A stretch of DNA of 64,000 nt from Chlorophyllum brunneum (taxonomy: Eukaryota > Basidiomycota > Agaricomycetes > Agaricales > Agaricaceae), in contig OY756141.1 of NCBI GenBank assembly GCA_963576785.1, positions 744,001 through 808,000 of the forward strand. Reading direction: 5' to 3'. Shown here piece after piece: positions 1 to 64,000 of this stretch. Below the pieces are notes generated by a model. The model was not told the DNA's origin and did not search any database. It saw nothing but the letters and a program-made list of their open reading frames with translations. Made by a program: the position numbers and the translations under genes. Each line of letters begins with the position of its first letter. Position 1 is the first letter of the stretch.

Positions 1-467
1 GAGAGTTGTCCAGTTCTCCCGCCTATCGTTGACTTGTACGAAATGACAGCATCAGGATCGTCACCAATCTCAGATTCGACTTCCCACAGGAAGACTGAGT
101 CGGTGACGACGATAGGAGAACCATTTCTAGGACGCCCGGAGACAGCAGTGTATTTCCCGCTTATTACACTCCTAATGCTATAGAGGCCTCCAAACTCTTC
201 GATAACGAACCACTGAGGGCTGTGTTAGAATAAGTGCCCTGTGTAGAGGTTCTCAAGGCGCATCGAACTAACCTCTTGATTCTCACCACCAGTAGCCGAC
301 CATCCGAGAACTAGCAGTGAAGGAGCATAAATTTGAGCCAACGCAGTTGTGGGTAAGAAATTTGGTATTGTAAAGGCTTACCTGTGTAGTGATCCTTGCC
401 GGACAGATCAAAGAGCGTGTCGTCGAAATCGGCATTGACGATGCGGTATATTACTTCTTTCTGTAGC
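1..467 (-). CDS. Ricin-B-like (beta-trefoil) lectin domain protein, 3' part, runs off the window
   Basis: Three exons on the minus strand can be joined: 467-382, 310-273 and 212-1. Both introns are GT-AG (about 70 and 60 bases). The spliced frame reads IYRIVNADFDDTLFDLSGKD, then GWSATGGENQEWFVIEEFGG, then YSIRSVISGKYTAVSG and an FLWEVE stretch. The YRI..LDLSG, GW...GGENQ.W and SGKY.AV..G.P.NG.P.V patterns are those of the fungal ricin-type beta-trefoil lectins, which bind carbohydrate and are usually soluble in the cytosol. The 3' end lies beyond position 1. The start codon was not found: a further GT-AG intron may join 467 to a short upstream exon near 535. Fold assignment is fairly sure, sugar specificity unknown. 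Confidence 0.75.
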
Positions 468-695
468 CTGAGACGTTAAAATTTGATCCAGACCCTACCC
501 GTGTACCATGCAATCAAACTCATGAATACTCACGAGCCGGAACAACCCTGAGTTCCTATCCAGTGACTTCCTGGACGTCAAGCCCAGGCTTACACCACAC
601 GCATGCTTGCATCACGACTTTCACATCCCCAACCCTTACCTTTATTTTCGGGTGCAGGGATATAACGCTGACCCTCACGTATCCACTCTAATGAC

Positions 696-3600
696 ATGGC
701 CAGAACGAAGCAAAGTGCAAGAAAATCGACGAGTGGTGCTACTCTCTTCTACTCCAGGAGGAAAAACAAGATCAGAAAGAATAAAGTCATCACGGATATG
801 CCTCGCACGAAACTTGCTGTGGAATCCAAGGCCAAGTTAGCTGATCGTCGGGCATCCGGCTCTGTCTCTGCGCTGCTCCTCACAAGCCGACCCAAGACTC
901 GAAGCAGCCATAGCAGTAGCACTCTCGTAGAATCCTGGCACGGAAAAAACCAACATCAACCGCCTGTGGACTCGCTCTCGGATGCATTGTCGAAGTTAGG
1001 GAGTCCATCAGCCGGTGACGGGAATAAGTCCAGTATTCTGTCGACCAACTTTTTCTCCAACTCGACGAGGGTGCTGGGAGTGGTCAAGGATGTGTGCGAG
1101 GCCTTCAGTGGCGTGCCTTATGTCAAGGGTTTGGCAGGACTTGTGGAGCAAATCATCGAGGTCGCCGATGTGAGTGAATCACCAGTCATGAATCAGAGAT
1201 GGCTAGAATATTCTGTGCGTTATAGCAAGTGCAGGCATACAAAGACCGATGTCAGGCCCTCGTCGATAAAGTTGTCCTCTTTTCGCAGGGTATTTTCGAG
1301 GGTTTGCTCAGCCTGTCAGGGGACGCCAGTGCAGGAGAACAACTTCAGAGCCTTGAATCAGACTTGACAGCGTTCCTTGGGTATGTTTTTCCCCATGTTC
1401 GTCTTACCAGCCCCTTATACATACATGACGACAGCGTTCTAGAAAGTATCTATGCCACTTTGAACAGTCTTACAGCCCAACGAGTCTCCTCCAGATTCCT
1501 TCGCTATGTTGCCCGTGTCGAATATTTGGAAACGCTCACCGAACAGAACAGGAACCTGGCCACATATATTCAATACTTCAATGTACGCTTTATGTTATCT
1601 GTCCCCAGGATTTATGCACATAAATGGGTTTTAGACAAGATCCAATGTCGCCATTCGCCTGGGCTTGGGTACAGGCTCGGATCATGTGAGATTTTTGGGT
1701 ATCTCTTTCGCCCTCAGTTAATCCCTGCCTATTTCTCAGAACCTCAACAGAGCATCCCGACCTGCGTCTGCGACTAAGCGCTTAATTCCTGTACCTCCAA
1801 CGCTCTACGGAAGGGACAATGAGATTGGCATTGTCACCGACCTCCTCGTAGCGTCCAATCAGCAAGTCCATTTGGCGATCCTTGGACCCGGTGGAATGGG
1901 AAAAACCTCCTTAGCCCTCTCAACCCTCACAAACGAAAAAGTCATATCCAAGTTCGAGGACAGGTTTTTCCTCCCTTGCGACAGCACCCCCTCTCTAGAA
2001 CTCTTCCTCTATGAGCTTGCATCGGCGCTGGATGTCGGTACCGATGGAGCCTCGTCACAACTCCTTCAAGCAGTAACTCACCGACTACGACAACGACCGT
2101 GCTTACTAGTATTCGACAATCTGGAGACTTTATGGGATCCTTTGAGAACACGGTCGGATGTCGAATCATTCTTATCGCAAATAGCTTCTATTCCCACTGT
2201 CAACCTTCTCGTCACTCTCCGTGGCTCACAACACCCAGCAGGAGTAGATTGGACACAATTCCTTCCGCCTCTCAAACCCCTAGACCTCCAGTCCTCCCGA
2301 GCCCTGTTTAGCAAAATTTCCCACAAATCGGATGACGCCTACGCAATGTATCTCATCAAAGCCATCGACCGCGTCCCTCTAGCTGTTACCCTTCTCGGAC
2401 ACCTTGCAGCGGTACATGGCGTGACCACGGAGTTTCTCTGGGAACGGTGGATTGAAGAAAAGACGATGATGATTGAGCGCGGAGATGATCGTCTAGCGAA
2501 CCTCGATACCTCGATACGACTATCCCTGAATAGTCCACGGATGAATCACGACCCCAATGCATTACCGTTCCTCAGCATCATCGCATTACTCCCGAATGGC
2601 ATGTCCCATGATATGTTTCGTACTTGTGATACCCATCTTCCAGAAAATATCAATATCAAACGAGCAATCAACACTTTACGCCAAAATGCACTTATTTACG
2701 ACGATGCCGACAGGACACTACGTATACTTAGCCCCATACGACATTATGTCCTCTTGCATCATCCCCCCTCTCATATTGCAAGCGAATTTATTTCGTGCAA
2801 CTGGCAATGTTGGCTGGTGAACGTGTCGCTTCAGTTTATGAGCGTCTTCGTCACGAGATAGGGAATCTCGAGGAGGCGCTCGTCCGAGCCCTGGAATCAT
2901 CACGACCTATTGAAGACACTGCCGCTGCCATTTTCTCATTAGCAGAGTACACCTACGTCTCCGGTATCGGGTCATGTAATCCGCTCGAACGTGTCGTGGG
3001 ACGGTTGGAGAAGCTCACTCATTCAAGGCCTAAATCGCAAAATTCGGTGAAGAAGAATCTACGTCGGTTCTTCTTGGGTCGTAGCAACAAGGAGAGGGAC
3101 GATAAGGTCGAGAATGATCTTGTAACTCTCCGAGCCGATTGTTTGGGATGTTGGGGTCAACTTCTCAGCAGACAAGCTCGTTACGATCAAGCCAAAGAGA
3201 AATTCGAGCTTGCCTTGGAATTACACGTTCAGCAGGAGGATGTAGCTGGACAAGCAGCGGACCCGCACAATCTGGCATGTTTACTCGCTTTGGATGATGC
3301 TGTGGAGAAGTTTACTGTGGCGTCGCGGCTACATGAAAAAATTGGTGATAGGGCAGGTGTGGCTTACGATATGATGGGTCTGGGACAGGTACACATTCAG
3401 CGATGTCAACTGCCTCAAGCTCAAGACGTTTTCGCATCGGCTCTTGGGATATTCGGTGAACTGGACGGTGAAGACCAAGATCCTATTGGACGCGTGACAG
3501 CGCTTAACAATATTGGGTATACCCTTGCGGCATGGAATAAATTCATCGAAGCGGAGGGTTATTTCAATCAAGCAATTCAAGCGAATGAATCCATCGGTGA

Positions 3601-4633
3601 CGTAGTATGCAAGGCAGATAGTTTATGCGGACTCGCATCAACTTTTCTTCTACGGTCGAAGTGGAAAGAGGCTGAGGAAAGGATAACGGAAGCGATGAGG
3701 TTGAGGAAACCATTCGAGGATCCTGACCATTGTCACGTCCTAGGTCGTATACAGTGTGCACAGTGGAAACTCTCTGAAGCTCTGGAGACATTCCAGTACA
3801 CTCGGACGCTTCCTCGGGACCCGAAAGACGATTCGGGGAGAGGAGACGACTTGAAGTATTTGGCGTATACCTTCGCCTTACTTGGACGCGTAGACGAATC
3901 GTTGGTGACGTTGGAGCAAGTAGAAGCCATGTACGAGTCCGCTGAGAGTGTTATTGGTCTCGCGGAAGTCAACATAGCTCGAGCAGAAATTTGGACTGTG
4001 CAAGGAAAATTAGAACAAGCGCAAGTCGTGGTGAAGGAAGCGATTGGTGTGATGGAGGATTTGGATTGTAGACTTGGAAAAGCACATGCGTTGTATGTAC
4101 TCGGCGGCATTGAATCGGCGAAGGGGATGTATCATAGAGCGAGGGAGTGTGTTCGGCTTGCGCTGAGGCTTCACAAGGAAGTCGGGAGTACTCAAGGGCA
4201 AGCAGATGATCTGGCGCGGTTGGGGGAGATTCTAATCTTGGAACAAGAGGACGGGAACGCTATGATGATGGAGGTGGGGACTCTGGATGGGGCAATGGAG
4301 AACATAAATCAAGCCATGGCATTACATGAGGGAATTGGCGATACAGCTGGGACAGGCGACGATTGGTACTCTCGCGCATTACTTGGTATGAAACGAACTG
4401 ATCTGGTAGGGGCGGAAGAGGCGGTGAAAAAAGCTTTGGAGCTACATCGTGCTGCTAAGGTGTTCTTCAAGCAAGGAAGGGATTATTCGCTACTGGGTCG
4501 CATCCTGGAGGCTCAGGGGAAGAAAGACGAAGCCGTACAGGTGTTTGATCTGGCTATTTCTATTTTGGGGAAAATAGGGGCTACAAGAGAGATGGCGATT
4601 TGTCAAGCATTCAAGATGGATGCGGCGCAGTAG
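696..4633 (+). CDS. NB-ARC/TPR NOD-like receptor with a histone-H3-like N terminus
   Basis: Exons 696-1169, 1235-1380, 1435-1582 and 1740-4633 splice in phase, giving about 1,220 residues. The N terminus MARTKQSARKSTSG matches the histone H3 tail; an in-frame TAA at 663 makes ATG 696 the first possible start. A helical region follows (VLGVVKDVCEAFSGVPYVK onward, residues about 110-250), as before the nucleotide-binding domain of many mushroom receptors. NB-ARC: P-loop GPGGMGKT near residue 304, Walker B CLLVFDNLETLW, LLVTLRGSQHP and RVPLAVTLLG. The C-terminal half is TPR-like helical repeats (AKEKFELALELH, AQDVFASALGIF and others). Such proteins are thought to be intracellular sensors that oligomerise on ligand binding. 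In the last exon the frame shifts by one base at a run of six C (2763-2768), between HHPP and CKRIYFVQLAMLAGERV. This is a real break, a sequencing error or a noncanonical 35-base intron. Confidence 0.82.
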
Positions 4634-6012
4634 AATGGAAGCAACAGAAATGCATGCAAGGTGCACTATGTTTGTATCAGAAGGATTACCGTGCAGTGAG
4701 GGCCGAACAGAGCTTCAGCCGCGACTTGAATATGGGTGCTGCGGATCCATTCAAGGTCGAGGGATATACGCCACATCAGTGATTCGGGTTCGACATAGTT
4801 CTTGGTGTTCCAACTGTGTGTCGAAGTGCCATCTCATTTCGCTTCAATTCACTTCGTGGCAACACCAGATGAGGGCCTGGGAGCATCGACTGCGATTAGT
4901 CCGATTAAATCCGCCATAACTTTAGTTGTAGATATCCTATAGTTCCCGCCTAGATTCCTTCGATGATGCATCGATAACACTCATAATCTCAGCTGATTCG
5001 TAGCAACCGACTTTGGCAGGCCACGAAAAGACCCACTGCAAATGCTCCCGAAACATTGTTGCCCGAGAATCAAGGATTACATCCATCATCGCACCAATGG
5101 TTCTTCCAAGCACATCTCTACCGATGCGACCAGGGAGCTGTATATATGATACTTTAAACAAGTTCTGATACCCTTCCATCCTTCTCCCATCAATTTTAGT
5201 TGTTGGTGGATTAATTCTGGAACGCAATCACCGGCCGGGCTGGAGCTTTACAGAACAACTATTCCTTGTGCTACCATGATGCTGTTCCCTCAATCTGCGT
5301 CCAGATATGAAAGAACACAGCCATGCCCCCCAACCGGGAGTAGAATTATGATCCACACATGACGGTCCGTGTGCTAGGTTGAAACCCGTGTGTTAGATTG
5401 AAACCACTCTTACCCATAACTGATTGCCATCTATCAGAAGTGCTTGAACAAAAATACCTGGCCATTCCGAGATAGAGCGACAAGACAATGTGTCAAATCC
5501 ACTCTCGCCGCCGCCTTGAGGGCAAATCATCCTCAAATTACTAATTTACGGCCCCTCTCATTCGCAGAGAATCGTAAGGCGGCCATCGCTGGTGTGAGCG
5601 CCCATCCTGGCGTTTCGAACTCCCATGTCAAGATGATCATTTTCCTGATGTATGAGAAGATTGACTCCTTAGCCGATGCTCAACGGCTTGGCTTTGTGTT
5701 CTATGTTTAGAGACTCAGGTGGTCAGTCCTGGCCTGGAAATTGAAGTGGCTTCAGTCGTAGCCCGGGATCGTAGGGCACCAGAATGGTAGTAGGGCTGTT
5801 ACAAAGAAGTCACGACAGGACAGACCCACGCGTATCTGACGGTTGATTGAGTGTTTTTCCTTAAACCTGCGTGCAGGATCAGGCACGAAGGTCATGCTGT
5901 CCCAGTAACCTTGCATACCGATGATGAAGGAATACAGCGTGGGTGCATAGAAAATAGGGCTTGATCTCGGTGATGCTTCTGACACGAGTAGTGAAGGGTA
6001 AGGCAAAGGGCG
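4634..6012. other. Intergenic, no convincing gene
   Basis: Between the receptor and the first F-box-like gene only short open stretches are present, such as 88 codons at 5444-5710 with no recognisable domain. Two short AT-rich pieces occur near 5140 and 5390. I see no RNA gene or repeat. Confidence 0.5.
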
Positions 6013-6020
6013 TATATAAA
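6013..6020 (+). promoter_or_regulatory. TATA box of the first F-box-like gene
   Basis: TATATAAA lies 47 bases upstream of the ATG at 6067, a usual spacing for a short 5' UTR. It supports that start codon. Confidence 0.6.
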
Positions 6021-6066
6021 GGCAAAAGCAGGATCCCTCAACCCGAGCAAAAATAATTCGCACCTA

Positions 6067-7182
6067 ATGTCAAGTCATCCCTCCTTCTTCCAGGACGGAC
6101 AACACCTGGCTTCTCTTCCTCCAGAGCTCGTCCTCGAAATTGTGTCTTGCACCGTCCAGCCACCTTCGGGTACAACGAAGAGTGGTCTAGCTGAGAACTA
6201 CGCGTCATTCTCGTCGCGAATAAAAACACTCACTAATCTCTCTTTGACGACACCATCTCTTCGTGCACTGATCCTATCGTCACCGACATTCTGGTCCGAA
6301 GTCGAGATAAACATCGTCAAAGACGTCGCCTGTTCTCCACCACTATCCTTCCTGAAGCAATTATTCGAAAGGTCCGGCAATGTCGAAATGTCTGTACGAG
6401 TGGTTCACTGGGGAGAAGAATATGACGATTTTAATCAAGAGAAACGGCTAGAGTGGGCGCCGGGAATTACGAGAGAGATACGGGGATTGCTGGAGAGGAA
6501 CGAACGTCGCATAGAGAAGCTCCGTTTCGATTTTCATCATTTGAACGGAACAGAGTATTTGGGTCGTGGAGAGATAAAAGGAGGATGGAAATCTTTGAGG
6601 CATTTGGAGATGTATGCATCCGATTGGCCTACCGTCCATTCGTTGCCGATGGGGTGGGTCGAGTCTATCTTGGCGACTGCATCTCCGGAAACAATTGCGG
6701 TCAGGGGTAGCGGTGCATTTGCGTGGCCGGTATTGGGGAGGGATATGTGTCGTCTGAGGAAGTTGCGTATTGAGACCGAGGTGCCAGAGAGCCTAGCACT
6801 CGACATCGTATCACGAACTCCTTCCTTGGAGGACTGTACTTTCAGCAGAATTGTCCAATCTCGGGCGGGGGTACTCTCCCGTGCGAGAATATCAAGTGGA
6901 ATAATGCTGATGATACTGAGGAAGCTACACGTCGGCTCGAAGCGTGGTGTTGGGTCATTCTTGGACATGCTCGCAACACCACGTTTGCAAGAACTGGAGA
7001 TTGATTTTGTGGAGACTAAGAGCACTATGTGGAACCAGGATGCGTTTCAGCGGTTCATCTATCGGTCGCAATTGGATTGTGGACTAAAGAAGTTGGTGGT
7101 GCGACGAGATGTGATGGCGCGGGAGAGGTTGGAAGAGTGCAAAGCTATATTTTACCCGAGGATCGTGGTGGAATTGTTGTGA
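6067..7182 (+). CDS. F-box-like / leucine-rich protein
   Basis: A single uninterrupted exon of 371 codons. Residues about 14-75 (LASLPPELVLEIVSC ... LTNLSLTTPSLRALILSSPTFWSEVEI) have the pattern of basidiomycete F-box-like domains: an LP.ELV.EI helix, a conserved SLT..LR helix and a P.FWS end. The rest contains leucine-rich stretches (LRHLEMYASDW, LRKLRIETEV, LQELEIDFV) consistent with an irregular LRR substrate-binding part. F-box proteins normally recruit substrates to SCF ubiquitin ligases through Skp1; the substrate here is unknown. ATG 6067 is the first in frame and follows a TATA box. The first F-box helix is well preserved and the second is weak, so the Skp1 interaction is inference. 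Confidence 0.7.
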   Translation: MSSHPSFFQDGQHLASLPPELVLEIVSCTVQPPSGTTKSGLAENYASFSSRIKTLTNLSLTTPSLRALILSSPTFWSEVEINIVKDVACSPPLSFLKQLFERSGNVEMSVRVVHWGEEYDDFNQEKRLEWAPGITREIRGLLERNERRIEKLRFDFHHLNGTEYLGRGEIKGGWKSLRHLEMYASDWPTVHSLPMGWVESILATASPETIAVRGSGAFAWPVLGRDMCRLRKLRIETEVPESLALDIVSRTPSLEDCTFSRIVQSRAGVLSRARISSGIMLMILRKLHVGSKRGVGSFLDMLATPRLQELEIDFVETKSTMWNQDAFQRFIYRSQLDCGLKKLVVRRDVMARERLEECKAIFYPRIVVELL

Positions 7183-7818
7183 CCCATGTGTGTGTATTTT
7201 TGGTGACATGATGGGCAACATATACCGGCTATTGGCTGTGACGACTTTGACTTTGACACGTCGGGCTTCCGGCTTGGCTAAGAACTCAAGATGCGGTCCT
7301 AGGACGGGATTTAGGTTAGGTGAGATCGGAATTCTACTCTGATAGCTTTGAAGACATATTGATTTATAACAGTTCCAAAATAGCACCTTGAGATTGTGAT
7401 GCGTGAGCGAATGGAAAGAGAGAAGATGTGCATTTGATAATTTTGATCTCACTTCCTGAGTGAGAGCTTTCAACGGCACTCACCCGCCGTAGATTTGAGC
7501 ATCATTGAGACCACCAGTGCGACTGGATTACTGAGCGAGGGGATAAATGATTAATGATTAATGACCTTTTTTGGGTGGGATCCAGATTTGGTTATGGTCA
7601 TGCAGAGTCGGCGTGTGCGCTATCGGGCTACAGCCATTGCTGTGAGCAGTGTTACCACCAATCCCCTCTGCCCACCTTTTTTGTATCTTGTACATTGTAG
7701 CTACGCTATTAAAAGATTCTGGAATGCGTCGTCACACCTGTGCCGTTAGGGAATTCGTCATCGTGTGACTCGAGGCATCGCCAGGGCTGTGGCGAAGCTC
7801 ACCTTGACCTGCACACTC
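7183..7818. other. Intergenic, no convincing gene
   Basis: This holds the 3' flank of the first F-box-like gene and the promoter of the next. Open stretches on either strand are short and carry no recognisable domain. Confidence 0.5.
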
Positions 7819-9135
7819 ATGTTCAACTGCCTACAGTTCCGTTTACCAAAGGCACCCAGATCGGCACCATCCAATCGCTTAATAGACAATTCTGGTATTC
7901 ACGTACTGCCAGACGATGTACTTCAGGAGCTTTTTGAGTGGATCGTCCGTGACGCCTCACCCGCTTACTCCGTCATCAACTCGCCTACAATTACACCCAT
8001 GCAACTCACATTAGGTAGTGTTTGCCTCCGCTGGCGTGTAGTCATAGAATCGATCTCGTATCTATGGAACCGAATCACCCTGGACTGCGCCTATTTTGGA
8101 AGATTCCAGTTGCCTTACAGACGACTATATAACTTCCTCAGTCGAAGCCGAGGATTACCCATTTCGCTCTGCCTCACTTCGGTCGACAACGATCGTGTGT
8201 ATCTTAGCCAGATGCTAGAGAAAGCACACGGACAGGTGTTGGATACCATAACTCCATATCGTCGGCAGTGGAAGGATATCACTCTCGTTCTTGATCATGA
8301 ATTGGTGGAGAAAAAATTCAGGATTGTCAATCCGGTGACCCTGGAGAACTTGGAATGTCTCAACATTGACTTCCGCACGCGATATTGGTTTGATGAAGAT
8401 CCCCACCATGTACCGGCCCAACTCCTTTCGTCGATCATTCGCTTCCCGAGCATCAAACACCTCGATTTTAGGACGTGCTCGCCTTGGTCGTATATACCCA
8501 AGCAGCCCGAAGCCGAGCACTGGGAGAAATTCTTACATCTCAGTATCCACGTCAGCTATGGACTGCCGCACCTCGTTGGCCTGAAGGTGATGCAGTATCT
8601 GACCTCGGCGAAGTACATCAGGATGAACCTTTACGTTCACCGCCCAACTGCTGATGGAATGACCCGGGAGTTTGTGAACGCCGCGCGCTACATGCGGACA
8701 TCTCTCCCCGAGCAGATTGTATTGCCTCAGCTTCGGGAGTTGGTCCTGTCGGTTGATCACGAGGTAGAGACCAATGACAGGGTGCTGGAGAGGCTTGTCG
8801 CGCCCAATATGGAAGCACTGTCGTTGTCGTTGCACCCAGTGTCAGAGTACGACGGTAAGGTGTTACTTCGGGAGGCTAGAGAGATGGCGTCTAGATCACC
8901 CCGACTGAAGTCGGTCTACCTTCTTCTGTGTGGGTCGCAGTATATTGAGGGGGAGGAGGTTACAGATTTTATTATGGGGTGCTACAGACAAAAGGTGGCT
9001 AAGATTGAGATCGCAGGGGACGGGGTGTATGTACTGCCGGAGCTGGCGAGATGGGTTGCTAAGGACAGTAGTCTGGCTCCGGTAGTGTCGTTTGTAGCTA
9101 CGCGCGGAGTGAGCAAGTTCCAGTACTTTAGATAG
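7819..9135 (+). CDS. F-box-like protein
   Basis: One long exon. The frame is open from 7765, but its first ATG is at 7819 (MFNCLQFRLPKAPRS), which I take as the start, giving 438 residues; an upstream exon cannot be excluded. The F-box-like domain is clear at residues about 32-85: VLPDDVLQELFEWIVRDASP, then LGSVCLRWRVVIESISYLW, the CLRWR..IES...LW pattern of fungal F-box-like domains. The remainder has LRR-like blocks (LENLECLNIDF, IKHLDFRTCSPW, LRELVLSVDHE, MEALSLSLHP). The likely role is substrate recognition for an SCF ubiquitin ligase. It is one of three F-box-like genes in the first 18 kb; their sequences are quite different, so these are not recent duplicates of each other. Confidence 0.78.
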   Translation: MFNCLQFRLPKAPRSAPSNRLIDNSGIHVLPDDVLQELFEWIVRDASPAYSVINSPTITPMQLTLGSVCLRWRVVIESISYLWNRITLDCAYFGRFQLPYRRLYNFLSRSRGLPISLCLTSVDNDRVYLSQMLEKAHGQVLDTITPYRRQWKDITLVLDHELVEKKFRIVNPVTLENLECLNIDFRTRYWFDEDPHHVPAQLLSSIIRFPSIKHLDFRTCSPWSYIPKQPEAEHWEKFLHLSIHVSYGLPHLVGLKVMQYLTSAKYIRMNLYVHRPTADGMTREFVNAARYMRTSLPEQIVLPQLRELVLSVDHEVETNDRVLERLVAPNMEALSLSLHPVSEYDGKVLLREAREMASRSPRLKSVYLLLCGSQYIEGEEVTDFIMGCYRQKVAKIEIAGDGVYVLPELARWVAKDSSLAPVVSFVATRGVSKFQYFR

Positions 9136-9340
9136 AGCGTATGATATTCCCACGGGAGTGATGGGATAAGTGGTGTGTGCTGCTGTGACAGGGAACTCGA
9201 CCACCTCCCGTCACTGACCGTCACGATATTGTCACTGGACGCCCGCTCAGGCCGTTGCGCACGTCACGCCAGGCATCACCTCGACAGGGCACGCCGTCCC
9301 CGTCGTCGACGACGAGTTAAATACATTTTCCTGTAGTTTT

Positions 9341-10479
9341 ATGGACAACCCCATGCAGGCCTCAACAGCCTCCTCCTCACGCAAGCGGCCCCGCGAGGGC
9401 GAATCCGAGAGTCAAAGGATCAAGCGCGAAAAGGCTGCCGAGAGACAGCGTCGCAAACGGGAGAGAGACAGAAATGCAGCTGTCGGGATGATTGCATACA
9501 GCCCCGACGCAAACCAGCAGCAGCATCCGCAGCACCAGCCACACCAGCCGCATCACAACTTGCAACAGCCTCAACACATTCCGCCTCCCCAGCCACCCCA
9601 ACAGGACATCCAGCAGCCAGAGCTTACGCAGGCAGAGGCTGACAGACGGGACAGAGTGCGCGCAGCAGCGAGGGAGAGACAGCGGAAACATCGTCGGATG
9701 GTGAAAGAGCGCAAAATGCGCGAGCTTGGCCTGGACATGGGCAACGAGATGATGCAGCCCATCGACGACGTCCACTACCGCAGCCCGCCAGAGGCTCAGT
9801 ATCCTCCTGTCATCCCGCACGACCTCCCCCAAATCCCTCCCCCGCATGCCCCGATTCCACACGAACCCCCTTTCCCTCAGGGCCCACCCATCGGTGGCCA
9901 GACCTTTGCCTCGACCCTCCTCCTCTCCTTCTCATGTGCACCCCTCCTGAAGCAGCATCTCTTGCGCACTCTCAACATGACCAACGAGGAGCTCGCGTCT
10001 TTGGAGCCCATTATTGCCGAGGCATGGGATCGTTGGGACCACCAGGTACAAATCCACCATGCACGCATACGCGTTACGCGCTAACTGTTATTCTGTCACA
10101 GCGCCGCATGCACTATGCTGAACAGGCTGCCAAGGGGGCGGGGGCTCCTCCTGGTGGCCCTCCCAACCTCGGCGCGCCGTCCTACATGCCTCTCACCCAC
10201 GACGAGCACGGCAACCCTACCCCGTTCGGTGCGCCGCCACCTCCGGGCCCTCCACCAGGCGATCCCAATGCGAATGAATTCCGCGCCCGGTTTCATCGAC
10301 CCCTCCTAGCCCAGCCCCCGTTCAGGGCTTATACTACGGACGCCCAACAGCAGCAACCGGCACCCCCAGCCGCACCTCCTCCTGCCAATCCGGCCGGCTC
10401 TAACCCTACAGAAGCAATTGATCCACATCTCGGAGGAGGGCAGCCCACGGCTCCTGGCGCTGCCAAGAGTGGGTACTAG
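9341..10479 (+). CDS. Basic, glutamine/proline-rich probable nuclear protein
   Basis: Two exons, 9341-10045 and 10102-10479, joined by a 56-base GT-AG intron in phase 0, give 360 residues. Near the N terminus are two similar basic blocks: KREKAAERQRRKRERDRNAA (about 28-47) and RVRAAARERQRKHRRMVKER (about 103-122), separated by a Q/H/P-rich linker. They resemble bZIP-type basic regions, but no leucine zipper follows. A short folded segment follows (LLSFSCAPLLKQHLLRTLNMTNEELASLEPIIAEAWDRW region, about 190-235), then a proline/glycine-rich tail. A role in DNA or RNA binding is plausible. I do not recognise a named family. Confidence 0.7.
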
Positions 10480-11253
10480 CGTTCTTCCCCATCTCCAACA
10501 TGATCTGATGTCCCCTTACAGATGAAACCCGGAGCTGAGGACTATCTCGCTGAAAACTCACTGCTCACTGGCAGTTCCTCGTTATGACTTTATGCACACG
10601 CATTGGCTTGTCGGACATTCTCCCCATGCTCTATTCCCACCTCTCATCGTTGATCCATCCCAGACTTTGATTGTTTTTGGATTCTCATTCGCACTTTGCT
10701 GATGATATTCCTCCTTGATCGAATCCGTTGGCGGACGGCCGACCATGCTTCTCAACCACACCATTTCTACCTACCCATCTATCTATTACTTTTCACGGCC
10801 CTCTTATGCTTCCTCCCGTAGCCTCCTCGGATCACAAGAGGTAATGAACTAGCTCGTTGGACATGATATATGGACCCTTACACCTCTGCTAGTTTTTTTT
10901 ACCCCTCCCACCTCCGCCGAGTTCTTTTCCTTGTTCAATCTCCTTGCATTATCCCGTGGCAGATCGCCGGCCTGCATATTGGCTTCAGGTCGGTTGGTCT
11001 GCATACTGTTACATTTGTGCATGCCATTGTGCCAGTGTCATGAACTGTTATTGTACTAGCAATACTCTATTATAGCTTTTACCTACTTGACATACCGTCC
11101 GGCCGAAGAGAGAACCCAGGGAGCAGAGAAGACCCCAGTCGTGGGGCGTTGAGTGTTTGGCAAGGCCACCGTCGGAGTTCAAATTGGTGAAAACATGTCA
11201 ACACGCGTCGTTGTCCATCCTCTTCTCATTTTCTGACCTGCTTTCATTCTCTC
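10480..11253. other. Intergenic: 3' flank of the basic protein gene and promoter of SCD6
   Basis: No reading frame with recognisable similarity. The stretch is pyrimidine-rich in places (around 10890 and 10910), as often seen upstream of highly expressed fungal genes. It may contain the 5' UTR of SCD6. Confidence 0.45.
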
Positions 11254-12802
11254 ATGGCCCTCAGCTTTATTGGGTGCGTTGCGGATGACCTAGCCGTCGT
11301 GCAGCTACTCATCAATACCCCAGAAAACCCATTTCTCTCATTTCTCATTCAGATGTTCGTTACAGAGGCATATTGGCGGGCATTGACCCGGTAGCCTCAA
11401 CTATCCAATTATCCAATGGTGCGCCGAGTTTGGAAGACGGTCTCAAGCAAGTCCGCTAACCTGATGTTCCCTAGTGTATTCTATGGGTACCGAGTCCCGT
11501 CGGTGAGAATGACCTATTCTGCCACACAGAATCATCGAGCTCAAGAACGTAAAATTCCAGACCACCAACTGAATTCATACCCCCCGTTCAAGACCCATAC
11601 CAGTACATCATCTTCAAAGCTTCGGAAGTAAAAGACCTCGCTGTCGATGAGCCTGTACCTCAGCGGAATATTCATGATGATCCCGCCGTGCTAGGGGTGA
11701 GTCATCGTTTCTCGAACTTACCCCATCCCCAAAATAAGATGAGCCCAATACGGATGTAAAAATTACTATTTTTCTCCGAGAGCGCAAAAAACCGTGTGGA
11801 GATTTCCGTTGCCTTCCTTCTGACTTGTCTTTCCTTTTCTCGCTTTGAAAGGAAACATTGTGCTAATTCTTTTTTCTTTCCAATCTCGTCTAGGCTTCTG
11901 CACCTGGCTCTGTCCCTAATGCTGGTTATTCACCTTATCCCGCACCCGCTGCTGCTGCTGCTCCTACACCCGGCGTTCCGCCTCCGCAACAACAGCTTAA
12001 TTATCCCCGTCAGGGCCAACAACCCAAACCGTCCGTTCCTCAACCATCACCCCAAGCTCAGGGTCAAACACCGCAACCACAACTACCCGGAACAGCCCAG
12101 CAGCAACCACCCCCACCTCAACAGCAGCAGCAACAACGTGCCAGCGCTGGTGCTAATCGCCGAGGTGGTAATTCTGTGCAGAATGCAGCTGCATCTTTAG
12201 AAAGTGTTGAACGCGCTCTTGGCGACTTGCGTGTTGGCAACGCGCCGAGCGGAGGTCGTGGAGGCAGACGCGGTGGTCATAATGGCGGAGGTCGTCAATC
12301 TCGACAACAGCCAACCGAACAACTCCAAGTCCCGACAACTGATTTTGATTTCGAAACTATGAATGCCAAGTTTAACAAGGCTGCCCTTGGGCAACAGCAA
12401 CAGGCTGCTGTTGCGACTGATGAGGTTAGTCCGGGCACCGAAGGTGCGGACGGCGACGGCAAGGATACAAGTGGGGATGGTGCTACAGAGAAGAAAAATG
12501 AGGCAGCGTATAATCCCCAGAAATCATTCTTTGATTCGCTTTCCTCGTCGACTGCTACTCCTCCTGTCGGTGCTCAGGGAGGTGGAGGTCGTGGAAGGCG
12601 TGGTGGAGGTGGAGGTGGTAGGAATAGGAGGGAGGAAGAGAGGGAAAGGAATGTGGCTACGTTTGGTGAACCTGGTGGCGTTGGTCTTATGGGACCTGGC
12701 GCTTATGTCGGTGGATGGGGTGGTTATGGGAGGAGAGGTGGACGACCTAGGAGGGGTGGTGGACAAGGAAATCCAGGGCAAACTGTTTCGACTCGAGGAT
12801 GA
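11254..12802 (+). CDS. SCD6: Scd6/LSM14-family mRNP protein (decapping activator, translation repressor)
   Basis: Five exons splice in phase: 11254-11273, 11324-11418, 11475-11502, 11561-11696 and 11894-12802, giving 395 residues. The N-terminal LSm domain is unmistakable: MALSFIGKPISLISHSDVRY, RGILAGIDP, NVYSMGTESRR, PTEFIPPVQDPYQYIIFKAS, EVKDL. A Q/P-rich linker follows, then the DFDF box (VPTTDFDFETMNAKFNK, near residue 240), the FFD box (YNPQKSFFDSL, near 300), the TFG box (RNVATFGEPGG, near 345) and RGG tracts. The family sits in P-bodies and stress granules, binds eIF4G, Dcp2 and Dhh1, and represses translation or promotes decapping. The first exon has only 20 bases and would be missed by simple gene finding; ATG 11254 is the only start giving SFIGKPISLIS in phase. 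Confidence 0.93.
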
Positions 12803-13588
12803 TTGTTATTGATGGTGTCTTTGTTTTTGCATTTGTCGTCTTCGCTCGCTTCGTTCTTGTGCGTATCTGCTCTTGTTGTGAGGCTTGTTTAGCTGCAGTG
12901 ATGTGTTAGTGCCGAGTTTTGGGGCCACGTTTTAGGGCCATTGTATGTTGTCAGAACAACAGGATTCCTCACCATTCGCATTCGCGAACCATCTCAGGTT
13001 GGCCAAATCTTTGAATGCAGTTAGAGAATGTAGGTAATTGTTGACATCAACTGGTAACACCCTAAAAGCTTATTGATTCTCCTTATCTGATAACACAATG
13101 CTCCCTCACCTGGACCGCGGAGACAACGCCGCTGGCACAGGTTCTCAAAGATTAAAAATAGAACTTGCTTGGCAGATAGCCTAATGTCATAGTCAGGTTC
13201 TTGGAGATCGCCGACAGAAACACGCTTTATCCTGATATACAATAGCATTGCTGTCGAGTTTCGCGGAGTTTATCCCTGTGCTAATGGAGGTAATTTATAT
13301 ATCCGTAGATATGTATTGGGATCAACTTTGACATCATATCTACCGCGCTAGCGGCTTAAACCGTCTAAATTTTTTTCTCATGGATTTATGACATCGACGG
13401 CTTCCTTACACCAAGCAATGAGCACAAATCAACTGGTACCACGAGGCATAGGTATTGCTGTTATGAACAGCGCTGTGCTGTATGAGCACGTTACCTTAGT
13501 TGATATCCGCTTTCTTCCCACCAATCAAGGGCTTGCTATGCTCATCCCTTGACCATCCCCACGTAACAAGAAAACAGCTCAAGGGATG
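12803..13588. other. Intergenic, no convincing gene
   Basis: Contains the SCD6 3' flank (T-rich to about 12870) and the upstream region of the first membrane-protein gene. Open stretches are short and unrecognisable. Confidence 0.5.
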
Positions 13589-13596
13589 TATATAAA
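13589..13596 (+). promoter_or_regulatory. TATA box of membrane-protein gene 1
   Basis: TATATAAA, 43 bases upstream of the ATG at 13632. Confidence 0.6.
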
Positions 13597-13631
13597 TATC
13601 CGACTGTGTATGAGTCCCCTTACCTCCAGAC

Positions 13632-14189
13632 ATGAGTAGAACTCACATAAAATCTCTCTCACTGGCTTCCCCCGACACAGTGAACGATGTTGGACATTGT
13701 ACAAGCCTCGCAACCCCCAAAGTTGCCAAACTTACCACTATGTCTCTCTGCTTATCCACTGCCATCTGCGCGCTTTCAATGGCAGTTGATTTGGGTTTCG
13801 AGTCCCTCATGTTCGCTCCTGGCGCATTCGCTGTTACATTCTTCCATCATGGAACTATACTCTTCTCGCGCTTGAAGAATGAATGCGCCATTGGGCAACA
13901 GGTTAAATCAAAACGCTTCCCATTATCCGCAAATATATTTATGGTTTTTATCATTCTTTTTGTTATTTTGCTTTGGCTTGTGGCTGTTGGGTTTTTAATT
14001 GGGTTGTTTTATGTTATGGGGATGGCTGAAGGAAGAATGGGAATGCGTTTTACGATGATTTTGCCGTTCGAGTTTACCTTGATATGGTTTGAGATTGTGG
14101 TTTTGAGCGTTTTGGGTGGGTGGTGTTTGAAGGAAAGAAGGGAGGCACTCGGAAGGGAAGAAGTAGCGATACGACCAGTGATTGACTAG
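13632..14189 (+). CDS. Small four-helix membrane protein, tandem family member 1
   Basis: A single exon of 185 residues. Hydrophobic segments lie at about 36-53 (SLCLSTAICALSMAVDLG), about 60-78 (FAPGAFAVTFFHHGTILF), about 98-125 (IFMVFIILFVILLWLVAVGF) and about 140-165 (LIWFEIVVLSVLGGWCLKER). A charged tail follows. No catalytic or channel motif is visible. The same layout occurs in the next two genes: a F.P.AF..T..HH..IL motif between helices 1 and 2 and a C-terminal CL.ER motif. The family is not one I can name. Location in a cellular membrane is inferred from hydrophobicity only; the first two helices are short and could form a hairpin. Confidence 0.72.
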   Translation: MSRTHIKSLSLASPDTVNDVGHCTSLATPKVAKLTTMSLCLSTAICALSMAVDLGFESLMFAPGAFAVTFFHHGTILFSRLKNECAIGQQVKSKRFPLSANIFMVFIILFVILLWLVAVGFLIGLFYVMGMAEGRMGMRFTMILPFEFTLIWFEIVVLSVLGGWCLKERREALGREEVAIRPVID

Positions 14190-14557
14190 GCTTACACATG
14201 ATCTATTTACTTCTACTTCTTGTGGTTCTTTCCTTTGGTGCTGTTGTACGGAACTTATAGAACCAAACTTTCTGTGGCTTAGGTTTTGTCGTTTATAGTG
14301 TTAGTATATTGTTAGTTCGACACCGCCGGAGAGAACATTCACCGTCATCGTACATGCTGGGAAAGGTGTAATTCCAGCACCTGTGGAGTACCCAAAGGGC
14401 CAACCATGGGATCGGTCGCTAATATAAGCAACGGATATTTAGGACCCCTTTGCGAATTTTCCCGTCTGGTTCGTCTCCATTTTTCGCCTATTAATAGTCC
14501 CCCCTATCCGATCCGTCCCAGCTTAAGCAGGCACAAAAGCCTCATGCGTAACGGTGG

Positions 14558-14564
14558 TATATTA
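14558..14564 (+). promoter_or_regulatory. TATA-like element of membrane-protein gene 2
   Basis: TATATTA in the context GGTATATTA, 69 bases upstream of ATG 14627. The same GGTATATTA-type element stands before gene 3. Confidence 0.45.
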
Positions 14565-14626
14565 TTGCTGTAGAACATTCCCAGCATTCAACAACTCACC
14601 ACCCACCGTTGCACCAAACTCGCATT

Positions 14627-15353
14627 ATGGCTCTTGGACAGCACACCTTCAGCAGTTCCGTTAGTCCGGCCTTGGAACACCCCAGTAGGGGTGTTCTGAG
14701 ACTGGTCCTACTTTCTCTTTGTCTTTCCTTCGCTGCTTTCTTTTGCTCAATGATCGGTTCGCTCGGGTTCAAGTCTCTCCAATTTACCCCTGTTGCGTTT
14801 GGATTTACGTTGCTTCATCATGCGGCCATTCTGAACTCGCAAAAAAAGCACATTCGAAACATGGCAAAACATCATACCTCCCTATCCGAAACAGGGGGAG
14901 GAGGTGTCAATGACTCCCAGTCACCTTCCTCTATCAGCGAGAATGTCCATGATTATAATCATGATCTTCACAATTTCCCTTTGGGTTGTCGCTTTCGCGT
15001 GGCTCGTCGTTTTTCTTGTGGTTGTTTCCGACCACAGAAAACTCTCGGCCCAGGAAGTGGCTACAGTAGTTGAATTCATATTCGTCGTTCTCGAGGTCAT
15101 GGCCATGTGTTTGCTGAGCATCCGGTGCGTGGAAGAAAGAAAGGTCACGAGGAGGCTTGTCAATGAGGCAGGGAACATGTGGTTTGGCTTAAGCTCGACT
15201 ACTAGTGGGGGGGTTAAGTCCACTGACTCAGATGGTAGGGCGACAGTCGCCTTCGTGTTCTTTCCCGGACTGATTATTGATATAGTTACTATCTGCGAAT
15301 CACCTGGATACCAGGGTGCAAGTCCGGACAGGTTGGACCTCGAAGAGAGATGA
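14627..15353 (+). CDS. Small four-helix membrane protein, tandem family member 2
   Basis: Starts at ATG 14627 (MALGQHTFSSSV). The first half, LVLLSLCLSFAAFFCSMIGS and FKSLQFTPVAFGFTLLHHA, matches helices 1-2 of gene 1. The second half (MIIIMIFTISLWVVAFAWLV, VVEFIFVVLEVMAMCLLSIR, CVEER) lies in another frame. The frames join if a 34-base GT-AG intron (14904-14937) is removed, giving GGARMSMIII. That is very short for this genome, and the stretch just before the acceptor (PLSAR) resembles PLSANIF of gene 1, so a one-base frameshift is an equal possibility. A longer C-terminal tail than in genes 1 and 3 (to 15353) has no recognisable feature. Function unknown; a membrane protein by hydrophobicity. 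Confidence 0.6.
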
Positions 15354-16266
15354 GAGTCTGTTGAACGCGGCCTAAACCATCCGTGGTCATGGTTGTGAGC
15401 ACTGGAGGATTAACTAATCACTGCGTCCTACGACTGTTGACGGGACTCAAAAACGGGTGACAAAGACGGCATAGGGGTGTATATGAGCAAGGTAGATCGA
15501 TGTAAACTATGCATATTTATATCTAAAGAACAATGTAGGAAAACTTAAACTCAGACTGTGGACACGAGAATGTTCCACGGTTTGATATTCCAACAGTAAA
15601 TAATCGAAGGAGTAGGCTTGATCACGGGGGCAAGTGGGGGGGTTCTGGATCTATCATACCTCTCCGAGCCCACACTTATGGCTTGCGTGAAGGCTGAGGT
15701 TAACAAAGCATTATGGTAATTCCTCCGCCGTTGTCTGAGAAACGGGGCTAAAAATTGTCAAAACCATTAGCCCCTGACCGATGATACAAGTCCCTGCGAT
15801 CCCAGAGCCCTGGGGCGCCTAAGTGGGTTGGGTAATGGGCAGTGCACAAACTCCGATTTTGATGAAACCTGGCTAGTACTGACTTCTGGGTTTGTCGTAC
15901 CCAAAACCATGGGACCCTCGATGCGGCATCTACCATCTTATTGAAGTCGGTGAAGCGTTTAATGCGTAGTACGCGTAGGCCATGTTCTAACTCTTGGGGG
16001 AATAACCTGGGGCCTGTGGCTATTTTTAGACCAGGGCTGTGGAGGCTCGGAAGTGATATATTTGTATTCTGTGTATTCGCCACTTCGGCAAACGGAAGTT
16101 TCCCTTTGCTCAAAACCGGGACCGCCTCTGATATCACCATGGCAAATCCAGACCCACTTCTTTTCCTAATGATAGATTGTGACATCAGGAGAGGCTGTTC
16201 AGTAGGAGCACAATTCGGACCCTAATCCCCTCGAAAATGAAATGCGCAGCACCTCAGAAGTTAGGG
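15354..16266. other. Intergenic, no convincing gene
   Basis: A 145-codon open frame on the minus strand (15748-16185) has no recognisable domain and is not supported by anything else. I see no RNA gene or repeat. Confidence 0.45.
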
Positions 16267-16273
16267 TATATTA
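16267..16273 (+). promoter_or_regulatory. TATA-like element of membrane-protein gene 3
   Basis: TATATTA, 62 bases upstream of ATG 16329. Its place and context (GGGTATATTA) mirror those of gene 2, which argues for ATG 16329 rather than the in-frame ATG at 16242 that would lie upstream of it. Confidence 0.45.
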
Positions 16274-16328
16274 CGTGTTGGGGCGTCCCTCCTCAATTCT
16301 GGCCACACAACTCGCTGTTTCTCTCAGC

Positions 16329-16865
16329 ATGGATCTGCTATCTGCTGATAGAATCCACAAAGCGAATTCCGTAAATCGACAAATAACGATGCTCACAACA
16401 TTTTCCAACATCACCTCAATGGCTGCATTTGCTTGTTCCATACCCCTCTTTGAACGGAGATCACTATTCTTCACGCCATATGCATCTGTCCTCACAATGC
16501 TCTATCACTGTGTTGTTCTTCTCGACAGAAGAAGAGCCTCCGTCTATATGCCATACCTACACGCCTCCCCTGTGCATGGGCCTCTACCATCATCATCAGC
16601 ACCATCCCTCCAACCTCAACTATCATCCACAATACCCATGATTTCGATTGCTTGGTTTTTGGGTATCGTGTGGTTGGGGGTGTCCACTGTTGTCGCTTCG
16701 GTCCTTGGCGTTTCTTTGTGGATACCAGTGGGTGGGCATAGCGAACACGTGTGTCTTATCATCGAAGTGGTGTTATCCTTGCTGGAGGCCATTTTACTCA
16801 TGGCCCTGGCCGCATGGTGTTTGCGAGAGCGGGAACTAGCTAATGGGGTTGCTAAAGTGAGCTAA
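16329..16865 (+). CDS. Small four-helix membrane protein, tandem family member 3
   Basis: A single exon, 178 residues from ATG 16329 (MDLLSADRIHKANSVNRQ). The frame is also open from ATG 16242, but a TATA-like element between the two favours the later start. Helices: ITMLTTFSNITSMAAFACSI, then SLFFTPYASVLTMLYHCVVL, then ISIAWFLGIVWLGVSTVVAS and IIEVVLSLLEAILLMALAAW, ending CLRERE. The FTPYA..LTMLYH..VLL block and the final CLRER align with genes 1 and 2, so the three form a diverged tandem family. A serine/proline-rich loop links helices 2 and 3. Function unknown. Confidence 0.68.
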   Translation: MDLLSADRIHKANSVNRQITMLTTFSNITSMAAFACSIPLFERRSLFFTPYASVLTMLYHCVVLLDRRRASVYMPYLHASPVHGPLPSSSAPSLQPQLSSTIPMISIAWFLGIVWLGVSTVVASVLGVSLWIPVGGHSEHVCLIIEVVLSLLEAILLMALAAWCLRERELANGVAKVS

Positions 16866-17010
16866 GATGGTAACCGTTACATTGTCACCGAGCTCACAAT
16901 TTGGGGACAGGGATTCCAAGAATAATTATTGATGTCGATAGGGGTTCGTACACAAGGGCTGGAGGACTCAATATTATCTTTATCGGCGTGTGCACACGAC
17001 TGGGCATAAT

Positions 17011-18006
17011 TCAAGCACAAACATCTACGACAAAATTTGTGCAGTTTAGATGCGACTGCGCAAACCGACCTAAAATTCTCCCTACGACTGGCTTGTCCAC
17101 TCGAATGATCAACTCACGCAAGGACTTCGGAGGAACTAGGGGCATATTGGGGAAGTCGACCTTCAGATATCGTGAATCCAACGTCGGAGAAGAAGCACTA
17201 TGTGCGCCCCGGAAATCGACACAAAGGGTCTGGAGATTGGTGCAGCGTTGGAGAACCAGCAGGCACTCAGTCATAGAGGATGGGTGTGAGAGTGATAAAT
17301 GCGTGAGCCCGTCCCAGTTGAAATGGTCCGTCAAAAGGAAGGAGTCGCAATGGGGTAGGTCAAGTGCCCAATGGAGCTTTTGGAGGAGAGGGAAACGGCT
17401 TCTGTCGAGGAAGAGCGACCAGAGTTTTGTCGAAGTCTCCAATGGGACAGAGAAACCACCCTCGATTGCAGCTTCTTCCAAAATAGATGCCTCAGGCATC
17501 GATATACAACCATCCTGTGTACCTTCAGCTTTACTAAACCTATGAATTATCTCCTCCGCTGTTTCTTCATCGAGCCAAAATCGAATGGACTTCCACCTTG
17601 TAATTCGTGACAGCAACAAATCTAATGTGCTGGTATCAACATGGCCTCCAATACATGACCACAACGAAACATGTAGTGACAGGGGTGATTCCCTCGCGAG
17701 ATCGAGGAAGTGCGATATGAGCGGGTATCCAACGCAATCATCGATGGTAAACGCGGACCAAATTTCTGGCGTAAAGAAGGCTACGTCTCGCCAATATTGG
17801 CAAACGTGTGAGACCAGGAGAGGGCCTTCATTCACTCGGGGTCGTGGTGGTCTATCTGGGTACTGAGTAAAGGAATCTTCGAAATAAACTTGGAATATGG
17901 CGCTCAGTATGTCGTAGGGAAGTGTGGAAGTATAGTATGATTCTATCATCTCGGTGCAGTCGCCGTCCGATCTTGCTGGGTAGAGTTGGAGGTTTGGGGT
18001 CGACAT
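17011..18006 (-). CDS. F-box-like protein
   Basis: A single exon; the first ATG in frame is at 18006 (MSTPNLQLYPARSDGD), giving 331 residues. The F-box-like domain spans about residues 28-85: TLPYDILSAIFQVYFED, then PLLVSHVCQYWRDVAFFTPE and IWSAF, the strongly conserved LP.eiL..IF....(P)..l..VC..WR..A..tP.lWs pattern of mushroom F-box-like proteins. Later leucine-rich blocks (LTHLSLSHPSSMTECLLVLQ, TNLQTLCVDFRG, LRELIIRV) suggest an LRR-like substrate-binding part. Many relatives are 450-600 residues, so this one may be shortened at its C terminus. The likely role is SCF-type substrate recognition. The gene converges with the membrane-protein cluster, whose last stop codon is 145 bases away. 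Confidence 0.78.
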   Translation of the reverse strand: MSTPNLQLYPARSDGDCTEMIESYYTSTLPYDILSAIFQVYFEDSFTQYPDRPPRPRVNEGPLLVSHVCQYWRDVAFFTPEIWSAFTIDDCVGYPLISHFLDLARESPLSLHVSLWSCIGGHVDTSTLDLLLSRITRWKSIRFWLDEETAEEIIHRFSKAEGTQDGCISMPEASILEEAAIEGGFSVPLETSTKLWSLFLDRSRFPLLQKLHWALDLPHCDSFLLTDHFNWDGLTHLSLSHPSSMTECLLVLQRCTNLQTLCVDFRGAHSASSPTLDSRYLKVDFPNMPLVPPKSLRELIIRVDKPVVGRILGRFAQSHLNCTNFVVDVCA

Positions 18007-18999
18007 AGCATTCCCCACGGTTTAAAAAATTGGGCTGCTGGGTGTCGTAATCAGCAAGGAGCACTCCTGGAGAGGAGCATGATAGTACGTATTTGGTCAC
18101 TGGCGGATGGGGGAGGCAAGTAGCTGCAGAGTGGTATGCGTGGGCGGGGCATGCATAATTATGAGTTCCGTCAATTTATGTTCGCAGTATGGTCTAATCA
18201 AAGCACTAGTACCAACGATGAACCAATTACTGCTAGCGAGCCGAGGCTTTGCGCTCCAGGTTTTATCATGTTTGGAAAGGGGGGATCTCGGCAAAGACCT
18301 TTTCATCACTATCATGATGAGTGATATTAAGATGCGATGATGTCTATTATTATTGTCATTTAATAGCGCAAGAGAATGCTGACATGAGCTCACTACTTGG
18401 TTCGTTTTTGAAGCGTGCTGAGATCATCAAAGCTGCCGCGGAAAAGAAGACCGTGGAGGTCCCAAAGAGAAACATCAAAATGAGAAGAACATGTTTGCAC
18501 TCGGACATATCCTGATTAATGGAACCCCAAGCTGGAAGCTAGAAGGCCCAGATGGCACAGGATTGGCTGTTCGCTTCCATCCCAGGACCATGCACGGGTG
18601 AGGCGGTTGAGGTCATGCCGAGTTCCAGTAGGAGGTGTGATGCGGAATTGACAAAACTGCCAGTAAACGCATTTGATAAAAAGAGAAAGGAATACAAGGG
18701 TCCGAATAGCCTACACTTAAAATTGGCTTGAAGTCCTGTGCGTGATAGGGTAGAGGTCCAGCTGCAGTCAAGGGATAGCGGTGCCCAAGCAGAATATATT
18801 CGCATGAGCTGGTGGCCGAAACTCATAATTAGGTATTAGCGTGAGTGAGTGGGATAGTGGCGACGCGTCGGATACTCTCTTCCTTCTTGCCTGCATCTGC
18901 AGAACGGACACCAGCATGCCGGGGAAATCTATGGAGCTGAATTTCTCATGACTACTGTTTCAACGTTCATGCATTCACAGCGGGAACATACCTTATATA
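18007..18999. other. Intergenic, no convincing gene
   Basis: Upstream region of the minus-strand F-box-like gene and 3' flank of mL54. Small open frames (for example 43 codons from ATG 18384 on the plus strand and 95 codons at 18539-18826 on the minus strand) show no recognisable domain. Confidence 0.45.
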
Positions 19000-19403
19000 T
19001 TACTGCGTAGACATAAAGTTCCTGTCCTTGATTTTTTGCTTGTTCTCCGTCCTTCGCTTCACTCGTTCGGCTTTTCCGCCTGATCCCTCGTCTGCATGAA
19101 CTTTCGGCTGCAAGATCGTCCAAAGCCATTCCGGATATTGATCATCTGGATGCGCCAGCACTGGTGCTTGTCCCTTCAGAAAATTCACACCTTCAAGTTT
19201 AGTATCTGCCAGACATGACGATAGAGGTGTAGCTGAGGCACGTTAGGTCAGTATGGATACTCTCAGGTTGCAAGCATACCAGATAATAGCTTCTTCGAGC
19301 TCTCACCACTCGTTGCAACACCAGAGGCAGCCGTAGATGCACTCCGACGCGTCAGAAGTGTTAGGCAATGCGGAAAACGGTGCAGGACGCGGAGGAAGCT
19401 CAT
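19000..19403 (-). CDS. Mitochondrial large-subunit ribosomal protein mL54 (yeast Mrpl37 family)
   Basis: Two exons, 19403-19280 and 19232-19000, are joined by a 47-base GT-AG intron and give 118 residues. The first exon is a mitochondrial presequence: MSFLRVLHRFPHCLTLLTRR, rich in Arg/Leu/Ser with no acidic residue. The second carries the family core: SSCLADTKLEGVNFLKGQAP, then PDDQYPEWLWTILQPK, and a basic end with KIKDRNFMSTQ. The pattern SSC..GT.L.G.N.LK...P....D.EYP.WLW is the signature of fungal mL54, a component of the mitoribosomal large subunit. Length and intron position are normal for a small nuclear-encoded mitoribosomal protein. The gene is isolated from functionally related neighbours. 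Confidence 0.88.
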
Positions 19404-19990
19404 TTTTGAGCGTGACGGTGACGGGTTGAGCAGATGTAACAAGATGTCAAATAGTCACACAATGGGTTGGCCTAGGGCTTGTACCATTCGAACCCAGGTC
19501 TTTATGCACCGCGAACCACAAACATTAATGAACAGGGAGTGCCCCAATATATTCTTCCTACCGATGAACATGGTGCCTCAGGTTACCTTCAGAAATTAAA
19601 TTGGATCAACTTCCTCGGAGCGCTCACGTACATCACCACTCATCCTTCGCTATAATCACTTGGAGAGAAAACAAATACGTGCTGTATTATACCTACCCTT
19701 TTCTTGTCATCTCTCTCCTTTCTCGCTACCTTGACCGTACAAATCCATTCGAGTACTCGTTGGTACCAATTGTGCTGCTATGTTTTCGTTCCTTAAATCC
19801 TTTATAAACATAGCATATTCGCGGTAGTGAGTCCCTAGTTGAATAAAATTTTTGAACCATCAAACTAATTTTGGTCCGATCCCCTAAGCTTTAAGCCTGA
19901 TCGCTGTCTACTCTTCACTCACTCACTCTCTTCTCCTCTCCTTCTGATTTTTCTCAACTATTTCCCTAGAAGCTTCGACGTTTTGCGACG
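19404..19990. other. Intergenic: mL54 promoter and 3' flank of the NACHT gene
   Basis: No reading frame with recognisable similarity. Pyrimidine-rich between about 19890 and 19970. Confidence 0.45.
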
Positions 19991-22558
19991 CTAGCCGTCC
20001 TCATTCGGTAAAACACCACAATCGTTGGAATCAATCGTTACTGGGCGTTTCGTTCGCACAGCGGTCTCTTTCTCTGAATGTCCTCCAGCTCTCAGAGGAA
20101 AATAATATCTAATAACAGGCTGTCCTTCCTGTTTGCCTTCAGGAGAAAGGAAAACGGCACAGCGCATAGAGGGATCTGATCCAATAATCAAGACTCGAAC
20201 TTGAAGCGAATCCTTCTTCCTGAGTATTTCAAAGTCCCCGAAAAAGTCTTCATAGGGTAGTGAATACCTCTCGAGGTGCCCGCCACACGCCTCATCCGAC
20301 TGGGCGTTCAGAGAAACAGGATTCGCACTCCAGTGTCCCCACCGATCGGGTTTCGTCCGATAGAATACAGACGTCCTCTCCCCGTCAATCCAACCCGGGT
20401 CAAATTTCTCGGCGGTCATCTGATCCGCGATGAGCTTGTTCCACACTGCAGGGAGTGACTACATAAATCAGAGTGTCAGCTAACTCAATCGGGTCCCAAG
20501 GCACAGTGACGTACACCACTCGAAATCCAATTGACCAAGTTGAAGAATCCGAGAGCATCACTGATGTCAAATGCGTTGAAATGAAGCCTTCCGAAGGCAT
20601 CGAAGAATGCGTCCAACTCTGTCTCATGGCTCTGCGCGGCCCATTTCATGAAGATCTTGGGCAGCACCTGATGCCAACTCCGCTTCACTTCTTGGACGAT
20701 CTGCACACCCAAGTTTTCTTCTGCATGATGATCCCAAGAAAGAGGAATGGCTGGCGAAACATTGCCTACCCATGGAGGAGTTAGCGGTGGGTGAGTAATG
20801 GGACTAGCAGACAAACCTGCAGAAAGGGCAAGATCAAGTTTCTGGATATAGCATAGAGCTATTTTGATGCTGCATTTGCCCATATCCAGAGAGAAGCCCC
20901 CTGAACGAGTGGGATCCATCAGGTAGTCTCCAAAGGATTTATGAAAGAAGGATAGGGGTTTCTTATTGGCATCCGAAGGCTGTGGAGCGTCGAGGAGAGA
21001 ATGAAGGCGTTGAAGTGCGCCGTACATAACATGTTGTGGTATATCCAAGATATTTGCAACCATGAGCAACGGAGTGGATGGTCCTCTAAGGATAGCGAAA
21101 CCGAGGATTTGATGCAATATTGGTATCGACCGGGCAGGGACAGACGAGAGAATATGTGTGTAGAGTGCATCCAGGAAAGCGAATGGGTTATCGTCGAGAT
21201 CCGTTGGTCCGCGGTGCTCGAGGGCAGAAAGAACGGCGTCCAATTGACTGACTGGATCCCCGTAGAGTGATCCGTCACCGACATATCTGAGCGTAGCCGC
21301 AGCAAATGAGAATAGGCCATTGGCAGCACGTGCGATCGCAAGGAACTGCCGTTCGGATGGCCACGGGGACGTTGATGGAATGGTGTCCGCGAAGTCTTCT
21401 CGAAGCTTCTCAAAACCTTTGCGCAGGAAGCGCTCGACATCCATACAAGCTTCCGAGCCGTTTGGGGGAAGTTCCAGTAGCATGAAGGTATCCTTGACTT
21501 CAGGGCGGGCAAAGACATTGCGTAAATGGTACTCGCGCCGACTAGCTAACACCCATAGGAAGGGCGTCGCAGGTCTGGACTGGACAAACGAAGCAATGAG
21601 AGTCACCAGCTCGCATTGTGCCTGTTGGTCTTCACACTCGTCCAGTCCATCAATTAGTATCAGCGGCCTCCGTTGGTTTCCAAGAATCCTGAGGGTTATG
21701 AAAGGTTCAGAGATGAATTGCCGAAACTGCTGTCTCAAGGATTTTCCAAATATGCTAGGATCGCAGTCAATCAGATCGGAAACGTAGGTCCTGTACTCTG
21801 GAATCTTGACGGCAACCTGATAAGCGAGGGTGGGAACGATACCAGAGGCCTTGCATCGTCCGCCTGAGAGGGAGAAAAAGAGGGATGCCGCAAGAATGGT
21901 GGGATTTGTTTCCGCAAAGGTTTGCATAATGGCCGATTTCCCAACTCCGGCGGCTCCGCACAACCAGAGTAGCCTCCGTTCTATGTTGAGACACCACCCG
22001 TCCATCTCTTGTAGTTTTTCTTGACGAGTACCCGGATGGCACCGGGGAGGTGGATCTCTTGCTGTTGAGTCGAATTCTGCCCCAGGAATAACATGTTGTA
22101 AAAGCTCCTGCATGGCTGTTAACATATAGACTTAGTACTAGTGAGCGCGTTATCAAATGGAGGATTTACTGACCGCTGTTTTTGCTGACCACGTGGACGT
22201 TATTTCCATTGTGGATGTTGTGGTTGTGGATGTTGCCGTTGTGGACAGTCCTGTCTGTGAGAACCGGGTTGTTGAGGACGAAGCTGTGAGAGTTTTGAAA
22301 GAACCCGCCACCCGCAGAACTCGGCGTAGGCGGGTATGTCGAGTGTATTGGAGAAGTTGGTGAATAGGGAGGTGCAGAGATTGTAGCTGGTGAATAGGGC
22401 GGTGTAGGGAGGCGGTTGTGAGGCGCAACAGAAATTGGTCTGTTTGCACTTGCTGTGCGCATGAGTCAGAGGAGTGGCTCCGAGGAGCAGAAATACAACA
22501 CACCTATAGGGGTAACACTGGTTGTCAGGCGTAGACACTTGTGTTCTGGCTGCTTCAT
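19991..22558 (-). CDS. NACHT-domain NOD-like receptor, intact copy 1
   Basis: Four exons fit in phase: 22558-22504, 22452-22174, 22115-20517 and 20445-19991, giving 795 residues. Exon 2 has a serine/proline-rich part, then FFQNSHSFVLNN and the repetitive TVHNGNIHNHNIHNGNNVHV. Exon 3 begins MQELLQHVIPGAEFDSTARD and holds the NACHT domain: P-loop GAAGVGKS (about 165-172), Walker B LILIDGLDECED (about 263-274), then a winged-helix-like region. This FFQNS ... GAxxDS ... GxxGxGKS order is typical of the large mushroom NACHT family, thought to be ligand-triggered ATP/GTP-dependent sensors in heterokaryon incompatibility or defence. Exon 4 carries a unique C-terminal end and no WD40 or ankyrin repeats. 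The first exon (MKQPEHKCLRLTTSVTPI) is the least certain; ATG 22462 within intron 1 is an alternative start. A second, broken copy lies at 24470-60306. Confidence 0.85.
20706..22155. repeat. 1,450-bp tract identical to 58576-60025
   Basis: The constant offset of 37,870 bases holds across the whole tract with no indel. I found no mismatch in the lines compared, and the derived peptides in several frames are identical. Outside it the two NACHT copies differ clearly: 14 of 54 residues differ just beyond the left edge, and a 7-base gap opens at the right edge. This pattern indicates a gene conversion tract. Confidence 0.85.
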
Positions 22559-22647
22559 TACACCTTTCAACTAGGAGGATTGAAGTTTCCTGAAAGGGAT
22601 GAAATTTGATGACACGGATTACTGTCCAAGTTGCCAAAATAGCGCAA

Positions 22648-24054
22648 TTATCCCATCATCATTGTGTGGTAATTTGGAAATACAAGCTCCTCCTCTACCG
22701 TCTTTCGCACCACATCCTGGATAAACCTCTCAACCCTCGTCACATTCTTCAGCACATGTTTATCTACCTGTCCAATCTCGCTCTCGATGAATATTGAAGG
22801 CAACAACCTTTGGCCAGTAGGCAGGACGGGCTTCGCCGGCCTGGTGTGGGCGATGTGAGTATCACCAAAGGGTTTGTTAGACACAGAGGCCGACACATTC
22901 GTGGCGCGGCTAACATTGATACCACCAGATGTCGGCAGTGCCGTGTTCCCCACCCCCAACGTATTTAGCCCACCAAATCCAAGTCCTGCGGCTCCCATAA
23001 TTACCGAATCGTTGAGTTCTAGAGGCATACCGTTGCTTCCATCCTTCGTGGCTCCGCTCGCTCCTACACCACTCCCAGGTGAGGAGTTCGGGGACGAGCC
23101 TGATCCTGTGCTAGTACCTGATATTCTCCTCCCACGAATCGGTCCGTACGGATCCAAGTCATCAAGGATACATATATGGACTCGTCTTCTCTCGCCTTCA
23201 TAAGCAACCACGAGTTCTCCGTTGAACACTAACCCGGTGATGGAGAGGCGAATGGGAAGGGACATAAACATCGGCGACGGGTAATTTATGAGCAACGACG
23301 TCTGTAAAGATATCCGTAAATTCGAATGCCAATTAACATGCAAATGGAGTTGTAAATTCGGGTGAGGGCTAGGCGGCGGTTCTTGCATTGCTGGCGATGG
23401 CCGTGAGGGGGCAGGAATCGAGGAAGGGGAAAATGGGATGTCGACTGGGTTGCCAATATCAGTATCCGCGTCCCGTCTTGATGGATGACCTCGCGAGGGA
23501 CTCGGTGTCGTCACGAATGGCGTGGCAGGGGATGGACTCCGGTAAACGGGAGCATCTGCCCCCGTATAAGGTGCATGGATACCGTAAGCACCAAAGCCCT
23601 GCGGGCGATTTAACCCAGAAGCCCAAAGGTCCACGCTCGGCATTGCAGCAGGAGAAAAATAGTCGCTTGCGGTCCCAAATCCTTTATGTCGTACATGGGG
23701 GGGCAAATGATGAAGACCGCCAAAAAGGGGGGAAGTTAAGTCCGACATCACCCCCGCTCGTCGTGAAACCCATTCAAACCCTTCCTCGTCCTCCATTCCT
23801 GCTCCAACCCCACCCTCTGTGACTTTGACCGGCCCATGGTCCTCGTCTTCGTCATCCTCCAAAAAATCGCGATAAATGTCTCTTAGGTCTACGAGTTCCA
23901 CATCTGGTGCATTTGAGCCGAAATCTAGGGATGTGACCTGCACAGGCCCAATAAACGACGGTCTGTCTGCAACGTCGAGTTGTCTATTGAGGAGGTCGAT
24001 TACGTGGTTCGCGAGCGACGTGTCTAGTTTAAGCCAGTCAAGGTCAATTGACAT
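22648..24054 (-). CDS. MDM12: Mdm12, ERMES-complex SMP-domain protein
   Basis: A single open frame; ATG 24054 starts MSIDLDWLKLDTSLANHVID, the conserved Mdm12 N terminus (468 residues). Next come VTSLDFGSNAPDVELVDLRD and IYRDFLEDDED, a large serine/proline/glycine-rich insert (about 90-260), the core LQLHLHVNWHSNLRISLQTS with SLPIRLSITGLVFNGELVVA, and the C-terminal LPSIFIESEIGQ and LKNVTRVERFIQDVVRKTVE. This is the tubular lipid-binding SMP domain. Mdm12 bridges Mmm1 in the ER and Mdm34 in the mitochondrial outer membrane, and carries phospholipids between the two membranes. The low-complexity insertions are usual in basidiomycete homologues. The gene ends 90 bases before the start of the downstream NACHT gene on the same strand. 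A decayed partial copy is at 60341-60770. Confidence 0.93.
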   Translation of the reverse strand: MSIDLDWLKLDTSLANHVIDLLNRQLDVADRPSFIGPVQVTSLDFGSNAPDVELVDLRDIYRDFLEDDEDEDHGPVKVTEGGVGAGMEDEEGFEWVSRRAGVMSDLTSPLFGGLHHLPPHVRHKGFGTASDYFSPAAMPSVDLWASGLNRPQGFGAYGIHAPYTGADAPVYRSPSPATPFVTTPSPSRGHPSRRDADTDIGNPVDIPFSPSSIPAPSRPSPAMQEPPPSPHPNLQLHLHVNWHSNLRISLQTSLLINYPSPMFMSLPIRLSITGLVFNGELVVAYEGERRRVHICILDDLDPYGPIRGRRISGTSTGSGSSPNSSPGSGVGASGATKDGSNGMPLELNDSVIMGAAGLGFGGLNTLGVGNTALPTSGGINVSRATNVSASVSNKPFGDTHIAHTRPAKPVLPTGQRLLPSIFIESEIGQVDKHVLKNVTRVERFIQDVVRKTVEEELVFPNYHTMMMG

Positions 24055-24469
24055 CGTCGTCGGTGGTCGAGGCTGCAGATCACATGACTGACCAATACAC
24101 AAATCGACTTCCACTTATGCCATTATCAAGTTTCTCGTTTCTTTCCTTCCTTCACTTTGTTCGCTACTGTGAGTTGACAAGGTCCATATTTCACCTGCGC
24201 TACTTCTGCAACGTGGTCAGCCAAATCATACTACATCCACATGTGACCGGCACAGGCATCACGAATATAAACAGATGGCCTCCAATTCGATACCATGTTT
24301 ATTTGGAAGTAAAAGACTAGGGTATACAGGTAGGTAGCGTAAGATTGCTGTGTCAAAGAACTATGTAGCATGAGTAGAATGGTATAGATGCTTCGCGGAC
24401 CGGCCCCGAGATTCCAACACAGAATACTACAGAACCTTCTCAAAAATATGTTTGGGTCTTCTGGCCTTC
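24055..24469. other. MDM12 promoter region and 3' end of duplication unit 2
   Basis: No gene. Similarity to the first duplication unit begins at about 24470, so the junction between the tandem units lies in or next to this stretch. Confidence 0.5.
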
Positions 24470-24820
24470 AGAGGAAAATAATATCTAATAACAGGCTGTA
24501 CTTCCTGTTTGCCTTCAGGAGAAAGGAAAACGGCACAGCGCATAGAGGGGTCTGATCCAATAATCAAGACTCGAACTTGAAGCGAATCCTTCTTCCTGAG
24601 TATTTCAAAGTCCCCGAAAAAGTCTTCATAGGGTAGTGAATACCCCCCGAGGTGCCCGCCACACGCCTCATCCACTGGGCGTTCAGAGAAACAGGATTCG
24701 CACTCCAGTGTCCCCACCGATCGGGTTTCGTCCGATAGAATACAGACGTCCTCTCCCCGTCAATCCAACCCGGGTCAAATTTCTCAGCGGTGATCTGATC
24801 AACGATGAGCCTGTTCCACA
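24470..24820 (-). pseudogene. Last exon of NACHT receptor copy 2, frameshifted and cut off from the rest
   Basis: The sequence is about 97 percent identical by eye to exon 4 of the intact copy (20445-20095). Peptides WNRLIVDQITAEKFDPGW and YSLPYEDFFGDFEILRKK are preserved. One base is missing near 24672 (CATCCACTGGG against CATCCGACTGGG), so the frame breaks in the middle and the end of the protein differs (read through to 24427). The splice acceptor CTGCAG at 24821-24826 is intact, but the 33-kb insertion begins 16 bases beyond it. The other exons of this copy are at 58387-60306. Confidence 0.88.
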
Positions 24821-24836
24821 CTGCAGGGAGTGACTA

Positions 24837-24863
24837 CAGTCGGACCTGTCATAACCTATACCC
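24837..24863 (+). repeat. Left terminal inverted repeat of the pogo-like element
   Basis: A 27-base repeat that pairs with 58304-58330, with mismatches only at repeat positions 14 and 21. The outer 13 bases are CAGTCGGACCTGT. Confidence 0.88.
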
Positions 24864-25027
24864 CTCGGTGGACAGTGTAGGCTATGGGTTATCACAGGTC
24901 ATGGGTTTCGAGAGGCTGACTAAAAATAGGCTCCAAAAAGCCGTAAAATTTATTAAAATAATACATCTATGAGTTCCTATTAGAATATGTTGCTATTTCG
25001 AAGGAAGTCTATGATCCGTTGAAGTAA

Positions 25028-26812
25028 TCAGTTAAAGAAGTGTCCCTCATACTCTGGGTCTCCTCCAGACGAAGCTGCCTGTTGAATGATTAACAGTGCA
25101 TTCAGTTTGTGTGCTGTGGGGTCACAAGAGTTGTCAATGCACTTTCCGATGGTTGATACAGCTTTGAGGACCTCCTGACAAGTCGGCTGAGGCTCAATAA
25201 AAGCCTCATCATCGACATCGTCATCTCCGTTTATCTCAATGTTCTCGCGTGCCTTGACTGCGTCCATGACCGTGTGATAAATTTCTTTGTCAGATGTTTC
25301 TGTCATGATCTGTGATTCACCTTCGGGGTTGAGAAGAGCATTGATATCCATCCTGTTTGTTGTCTGCAGTACCCCAGTAGCAACCAAATAATCAAGAGCA
25401 ATTTCAAGTTGTCTCTCTGCTTCGACAATCGGATCAGCTGTTTGCGGGAGAGCGTTGTGGATAAGAGAAGAAACAGGGATGGTAGGTTGGGCAGTGCGAG
25501 ATGAAGTTGACAAAATTTCGGGTAAGATTCCTGCCTTGCGCCAGCAGTTCCGAAGGGTTGTGGTGTCAACATTGTTCCATGCTTCATCTGCCACTCGCAT
25601 TGCCTGTAACTGATTGATGTCATATATTTCAGCAGGTGTGATTCCTTCATCGTATCAATCAACGGCTCGTTGGATAAACTTGGCGTGGTAGTAAGCTTTG
25701 AAGCATCGGATAATACCTTGGTCTAATGGCTGGATATGCGCAGTTAGATTTGGCTCGAAGTTTTCGACACGGATATCTGTGAGATTGGAAGGAACAATAT
25801 GGCCCGAAAAGTTATCTTGAAGAAGCGGTATGTGTCGTCCCTTTGCTCGAAGTTCATGATCCCATCCCACTAGCCAATCTTGATATAGATGTGCAGTCAT
25901 CCAAGCCTTTGCATTACTTCGGAAAGTTGTACACCTGACTTCTTGTTGAATGTGCAAGGTCGTGCCGCTTTCCCAATGACAAAAGGTAGGAGCTTCTCAG
26001 ATCCGTCGGCATTTGATGTCAAGGCATATGTTAACCTAACTTTCTTTCCTTTGACCCCAGATTGTTTTCGATTTGACAAGACTCTGTCTGGAGCCATGCT
26101 AGGTTTTGAGTTAGCTGAGAGTGGAATATTGGAAAAGGTGTGTACTAACCCATAGAATAATCCAGTTTCATCCATGTTGAAGATGTTTCGTAGTTGGTAA
26201 CCATACTTTTCAATGAGCTCTTGAATTCGTTTTCTCTCCCCCTCAACTATTTCTGCTCTAGCTGATCCTGCTTCCCCATGCTGCCTCATCTTCTTCAAGC
26301 CATTCCTGTCCTTGAAACATTGCAGCCAGCCATTGCTGAGTTTTAGCCGGTCATCTTCAGGGATTCCAATCAAGTTGGCAAAGGCATTCCATTTCTGATG
26401 AAGGACTTCACCAGTGAGCAAAATTCCGTCACCCATTGCTTTTGAGACCCATAAATACATCATATCCGTGACCTCGGAATGTTCAGTTTGTCGAACTCGT
26501 TTTGTTGTACAGTCACGTTCATGGGAAACCTTTTCCCACTGCTCGCATATTGTAGCTTCGTCCTTGATCCATTGTGAGACCAATGGTTGTTTAAGCTTAA
26601 GATTTGGGTATTTAGGTGCGAAATTCTGAGTAGTTGCTGATTGATTTTTTCCATTCTTGTGGTGCCAGTCAAGGATTTCTATCCGCTATTTCAAGGTAGA
26701 GTTTTCTTTCTCTGTAAAAACTGGAGGCTCAGAAGCTACTAGCTGACTTGATTTTTTTTTGGGTGCTATAGCTTCCTTTTCATATTCTGAACCTGTTCAG
26801 CATATGTCAATG
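25028..26812 (-). pseudogene. Decayed pogo/Tigger-type DDE transposase with CENP-B-like DNA-binding region
   Basis: Reading leftwards, the N-terminal part (EILDWHHKNGKNQSATTQNF, KLKQPLVSQWIKDEATICEQ) is the psq/CENP-B helix-turn-helix region of pogo-family transposases. GILLTGEVLHQKWNAFANLI and LKLSNGWLQCFKDRNGLKKM are the second helical DNA-binding part. The DDE core shows NMDETGLFYG, LLQDNFSGH and AHIQPLDQGIIRCFKAYYHA. Breaks: an in-frame TAG just before RIEILDW (about 26683), a one-base frameshift near 25925, and TGA at about 25655 in place of an expected CGA (AVD-stop-YDEGITPAEIYD). The frame then runs on to 25028. An upstream open piece at about 26890-27045 (LDHDANTIDEQRILETLES) may be another exon. 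The element cannot make functional transposase. Confidence 0.85.
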
Positions 26813-27539
26813 AAATACCATCTCTTTCTTGTAAGGTAAAACATATGTGTTCGCTTATTTCCAGCCACCTTTGCTAAATCACCTGCCTACTCTCTAAGCT
26901 TCTTGACAATGGCCTTACTCTTTTTGTCCAGCTGTTTGAGTCCTTGTTCATAGTCAGAAGCTGACTCCAAGGTCTCGAGAATCCTTTGCTCATCAATGGT
27001 ATTTGCATCATGATCCAACCAGTGTTCATCCCCAGTGAAAACTAATTTGAGGATAATTGATGAAAATAGGCAAATTAATTTTTCCCAAAAAGCTGCACCA
27101 TTTTGGTGGTAAAAATTGAAGACAATTGAAGTTTGATTGATAATTATCTATTTACTTCAACTACACTTAAAATACATAAATGTCAATTCAGTTGGAAAAT
27201 ATCTATATACCTTGGACTATCCGATTATCTTCGAATCTAATTGTTTTCATCAGTATGGACTTGATGACATATTTCAGGATACTTACCTAATTTATCATTA
27301 CAAAGCACGATTACATATTCTGGTGGCAAGGTCATTTGTTTGAAGTTGAAACATAAGCAGAATCACATACAGAGTATTGTCTTCATGAACAGTCATACTA
27401 CTATAGAAGCTACAGCCTAGAGAGATATGTATTGGCAGGGCCAAGGATCCAATATCAGAAAATTACATACTAGGTGAAACCAGAATCCAGTAGCTAGAAT
27501 AAGAGAGGGAGAACGAGCGAAAATATAAGCCAGTCTAAG

Positions 27540-27762
27540 CAGATGAGTGTTCAAGTAAGTAGGAGTCCAGTTGAGCTTGAGAGTCCAAGAGAGTGAGTGG
27601 AGAGTCCAATAGAGTGTGTGAGAGTCCAAGTGAGTGAGTAGTAGGGTTTGAGTGAGTGGAAGTGAGTTTGAGTCCAAGTGAGCAAGAGTGTGAGAGTGTA
27701 AGAGTGTGAGAGTCCAAAAGTCCAAGAGTCCAAGAGTCCAAGAGTCTGAGAGTCAGAGAGTC
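27540..27762. repeat. Degenerate minisatellite of GAGTCCAA / GAGAGTGT-type units
   Basis: About 220 bases of short imperfect repeats (GAGTCCAAGA, AGTGAGTGGA, GAGTGTGAGA). The repeat is interrupted by LINE 1: the last 14 bases (27749-27762) are duplicated after the LINE tail at 30543-30556. Confidence 0.8.
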
Positions 27763-30542
27763 TCAAGGTTCTCTACCCTCACCAACTGGGAGCTATCTGC
27801 CAACGGTCCACTGAAGATGCGGGTCTCTTTCTAATGCACATCATCTGGGGAGCTTGGACGAAGAAGAAGAAGATATTGGTGCTCACATTTGATATTGCCC
27901 AATTCTTCCCCTCCCTCAATCACGATCTCCTTATTGACATACTAAGACGTCAAGGATTTCCCCCTCAAATCGCAGCGTTCTTCAACAACTACCTCAAAGA
28001 ACGCCGCACAACCTACCGGTGGAATAATGAAACCTCCCTGGAGTTCGACGCAGCAGTGGGGGTAGGTCAGGGCTCGGACCTCAGCCCTATTCTATCTGCC
28101 TTATTCCTTGCCCCCCTCCTCCGCATCTTTGACATCCGTATGGAGGAACACCATAACAGGTGGGACTTTCACATCCTGTCGTTTGTCGATGATAGCACTT
28201 TAGTTGCACAATCCCTGTCCCTGGAATGGAACGTCGAAATCCTTCAACACATGTACCGCGAAATGGAGCGGCTCATGAACGAATTCAGCCTAGAAATTGG
28301 ACACGGCAAGTCTGAGATCTTCCACTTCACATGTGCAAGACAAGACTCAAATCCCTCCATTGATTTGGGATCCCCGCCGTTCACTGGTCACAACCCCCTC
28401 AAACCAAAGACCCACTGGCGGTACCTTGGCTTCTACTTTGACCGGATGTTGACCTTCAAGGAACATGTTCGATACTACTCTGCCAAAGCGATATCTACGA
28501 TTAAGGCGATGAAAATGCTAGGGAACTCCGTTAGAGGCCTGTCCCCCAGCAACAAAAGACTTCTATACTGTTCGTGTGTCATACTAGTGATGATATACGG
28601 ATACCAACTTTGGTTTCATGATAGGTCATGAACTAAAGGGACTTGTGAAATCCTCAACAAGATGCAGCGAAGTGCAGTGCTCTGGATTACTGGGGCCTTC
28701 CGGACTTCTCCCACTGGCGGTGTAAAGTCCCTCAGGGGGCTCATGCCCATCAAACTCCATCTCCGAAAGTTGGCCGAATGACAAACATCGAGGCTTCATA
28801 CATTGGATAATGAACATGCATTGGCAAGATTGACGAGAGAATATCATTCTTCCCCCCACCGACTTCACATCAAGAATTTTACAGAGATTTAGAAGAAGAA
28901 GACACTTAGAGCTGTGATGGATATTTTGTGCCCCACCCCCGAGACTTGTTATATAGAACATTTTAACTCTGTTTCTAAATCTGTCTGGCCCGGACGTAGG
29001 TTACTTGACCGTTTCTCTACTAATGTATCTTTTACAGGATTTAACTGGGACAGCCCTCACCTCTCGAAGACACTTTGGAATGATGTTACAACCAATATGG
29101 CGACAAATGAAAAATCCATCATTATCGGCACGGATGGCTCAGTCCACCCCAATCCCAACCTGCTTGCCAGCCAGTTCACGGCGGCAGCTACTATTCGACA
29201 CCTAGACAGCGGGAGCTCTATCATGAAGAGGCTCGGAGGAACTACGTCGACAGACATTGAACTGGTCGTACAGTATTTAGGAATTACCAAGGTACTCGCA
29301 ACTGCAGAATACGACTAGGTTGAGCACATTCATGTGTTCACCAACTCTATCGCAGCTTCCCAGCTCTTACTCGATTGTTCGCCACACTCCTGTCAACAAC
29401 AATCTATCCTCACATCAAAGGCGCTTCTGGCTTGGTTCAGTAAGTCAGACCAACACCGCCTCTCCTTCTATCACACACCGTCAAAGTGTAAATACGGTAT
29501 ACAGAAAGCCACTCACAATTGGATCCAAACAGTCGCCTGGCCTAACCGGGGTAGAAATCACCGAGTTCCTAACTCCGTGGACTACTTGCACAAGAAGTCC
29601 ACCGAATGAGCAATCCATACATGGCAGGCCATGTTCAACTTCAAGAAATACAGCAGTAGTTCCTTTCTCCACCTCCCGGTGTGAGCGAACGGGGCCTCCG
29701 CTTTACTGTCACACATCAAGTCCGGTCCCTGGATACAAGAATGCGGTTACCAGCCTCAGCTCTTCGCAAGAGCATGTCACGCCATCCTATGCCACACCCC
29801 GATAGGGGAGTTTTGTCTATGATTCTTCCCCAATGAGGACCTATCATGCCACCACTGTGACAACCAAATGGTCCAGACTAGGTCACACATCCTCTATTGT
29901 TGCAACAACTTCGATCATCACTTTGGCGTCGACACCATCAAGACTTTTGTCAATTTCTTGCGTCGTAACCCTACCGCATTCAGTTTCCCTCCAAAACCTG
30001 ACCGCTCTCGTATCCGCACCAGGTCAATACCCCCGCTACATCGTCGTCAAGTCCAAAGGAGGTTTGGGTCTGCACCTGCGTAAATCCTTTTCTTTTTCTC
30101 TTCTTCTTATGCTCTCCCAGTTATGGATTTCAAATTTATTCCTCTTTCTCCCCTTCCCTCGCTCGTCTACTATTTTATATATAGTTTTCATTCAAAATCC
30201 ATCCCCCCCGTGGTGCCTGGGCAAATGCCCTCCCACATGCTAGTACCATTTGTTGTTCCCCCTTGTGTTTGTGAGTCGATAGTTTCTTTCTATCAATTTC
30301 TCTCTCTCACTCTCTCTCTCTCCGAATCCCTTCTTTCTTTTTCTCGCTGATCAACTTAGGTACCAAACATCTCTCTAGTGTATACGCTAGATGGCGTCAA
30401 GTCTCGTGGGGTTAGTTTACTCATAGTTTACTCTCCCTCCTCTGAACATTCTGTATGTTCTGCTTTTGTATGTATGTACACGCAGACTGCATTCAAGCAC
30501 TGCTATATAAATTGTTGAATTAAAAAAAAAAAAAACAAAAAA
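27763..30542 (+). mobile_element. LINE 1: 5'-truncated non-LTR retrotransposon
   Basis: Flanked by a 14-base target duplication, AGAGTCAGAGAGTC (27749-27762 and 30543-30556), and ends in an A-rich tail (30521-30542). It starts inside the reverse transcriptase, so it is 5'-truncated, as is usual for LINEs. RT frame 27834-28631: FDIAQFFPSLNHDLLIDILR, GVGQGSDLSPILSALFLAPL, ILSFVDDSTLVAQ (FVDD is the catalytic motif), then KPKTHWRYLGFYFDRMLTFK. After several stops an RNase H domain (29101-29318; IIIGTDGSVHPNP) and a C-terminal cysteine/histidine motif (CHHC...HILYCC, about 29850-29900) follow. A sister copy, LINE 2, is nearly full length. Confidence 0.88.
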
Positions 30543-30556
30543 AGAGTCAGAGAGTC

Positions 30557-31977
30557 CATGTGCATGAGTAAGTGTTGAGGCAAGTACAGTAGAACCACCA
30601 AAATATTTCAATCTCCTGCCCTATGAGTATGAAAATATAGCTTATAAGTAGGATTATACACATATTCTTTTTGTTTTTCATATTCTTCATATTCCGTGAT
30701 GGTTTCTGGGGCATATCAGTAGGTCAAAGTGATAGGCTGGATATTATATACATACCAAGACAGTCAAAGCACACAATTTCTCAAAATATGCCTATATAAT
30801 TATGAGATTGATACTTGATATTATATACCATCTTATCTACCAAGCTTATTGACTACCAGTAATCTGCAAAATCTTTAGCTTTATTATATTTGTTACCTTC
30901 TGCTTAAATACAATCTGTCCAGTCAATACCAGCAAGATTTCTATTCTCATATCAGTAACTAGTCTATTGTATATAAAAGATACTTACTCAGAATCTATTC
31001 CATTCTTTTGGGGTTTATAAACATGATTGAGATTCTTGAGAAGGTGGATAATACCCAACCATTGCCTGGGATCATAGCCGGATGGAAGTTCCAAGTCCAT
31101 TATAGGAGGAATCTGAGGTATGTTTCCACTGGCAACAAGTATAGGATTGATTATCTGGACTATATTTGGCTGGGCAGAATGATAGAATATAAAGTGTTCC
31201 ACAGTCATACTAGTTGGTATTGGGCTGGTGGAAGAGGGTCTTGTGTATGGCCGTGACTGTATTTCTTGTCAGGATTGTAGTGGTAAAGAAAAGTCATCTG
31301 GTTGTACAGCCAAGGTAGCCTTGGAGTAACTAGGTTCTTACTCTCTCACTTGGAGACTTGGATGGCTCAAGACATCGACTGTAGCTTTGAACATTGCCAC
31401 AGGAGGGGGGGGAGGGAGTGGAGGAGTGAAATCTTCTTGATTGTTGAGTATTATTGGAGTGTTGGATGTACAGGAAAGAAGAGAAACTTGAAGTTCTTGC
31501 ATTTTGGGAGTTACCAAAAATTTGCTAATTGTCTTGAGGATATTTCGAGTGAATGGATGGGTTAGCACCCATATAATCATCAAACAACATACTATTGTCT
31601 TGCACCTGCCTTATAGAGGTTGTTTTTGGATGGCTGAATGAAGTGACAAAGTTAGATCATTTAGGAGGGTTGTCCAAAGCTGGTATTATTAACAACTATG
31701 ATACAAGTTAGCCCACATAAGAGAATAAATGAGTAAAACTTATGTCTAACATCATATTATCTCTACCAAGATCTGCATCAGTTTTTGCAAATCTACCTGG
31801 TTTCCACCATCTACTTTTCATACTATGAGCATCAAGAATATGAAGATTACCTATGCCCTTTGATATAATAAACCCCTCAACCCAACTAGTATAATTTTCT
31901 ATCATAAGCTGGGTTAACTTCCAGCAATTTCTATACAAGGTCAATTCTAGAAATTGACATTCCAGTGTAGTAAAGAC
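30557..31977. other. AT-rich remnant of an unidentified element
   Basis: Few CG dinucleotides. On the minus strand one frame runs, with one stop, through 31583-30984: NILKTISKFLVTPKMQELQV, a proline run, then YHSAQPNIVQIINPILVASG and RQWLGIIHLLKNLNHVYKPQ. I do not recognise the family. It probably continues across the solo LTR to about 33570. Confidence 0.4.
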
Positions 31978-31982
31978 ATGGT

Positions 31983-32565
31983 TGTTGAAGTTTCGGACAT
32001 ATTCTAGAAATAGACTATGAAGTTATTATGATAATAATAGACTGATCCGTTACTGATCCGTTACTTTCCAGTAACTTCATTCCGTAGTAACTTCCTATGA
32101 GTTGCTCTGCATACGATAAGAGTCATAAGTACTTGATAGATTATTCTACATAGTACCAATGACTAGATACTACGTTCCGCAGTACTCCGCAGGCACTACG
32201 CCGCAGTTAAAGAGAGTCATAAGGAACAATCCATGCAATGCTAGTATTTTATGTAGTATGACTCGCATATGTTACAATATGTATATAAACCCCATGTAGC
32301 AGACCTAAGTTCTGCATCTTGTTCAATCGAACAACTTCTTCATCATTGCCTATCTCTTTGAGTACAACACCTCCATCGATCTCATCAACTTCGACCTCTA
32401 CTTAACTAACGTTAACTGCTTCATCAATAATATCTGTCTATCCGAATTACCTTACTACAGGTATCAGATAGAAGCTTATTATCTCGGTGAGTAGACCCTA
32501 CGTTCTCTCCCACTGCGTTTACTGCTGCCCCCAGCAAACAACTCGTTACGGTCGTTTCCTCAACA
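31983..32565. repeat. Solo LTR (583 bp) with 5-base target duplication
   Basis: Begins TGTTGAAG and ends CTCAACA (TG...CA with short inverted ends). It is bounded by ATGGT on both sides (31978-31982 and 32566-32570). A TATA-like TATATAAAC lies at about 32281-32289. No internal retroelement sequence is present, so this is the product of LTR-LTR recombination. The LTR still has many CG dinucleotides while its surroundings have few, so it looks young. Family (copia or gypsy) not determined. Confidence 0.85.
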
Positions 32566-32570
32566 ATGGT

Positions 32571-33572
32571 CATAGAACTATTTCTTGTTCTTGTGCCATT
32601 ACAGTCGGAACTTAATATTCTCCACAAGAAAGCTACATGTATCACAAAATATCTTGCAAATATGTTGTTGTTGGGCAGCAAATACAAGAATACCATTTTC
32701 ACTAACCAAAAATGGCCCATTCAGAGGCTTTTGCTTCCCAGGTTCTTTTGTCATCAACCAATCATCTCTTTCCCAGAAAGCAGAAACAGAGAACTCATCT
32801 GACTGCATATGAGTAGCTTCTATAGGGGGAAATCCAAGGAGATGCTATCCATTGTCCAACACAATCATGATATATTGCAAATCAGACTGTCATATATATG
32901 GAACATTACTTGTCAACTCAGTTTCAATCTTTCTATCATGACTTGAGATAGAACAATAAGCACAACCCCTAACAAGATAAATAGTAATGTACTATAGTTT
33001 GCAAACTCTAGTATATAGTTTATCATTCTTTTCTGAAAGATTTTTATTTTCTTCTCTCAGCTCTACAATATATTCTTGCTGGACTGCATATAACTCATTA
33101 CCGAGCATATGAAAAACATCGGAAGAGGCTTTTTGTATAGCCTCTTGAGTTTCAATGGAGTATTCATATATCTGTGAATACTAAGTAACTATTTATAAAG
33201 AGTGGCTAAAGTTCATACAATTGTCCAGGGAGAAGGTTGTTTTTGTTTGCCCTTCCTGCAAAAGAATCCCTGAAATCTGGAACACCAATAATCTAGACTC
33301 TTGTGTCAACCTTGCTTTCAATCTTCTAGAAGTCTCTGAGTATTGTGTTGATTGGAATTCCAATGGGGGCTCTGATTTTGTGAAGAAGTACAGTAACAGA
33401 CAAATGTTGACCTTGGCCTTCAAAATAAGTTGTCAGGGTTGTGATGCAGGCAACTATGGCTGTGGTTGTAATGAGAACTTCAGCTGTGGATTTGATCTTG
33501 AGACCAATCATAGCTATGAGAAGTGTTTGGGAGAGGGGAACAAATACAGCTACAAGAAAAGGAAGGAGAAAG
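32571..33572. other. AT-rich continuation of the unidentified element
   Basis: Minus-strand frame at 32808-32599 (DWLMTKEPGKQKPLNGPFLV, CKIFCDTCSFLVENIKFRL) probably joined the frame at 31944-31708 (NCWKLTQLMIENYTSWVEGF) before the solo LTR inserted. Not recognised. The right edge is the target site of LINE 2. Confidence 0.35.
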
Positions 33573-36500
33573 GGAATGACTATGGTCTTTTTTTTTTTTT
33601 TTTTTCTTAAATCAAGAATTTATATAGCAGTGCTCGATCACAGTTCACGTGTACATACATACAAAGGTAGAACGTACAAAAAGTTCGGAGTAAGGAAAGT
33701 AGACTATTTGTAAACTAACCTCATGAGACTTGATACTATCTAGTGCATACACTAGAGAGATGTTTGGTACCTAAGTTGAACAGCAGAAAAAAAGGGGAAA
33801 GGAATTCTGAGAGAGAGAGAGTGAAAGGGAGAAATTGATAGAGAGAAACTATCAACTCGCAAACACAAGAGAGAACAACGAATGGTACTAGCATGTAGAG
33901 GGGCATTTTGCCCAGACACCACGGGAAAGATGGATATTGAATAAAGACTATATAAAATAGTAGACGAGTGAGGAGGAGAGAGGTAGAGAAATGAAATTGA
34001 AATCCATAACTGGGAGAGCATAAGAAAAAGGAAAAGAAGAAAGGACTCACACGGGTGCAGACCCGAACCTCTGATGGACTTGACGACGATGTAATGGGGG
34101 TATTGAACTGGTGCGGATACGAGGGCAATCAGGCTCCAGAGGGAAGCTGAACGTGGCGGGGTTACGTCGCAAGAAGTTGACAAATGTCTTAATGGTGTCA
34201 ACGCCAAAGTGATAATCGAAGTTATTACAATAATGGAGGATGTGTGACCTAGTCTGGACCATCTGATTGTTGCAGTGGTGGCAAGATAAATTCTCATTGG
34301 GGAAGAACCAAAGTTAGTATTTGCCAATTGGGGTGTGGCATAGGATGGCATGACATACTCTTGCAAAGAGCTGTGGCTGGTAACTGCATTCTCATATCCA
34401 AGGTCCAGACTTGATGTGCAACGGTAGAGCAGAGGCCCCATTCACTCACACCAGGAGGTAAAGGAAGGAGCTACCACTGTATTTCTTGAATCCAAACATG
34501 GCTTGCCATGTGTGAATGGCTCGTTTGGCAGACTTCTTGTATAAGTAGTCTATGGAGTTAGGGACTCGGTGATTTCAACCCCAGTTAGGCCAGGTGACTG
34601 TTTGGATCCAGTTGTGTGTGGCTTTCTGTATTCTGTACTTGCACTTCAATGGAGTATGATAAAATGAAAGGCAGTGTTGGTTAGACTTGTTGAACCAAGC
34701 CAGGAGTGCCTTTGATGTAAGGATAGACTGCCATTGGCAAGAGTGCAGTAAGCAATCAAGTAGGAGCTGGGAGGCTATGAGAGAGTTGGTGAACACATGG
34801 ATGTGTTCAACCTGGTCATAGTCATCAGAGGCAAGAATCTTGGTGATTTCTAGGTACTGCATGACCAGTTCAGTATCAGTCGATGTTGTTCCTCCGAGCC
34901 TCTTCATGATAGAGCTTCCTCCGTCCAAGTGTCGAATAGTAGCTGCCACTGTGAACTGGCTGGCAAGTGGGTTGGGATTGGGGTGGACCAAGCCGTCTGT
35001 GCCAATAATGATGGACTTGTAGTCTGTTGTTGCATTCATCATTACATCATCCCAAAGTGTCTTCGAGAGGTGGGGTTTGTCCCGGTTGAATCCTATAAAA
35101 GATACATTAGTATAGAAGCGGTCAAGTAACCTATGTCCGGGCCAAATAGTTTTAGAAACAGAGTTGAAATGTTCTATATAACAAGTCTTGGGGGTGGGGC
35201 AGGAAATGTCTATCACAGCTCCAAGTGTCTTCTTCTTCTGAATCTCCATGAAATTCTTAATGTGAAGTCAGTGGGATGAAGAATGATATTCTTTTGTCAG
35301 TCTTACCAGTATGTGTTCATTGTCCAATGTGTGAAGCCTCAATATTTGTTGTTCGGCCAACTTTTGGAGATGAAGTTTGATGGGCATGAGCCCTGCGAGG
35401 GACTCCACACTACCAGTGGGAGACATTTGGAAGGCCTCGGTGATCCAGAGGGCTACCCATCACTGCATTTTATTGAGGATTTTACAAGTCTCTTTTGTTC
35501 ATGACTTATTGTGAAACCATAATTGGTATCCGTATGTTGCTACTGGAATAATACATGAATGGTACAGTAGTCTTTTGTTGCTAGAGAATAGACCATGTAT
35601 GGAGTTTCCTAGCATTTTCATTGCCTTGATTGAGGATATTGCCTTAGCAGAATAGTAGCGGACATGCTCCTTGAAGGTTAACATCCTGTTAAAGTAGAAA
35701 CCGAGGTAACACCAGTAGGTTTTTGGCTTGAGGGGGATATGACCCATGAATGGAGGGGATCCCAAATCGATAGAGGGATTGGAGTCCTGCCTTGTACACA
35801 TGAAGTGAAAGACTTCGGACTTGCTATGTTCGATCACTAGGCCAAATTCATTTATGAGCCGCTCCATTTCACAGTACATGTGTTGGAGTATTTTGATGTT
35901 CCTTTTGAGGGACAGGGATTAAGTGACAAGAGTACCATCATTCACAAATGATAGGACATCAAAGTCCCATTTGTCCTGGTGTTCCTCCATACATATGTCA
36001 AATATTTGAAGGAGGGGGGCAGGATAAAGAGCAGATAGAATAGGGCTAAGAGCCAAGCCTTGTCCTACTCCAACTGCTGTGTCAAATTTAGGGGAGCTTT
36101 TGTTGTTCCACAGTTAGGTAGTGCGGCATTCCTTGAGATAATTATTGAAGAAACCCACAATTTGAGGAGGAAATCCTTGCCAAGTGAGGATGTCAGTAAA
36201 GAGGTTGTGGTTGAGAGAAGAGAAGAATTGGGCAACATCAAATGCGAGCACCAATGTTTTCTTTTTCTTCGTCTATACTCCCTGGATAATGTGGGTTAAG
36301 AAAAGCCCCGCATCCTCAGTGGATCATTGTTGGATAGCTCCCAGTTGATGAAGGTGGAGAACTTTGAACTTCACCACCTCAAATTGGAGTTATTTGGCCA
36401 ACATCTTTTCTATTAGTTTGCCGAGCATATTGAGGAGGACAATTGGTCAAAAAGCCTTCGGGGTAGAGTAGTCAGGTTTGTTGGGTTTAGGGATGATTAC

Positions 36501-37407
36501 TGATGTTGATTTTTTGAAGTGTGAGGGCCAGTGTCCGAGGGACAGGCACGTGCAGCTGATTCAGAGGAATAGATTGGCGCAAGTATCGATGGCGACAATC
36601 TGCTTGAGGTGTGACCAGGATAAATGGTTGGGGCCAGGGGTAGAAGAATTCGAGGTATCCTTGAGTGATTCTCTCATTTCTAAGAGAGAGAAATCAACCC
36701 AAGTCCTATTCTCCATACCAATTGGCGGAGGAAGTTCTTCCAGGATCACCACATTGACAGGTCTGTCTTGGGCTGAGTTATAGTGTTGGTCAAGGGCTGT
36801 CCATAAATTGTCCATGGTAAGACAGAGTCAACTGTTGTGGCGAATGGCTTTGGTAGCTAGGAGAGTGCATTTTTTTACCCACGGCATGAGGTCCCATGGG
36901 CGTCGATTATCGACCGAAATTTCCTGTATTTTCTTGTCAAAGTAGGCTCTTTTCATTTTCCTTGTGGTCTTCCGAAAGGTGTTCTATTTGTGTTTATTCT
37001 TACGGTCTGCACAATGAGTAGCGAGAGCCTCAGAGCATTCTGCATTCCACCAGGTCTTAGACCTAGTGGTGATTTTGGTCTTCTTCACGTTGTGATTCCA
37101 GGACCTGTCAAATAAAACTCCCAATTTGGCAACAGCTCTCTCTAACTCATCTACATTATTTATTGGCCAGTTCTTGTTGTTTATCCCCTCCATAATGTCT
37201 GTCAGGAATTTGGTTTCCTCTTCCAACTCTTTAGGAATTGTCAATCTTTCAATGATAACATCTATTTGTGGAATAGGAATTCTGATTATAAGGGGGGCAT
37301 GATCTGAGTTGTATTGATTGCCTTCCTGGATAGCATAGGTGGGGATATATGGTAATACTCCCAATACAAACAACAGGTCGATGACCGTGTCTGGTAGGTT
37401 GGGGTCT

Positions 37408-37701
37408 TGTTACGACCTTAGTCTCTGACTCAGGTTACAAGCCTTTGGATAAAGGAAAGGAAGTAGAGAAAGGAAGAAGGGATGATACGATTGGTAAAGT
37501 GTAAGGAATATATCAAGTATTACTACACTTTATATACTAGTAGTGGCGGCTAATAATAAGGGAGACACGTAGATGAGTCAGATAGGAGGCATAGCCTTTA
37601 GGGATGAAACAGGAGATGGAACGAGGAGTGAAACAGGTGTGAGGGTACACGAGGTAACGGGCGTGAGATAGGAATGAACGGTCTATCTATAGTTCGTAAC
37701 A
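37408..37701 (-). repeat. 3' LTR of gypsy 1
   Basis: 294 bases; read on the coding strand it starts TGTTACGAAC and ends GGTCGTAACA. It is nearly identical to 41932-42225. Confidence 0.93.
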
Positions 37702-37808
37702 ATACCTCCCTTTCAAGCTTCATGTCCTCATGATGTGTATTACTGTAAAGGTCCTTCGTAAAGTAAAACATACGGAATTTGGAAAAGGTAGGAAGGCGCG
37801 ATGAGAAT

Positions 37809-38645
37809 TTACTCATTTATAGGTATGGCAGCTCCCAGAGCTCTGGCCAAGTCCTTCTTGTTTCCTCCGATGAGAGGTGTTTTGTCGACACGTCTTAAGC
37901 CGATCCAGAGGGGCGCATGTGGCGGTCCTTCTTTGAATAGGAAGTGGGTGTGGTTATTGTACGTGGTGTTGTCGTTGGTGTGATTGCTTAAGAGCTTATG
38001 CACTATACTCCTCCAGTATTCGTTGTCCTTCTTGCCTTCCGATTTCAATGTGTTGTATCCCTGCGGTGGATGGAAGGTTATGGGTGTGATGGGGGGTACT
38101 ACCGTGGTGAGGATGGTTTGGAGATGGGCTACTTCTTCTTCGATGTCGGGATGGAGTAGTTGATCGGCGGCTGTTGCTTCTTGTGTCTTTTGTTCGCATC
38201 TATGACAGATATGATGTTGGATGGGAAATGGATCGTTACTAACGAGTAGTCGGTTAACGATATGGTGGGAGAGATTTTCTGTGCCCCTTGATTCATACAT
38301 ATTGAGTCGCTCGGCTAGGGCTACAAGGATGCTATGCATCCGAGCTCGCATATTGGAGATGACAATTAGTTGCAGGTCGTCGTTGATCTCGTATAGGTGT
38401 CTCTCCAATTGGTCTCTTCTTCCTTCGTCGATGATAAATTGGTTGAGTCTTGGAGTGGCGTCGGATAGGGTATCCATTATTTTAGATGCGCCTTCTTGGG
38501 TTGCTTTCATTGCTGCGCCCAGTAGTATCATGGTGTCGACTAGGGTCTCTCCTTCCACGAGTTCCTCATGGCTGGTTCTTTCTGGGACAAGTTCATCGAA
38601 TTCTTTGAGGTAGGGGTATGGAGTGAGTTGGCGTTTGGCGGGCAT
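37809..38645 (-). CDS. Third ORF of gypsy 1, intact, function unknown (278 residues)
   Basis: An uninterrupted frame between the end of pol (38743) and the 3' LTR, where an env gene would stand. It begins MPAKRQLTPYPYLKEFDELV and ends GNKKDLARALGAAIPINE. It is predicted largely helical and hydrophilic (for example QLERHLYEINDDLQLIVISN, MHSILVALAERLNMYESRG), with a possible zinc-binding HHICHRCEQ and no signal peptide or membrane segment, so it does not look like an envelope protein. A decayed homologue holds the same place in gypsy 2 (53132-54040; HAPFWIGC there, HAPLWIGL here). Being open while the gag-pol next to it has four stops is notable. I do not recognise a domain. Confidence 0.75.
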   Translation of the reverse strand: MPAKRQLTPYPYLKEFDELVPERTSHEELVEGETLVDTMILLGAAMKATQEGASKIMDTLSDATPRLNQFIIDEGRRDQLERHLYEINDDLQLIVISNMRARMHSILVALAERLNMYESRGTENLSHHIVNRLLVSNDPFPIQHHICHRCEQKTQEATAADQLLHPDIEEEVAHLQTILTTVVPPITPITFHPPQGYNTLKSEGKKDNEYWRSIVHKLLSNHTNDNTTYNNHTHFLFKEGPPHAPLWIGLRRVDKTPLIGGNKKDLARALGAAIPINE

Positions 38646-38742
38646 GGAGTGTTATGAAGGTAATTGGCGAAGTCGAGGGTGAGGTGGATACAGCGAGTGA
38701 TGCATTGAGTGTAGTGGTTGCTTGGAATGCGAGGTCTGTTGT

Positions 38743-41700
38743 TCATAATTGCTGTTTTTTACCTCCCCTTTTTATAGGTTTCGTCCTCGAAATCTTGTTC
38801 ATAAACTCTTGTACTGCTTCCTTGGCGTTTTCCAGATTTGCTTCATCTTCCCATGTATCTTCTTCGGATGTATATCCTTTCCAGTGTATTAGGTATTGTT
38901 TTCGTTTTCCCTTTGTGCGGTGTCCTCGGACTTCATCTACCTTGTAGTGTTCCTCATCATTGATTATCTCGGGGATCGGTGGTGGTGGAGTGCGCTGGCT
39001 GTCATACTCGGGTTTGTGATAGGGGGAGAGGAGTCTGCTGTTAAACACGTCATGTATCGCCCATGTTTTAGGTAGCTCCAGTCAGTAGCTTGTTTTACCT
39101 ATTTTCTCTTTTACCCGGAATGGTCCGTATCTCCTATGATCAAGTTTTTTTGTTGGCCTTGTTGTCCTAATATTGTCTGCTTCAAGCCAAACTTGGCTTC
39201 CTGCCTCATACTCGTGTTCTGGTTTTGTGCTATTCCGTTTCTCCATTTGCGTTTGGCTCTGTTGTAGCATCTCAATCGTTTTTTGGCGCATGTCTTGTAA
39301 CTCTTGTATTCGTTCCGTGATCGCAGGTGCCTTGGATGTGTTTGAGATATCCCCTTTCCATGGATGTCGTCCATATACTATCTGGAACGGTGAATGTCCT
39401 GTGGCGCTATGTGTTTTGTCGTTATACTGGAATTCCGCTGTGCTGAGCCATTTTTTCCAGTTGTCCTGCACATGGTTGATTACATTTCTGAGGTATGCTT
39501 CGACCTCCTGGTTGATGCGCTCTGTCTGACCATCTGTTTGTGGATGGTATGCCGTGGATAGGTTACGTTGGGTGCCGGTTGCTCTACAAAGTTCTGCCAT
39601 GAATTTTGATGCGAACTGTGGTCCTCTGTCACTAATGATCCTGCGGGGTATCCCGTGTTGTCTCCATATATCATCACGATAAATGTCTCCTAACTCTTCG
39701 GATGATAGGGTGGTGTTAACTGCACGTAGTCTGATCATTTTGCTGAAACGATCAACGATGACAAGTATCGCATCGTATCCTTCTGATTCTGGTAGTGGTC
39801 CTATCATGTCGATTGATATTTCTTCCCATGGTCCGATGGGTATCGGTAGTGGATGGAGATGTGTGGTAGGTCGTATCCGGAGTATCTTGTTTCGCTGACA
39901 TGCGTCGCATCCTTTGATGTATCGTTTAACATCATTGCACATTTGTGGCCACCAATATGTCCTTTTGAGGAGTTTGATCATTCTGTGCTGTTCCGGGTGT
40001 CCTACGTCCGTTTTGTCGTGGTGTTGTTGGAGTATTTCTTGGCATAACTCGGCGTTTGGTAGTATATATATTCTTCCTTCAAACATGGGTAATCCATCAG
40101 TTTCCCATATCTCCTCTGGTTGTTTCTCCTTTTCTCTTAGCCACTGTGTTTCTCTTCTTTGCTCCCTTCGTAATCGGTGTTTCAGGTCTTCTTCTCCCGA
40201 TATTTCCCAAATTTGTCTGATCTCGGTGATAGTGTTCTCGAATAAGTAGTCGGGTAATAGCGTGATATCTGTGTTATCTTTGGTGGTGTCCGTTTTTGCT
40301 AGTCTTGAGAGCACGTCTGCTTTTGTGTTTGTCTTTCCGGGTATGTGTTTTAGCGTGTAGTGATATTCTTGTAGTTCCAGTTGCCATCTTGCCTGTCGTC
40401 CTGTGAGTTGTTGTGGTTTCCTGAAGTATTCTAAGTTCTTGTGGTCTGTCCATATCTCGAATGGTTCATTGGCATCGAGTAGGTACTGTCTCCACGTTTT
40501 GACTGCTTCTCGGATTGCTAGTAGTTCTTTGTTGTAGATTTGGTAGTTTTGTTCTGCCGGTGTCATTGTTCTTGAGTAAAAGGCGATTGGGTGCCACTAA
40601 TCATTCTGGTTTTGTGACAACACCGCTCCTACTCCATATCCCGATGCGTCTACTTCTACCCTGTATTGTCCTTTGTCTTGAGGCATTGCTAGTACTGGTT
40701 TGCTCGTGATTTTTTCCTTGATCTTCTCAAACGCCTGTTGTTGTCATTCTGACCATGACCATTGTGCATCCTTCTTCTTCAGCTCATGTAGGGGTGTTGC
40801 TATGTTACTGAAGTCTTGTATGAATTGTCGGTAGAAGTTTGCGAAACCCAGGAATTTTTCGACGTCTTTTACGGATTTGGGTGTCGGCCATTCTTTTACT
40901 GCTTTCACCTTCTCTTCCTCCATTTTGACGCAGCCTTGTCTGACTGCAAGGATTGTAGTTTTCCATTTGGTGTATGTTGTTGGGACAGAGGTTGTTGGGT
41001 AGCCTACTATGGTTCGGATGATGTCTGCTCGGGTGTGGCGTTTGAGGAGGAATATTGCGTGGGTGTCGTCGGTCCCCGCTTGGGCTTTTAATGCCTCGAA
41101 TTCGATTAAGAAATCTGCCGTGTTCTTCTTCCCTTGTTTGAACGTCTCAATTTCTCCTTCTGCTATGGCTTTCCTATTTCCCAAGGAAAAGGTGGCTTCT
41201 ATTTCCTTTGTAAAATCATCCCAATCTGGCGTTTTCTTGTTCTGGATGGCTTGGAGTTGCGTGTTGGCATAAGGGCCTGCTAGCCCCCCTTTCATTCTTG
41301 CCAAAATTGCTACTATTTTCTGTTCTTCTTCTTCTATTTTGTTGAACATCAGCCATAAGGATATGGCTCTCCACCAATCATCGAATCTGGTTCTATCCCC
41401 ATTGAAATATCCTGGCTCCGGGGCTAGGTTTTTTGGGATGTTGACTTCTTCTGTCATTTCTGGTTCTGTTTCTGGTTCGCTGTGTTTGTTTGCGTAGGTC
41501 TCGGTGATTTCTCTATCGGCTGTGGCGTTGGCAACTTCTATGTCGATTTCTTCTTCAGATGCGGCTAGTTCCTCATCTGTACCGTGTTCGGATTCTTTCT
41601 CATAGGTCTCGGCGATATCTATATCGGATGTGTTCTTGGCGACTTCTATGTCAAATTCAGTTTCAAATAGAGCTGTACTTTCGTCTACACTGTGTTCGGA

Positions 41701-41838
41701 TTTCTGCCATTTAAGGCCTTCAGGGATTTCTGATTCTGTTGATCATTTAGATCCTGTTGCTATAGGTGAACCCTGGATGTCGGTTGGTCTCGGAGCTCTG
41801 TGTCTTCGTAGTGTTCTCGATGAGCTACTGTTGCTCAT
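38743..41838 (-). pseudogene. Gypsy 1 fused gag-pol with internal deletion and four in-frame stops
   Basis: One reading frame from ATG 41838 (MSNSSSSRTLRRHRAPRPTD) to the stop at 38743. Gag: an acidic N-terminal part, then NLAPEPGYFNGDRTRFDDWW and TFSLGNRKAIAEGEIETFKQ. After TYTKWKTTILAVRQG the frame jumps to CVKMEEEKVKAVKEWPTPKS and KFLGFANFYRQFIQDFSNIA, the RT thumb/connection. Zinc knuckles, protease and RT palm are absent. Then RNase H (IWTDHKNLEYFRKPQQLTGR), integrase with HHCC finger (HPEQHRMIKLLKRTYWWPQM, CDACQRNK) and DDE core (ISIDMIGPLPES, IISDRGPQFASKFMAEL), and chromodomain (YLIHWKGYTSEEDTWEDEAN). In-frame stops: TGA 41745, TGA 40746, TAG 40599, TGA 39084, mostly at former CGA or CAG codons. 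Confidence 0.88.
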
Positions 41839-41918
41839 ATACTGTCATCCTGGTCAGAGGCTATTATTCCAAGCCTAGCTACGAATAGTGGCACCTCTCT
41901 TGCAAGGTGAGTTGAATG

Positions 41919-41930
41919 ACACTTTACCAA
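41919..41930 (-). promoter_or_regulatory. Self-primer type primer-binding site of gypsy 1
   Basis: On the coding strand TTGGTAAAGTGT, one base inside the 5' LTR. It is the perfect complement of ACACTTTACCAA inside the LTR (coding strand of 42015-42026), which begins about 34 bases after a TATATAAA box, where transcription should start. This is the arrangement of Tf1-type self-priming rather than tRNA priming. Confidence 0.75.
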
Positions 41931-41931
41931 A

Positions 41932-42225
41932 TGTTACGACCTTAGTCTCTGACTCAGGTTGCAAGCCTTTGGATAAAGGAAAGGAAGTAGAGAAAGGAAG
42001 AAGGGATGATACGATTGGTAAAGTGTAAGGAATACATCAAGTATTACTACACTTTATATACTAGTAGTGGCGGCTAATAATAAGGGAGACACGTAGATGA
42101 GTCAGATAGGAGGCATAGCCTTTAGGGATGAAACAGGAGATGGAACGAGGAGTGAAACAGGTGTGAGGGTACACGAGGTAACGGGCGCGAGATAGGAATG
42201 AACGGTCTATCTATAGTTCGTAACA
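41932..42225 (-). repeat. 5' LTR of gypsy 1
   Basis: 294 bases with TATATAAA (plus-strand 42053-42060) and the presumed transcript start near 42026. Differs from the 3' LTR at three positions that I can see. Confidence 0.93.
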
Positions 42226-42939
42226 GGTCTGAGATATAGTATGTTGGTTTGGCTACAGATGGAATAGACCTCTCTAAGTTGAGGGCTTTGGTGATCATGA
42301 GGAGATGGTCTGCACTCGCCGGATATTAGTCTGTTGAAGGGTCCCATCACTCAGATCAAACGTTGATATCCCTACCCAGTAAGAGAAAGAGTGGAAGGTT
42401 GAAGAGGTGCTCCTCAAGAAAGTGGAGTGCAGTGTTATGGCTGTCATTGTATACATTCAGCAACAGTAGTTCTTCTCCTTCTGCACAAAGAAAGATGTAC
42501 AGGAGGTCTTAATGTTCTATAATATCTCTTTTGATGGAGGGTCGGAGATGCTTGAGTCTCTTGTGAGCAAAGGCAAGGACTCGGGGAGTGGTACAGTGTT
42601 CCATATTCACTGTCTGTTGAGGGTGACACCAGCATCCAACTTGGAGGACTTCTTCAGCTATAATCAGATATGAGAGGAGCATCCAGTCTAGGTGGACTGG
42701 GCCTCCCACGAGAGGGGAACCATTGTTGGAGATGGGGGAAGGGATATTGCAGAGGTATCTCCATGGGGGTTCTTGTATGAGGAGGAGGTCAACATCACCT
42801 CTACGCACGAGGACTGTCTCCATCACTCCATATGATCTTCCAACATTGTGAGAGCAGACCTTCAACTCACTCAGAAGCAAGCAAGGAGGCCTGTCTTGAT
42901 CGTCAGGTGCATTATTCATTGAGGGGGGTTAGTCTGGCT

Positions 42940-45137
42940 TCAACTAGCCAGGGATAATAAGGAGGGGGGCAATGGGACTCCTTTGTTGGCCCTTAGTTCG
43001 AGCGCTTTATTTGCATGCCAGTTGTAGTCGAATTGCTTCTTCCAAAACTGACATTTATGGTCAGTGGCAAGGTGATTCTTGCTGCAGTTAGAGCACATAG
43101 CCTTGTAGGGGCATGGTTTTCCAGTGGGGGTGGCTGCAATGGGTGGGTCCACTTTGTCATTACCCTTGTAGCAGTAAGCAAAGGTACAATGGTTGGCGGT
43201 GGAGTGGGGACCTTTGCAGTGAGCACAAGTGAACAGCCTCGCATGGCATCAGATGAGAGGATGGCCCCATCTACAGCACTTGGTGCAGAACGGAACTCCT
43301 GGGTTGGCATTGGCCTTCCTGATACAGAAGAGACCCCCATAAATGTTGAGAAACTTGTCCTCAATCTTCATGATATTGGACCCCACCTTGGAGTCCCAGA
43401 TTTTGAACCACACTGTGCAGGTGTCAGAGTGTTTAGAGTTGCGTCGCACTCTTGGTTGTGTCACAAACTATATGGTGTCCAAGTGAATAGAATTCCAGAC
43501 ACTGGTGATAACATCAGCTTCGGTGAGGACCTGTCCTCGAGGTGTGATGTAACTAATGTCCGTGACTTTCATGAACGATTTGGATTTGGGAAGGGAAACA
43601 TCTCCCAAGGTGATCCCTCCAAATTTCTCCTTGAGCTATGCCTTGACGATGTTTAGCTCAGTAGGGGTCAACACCTCCGAGGTGTGGACCATAAGGCCCA
43701 GCTTACCCTGCAAGGTGGCAATAACCCTGGCCTTGGACTTCTTAGCTATAAGGTATACATTGAGAGAGTCGATAATGGCCCCAAAGTTGGATACATTGGG
43801 TCTAGTGAGAAGGGGAATGATTACCTGCTTGCACAAGGGACTATTCAATGTAGAGTGAACTACACCAGCTTTCTTAGCCAGTTTTTTGTTCACAGTGGCG
43901 GAGGTGGAGAAAGCAGCATCGTATATAGCTACCTTTTCTTGTGAGTCAATTCTGGGAATTTGCTCGCAAACTCCAGGAGTTTGAGAGGGTCATAACCAGA
44001 GAAGGAGGGGGTGGGGGAGTTACTTTTTTTACCTGCAGCCACCACATATGAAAGTTTTGTGCTTTTCTTTGTGGGATTGGGTGGACCTGTGGTGGCCTTA
44101 GCTGGAGCAGGTGTTTGCACAGGTTTGGCTTTTTGGGCCGCGGGAACTGGCTTCTTGGTGCCAGCGGGTGTAATTGTGGCAGGGTTGGGTTTCCGACCCT
44201 TACCTTTCTTCTTATTGATGACAGTTTTGAACTCCACCTCCGTAATTATTTGAATATTATCATCGGAGAAACCCGAATGAGTGACTTCCTTACCCTTGGT
44301 GACCTTAATGTCATTATCAGAGAAGTTCAAATGAGTGACATTATTGTCACCTGTGACTCCCGGCGTGATTATGTGTTCGACGACCTCCATGTAGACATTG
44401 TCAGGTTTCCACATGGGGCCTTTGGAGGCCACTCATCATAGGGGAGAGAGGTCTAGTTGAGGTGTCTCCTTAGCATGGACAATAATCTTACCGAAGTTTA
44501 CTCCCATCCAATCTTGGAGGTCATTCTTCTGCTTGTCTACAGCAACTTTAAGCCATCCCGCTTTCATCAAAGTTCCTGTCAATTCTGTAAAAGCCTGTCC
44601 AAATGCAAGCCCATTATCTCCACTCATGTTAAAGGAGCTGCAGGCTTTCACCCACTCAGAAAGTCTTCCAACCTCTCTTACAGCATCATTGTAAAATTCC
44701 TCCAGTCCACCATCATGTTCCGCAGTATCTTCTTCAATGTCTTTTATCTTGAGCTCCAATTCTTCTTTAACTTGGTTGGCCCAGTCCTTTTCATTGTCTT
44801 TTCCTAAGTAATAGTGGTCACCTTCCAGTCTTACTTGTTTGGATGATCGGTGGACAGTCCTTTCCATGTCACTAATGAGGGGGTCCAAGGACTGTGGGGG
44901 GGTTGACGGCCTTCTACTGAGAACCAACAGAGGAATGGTGTTGTTATAGGCCTGGTAGGTGGGAATGAAAGGCCTGGTCATAGATGGCATCCTAGGGAAC
45001 AGGATACCAGGAGGAGGTAGAGCTGTAGAGGCTGCAAAGATGGAGGGGGCTGGAACACATGGTGTGTTCCCAAAGACATCCCTATTACCATCAGGCATAG
45101 TCTCTCTCAGAGAGAGGTTAGAACATAATGCAGGCAT
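42940..45137 (-). pseudogene. LINE 2 ORF1 (gag-like, zinc knuckle) with stops and a frameshift
   Basis: Starts MPALCSNLSLRETMPDGNRD at 45137. A predicted coiled region (EELELKIKDIEEDTAEHDGG) precedes a TGA TGA pair at about 44436, probably former CGA CGA. The same frame continues through a lysine/proline-rich part to 43929, then shifts. The C-terminal part has two or three zinc-knuckle-like blocks: FCTKCCRWGHPLI, CAHCKGPHSTANHC and CSNCSKNHLATDHKC. It ends at 42940, 20 bases before ORF2. ORF1 proteins of this kind bind LINE RNA and act as nucleic-acid chaperones. Confidence 0.78.
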
Positions 45138-45235
45138 TGTATATCCTCTGTACTGTAGACTAGCACTGTAAGATCAACTTTTGTAAATCAATAGTGGTGG
45201 TATAAGTCAAAGAAGGGATTGGAATGACCATGGTC

Positions 45236-45740
45236 AGAGTAACTATAGCTAGAGTAACTGCAGCCATCAGAGTGGTTTGGGATGGGGAACAAGGCCTTGG
45301 TAGAGGGAAATAGTGACCGTGGCTATCAGAGCAGTTTGGGAATGGTGAACAAGGCCTTGGAGGAGGAGAATAGTGACTATAGTCATTAGAGTAGTTTGGG
45401 AACAGGGAACAAGACCTTGATGGAGGAGAACAAAGCCTTGGTAGAAGGGAAAGGGAGGTATCAGAGGGCATGTGGCTGAGGTGGCTCTCATGCCATTTGC
45501 CATTGGAGGTTTTAAACTTTCTTTCCTTCCAGCAGAACTCATGTTCCTGAGTAAGATTGTTGTAAGAATTTGAGATAAAGCTACCATCAGGGAACATTTC
45601 ATCAAATATCTCAAATACCTCTTGAGTATCAATGAAACTATCAGATGATATTAAGAAAGAATAAATAAAAAATATGGATGAGATAGTAGGGGTAAGGGAA
45701 TAAGAGAGGAAGAGATGGATCAGTACAATAATCAATGATA
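45236..45740. repeat. Three 60-base tandem repeats in the element that hosts LINE 2
   Basis: Units start near 45231, 45291 and 45351 (landmark CAAGGCCTTGG at 45291 and 45351, CAAGACCTTGA at 45411), with about 80 percent identity. In one minus-strand frame they encode a repeated PRPCSPFPNCSDSHGHYFP-like peptide. The frame continues leftwards across the LINE 2 target site to 33572, so LINE 2 split an older low-complexity coding region. Unidentified. Confidence 0.55.
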
Positions 45741-46085
45741 TTTAGGCTTATTTGCAGAATCATGTGACTAAATTTGTTATCCCACCATACAATGTTGAAC
45801 TCCTCTAAACCTAATATACTGTAAATAATACCCTTTCTCCCATTCTTTCATACCTGGTCCCAAGTATAATACTTTCCAATGGTAACATGTGGACCGAGAT
45901 GAGCTTACCATTCATGTGTTTAGGTAGATTTTCAACTCTATCCTTCCGAGGACTATAGCAAGCATGATTGCAAACTCCCAGAAGACAATGATCCAGAACA
46001 TCACTTTATCATCAATACCCTTGTCATCTACTTCTTCACTGCCTCAAAGCCATCAAAGCACAACCTCTACCACCCTCCAAATTAG
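45741..46085. other. AT-rich spacer between the LINE 2 host and the CCT2 fragment
   Basis: Nothing recognisable. The last part may be intron sequence of the CCT2 fragment, which appears to begin with an intron end (AATTAG) just before 46086. Confidence 0.35.
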
Positions 46086-47283
46086 TGGCCTAATATCATA
46101 AATGATAGCACAATGACTCAAAGCCATCCAACTTGACAATGCTACCACCAAAATCATTGTCAACATTTTAAAAGTCCAAGATAACAAAGTTAGGGATGGC
46201 ACAACATCTGTTGCAGTCTTGGCATCAGAACTACCCAGGGAGGCAGAAGAGCTCATTGTGCAGAAGATCTATCTCCAGACAATTATTGAGAGTTATTGGT
46301 CATTTGTATATTGTCACCTTTTTGGAATATATATATTGCTAAACTTGGTCTAAGTGCCAATCCTCAGAAATTTTGTCAAAACCTGTTCAATATTGCACAG
46401 ACAACCCTATTGTCAAAAGTTCTATCTCAGAATAAGAACTACTTTGCCAATCTTGCTGTAGATGCAGTGCTGTAGCTCAAGGTATGTAATATACCATAAT
46501 ATAACTGGAATCACCATTGATAAGAATGTGTTTGATAAGGCTGATAGACCTGGAGCATATTCAAATCATTAAAAAGGTTGGAAGAAAGCTGACAGATTCA
46601 TATCTAGATGAGGGTGGGTCATAGCCCCTTCATCCCTTCTCTAAATCTCAACCATTTTTAGGGTTCATCCTTGACAAAACAATTGCTGTGAATTCAGCGA
46701 AGCATATGAAGAACTGTAAAATACTGATCACCAATATCTGCACATATATTTCCACCCCCCACCTCAACTAAATCCCTAGGTAGCAATGGATATGGATAAA
46801 GTAAAAGTATTTGGTGCCCATTTCAAAGTTGATGGTATTAGAAAGCTTACAGAACATGTTCCTTCCTATCTCCTCTTCCCTCACCAAAACCACTACATAG
46901 GAAAAAATGAAAGCAAAAGTTGATACTATATCCTCACACAGCATTAACATATTTGTCAACCGTCAACTTATTTACAACTATCCTGAACCCCTTCTCACAG
47001 AGAAGGGAATCATGGTTATTGAATACACTGACTTTAAAGATTGTCATTAGTCACTGGCAGCAAAATTGCAAGTACTTTGGAATGTGCAAATCTTGTTAAG
47101 TTAGGCCAGTGTGAATTGATTGAGAAGATTATGATTGGCAAAGACAAGGTACATCTTGGCCTTCCCAATCATAAGGCTTATCTATCCTATCTGACCTTGA
47201 TAGCTTCTCAAAATTTCTGGCATTGCTGCAAGTGAAGTATGTATAGTCAACCTCTATAGTTTAACAAACCAGATGGTAGACAA

Positions 47284-47586
47284 TGTTATGAACTATAGAG
47301 AGACAGTACATTCCTATCATGTGCCCATCATACTCAGCATTCCAGTGTATCTGTTTCACCCTTGTTTCATTCTATATAGCTATACTCCTACTAACTTGTT
47401 CTACTTGTCCCTATGACTCCTTTACTCTATTCCTTTATTATTAGCACTCACCACTAGTATATAAAGTGTAGTAATACTTGATGTATTCCTTACACTTTAC
47501 CAATCATATTATCTCTTACTCTTCTCTCTATTTTCTTGTCTTTATCCAAAGACTTGCAACCTGAGTCCTAAACTAAGGTCGCAACA
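47284..47586 (+). repeat. 5' LTR of gypsy 2
   Basis: Begins TGTTATGAAC and ends GGTCGCAACA. TATATAAAG is followed by the presumed transcript start ACACTTTACCAA at about 47502-47513. Confidence 0.92.
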
Positions 47587-47587
47587 T

Positions 47588-47599
47588 TTGGTAAAGTGT
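47588..47599 (+). promoter_or_regulatory. Self-primer type primer-binding site of gypsy 2
   Basis: TTGGTAAAGTGT starts one base after the LTR end and complements ACACTTTACCAA in the LTR, exactly as in gypsy 1. The pairing survived in this element although its genes decayed. Confidence 0.7.
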
Positions 47600-47679
47600 C
47601 ATTCAACTCACCTTGTAAGAGAGGTGCCACTATTCATAACTAGGCTTGGAATAATAGCCTCCGACTAGGACAATAGTAT

Positions 47680-50600
47680 ATGAGCAACAGTAGCTCATCA
47701 AGAATACCAAGAAGACCAAGAGCTCCGAGACTAACAGACATCCAGGGATCACCAGTAACTACTGGATCCAAATGATAAACAGAACCAGAAATCTCTGAAG
47801 ATCTTAAGTGGCAGAAATCTGATCATAGTGTAGACAAAAACACAGCTCTTTTTGAGATCTTATTTAACACAGACATTGCTGAGACTACATTTGATATAGA
47901 AATTGCCAAGACCTATGAAAACAGAGAATCCAAAACATCTGACATAGAAGTTGCCAAAACCCATGAGAACGAACACAGTGAACCAGAAACAGAATCAGAG
48001 ATAGCCAATGAAATCAACTTCCCAAAGAACCTAGCCCCAGAACCAGGATACTTCAATAGAGATAGAACTAAGTTTGATGATTGGTAAAGAGCAATATTCT
48101 TATGGACACTCTTCAACAAGATCAACAACAATAAACAAAAGATAATTGGAGTTATTAGCATGAATGTGAAGAGACATTGTCTCATTATATTTGTAAGCAT
48201 GTCAGTATCCATCTGATGTTGGGGCTTTGACCCAAGGGGAAAGGGGATGTGTCTAGGAGCACACAAAGGTAAGGGAAAGGGCAGTTTGTTGAAGCGAGAC
48301 ATTTACGAGCCTCTGGGAGGCAGAGAAGAGAGATAGGATTAATCGGATACTTTTTCACTGATTTTCATAGACAAAGTACATTCGTATTTATACGAAAATC
48401 CAAACCTATGCTACAGAAACCTTGTACATAGTTTGTATGCACTGTAGAAATAATTTGAATAGAAAAGTAGAGTCCGAAACAGTCCGAATTAGGGATTATG
48501 GAGATATTATATAGATTGAATGAAAGGGTACATAAGGAATTGAAAATTTTCATACTTTTAGTAACAACTATTCCTACGTATTCAGGGATTTGAATGAAAT
48601 CATTTTATCGAGAGGGTACTGGCCGGCATGGTAAATGGAGAGCGATATTGGGATGGAGAGTAAGGCAGTTAGGCCTAAAGGCCTTTGCCCTTTTTGGGTC
48701 TGTAAGAATTGATGCCCATCTTGCTGGCATTCAAAATATATCGGCTGTTGAGTTCTTGGCCTATTTTCCTTCATTGGACGAGCAGAATGTTGTGTACAAA
48801 TAGGGCTAGTAGAAGGAGGAGGACAGATAGCCGTTTGAAGGCCTAGCCATTGTCCGATCTCCACAAATAAAAGGAGGACTAGTAGGTCCTTATGCCAATA
48901 CCAAATTACAGACAATTCAAGATAAGAAAACACCAGCATTTGATGACTTTGCAAAGGAGATGATAGCCACCTTCTCCTTGGAGAATAGGAAAGTGATAGC
49001 AGAAGGGGAAATTGAGTTGTTCAAATAGGGAAAAAGGAACACTATGGACTTTTTAATAGAGTTTGAAGCATTGTAAACTTAAGCAGAAACAAACAATGTA
49101 CACACCATATTCCTCCTCAAATGACACACCAGAGCAGATATTATCCAACCATTGTAGGCTATCTGTCAGCCTCAATCCCAGACATATACAACAAATGGAG
49201 GAACATGATCCTTGCAGTAGGACAAGGATACAAAACAACAGATATCACCTGAGGAAATATCAGAACAAGTACAGGAGTTACATATAGAGGTGGAGGACAA
49301 CCAATGGAGATTGGCAGACAGAGGGTAGACACCAATCAGAATGGCAAACCTAGATGTTTCAACTGCAACCTATATGGGCATATTACCAAATATTGCTACA
49401 AGAAGACAAAGGTCATATATACCAAGATAATGTGCTATAATTGTGGCAAACAGGGCCATATATCAAAGAATTGTAAAGCACCAAAGAAAGCACACATCAG
49501 AGAAGTCATTGAGGAGATAGAGCAAGAAGAAGAAACAAAGGAGGATTTTGCCAAAGGCTCTGAGTAGGGGCAAACCCACAAGCCAATAAACCTAAAGTTC
49601 CTGTTTTACTTCACAATAGACAATATGTGATACCATAAAAACAGAACTTAATGCACAAACTTCTCCTTAACTCAACAATCGGAATAAAAAAGGGACCTAA
49701 ATGAATTACCACACCAGTAGATTCTGAATACACCCACATATGCATAGCACAGAGAATAGTAGACGAAGAACAAATTATGACCAAACCCCTTGAAACCCTA
49801 ATACAAGTAATCAATGCCGATAGAACCAAGAACAAGAAAGGAGAAATAACAGACATGGTACAACTGGTATTAAGCAATGGTAAATACACAGAAGAAATTG
49901 AAGCAATGGTAATACAACTGGAGAGTACAGACCTATACCTTGGACATGACTGGCTAGTCAAACACAACCCAGAAATTGACTGGACAAACAATGTAATATG
50001 CTTCAATAGATGTCCAAAGGATTGTACTACTACCACAATGACATATGATTCAATGAGAGAATATGTACGGTAAAAGGACACATAGAGGAAAAGAAAACCA
50101 ACCAAACAAACCCAGAAGACCTACTGACATACCTACAGCAATATATGCACTTGTTCAACAAGAAGAACTTCGACAAACTGCCAGAACATACAATATAGGA
50201 CCACGAAATAAACCTATCAGATGACACACCACCAGTACTACAGTCCAAAGTCTACCCAGTGACAGAGAAATAAGAACTACAGAAATTTCTTGACAAGAAT
50301 ATTGCTTCAGGACAAATTCAACCATCACAGTCCTTCTACACTATCCCATGCTTCTTTATACCCAAGAAAGATGGAACTAAACAACTGGTATAAGACTATA
50401 AGAAGCTAACCAAATACATGATCAAAGACAAGATGCCACTTCTGCTCATAAGTGAAGTTATTGACTGACTCAAAAATGCAAAAGTCTTCAACAAACTTAA
50501 CATCATCTGGGGATACAACAATGTCAGGATAAGGGAAGGCAATGAATGGAAAGCAGTATTTGTGATGAACAATGGACTTTTTGAACCAACAGTCATGTTT

Positions 50601-53028
50601 TTTGGAATGAGTAACTCACCAGTGACATTCCAAAGAATAATGAACACAGTCTTTCGAGAGATGCTACACAAAGGAGCAGTCATCAACTACATGGATGACT
50701 TCGTCATCCCTAGGACCACACAACAAAAACTTGAAGACAGGACAAAATGATTTCTTAACATCGCAGCAAAACACCAACTATACTTCATGAGATCAAAGTG
50801 CTTATTCAATGTGAAAGAGATACCTATATTAGGATTTGTGGTTGGACAGGGCAGTGTCAAAATGGAGGAGAAGAAGGTAAAAGTGGTGAAAGAATGGCAA
50901 ACACCCAAATCCCTGAAAGACATCAAAAAATTCCTAGGATTTGCAAACTTCTACCGACAATTCATACACAATTTTAGCAACATAATAGCCCTGCTACACG
51001 AGTTGAAGAAAAAGAATATGTAATAGGAATAGACAGAACAACAGCAACAAGCCTTTGAAAGAAGGAAAAGGTCATAAGCAAACCGGTACTAGCAATACCA
51101 CAAGACAAGGGACAATACAGAGTAGAAGTGGATGTATCAGGATATGGAGTAGGAGCAGTACTATCATAGAAACAGGAAGAACACTAGCACCTGATTGCAT
51201 TCTACTCAAGAACAATGACACTCACAAAACAAAACTATCAGATCTATGACAAAGAATTACTAGCCATCTGAGAAGCAATCAAGACCTGAAGACAATACTT
51301 ACTCGATGCAGACAAACTATTTGAAATATGGACTGATCACAAAAACTTAGAATATTTCCGAAAACCACAACAACTTACAGGACAACAAGCGAAGTGGCAG
51401 ATAGAGCTACAAGAATACCATTACATACTGAAACACATCCCCGGGAAGACTAACATGAAAGCCAATGTCTTATCAAGACTAACAAAAACTAATACCATCT
51501 GAGACAACACCAACATTACCCTACTACCTGACCACTTATTTGACAACAATACAATTACCACAATCTAACAAATCTGGGAGATCTCAGGAGAAGAAGATCT
51601 GAAACACTGACTATAACAAGAAACAAAAAGGGAAACACTGTGGCTGAAGGAAAGAAGAAATGACCAAAGGAGATATGGGAGATAGATAGAGTACCAATAT
51701 TTGAAAAAAGAATATATGTTCTGCCCAATAGCCAAATATGACAAGAAATACTCCAATAACACCATGACAAGACAGACATAGGACACCCAGGAACACCAAA
51801 TGATCAAACTTCTTAAACAGAGTTATTGGTGGTCTCAAATGTACAACAACATCAAATAATACATCAGACGGTGTGAGGTATGCCAATGAAACAAAATACT
51901 CCAAACAAGACTAACAACATATCTCCATCCATTACCGATACCAGTGGAACCTTGGGAAGAAATATCAATCGACATAATAGAACCACTACCAGAATCAGAA
52001 GGATATGACACAATACTTGTCATAGTCAATCATTTCAGCAAAATGATTAGACTGTATATAGTTAACACCACTCTAACATCTGAGGAGCTAGGAGATATCT
52101 ACCAAGATGATATATAGAGAACACATAGGATACCCTGCAGAATTATCAGCAATAGAGAACTACAATTTGCATCCAAATTCATGGCAGAACTATGCTGAGT
52201 GATAGGAACCCAGCAAAACTTATCCACAGTATACCACCCACAAACTAACAGTCAAACAGAGCACATTAACCAGGAGGTCAAGACATACCTCAGAAATGTA
52301 ACAAATCACATGCAAAACAACTGGAAAAAATGGTTAGCCATAGCAGAATTCCAATACAATGATAAAACCCACACTGCCACCAGATACTCACTATTTGAAA
52401 TAGTTTATGGATGACACCCTGGAAAGGAGACATAACAAATATTACCAAAGTACCTGCAATCATGGAATAAATACAGGAGTTACAAAACATGTGACAAGAG
52501 ACAATAAAGATACTATAACACAGTCAGATGCAAATGAAAAAGTGCAACAGCACCAAACCAGAACATGAGTATATTCCAGGAGAACAAGTATGGCTCAAAG
52601 CAAGCAATATTAGGACAACAAGACCAACCAAGAAGCTAGATCACAAACAATATGAACTGTTCCAAATAAAGGCAAAAATAGGCAAAACAAGCTACCAACT
52701 GGAGCTACCCAAAATATGGGCAATACATAATGTGTTTAACAGCAGACTCCTTTCCCCCTATCAGAAACCCAAGTTTGACAGCCAGTGTACACCACCATTG
52801 ATACCCAAGATCATCAATGATGAAGAACAATATGAAGTAGAAGAGATCCGAGGACACCATATGAGAGGATGGCAAAATCAATTCCTAGTACATTGAAAAG
52901 GTTATACCTCCGAGGAAGACACATGGGAGAATGAGTCAGGACTAGAAAATGCCAAGAAGGCAGTTCAAGAATTTTTAGATAAGATTTCAAGGACAAAATC
53001 TATAAAAAAAGGGAGTAAAAAGCGATAG
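47680..53028 (+). pseudogene. Gypsy 2 gag-pol remnant
   Basis: Starts ATGAGCAACAGTAGC at 47680, matching gypsy 1 gag. Gag PEPGYFNRDRTKFDDW is followed by a foreign insert (about 48167-48866), then GGLVGPYANTKLQTIQDKKT. Zinc knuckles: CFNCNLYGHITKYC and CYNCGKQGHISKNC (49350-49480). Protease region: TTPVDSEYTHICIAQRIV, with the active-site DSG changed to DSE, and DLYLGHDWLVKHNPEIDW. RT: TVMFFGMSNSPVTFQRIMNT and the catalytic INYMDDFVIP (about 50690). RNase H: IWTDHKNLEYFRKPQQLTGQ. Integrase: AEFQYNDKTHTATRYSLFEI. Chromodomain: YEVEEIRGHHMRGWQNQFLV with KGYTSEEDTWENESGLENAK. Many stops throughout. Confidence 0.87.
48167..48866. other. About 0.7 kb foreign insertion within gypsy 2 gag
   Basis: Alignment with gypsy 1 gag breaks after IIGVISMN and resumes at KGGLVGPYANT. 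The sequence between has no counterpart in gypsy 1. It contains a stretch from TGTTGGGGC (48218) to AGTAACA (about 48565) that could be an LTR, but no target duplication was found. Origin unknown. Confidence 0.5.
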
Positions 53029-53131
53029 TTATGAACAACAAACCTCGCATTGCAAGAGATTACTACACCTGATGCACTTCACACTGTATCCACTGCACCC
53101 TAGACTTTGCAAACTATATCCACAACATACC

Positions 53132-54040
53132 ATGCATGCCAAATGCAAACCCACCTCTTTTCCAGCCAATGACACAGAGTTTGAACAAGAGCTCAACAAC
53201 CTCCTTGACTTCCAGTCCACCAAAGATCAGATCAAACACTATACTGCCACAACCAAAAGACTTACATATATCGCCCATACCATCAACCTTCAAATCCAAG
53301 CCAAAGTCCTGAGCCATATCCTACTTATCACCACTACCAGAGCCCTTCCAGCTACTATGTCAACTGGAAAACACGAACTTATGAAGGAACTATTGGACAA
53401 AGCAGCCACCATCTTGACATATTAGTACACTCCAACACAAAGCAATGCATTCAAAGTACCTTAATTATGATAAGCAAAAGACTTAATCACCTCACCAACT
53501 CTAGCAACAATCCTACCTACAAACTCACCCAAAAGCTAATGGATCTTGACTTATACACCTCCATTATCTTATCCAACCCTACCACAAAGACAACAAACAG
53601 GAATGGTTAGATAAAGGAATGGAGGAAATTGACAAATCAGTCCCAGACCATTTAATAGAACCAAATATACAAAATAAAGTAGACCACCTCCTTATACAAC
53701 TACCTGACATGGACCTACCATCCAAACCAATGATATTTAACCTACTACCATCTTACCTCACACTCAAGGATGGAGGACAGTTCAAAGAAAACTACTGGGA
53801 AGAAATAGTACACAACCTTATTGCCACAGAAACTAACAACACCACTATGTTCTGAGGATGCACTGTAGCCCTCTTTAGGGGAGAACAAGACCATGCTCCC
53901 TTCTGGATCGGATGTTGATACAAGTCAGGAACTCCAATGATTGGACCTACTAAATATCAGCTTGTCAATGCCTTACACAAAAAATGGGGCAGTAGGTGGA
54001 CCACAATACTTCATGAGATCATGAACGTAAAAGGGGAGGT
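53132..54040 (+). pseudogene. Decayed third ORF of gypsy 2
   Basis: Lies between the chromodomain and the 3' LTR like the intact third ORF of gypsy 1. Recognisable pieces are DTEFEQELNNL, KHELMKELLDKAATIL, VALFRGEQDHAPFWIG and GTPMIGPTKYQLVNALHKKW, the last matching KTPLIGGNKKDLARALGAAI. Several stops and shifts. Confidence 0.7.
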
Positions 54041-54042
54041 AT

Positions 54043-54345
54043 TGTTATGAACTATAGATAGACAGTACATTCCTATCATGTACCCGTCATACTCAGCATT
54101 CCAGTGTATCTATTTCACCCTTGTTTCATTCTATATAGCTGTACTCCTACTGACTTGTTCTACTTGTCCCTATGACTCCTTTACTCTATTCCTTTATTAT
54201 TAGCACTCACCACTAGTATATAAAGTGTAGTAATACTTGATGTATTCCTTATACTTTACTAATCATATCATCTCTTACTCTTTTCTCTATTTTCTTGTCT
54301 TTATCCAAAGACTTGCAACCTGAGTCCTAGACTAAGGTCATAACA
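54043..54345 (+). repeat. 3' LTR of gypsy 2
   Basis: 303 bases, TGTTATGAAC to GGTCATAACA, aligned without gaps to 47284-47586 but with numerous C/T and G/A differences. Confidence 0.92.
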
Positions 54346-54480
54346 GATGAAGCCAAATGATTACTACATGATGCTCTCTCAGTTCTCTCACAAACAGTCA
54401 GAAAAACACGAACAGTCCTAGGCAGAGGATGTTTGGAAATATTGATGAGTTGCACCATGGAACAAGTTTCAAGGAGCAAT

Positions 54481-55003
54481 ATGGATCAAGAAACAATTGG
54501 ATCAATGAGGACATTGGACAATAATTTTGACTATGAATTACATTTTCCATAACCTATATGTCCACATCTTGACAGAATGTTATTTAATTTGTATGATCTT
54601 CTTTATCTTCATTAATACCAGTTAATACTCCAATATATGCCTCCTCTAAAATAAAGAACTCATTCATATGTCAGAAAGGAAGAAAGGCCACCATGGCCTC
54701 AATGTTATCTACATCAATGACTTCAACTTACTAGTATCAGGTATAGATGACAGCCCACACAATATTAGATGTCCTCTACAATTTTTCTGTATATGGTGAT
54801 GCTGCAATGAAGACTATTGCATATGTATGAGTGATAGTCTGATGGTATATTTGGAAAAAATACAAGATTTCTCCAAATAATTGAATATTAGTACTATCCT
54901 TGATTTTGAGCTATGAATATTCATCAGTAAGAATAAATATTCAAGAACTGGTAAATACCTTAATTATACAACTTGTTCTTAAATTGAGTCTCTTATCCTC
55001 CTT
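54481..55003. other. AT-rich spacer, nothing recognised
   Basis: No frame with recognisable similarity. It may contain the decayed end of the CCT2 fragment or of the Plavaka-type element. Confidence 0.35.
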
Positions 55004-57787
55004 CTAGGCTGTACAGGCTATTTGGCCATTAGGAAGAAAGAGGTGAGCATAGCAAGTGATAGTGGTCATACTATCAAGATAATATTGTGTAGCATATTTG
55101 TCATAAGCCTTCTGCTCATACTCTAGTATCTTGGAAGGGTTAGGTTCATGTGGATATAGGAGAACATAGCCATTCTTGAGAATGATAGCTGTATAATGGA
55201 ATGAAGAGCCCAATTTGTCCAATAAGGGGTATCTTGCAAGCAATGAGTTGATAATATACCATTTAATACCAATCTGTGTGAGATTGCTATAGGGATTTGA
55301 ATGTAGCTAGATCTCCTAACCAAAAATACCAATAGCATACTCCATTGTCCACTGTGCATAGATATCTGGTAGACCCAGGTGGTTTGTCTCAGGTACCAAA
55401 TGCCATAAAGTATATATACATTATCAAACAAATGTATGTGGCTGACATGACATTGGATATAAATTTCCTCAAATTCATTGAGAAAAAAAATAAAGCAAGT
55501 ATGGGCTTCTTGGAGATCTCACATAGTTATTTGGCATTGAGAGATAAGACAAACTCCATGGATAAGTTTGTAGAAGTTGGATAGGAAGGGTTCTAGAAGA
55601 ATATCTTCTAGAAGAGTAGGAAGATATCTATAAAGGTAAACCATAAACTTTGATACTTTGTAGCTACTGTTCAACTTCTTGGCAGGATTTTAAGAAGGGT
55701 AATCATAGGAAGAGAGAAGGTGTTTGGAAAGCTCAGCAACTCAAATACTATACTCGGTCCAGATCTTGTTCTCTTTGAGTACAGCCTAGTCCCAGATGTC
55801 TATGTCATCTCCACCTCTCCTATCACATCTCAGAGAACCTTGCCAGAGACCAAGAAGCAGTTCAGCAATATTCAGAGCAAGCAAGTGCATTGTATTGAGA
55901 GGAAAAACATCTGGAACACCAAGTGGACAGGACAGTCCACTAAAAAGACTGGCCTTTGAGATACTAGTCTTTTTCCAAATATTCTTGAAATTATTTGAGG
56001 ACTGGAGAACTTTAACCAGATTGGTATTATATGTATCCTGGTCAAAGAAAAGATTGGATGTAGTGAGATCAATATCAGCAAAGCTTTTACTTTGCAGGGA
56101 ATAATAGTCAAGTAGAAGTTTGAGAATGGGATAATAATGTGAACTACCCAGTTTATGCCACCATCTGATCTCACAGTAATTTTGACAACCCTGGGCACTA
56201 CTATGGCCTACTAAGCCTGAGAGATAAACCATTCCTGGAGCATCAGCAGTGGTAAGATATAATCAAGGAGTTGCTGTGAAAAAAGTCATAGTCAATGCAT
56301 CCCAGGTCTTGAGTCCCTCTTTTTGAAGAGCTGCAAGATGATATAGGGCCGGAAATAGGAAAGAGTCGAGATTTTTGGGCTTGTTGGGGCCTGGAATAAA
56401 ACCACCCGGAAGAACATATGTCTTCTTATAATGTTAATCAGGTGAGAGTTCTAGCACTACCCATATATACATCCAGCAGTCTGATGCACAATGTTTGTAG
56501 AGCTGAGCACCATCAAGTGAGAGCATAAGAAGGATATCATTCTCCTGAATTTCTCCATCATGAATATCAACAAGATAATTGGACCCATGAATATAGTCCT
56601 CAAAAGTACTCAGCTTTGGAGATGATCTGGTGTATTGCTTGTTCACAGCTTCAGTTTGATTACAGTGATATTTCATGTTTCTAGCACTGTCTGGTGTGAA
56701 ATAGAGAGCCTGAAGTTGGCTCCCAAGAGTAATAGTCATAAATGTCTAGATGGCTATCTTCTTCCCCATCTCTAGTTTCTTCAGATTCCAACATGATTGG
56801 CCACATGTTGGACAGTCATCATAGTCTCAGAATAGGCCCGTGTAGGCAAGACAACCTTGTGAACACATATCATGGACAACTATAGTAATACTGGCCAATT
56901 TGTTTGCTTGCTTCCTCACTTGATAGTATGAAAGAAAGTTAACACTACCACCAAGTTGATTTTGGAGGTCACAGGATATTGCAATCATGTCACTGTATGT
57001 CTTGTTAGATAATCCCAATGTATCAAGATAGTATATCAGAGAATACTTGAGAGCAAGATCATTCTCAATATTAGGGGAATGAGGAATAGGATTACAAAGG
57101 TGAAGTATGTCAGCATGTAATAGAAATGATTGCTTGAGAGCTGTATTCTCAAGGGCAAGGATATACTGGTCCGTTATCTGCTTGTCTGAGCAAATGATCT
57201 TGATATGAGTCTCTGGTTGGGAGTTATCATCAGATAGTTCATTAGGTATGTCCTTGGCTAAGAATTGGACAGTAGTAGTAGGGGGCAGATGTATATTGGA
57301 GTTCATAATGTATTCAATATTATGGTCAGATGTACTAAGTGACCCCTATAACAATACAGGTCAGCCCCCAGACATAGATCAATAGATAGATAACATGTAC
57401 CATATGGAACAGGCCTACATCACCCTTGTCCATATCATCAACCAGACCCATTTCCCCATAGTAATACTCTTCATCCCCCTTGTCCTCATCATGTACAGAT
57501 TGTTGCAGAATTGACAGTGGAAAAGGATGTCCACTATCTGTTGCTAGGGCCTGTGCCATCTGGAGCTGATTTAGGGCACTCTGCTCCCAAGCAAGGATCT
57601 GCTGGTGGTTTTGCCATGTTGATGCTAGGATTGGCTCAAGCTTGTAACTACATAGGTGGTATCCACATACTTTCTTCTTTGTTTTTGGATGGGGAGGCAT
57701 TGTGATAATGTGGGGTAAGGTGGTAGTCAGAGAAAGAGAGGCAGTGTGACTGTGCGACAAGGCTGATTTGTTACTCAGTATGGCCAA
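55004..57787 (-). pseudogene. Decayed Plavaka-type (CACTA-related) transposase
   Basis: Reading leftwards, fragments appear in the order expected for the large fungal Plavaka transposases. N-terminal MPPHPKTKKKVCGYHLCSYK with a QILAWEQ helix (57700-57335). A middle part at 57306-56827. TLGSQLQALYFTPDSARNMK, YIHGSNYLVDIHDGEIQEND and LMLSLDGAQLYKHCASDCWM-YIWVVLELSPD (56739-56434), the most conserved block. MVYLSGLVGHSSAQGCQNYC with GSSHYYPILK (56232-55786). Then FDNVYILYGIWYLRQTTWVY and the C-terminal part (55431-55004). The family catalyses cut-and-paste transposition in basidiomycetes. Many stops and shifts; terminal repeats not found. The CCT2 fragment lies directly downstream and could be its cargo. 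Confidence 0.75.
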
Positions 57788-58303
57788 AACAACTTGGGAA
57801 ATATTGACATAAACTGAAAATGCCCAATTTCTCTCACATTGATGTGATTAGTATCAATCTGAGGCAATAACTTGCCTTATTCTCACTCTCAATCAATATA
57901 TGCCAAGGCTAATCAATCCTAGCCAATTAGACCTCAATCAACTTTCCACTGGGGTATATCTGCAGACGAGATAGTTTCCTTCCGAGCTAGTTTTGTATTT
58001 AGCTCATCACTTCAAGCTTTGATTTTCTTTTTAAATTTAGAGAGGTCTTTTTTAAGAATATCGAGGTGCTTTAGAGTCATGGGCAGAAGAATTTTGAGGT
58101 GAAAATGTGAACCAGTTTAAATTTTTGGGAGGCCAGCACACTTCGGTAGCATACCTAGTAGGATACTGGAATGATGTGCCTCCCAGTGACCTAAGTACTT
58201 GACTGGAACTAGTCTTATATAGTCTTATATAGGGGTACAATCTATGGGTTTTACCGTCAGAGGGCCATGGGTTATGGGTTATGGGAGACCTATGGGTTAT
58301 CAT
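57788..58303. other. Right inner end of the pogo-like element
   Basis: No gene. From about 58240 it contains repeats of ATGGGTTAT in both spaced and tandem form (TATGGGTTATCACAGGTC also occurs at the left end near 24884), probably subterminal transposase-binding repeats. Confidence 0.5.
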
Positions 58304-58330
58304 GGGTATGGGTTATCACAGGTCCGACTG
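58304..58330 (-). repeat. Right terminal inverted repeat of the pogo-like element
   Basis: Inverted copy of 24837-24863; ends ACAGGTCCGACTG directly before the TA at 58331-58332. Confidence 0.88.
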
Positions 58331-58386
58331 TACATAAATCAGAGTGTCAGCTACTCAATCGGGTCCCAAGGCACAGTGACGTACAC

Positions 58387-60306
58387 CACTAGAAATCCAA
58401 TTGACCAAGTTGAAGAATCCGAGAGCGTCACTGATGTCAAATGTGTTGAAGTGAAGTTTTCCGAAGGCATCGGGGAGTGCTTCCAACTCTATCTCATGGC
58501 TCCGCGAAGCCCATTTTGTGAAGATCTTGGCCAGCACCTGATGCCAATTCTGTTTCACTTCTTGGACGACCTGCGCACCCAAGTTTTCTTCTGCATGATG
58601 ATCCCAAGAAAGAGGAATGGCTGGCGAAACATTGCCTACCCATGGAGGAGTTAGCGGTGGGTGAGTAATGGGACTAGCAGACAAACCTGCAGAAAGGGCA
58701 AGATCAAGTTTCTGGATATAGCATAGAGCTATTTTGATGCTGCATTTGCCCATATCCAGAGAGAAGCCCCCTGAACGAGTGGGATCCATCAGGTAGTCTC
58801 CAAAGGATTTATGAAAGAAGGATAGGGGTTTCTTATTGGCATCCGAAGGCTGTGGAGCGTCGAGGAGAGAATGAAGGCGTTGAAGTGCGCCGTACATAAC
58901 ATGTTGTGGTATATCCAAGATATTTGCAACCATGAGCAACGGAGTGGATGGTCCTCTAAGGATAGCGAAACCGAGGATTTGATGCAATATTGGTATCGAC
59001 CGGGCAGGGACAGACGAGAGAATATGTGTGTAGAGTGCATCCAGGAAAGCGAATGGGTTATCGTCGAGATCCGTTGGTCCGCGGTGCTCGAGGGCAGAAA
59101 GAACGGCGTCCAATTGACTGACTGGATCCCCGTAGAGTGATCCGTCACCGACATATCTGAGCGTAGCCGCAGCAAATGAGAATAGGCCATTGGCAGCACG
59201 TGCGATCGCAAGGAACTGCCGTTCGGATGGCCACGGGGACGTTGATGGAATGGTGTCCGCGAAGTCTTCTCGAAGCTTCTCAAAACCTTTGCGCAGGAAG
59301 CGCTCGACATCCATACAAGCTTCCGAGCCGTTTGGGGGAAGTTCCAGTAGCATGAAGGTATCCTTGACTTCAGGGCGGGCAAAGACATTGCGTAAATGGT
59401 ACTCGCGCCGACTAGCTAACACCCATAGGAAGGGCGTCGCAGGTCTGGACTGGACAAACGAAGCAATGAGAGTCACCAGCTCGCATTGTGCCTGTTGGTC
59501 TTCACACTCGTCCAGTCCATCAATTAGTATCAGCGGCCTCCGTTGGTTTCCAAGAATCCTGAGGGTTATGAAAGGTTCAGAGATGAATTGCCGAAACTGC
59601 TGTCTCAAGGATTTTCCAAATATGCTAGGATCGCAGTCAATCAGATCGGAAACGTAGGTCCTGTACTCTGGAATCTTGACGGCAACCTGATAAGCGAGGG
59701 TGGGAACGATACCAGAGGCCTTGCATCGTCCGCCTGAGAGGGAGAAAAAGAGGGATGCCGCAAGAATGGTGGGATTTGTTTCCGCAAAGGTTTGCATAAT
59801 GGCCGATTTCCCAACTCCGGCGGCTCCGCACAACCAGAGTAGCCTCCGTTCTATGTTGAGACACCACCCGTCCATCTCTTGTAGTTTTTCTTGACGAGTA
59901 CCCGGATGGCACCGGGGAGGTGGATCTCTTGCTGTTGAGTCGAATTCTGCCCCAGGAATAACATGTTGTAAAAGCTCCTGCATGGCTGTTAACATATAGA
60001 CTTAGTACTAGTGAGCGCGTTATCAGATTTACTGACCGCTGTTTTTGCTGACCACGTGGACGTTATTTCCATTGTGGATGTTGTGGTTGTGGATGTTGCC
60101 GTTATGGACAGTCCTGTCTGTGAAATCTAGGCTGTTGAAAAAGAAGATATGAGAGTCTTGAAATAGTTCGCCACTCGCAGAACTCGGTCTAGGTGGGTAT
60201 ACAGGAGTCATTGGTGAATAAAGAGGCGCAGAGATGTTTGGAGGTGAATAGGGTGTTATATGCATGCCGCTGCTGGGCACAACAGAAATTGGTCTGTTTG
60301 CACCTA
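58387..60306 (-). pseudogene. NACHT receptor copy 2: exons 2 and 3, no first exon, last exon 33 kb away
   Basis: Exon 3 is 59985-58387 and exon 2 is 60306-60037, with splice sites as in copy 1. The NACHT exon is fully open. It equals copy 1 over 58576-59985, but its last 54 residues differ at 14 places (for example AEENLGAQVVQEVKQNWHQV). Exon 2 has diverged strongly in its proline-rich part (ITPYSPPNISAPLYSPMTPV) yet keeps TVHNGNIHNHNIHNGNNVHV exactly. Exon 1 and the promoter are gone: a deletion joins exon 2's upstream flank directly to MDM12-derived sequence near 60340. The last intron holds the 33-kb insertion, and exon 4 (24470-24820) is frameshifted. A functional protein is unlikely. Confidence 0.87.
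58576..60025. repeat. 1,450-bp tract identical to 20706-22155
   Basis: Partner of the tract in the intact NACHT gene. Its left edge lies 189 bases inside exon 3 and its right edge lies in intron 2. Confidence 0.85.
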
Positions 60307-60340
60307 CTGTGTACACGAGTCAGAGAAGCGACGGCGCAGT

Positions 60341-60770
60341 AAAAATACAGGCTCCTCCTCTGCCGTTTTTCGCACCGCATCCTGAATAAACCTTCGATGC
60401 ATGCTTATCCACGGGCTTCGCCGGCCCCGTGTGGGTGATGCGATTATCACCGAAGGTCAAGATCCGCAGCTCGCATAACCACCGAATCGTTCAAGCTTTC
60501 GTGTTGTCTCACCCTCCATCCTTCATGCTCACTCACTCCTACATCAAAGTGAACTACTCAAGGGCGAGTTTGACCCTCTGCCAACCGACCTTCTCCTCCC
60601 ACCAACCGGGTCCATAGGGTCTAGGCAATCAAGGATAAATATATGGACACGCTTCTCTTGCCTTCATTGGCAATCACTGGTCGAGCATGAGCCCAACGGC
60701 AAGGCAACTATTTGCTGATCATCATGAAAACCAAATAGGGGCATAGGGCGAGAGGCGATCGGGGTATTTG
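60341..60770 (-). pseudogene. Decayed MDM12 fragment of duplication unit 2
   Basis: The plus strand here aligns piecewise with 22673-23300, the C-terminal half of MDM12. Matches include CTCCTCTGCCGTTTTTCGCA (against CTCCTCTACCGTCTTTCGCA), GGCTTCGCCGGCC, ACCGAATCGTT, CCTCCATCCTTC and CAAGGATAAATATATGGAC. On the minus strand this gives FIQDAVRKTAEEEPVF, against FIQDVVRKTVEEELVF in the intact protein. Several deletions and shifts destroy the frame, and the N-terminal half is absent. It marks the end of the tandem duplication. Confidence 0.8.
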
Positions 60771-60938
60771 TAATGATAGACTTGCCCGTTGGGGGGTCCT
60801 TCCCTGACATCGTGTATAGCTTAAACCAGTCCACATTTTTGTCAGCGGGTTCGTCGATCCCATCATTCACGATGGAGCAATACACCCTAGATGTCGCTCG
60901 CAGAAATAGCATTGCAGTGTTGACAATGTCAATACATA

Positions 60939-63331
60939 CTACTTTCGGGAAAATAGTGTACTGTTGGTCCGTGACGTGGGTGGAGGCCGTTGTACTAAGC
61001 TGGCTAAATTTGCTTGAGAAGAATTCCGTGACCGTGATGTCAATAATTGTTGGCCATCGTCGACGATCGTCCCTGGTCCTGGAGAGGAAACACGAGGCAT
61101 CCCATATCGCGTCGAGCTGACAAGAGTCGTCGCCCCATCTGGATCGTGGGATGCTACACCATTTGCAGGTGCAGGTGTAAAGGATCGTGTCGACATCGAT
61201 CTTGAAGGCACAAAGGGACGAAGGTGAGGAAGGGAATGGGTATTGGAACTTTTTCCTGCACCCGAGCCAGGGAGAAATCGCCGTATCCATGGCACTGTTG
61301 GCGATGTTGGTGAGGACAACCCATTACCATTCATAAATCTCCCCTCCTCCAGAAGATCTGCATAGGCATTCCGCCGACCGCGTACGAACCTCAAGCAACC
61401 CGCCCGGCACTGACGTCTGAGGGGGAATGCCACGAGGTACAACATGAACAAGATGACCATCCAGAAGAGTAACAGCACAGGAGAAAATCCCAATGATTCG
61501 CGCGTAAGCGACGGAGGTAAATGAGGCGTAAGCTTGTTCTCAATTGCTTTGAGCGATGAGGAAAAAAACGGTCGTATAGGCTTCACCGGCGAGTCATCGT
61601 AGTCCTCAATATCATCAACGGGATCCACAAGTGGTTTTGCCCCTTGGGCCAGAGGGGGTACTTCCTTGCTCGCCTCCAACACCATCTTTCCCAACGTCCA
61701 GCTTATGGCAATATCACTAACAGTGTCCACCGACTGGAATGTCGGTGGCTTGCCCAGCCCCTTCTTCCCCGCCTGTTCAACCACCTTGTCACCAGCCGTT
61801 GTGTTGTTCCCTCCGGGATCCACAATCCGTGGCATTCCAAGTCCCTTGTGCAGCACATTGACAATCCATGCTGCTTTGAAACACTGCATTTGCAGCCTAG
61901 GTATCTCGACATGAGGTCCCCACACCCCCAGTTCTACCACCTTCCCATCTTCAACCACCTCCCCATCGCCTCCTAGTTGGTGATTCTTCTGCGGCTTCTC
62001 GTGTTGCTTCATGATACCCTCCCAATCGCGCCCACAGAACTCCACGGCTGCACGTTCATACTGCACAAAATCATACGCGCCACCAAGACCAAAGATATGC
62101 TCCGATGAATACCAGTATTCCGATACACCAATGAAATGCGAGACGGAAAAGTCGATAGGAGGGACGTGGATCCCATTCATCAGACACGGTACATCATGAC
62201 ACGGTTTGTCCCTATTGAGTAAAGGTTCCATTTTGTGTACACACTGCTCGAAAGAACCTGTCCCGACCAGCTTCTTCGCATGTGAATCCACAGTGACGTG
62301 CGTACCAGGAGTTGTTGAAATATGCGCCGGACTTTCAGTCAACTCTAGGCCTTTGGGGAGACAAGGATCCGAAACGGCGCCTGCGTCCTCGGCGCTGGAA
62401 TCATGTGTGTGCGCGTCCTCGAACTCTTGGATGGCCTGCCCGACATATCTCTCCCTTGCCTGGTTTGTTCCATATCCCAACCACGTCGTTACGAAAACCT
62501 TGTGATGGATCTCCTCCCCGTTCAGCAGCCTCAGCCGTACATCTACCAAATCCTTCCCTTTTACATTCTTCTCGTATTCCACGCTGGGCTCAAATGCGAT
62601 CTGTGTTGACGCGCCTCCCATGTCCAGAAATCCATATGTTGTCCTTGGGTACTCAACCTCATCATCAACTCCCTTTTCCTTACCCTTACCCTTGTTCTGC
62701 GCCTTGCCAGTAAACCCATCCATCAGATAGTTTACCGCAATCCAACCAAAAAGACCCTCTTCCTCCCCCGTAATAATCCTGACACTGCTTCCGCAGGGAC
62801 CCAAGCTTTCCGACGGTGCGTCAATTTTAAAGTTGGTATGTGACCGGAGGAAATGACATGCATGTGATAGAACGGCGGCTTGATCTCCTGACGTTAGTAA
62901 CCGCATGCCTGCAGTCGCCAGAAGGAATACGGGTGTTGATGAATGAAGTGAAGGTGGAATCTCGTTCACGGCATGGGCAATGAGAGGTTGGAGGTACATG
63001 CCGACTCCAGTGGGGTCAAGAGCCAACGTTGATAAACCTGTTACAAGAAAAAGTAACACCGAAAAAAAGAGAATCTCATGAGCCATTAACTCAGGAGCTA
63101 ATGTAAAAAGTACAAACCTGGTTCAACCTTGAAAACCCAACTTTCATCATCTTTCGTCCCCTTCTCAACCTTCGGCAGTGTATACGCCAAAGTGCTCTCC
63201 TTCGACAGCCTCACGCTCTTCGGATCGGGCCAACTGTATATCTGTAAACGCGAACCGGAAGACCCAGCGTCTATCACAATACCAAAATGTCGTCCTGCTA
63301 GCCATGGGTCGTTGGCTGCCGGAGGGGCCAT
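60939..63331 (-). CDS. Golgi-type apyrase (GDA1/CD39 family nucleoside diphosphatase, Ynd1-like)
   Basis: Two exons, 63331-63118 and 63037-60939, with an 80-base GT-AG intron, give 770 residues. Apyrase conserved regions are in order: DAGSSGSR (21-28, phosphate binding), ATAGMR (112-117), GEEEGLFGWIAVNY (162-175, catalytic Glu), GFLDMGGASTQ (207-217) and DIAISWTLGKM (about 513-523). A single transmembrane helix (SPVLLLFWMVILFMLYLVAF, about 591-610) precedes a long basic/serine-rich tail. A catalytic domain before one C-terminal helix and a cytosolic tail is the layout of yeast Ynd1. The enzyme hydrolyses GDP and UDP left by glycosyltransferases in the Golgi lumen, so that nucleotide-sugar import can go on. 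No N-terminal signal is evident (MAPPAANDPWLAGRHFGIVI), as in Ynd1. Confidence 0.92.
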
Positions 63332-64000
63332 TTAATTCTGAGATCCGGCGCCCAATGAAGTATACTGAAAACCTTTAGGAGTCTATGTCGTCGGTTCCGG
63401 AGTTAAGTTGTATAGGACCTTGGGGGCCTAGTCTTGGGTTTAGGTGTGAGCGTGGGTCAGAGGCGCTGACTGTCTAGGTTTCGTGAGGCAGAGTTAAGAC
63501 GCGTAGGTGTTTTCGGATTCTTCAGAGACCTTGGCGTGTGTACACCGCTCGTAAGAGAACAACGAAACCTGTGGTCAAGAACCGATTATTAGCCTGAATA
63601 TACGAGCTACAGTCAATGCGGTAGCCATACTTGCGAGTGTTCGTTGAGAGGCGGTAGGAGACGGGGACAATAGGACCTGGAAACGAGTAAGTCTGGCGGC
63701 GAGAGGATGATGAAGGAAAGAGAAAAGCCAGTCCGTCGTGGGGCGGAAGCATAACTTTCGTCACCCACAGATGGAGTTGACACGTGGACGCGATCAGCTA
63801 CTTTTAGACTAAAGCTGCAATAAACGCGTTCCGTGATACAACATCTAAAGATCATAACAACTATTGCAGTCTTCTCTTGGTCATACAGTGCGTCACTGTT
63901 ACTTGACAAGTACACTTTTTACATTCATGACCCCTCTACTCCTTATAACTCCCAACAACACCGCCGAACCTCCCACTCCGCGTCCTCCTTAAATCCTTGC
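63332..64000. other. Apyrase upstream region, no convincing gene
   Basis: Open frames on the minus strand (80 codons at 63522-63764 and 100 codons at 63613-63915) overlap in different frames and show no recognisable domain. A gene starting beyond 64000 cannot be judged. Confidence 0.45.

Follow-up and report, generated by a model that had tools for sequence, protein, structure and literature searches.

The locus examined here raises the question of why a gene for a NOD-like receptor (NLR) should begin like the tail of histone H3. In the window, meaning the whole stretch of 64,000 nucleotides of Chlorophyllum brunneum DNA that was analysed, ATG 696 opens a reading frame starting MARTKQSARKSTSGATLFYS, and comparison of its first 14 codons with histone H3 revealed equal residues at 12 of 14 positions counting Met, or 11 of 13 without it. 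An earlier sequence-only reading of this DNA had proposed both the H3-like N terminus and the start at ATG 696. The first proposal is upheld, since 11 of the 13 mature residues equal H3 and the block stands at a conserved start; as for the second, the in-frame TAA at 663 and the G at positions -3 and +4 were confirmed, a nearer in-frame TGA lies at 669, and residue 1 of a Leucocoprinus leucothites protein aligns on window position 696, which provides independent support. The features of the locus, all on the forward strand, are as follows.

691..840, forward strand: overlapping upstream ORF of 49 codons, out of frame, with its ATG 5 bases before ATG 696
696..737, forward strand: H3-tail-like block MARTKQSARKSTSG, 14 codons, also kept in relatives
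720..770, forward strand: bipartite nuclear-localisation pattern RK-x10-RRKNK (a pattern match), residues 9-25, overlapping the block
696..1169, forward strand: exon 1, 158 codons, encoding a disordered basic tail, a variable linker and the first helices (from reading frame and alignment)
1226..1380, forward strand: exon 2, following a GT..AG intron at 1170-1225 (from L. leucothites protein matches)
1435..1582, forward strand: exon 3, following an intron at 1381-1434 (from L. leucothites protein matches)
1635..1685, forward strand: exon 4, following an intron at 1583-1634 (from GT/AG and reading frame only)
1740..2861, forward strand: exon 5, encoding NB-ARC (P-loop GPGGMGKTS) and the following part, with a stop at 2859-2861 in this copy
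2770..2807, forward strand: stretch in which the frame shifts relative to the full-length relative, without room for an intron
2807..4633, forward strand: TPR-repeat part in the shifted frame (TPR_12, E 2.2e-22)

As far as the NB-ARC part the gene has five exons, separated by GT-AG introns of 52-56 bases, and the TPR part follows; a search with the L. leucothites protein (P0067) matched the locus one exon after another, from residue 1 (ATG 696) to residue 1244. Residues 267-631 and 631-1244 of that protein match in two different frames with no gap between the two matches, which indicates that the window copy is frameshifted and that its uninterrupted product is 649 residues long, and relatives read through at 2770-2807, where the window copy shifts frame. 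The frameshift may reflect an allele that is decaying or polymorphic, or else a fault in the assembly, and the product of this particular copy may be truncated or dead. In the host genome (38.9 Mb, 14 contigs), a search for paralogues with exon 1 returned the gene itself and one match at E 0.139, and a search with the relative P0067 at E 0.001 found only the NLR locus and no second copy, all such counts being lower bounds.

The assignment to NOD-like receptors, also made in the earlier reading, is borne out by an NB-ARC profile match in the relative P0067 and a TPR match in the window. In P0067 (58% in the N-terminal region) NB-ARC scored 27.4 bits against a cut-off of 23.5 and nSTAND1 30.3 against 27.1, and the family profile matched ZAR1 (RPP13-like 4) at E 1.7e-6 and Sr35 at E 2.7e-5. 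NB-ARC scored below the cut-off in P0069 (17.5 bits) and P0068 (16.6 bits), P0067 alone gave no match among solved structures at E 0.001, and the window ORF 1896-2861, whose start lies within the P-loop, gave by itself only a weak match to AAA_16 (E 0.063). The C-terminal repeat domain of an NLR is present as TPR_12 at 2807-4633, in the shifted frame. No histone family appeared in Pfam scans of the window ORFs and of P0067-P0069, in agreement with the earlier statement that the protein has no histone fold.

The AlphaFold model of P0068, the relative from Macrolepiota fuliginosa, contains helices at residues 23-40, 45-61, 68-92, 98-103 (short), 106-128 and 134-171, and the region after the tail in this relative weakly suggests a helical bundle with one additional short helix, resembling MLKL/HeLo. 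MLKL_N was found below the cut-off, at E 0.024 in P0067 and 0.13 in P0068, and was not listed for P0069; the fold-search lists, which were filled by the TPR part, held no MLKL-like relatives of the bundle. As far as residue 93, an AlphaFold model of low confidence (mean pLDDT 51) predicts no secondary structure in the tail, so that the block would stand at the free tip of a long disordered extension.

If the block matters to the receptor, it is expected to be kept where the rest of the protein has diverged. A search of 5.8 billion proteins with exon 1, in which 215 candidates were scored, yielded five relatives (P0062-P0066) at 100% query coverage and E values of 1e-37 to 2e-26, all five starting MARTKQ[TS]ARK. 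The words by which relatives were found include the block itself; since the alignments span the entire exon and reach E 1e-37, these matches do not depend on the block. Comparison of the N-terminal 275 residues with full-length proteins gave three matches from 7528 candidates. The annotated full-length protein of L. leucothites starts MARTKQTARKSGSG, again of the form MARTKQ[TS]ARK, and an orthologue from another suborder, that of Tricholoma furcatifolium, starts MARTKTNPRPSTSGAAIFYG. A further named relative is Leucoagaricus sp.; Leucocoprinus belongs to the Agaricaceae, as do Macrolepiota and Leucoagaricus. P0062 and the NB-ARC-TPR protein P0001 (77%) are probably one gene, and P0068, whose gene model starts inside exon 1, was left out of the block counts. 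T6 is carried exactly as in H3 by P0063-P0067, and P0064 equals H3 over its first 12 letters.

Outside the block, identity is 46-53% among four lineages (the window; P0062; P0063-P0066; P0067) and, in the N-terminal region, 23-26% between the Tricholoma orthologue and all others. In the six-sequence exon alignment (the window with P0062-P0066), columns 1-10 show 95% mean pairwise identity and are the most conserved ten-residue stretch: none of the 148 other ten-residue windows reaches this value, the best non-overlapping one, at 135, has 91%, and residues 45-90 have 40%. The Tricholoma orthologue keeps MARTK (A1-R2-T3-K4), R9 counting Met (R8 in H3) and STSGA, and reads TNPRP where the others have QTARK, so that QTA and K9 are lost; its first 34 residues gave no match in PDB at E 10. 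The earlier reading had asked whether orthologues lack the block: all seven closer sequences (the window and P0062-P0067) keep it, whereas Tricholoma retains it only in part, without QTARK, so that this check speaks mostly for the block. That reading had mentioned neither the partial loss in Tricholoma nor the frameshift ahead of the TPR part and the bipartite pattern that overlaps the block. MARTK, R9 and S13 are invariant across eight N-termini, Tricholoma included, and the invariant positions extend into the non-H3 residues S13, Y19 and K23, making the conserved element larger than its H3-like part. S10 is replaced by Pro in three of the eight proteins, and T11 by Ala in one and Gly in another; to judge from these sequences, marks on S10 and T11 would not be the point of the block. 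None of the 61 protein matches of a wider search begins MARTK (the first 50 residues of all were compared), the closest of them, P0001-P0005, having their starts past exon 1. Among 22 proteins compared at full length, the long Mycena NLRs are more distant; by eye, they start near the helical part and have no H3-like tail.

A likeness due to chance and devoid of function is highly improbable. The stretch is short and basic, and a MARTK-type start alone is common, with 34 matches in the host genome against 14 in a reversed control for a pattern that admits MASTK too. However, among the 30 of these 34 matches that were translated, only the NLR gene and two H3 genes on contig C7 exceed 6/14, the intron-split H3 gene on contig C2 scoring 6/14 in this comparison, and none of 200,000 shuffles of residues 2-35 reached 11/13, the maximum being 8. 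When the first 34 window residues were compared with 177,635 distinct PDB sequences, H3 tails came first, aligned residue 1 on residue 1, at E 0.061, a value weak in itself as the match is short, and the best 60 of the 83 matches at E 10 were all H3. With the same reservation on E values, the six-sequence exon profile reached a best E of 0.018, the best 60 of its 102 matches all being H3 or H3 chimeras, and for the first 34 residues of P0067 the top match was again H3 (E 0.15), two entries for a different protein appearing at E 1.4. A DNA pattern for MARTKQ[TS]ARK gave nine matches in a 257 Gb prokaryote genome collection, of which seven, from metagenome bins, read as all or part of H3; this leaves at most two unexplained. 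Within the host genome, the pattern R-T-K-Q-x-A-R-K matched five times (the NLR gene, two H3 genes, a repeat protein on contig C4 and a short ORF on contig C6) against none in the reversed control, and A-R-K-x-T-[GS]-G six times (the NLR gene, the C2 H3 gene, the two C7 H3 genes, an H3 variant on C4 and one ORF on contig C9) against two. Chance was rejected on the shuffles, the 257 Gb pattern search and the conservation of ten-residue windows, and the retention of the block in all seven closer sequences likewise speaks against it.

The same treatment did not spare a weak second echo of H3 that had been reported further into the tail: 724 of 2000 shuffles of the window protein reach the same likeness, and for residues 15-60 against H3 15-45 at least 100 of 2000 do so in each of the eight proteins. 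An internal MPRTKL read as a SNAG motif was dropped as well, its Met not being conserved.

Regarding the origin of the block, a recent copy of an H3 gene was rejected because of codon mismatch with the host H3 genes. At the shared residues, synonymous codons agree with the host at 3 of 11 positions for the C7 genes and 4 of 11 for the C2 gene, which by our own estimate is about what random synonymous choice gives; this disagreement places the likeness, whether kept or gained, at the protein level. A DNA search of the host genome with window positions 640-1000 found only itself. That the block goes back to an ancient capture of an H3 gene's 5' exon, and did not arise by stepwise convergence, is rather doubtful. 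Such a capture would fit the fact that the likeness ends near H3 residue 13, at an exon boundary of the intron-rich C2 H3 gene, one of whose introns follows MARTK and another splits the first codon beyond QTARKSTG; however, the synonymous sites are no more alike than the random estimate, the intron after MARTK is absent from the NLR gene, Tricholoma has no QTARK, and no upstream likeness to H3 genes was seen by eye.

The conserved H3-tail-like start probably functions as a signal connected with chromatin and is not accidental. On balance, the tail appears to be a conserved, free-N-terminal mimic of the H3 tail that would either dock a nuclear NLR on the readers and modifiers of H3 tails or bait them, the two variants being about equally probable. 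The nine mature residues ARTKQ[T/S]ARK would form a short linear motif under purifying selection, imitating the free N terminus of H3 at the head of a receptor composed of a disordered basic tail, a tentatively MLKL/HeLo-like helical bundle, NB-ARC and TPR. Methionine aminopeptidase removes Met before Ala, and Met would presumably be cleaved here as in H3, exposing Ala1. The bipartite pattern that overlaps the block is consistent with a nuclear protein. K4-type readers contact A1, R2, T3 and K4 and need a free Ala1 together with R2 and K4; since R2 and K4 are invariant even in Tricholoma, a true mimic of the H3 tail is favoured. The tail may be bound or modified by K4-type PHD, WD40 or COMPASS proteins or by LSD1-type proteins, and in the closer relatives K9-type enzymes or readers may act on it too. 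It would thereby dock the receptor on the H3-tail machinery or, as bait, report tampering, and so gate the switch formed by the helical bundle and NB-ARC.

Alternatively, the conserved N terminus may serve mainly bipartite nuclear import or other basic targeting, without chromatin binding; it would then resemble H3 either through convergence or because the tail of H3 likewise acts as a basic signal for import. This is possible, if on the unlikely side. RK-x10-[KR]3/5 begins at residue 9 in seven of the eight aligned proteins, the first 35 residues of those seven hold 10-11 basic residues, and conservation extends beyond the block to Y19 and K23. However, the pattern says little in a single sequence, as 2077 of 5000 shuffles of the first 60 residues of the window protein contain some match, and across the eight proteins 13-69% of composition shuffles produce it; moreover, the most conserved part, MARTKQ[TS]A, is not needed for import, and Tricholoma has no RK pair yet keeps MARTK. 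A mitochondrial presequence is unlikely, the Tricholoma start being Pro/Ser-rich as judged by eye. A sub-case of the docking-or-bait account, in which the tail is an integrated decoy for foreign or selfish modifiers, clippers or binders of H3 tails and tampering with it fires the receptor, is doubtful when taken alone; we know of no effector for such a decoy. Residues 1-9 match H3 near-exactly, as a bait for H3 enzymes requires, and integrated decoys have been proposed for fungal NLRs, but in the sections of that source drawn on here the candidate decoys are domains, of which the commonest is C-terminal, so that a short tail would be unusual (PMC12258605). It is very unlikely that the tail is recognised in cis, the TPR superhelix of the receptor itself binding it and holding the receptor off until modification or competition by real H3 tails. 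The best structural TPR matches do include TONSOKU bound to H3.1; however, these matches are generic, with many unrelated TPRs scoring equally, TONSOKU ranks only 40th of 45 by profile (E 0.0016), and the window copy loses the TPR part through its frameshift.

Returning to the mimic that docks or baits, a bolder version would see in the near-exact free H3 tail of this NLR lineage an inbuilt probe of chromatin, the receptor monitoring H3-tail readers or modifiers or competing with real H3 tails for its own TPR. This version, even with its two branches taken jointly, is speculative and improbable. If it were true, invading nuclei, viruses or mobile elements that tampered with chromatin would set off cell death, and an immune receptor would guard chromatin through histone mimicry.

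Known systems share some of these properties, as far as they are described in the parts of the cited sources used here. SNAG sits at the extreme N terminus of zinc-finger transcription factors as a motif of the MPRSFLV type with little identity to H3. The SNAG domain, as in Snail1 and GFI1, resembles the NLR block in mimicking the H3 tail, by which it recruits LSD1 (PMC12612597); unlike these factors, the block has nine nearly exact H3 residues and stands on an NLR. Influenza NS1 is similar in that a short H3-like motif occurs on a non-histone protein in an immune context, but the motif is C-terminal, the protein is viral and not an immune receptor, and NS1 has been called an imperfect mimic, without the free amine normally required by histone-binding factors (PMC10612106). 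The H3K9-like mimics of EHMT1/2 share an ARK-centred linear motif in non-histone proteins and are not tied to a free N terminus (PMC10611923), whereas the NLR block is N-terminal and better conserved in its K4 half. The basidiomycete MLKL-like (BaMLKL) NLRs have an MLKL/HeLo-like bundle before the NB domain, which is only weakly supported in the window family, and no histone-like tail is mentioned for them, 'histone' and 'chromatin' being absent from the main text of the survey, which also reports N-terminal amyloid motifs for agaricomycete NLRs (PMC9815663). NLR integrated decoys resemble the block in that a foreign protein piece is fused to an NLR as possible bait, but they are usually whole domains (PMC12258605), and the window NLR has a tail of 9-14 residues. 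In a limited literature check no NLR with an H3 tail came to light, and the word 'histone' is missing from the main text of three papers on fungal NLRs, which is weak ground for calling it absent from print; mimicry of the H3 tail and integrated decoys in NLRs are each already known, and their combination on an NLR is apparently, on this slender basis, new. Histone mimics are familiar in viruses and in transcription factors, integrated decoys in NLRs, and a conserved free-N-terminal mimic on an immune receptor would join both. Whether the immune receptors of fungi keep watch over chromatin could be tested directly and at little cost with a peptide of 10 residues.

Several other sequences were noted in the host genome and in the collections searched. 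The two C7 H3 genes (L009 and L010; G000 C7:680303, forward, and C7:749744, reverse) are near-identical, inverted and about 69 kb apart, differing, over the stretch compared, just before and after the stop codon and in a few upstream bases. A divergent H3 on the reverse strand (L012:1500-2700; G000 C4 about 1302445-1303150), which we take to be centromeric H3 from its appearance, has the N-terminal extension MAQAVQSRAGPSNKRK before ATARKSTGG. An ORF at L060:3149-3796 (G000 C4:192181-192792, forward) contains several H3-tail-like units, PRTKQTARKTTGATTPRRQ, APRTKQTAKKGTGAPAPRG and APRTKQMAKKTKKA, along with weaker ones; among PDB sequences the H3 tail matches it best (E 0.019), no Pfam family matched at E 0.5, no second copy was found, and it is a putative second H3-tail mimic of the host genome, of an internal type. 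The two unexplained matches in the prokaryote collection, L063:6061 MARTKQTARKPSPTRR and L066:728 MARTKQTARKIVPM, are short ORFs in bins labelled Bacillota and Alphaproteobacteria, and each is either a contaminating H3 exon or chance. A repeat near the contig ends of C3, C5, C6, C8, C9, C10 and C11 contains ATGGCACGCACCAAG, resembling a MARTK start; these subtelomeric matches were set aside as non-coding repeat running into stops (the C11 copies were left out of translation). Elsewhere in the window, two near-identical ORFs of 548 codons with a P-loop, NACHT-like by eye, lie on the reverse strand at 20485-22131 and 58355-60001, about 38 kb apart, and differ near the C terminus. Pieces of transposable elements, recognised by eye, occupy 25028-26685, 27750-28631 and 37809-41742, and include transposase-like ORFs, reverse transcriptase, a Ty3-like integrase and gag-like ORFs.
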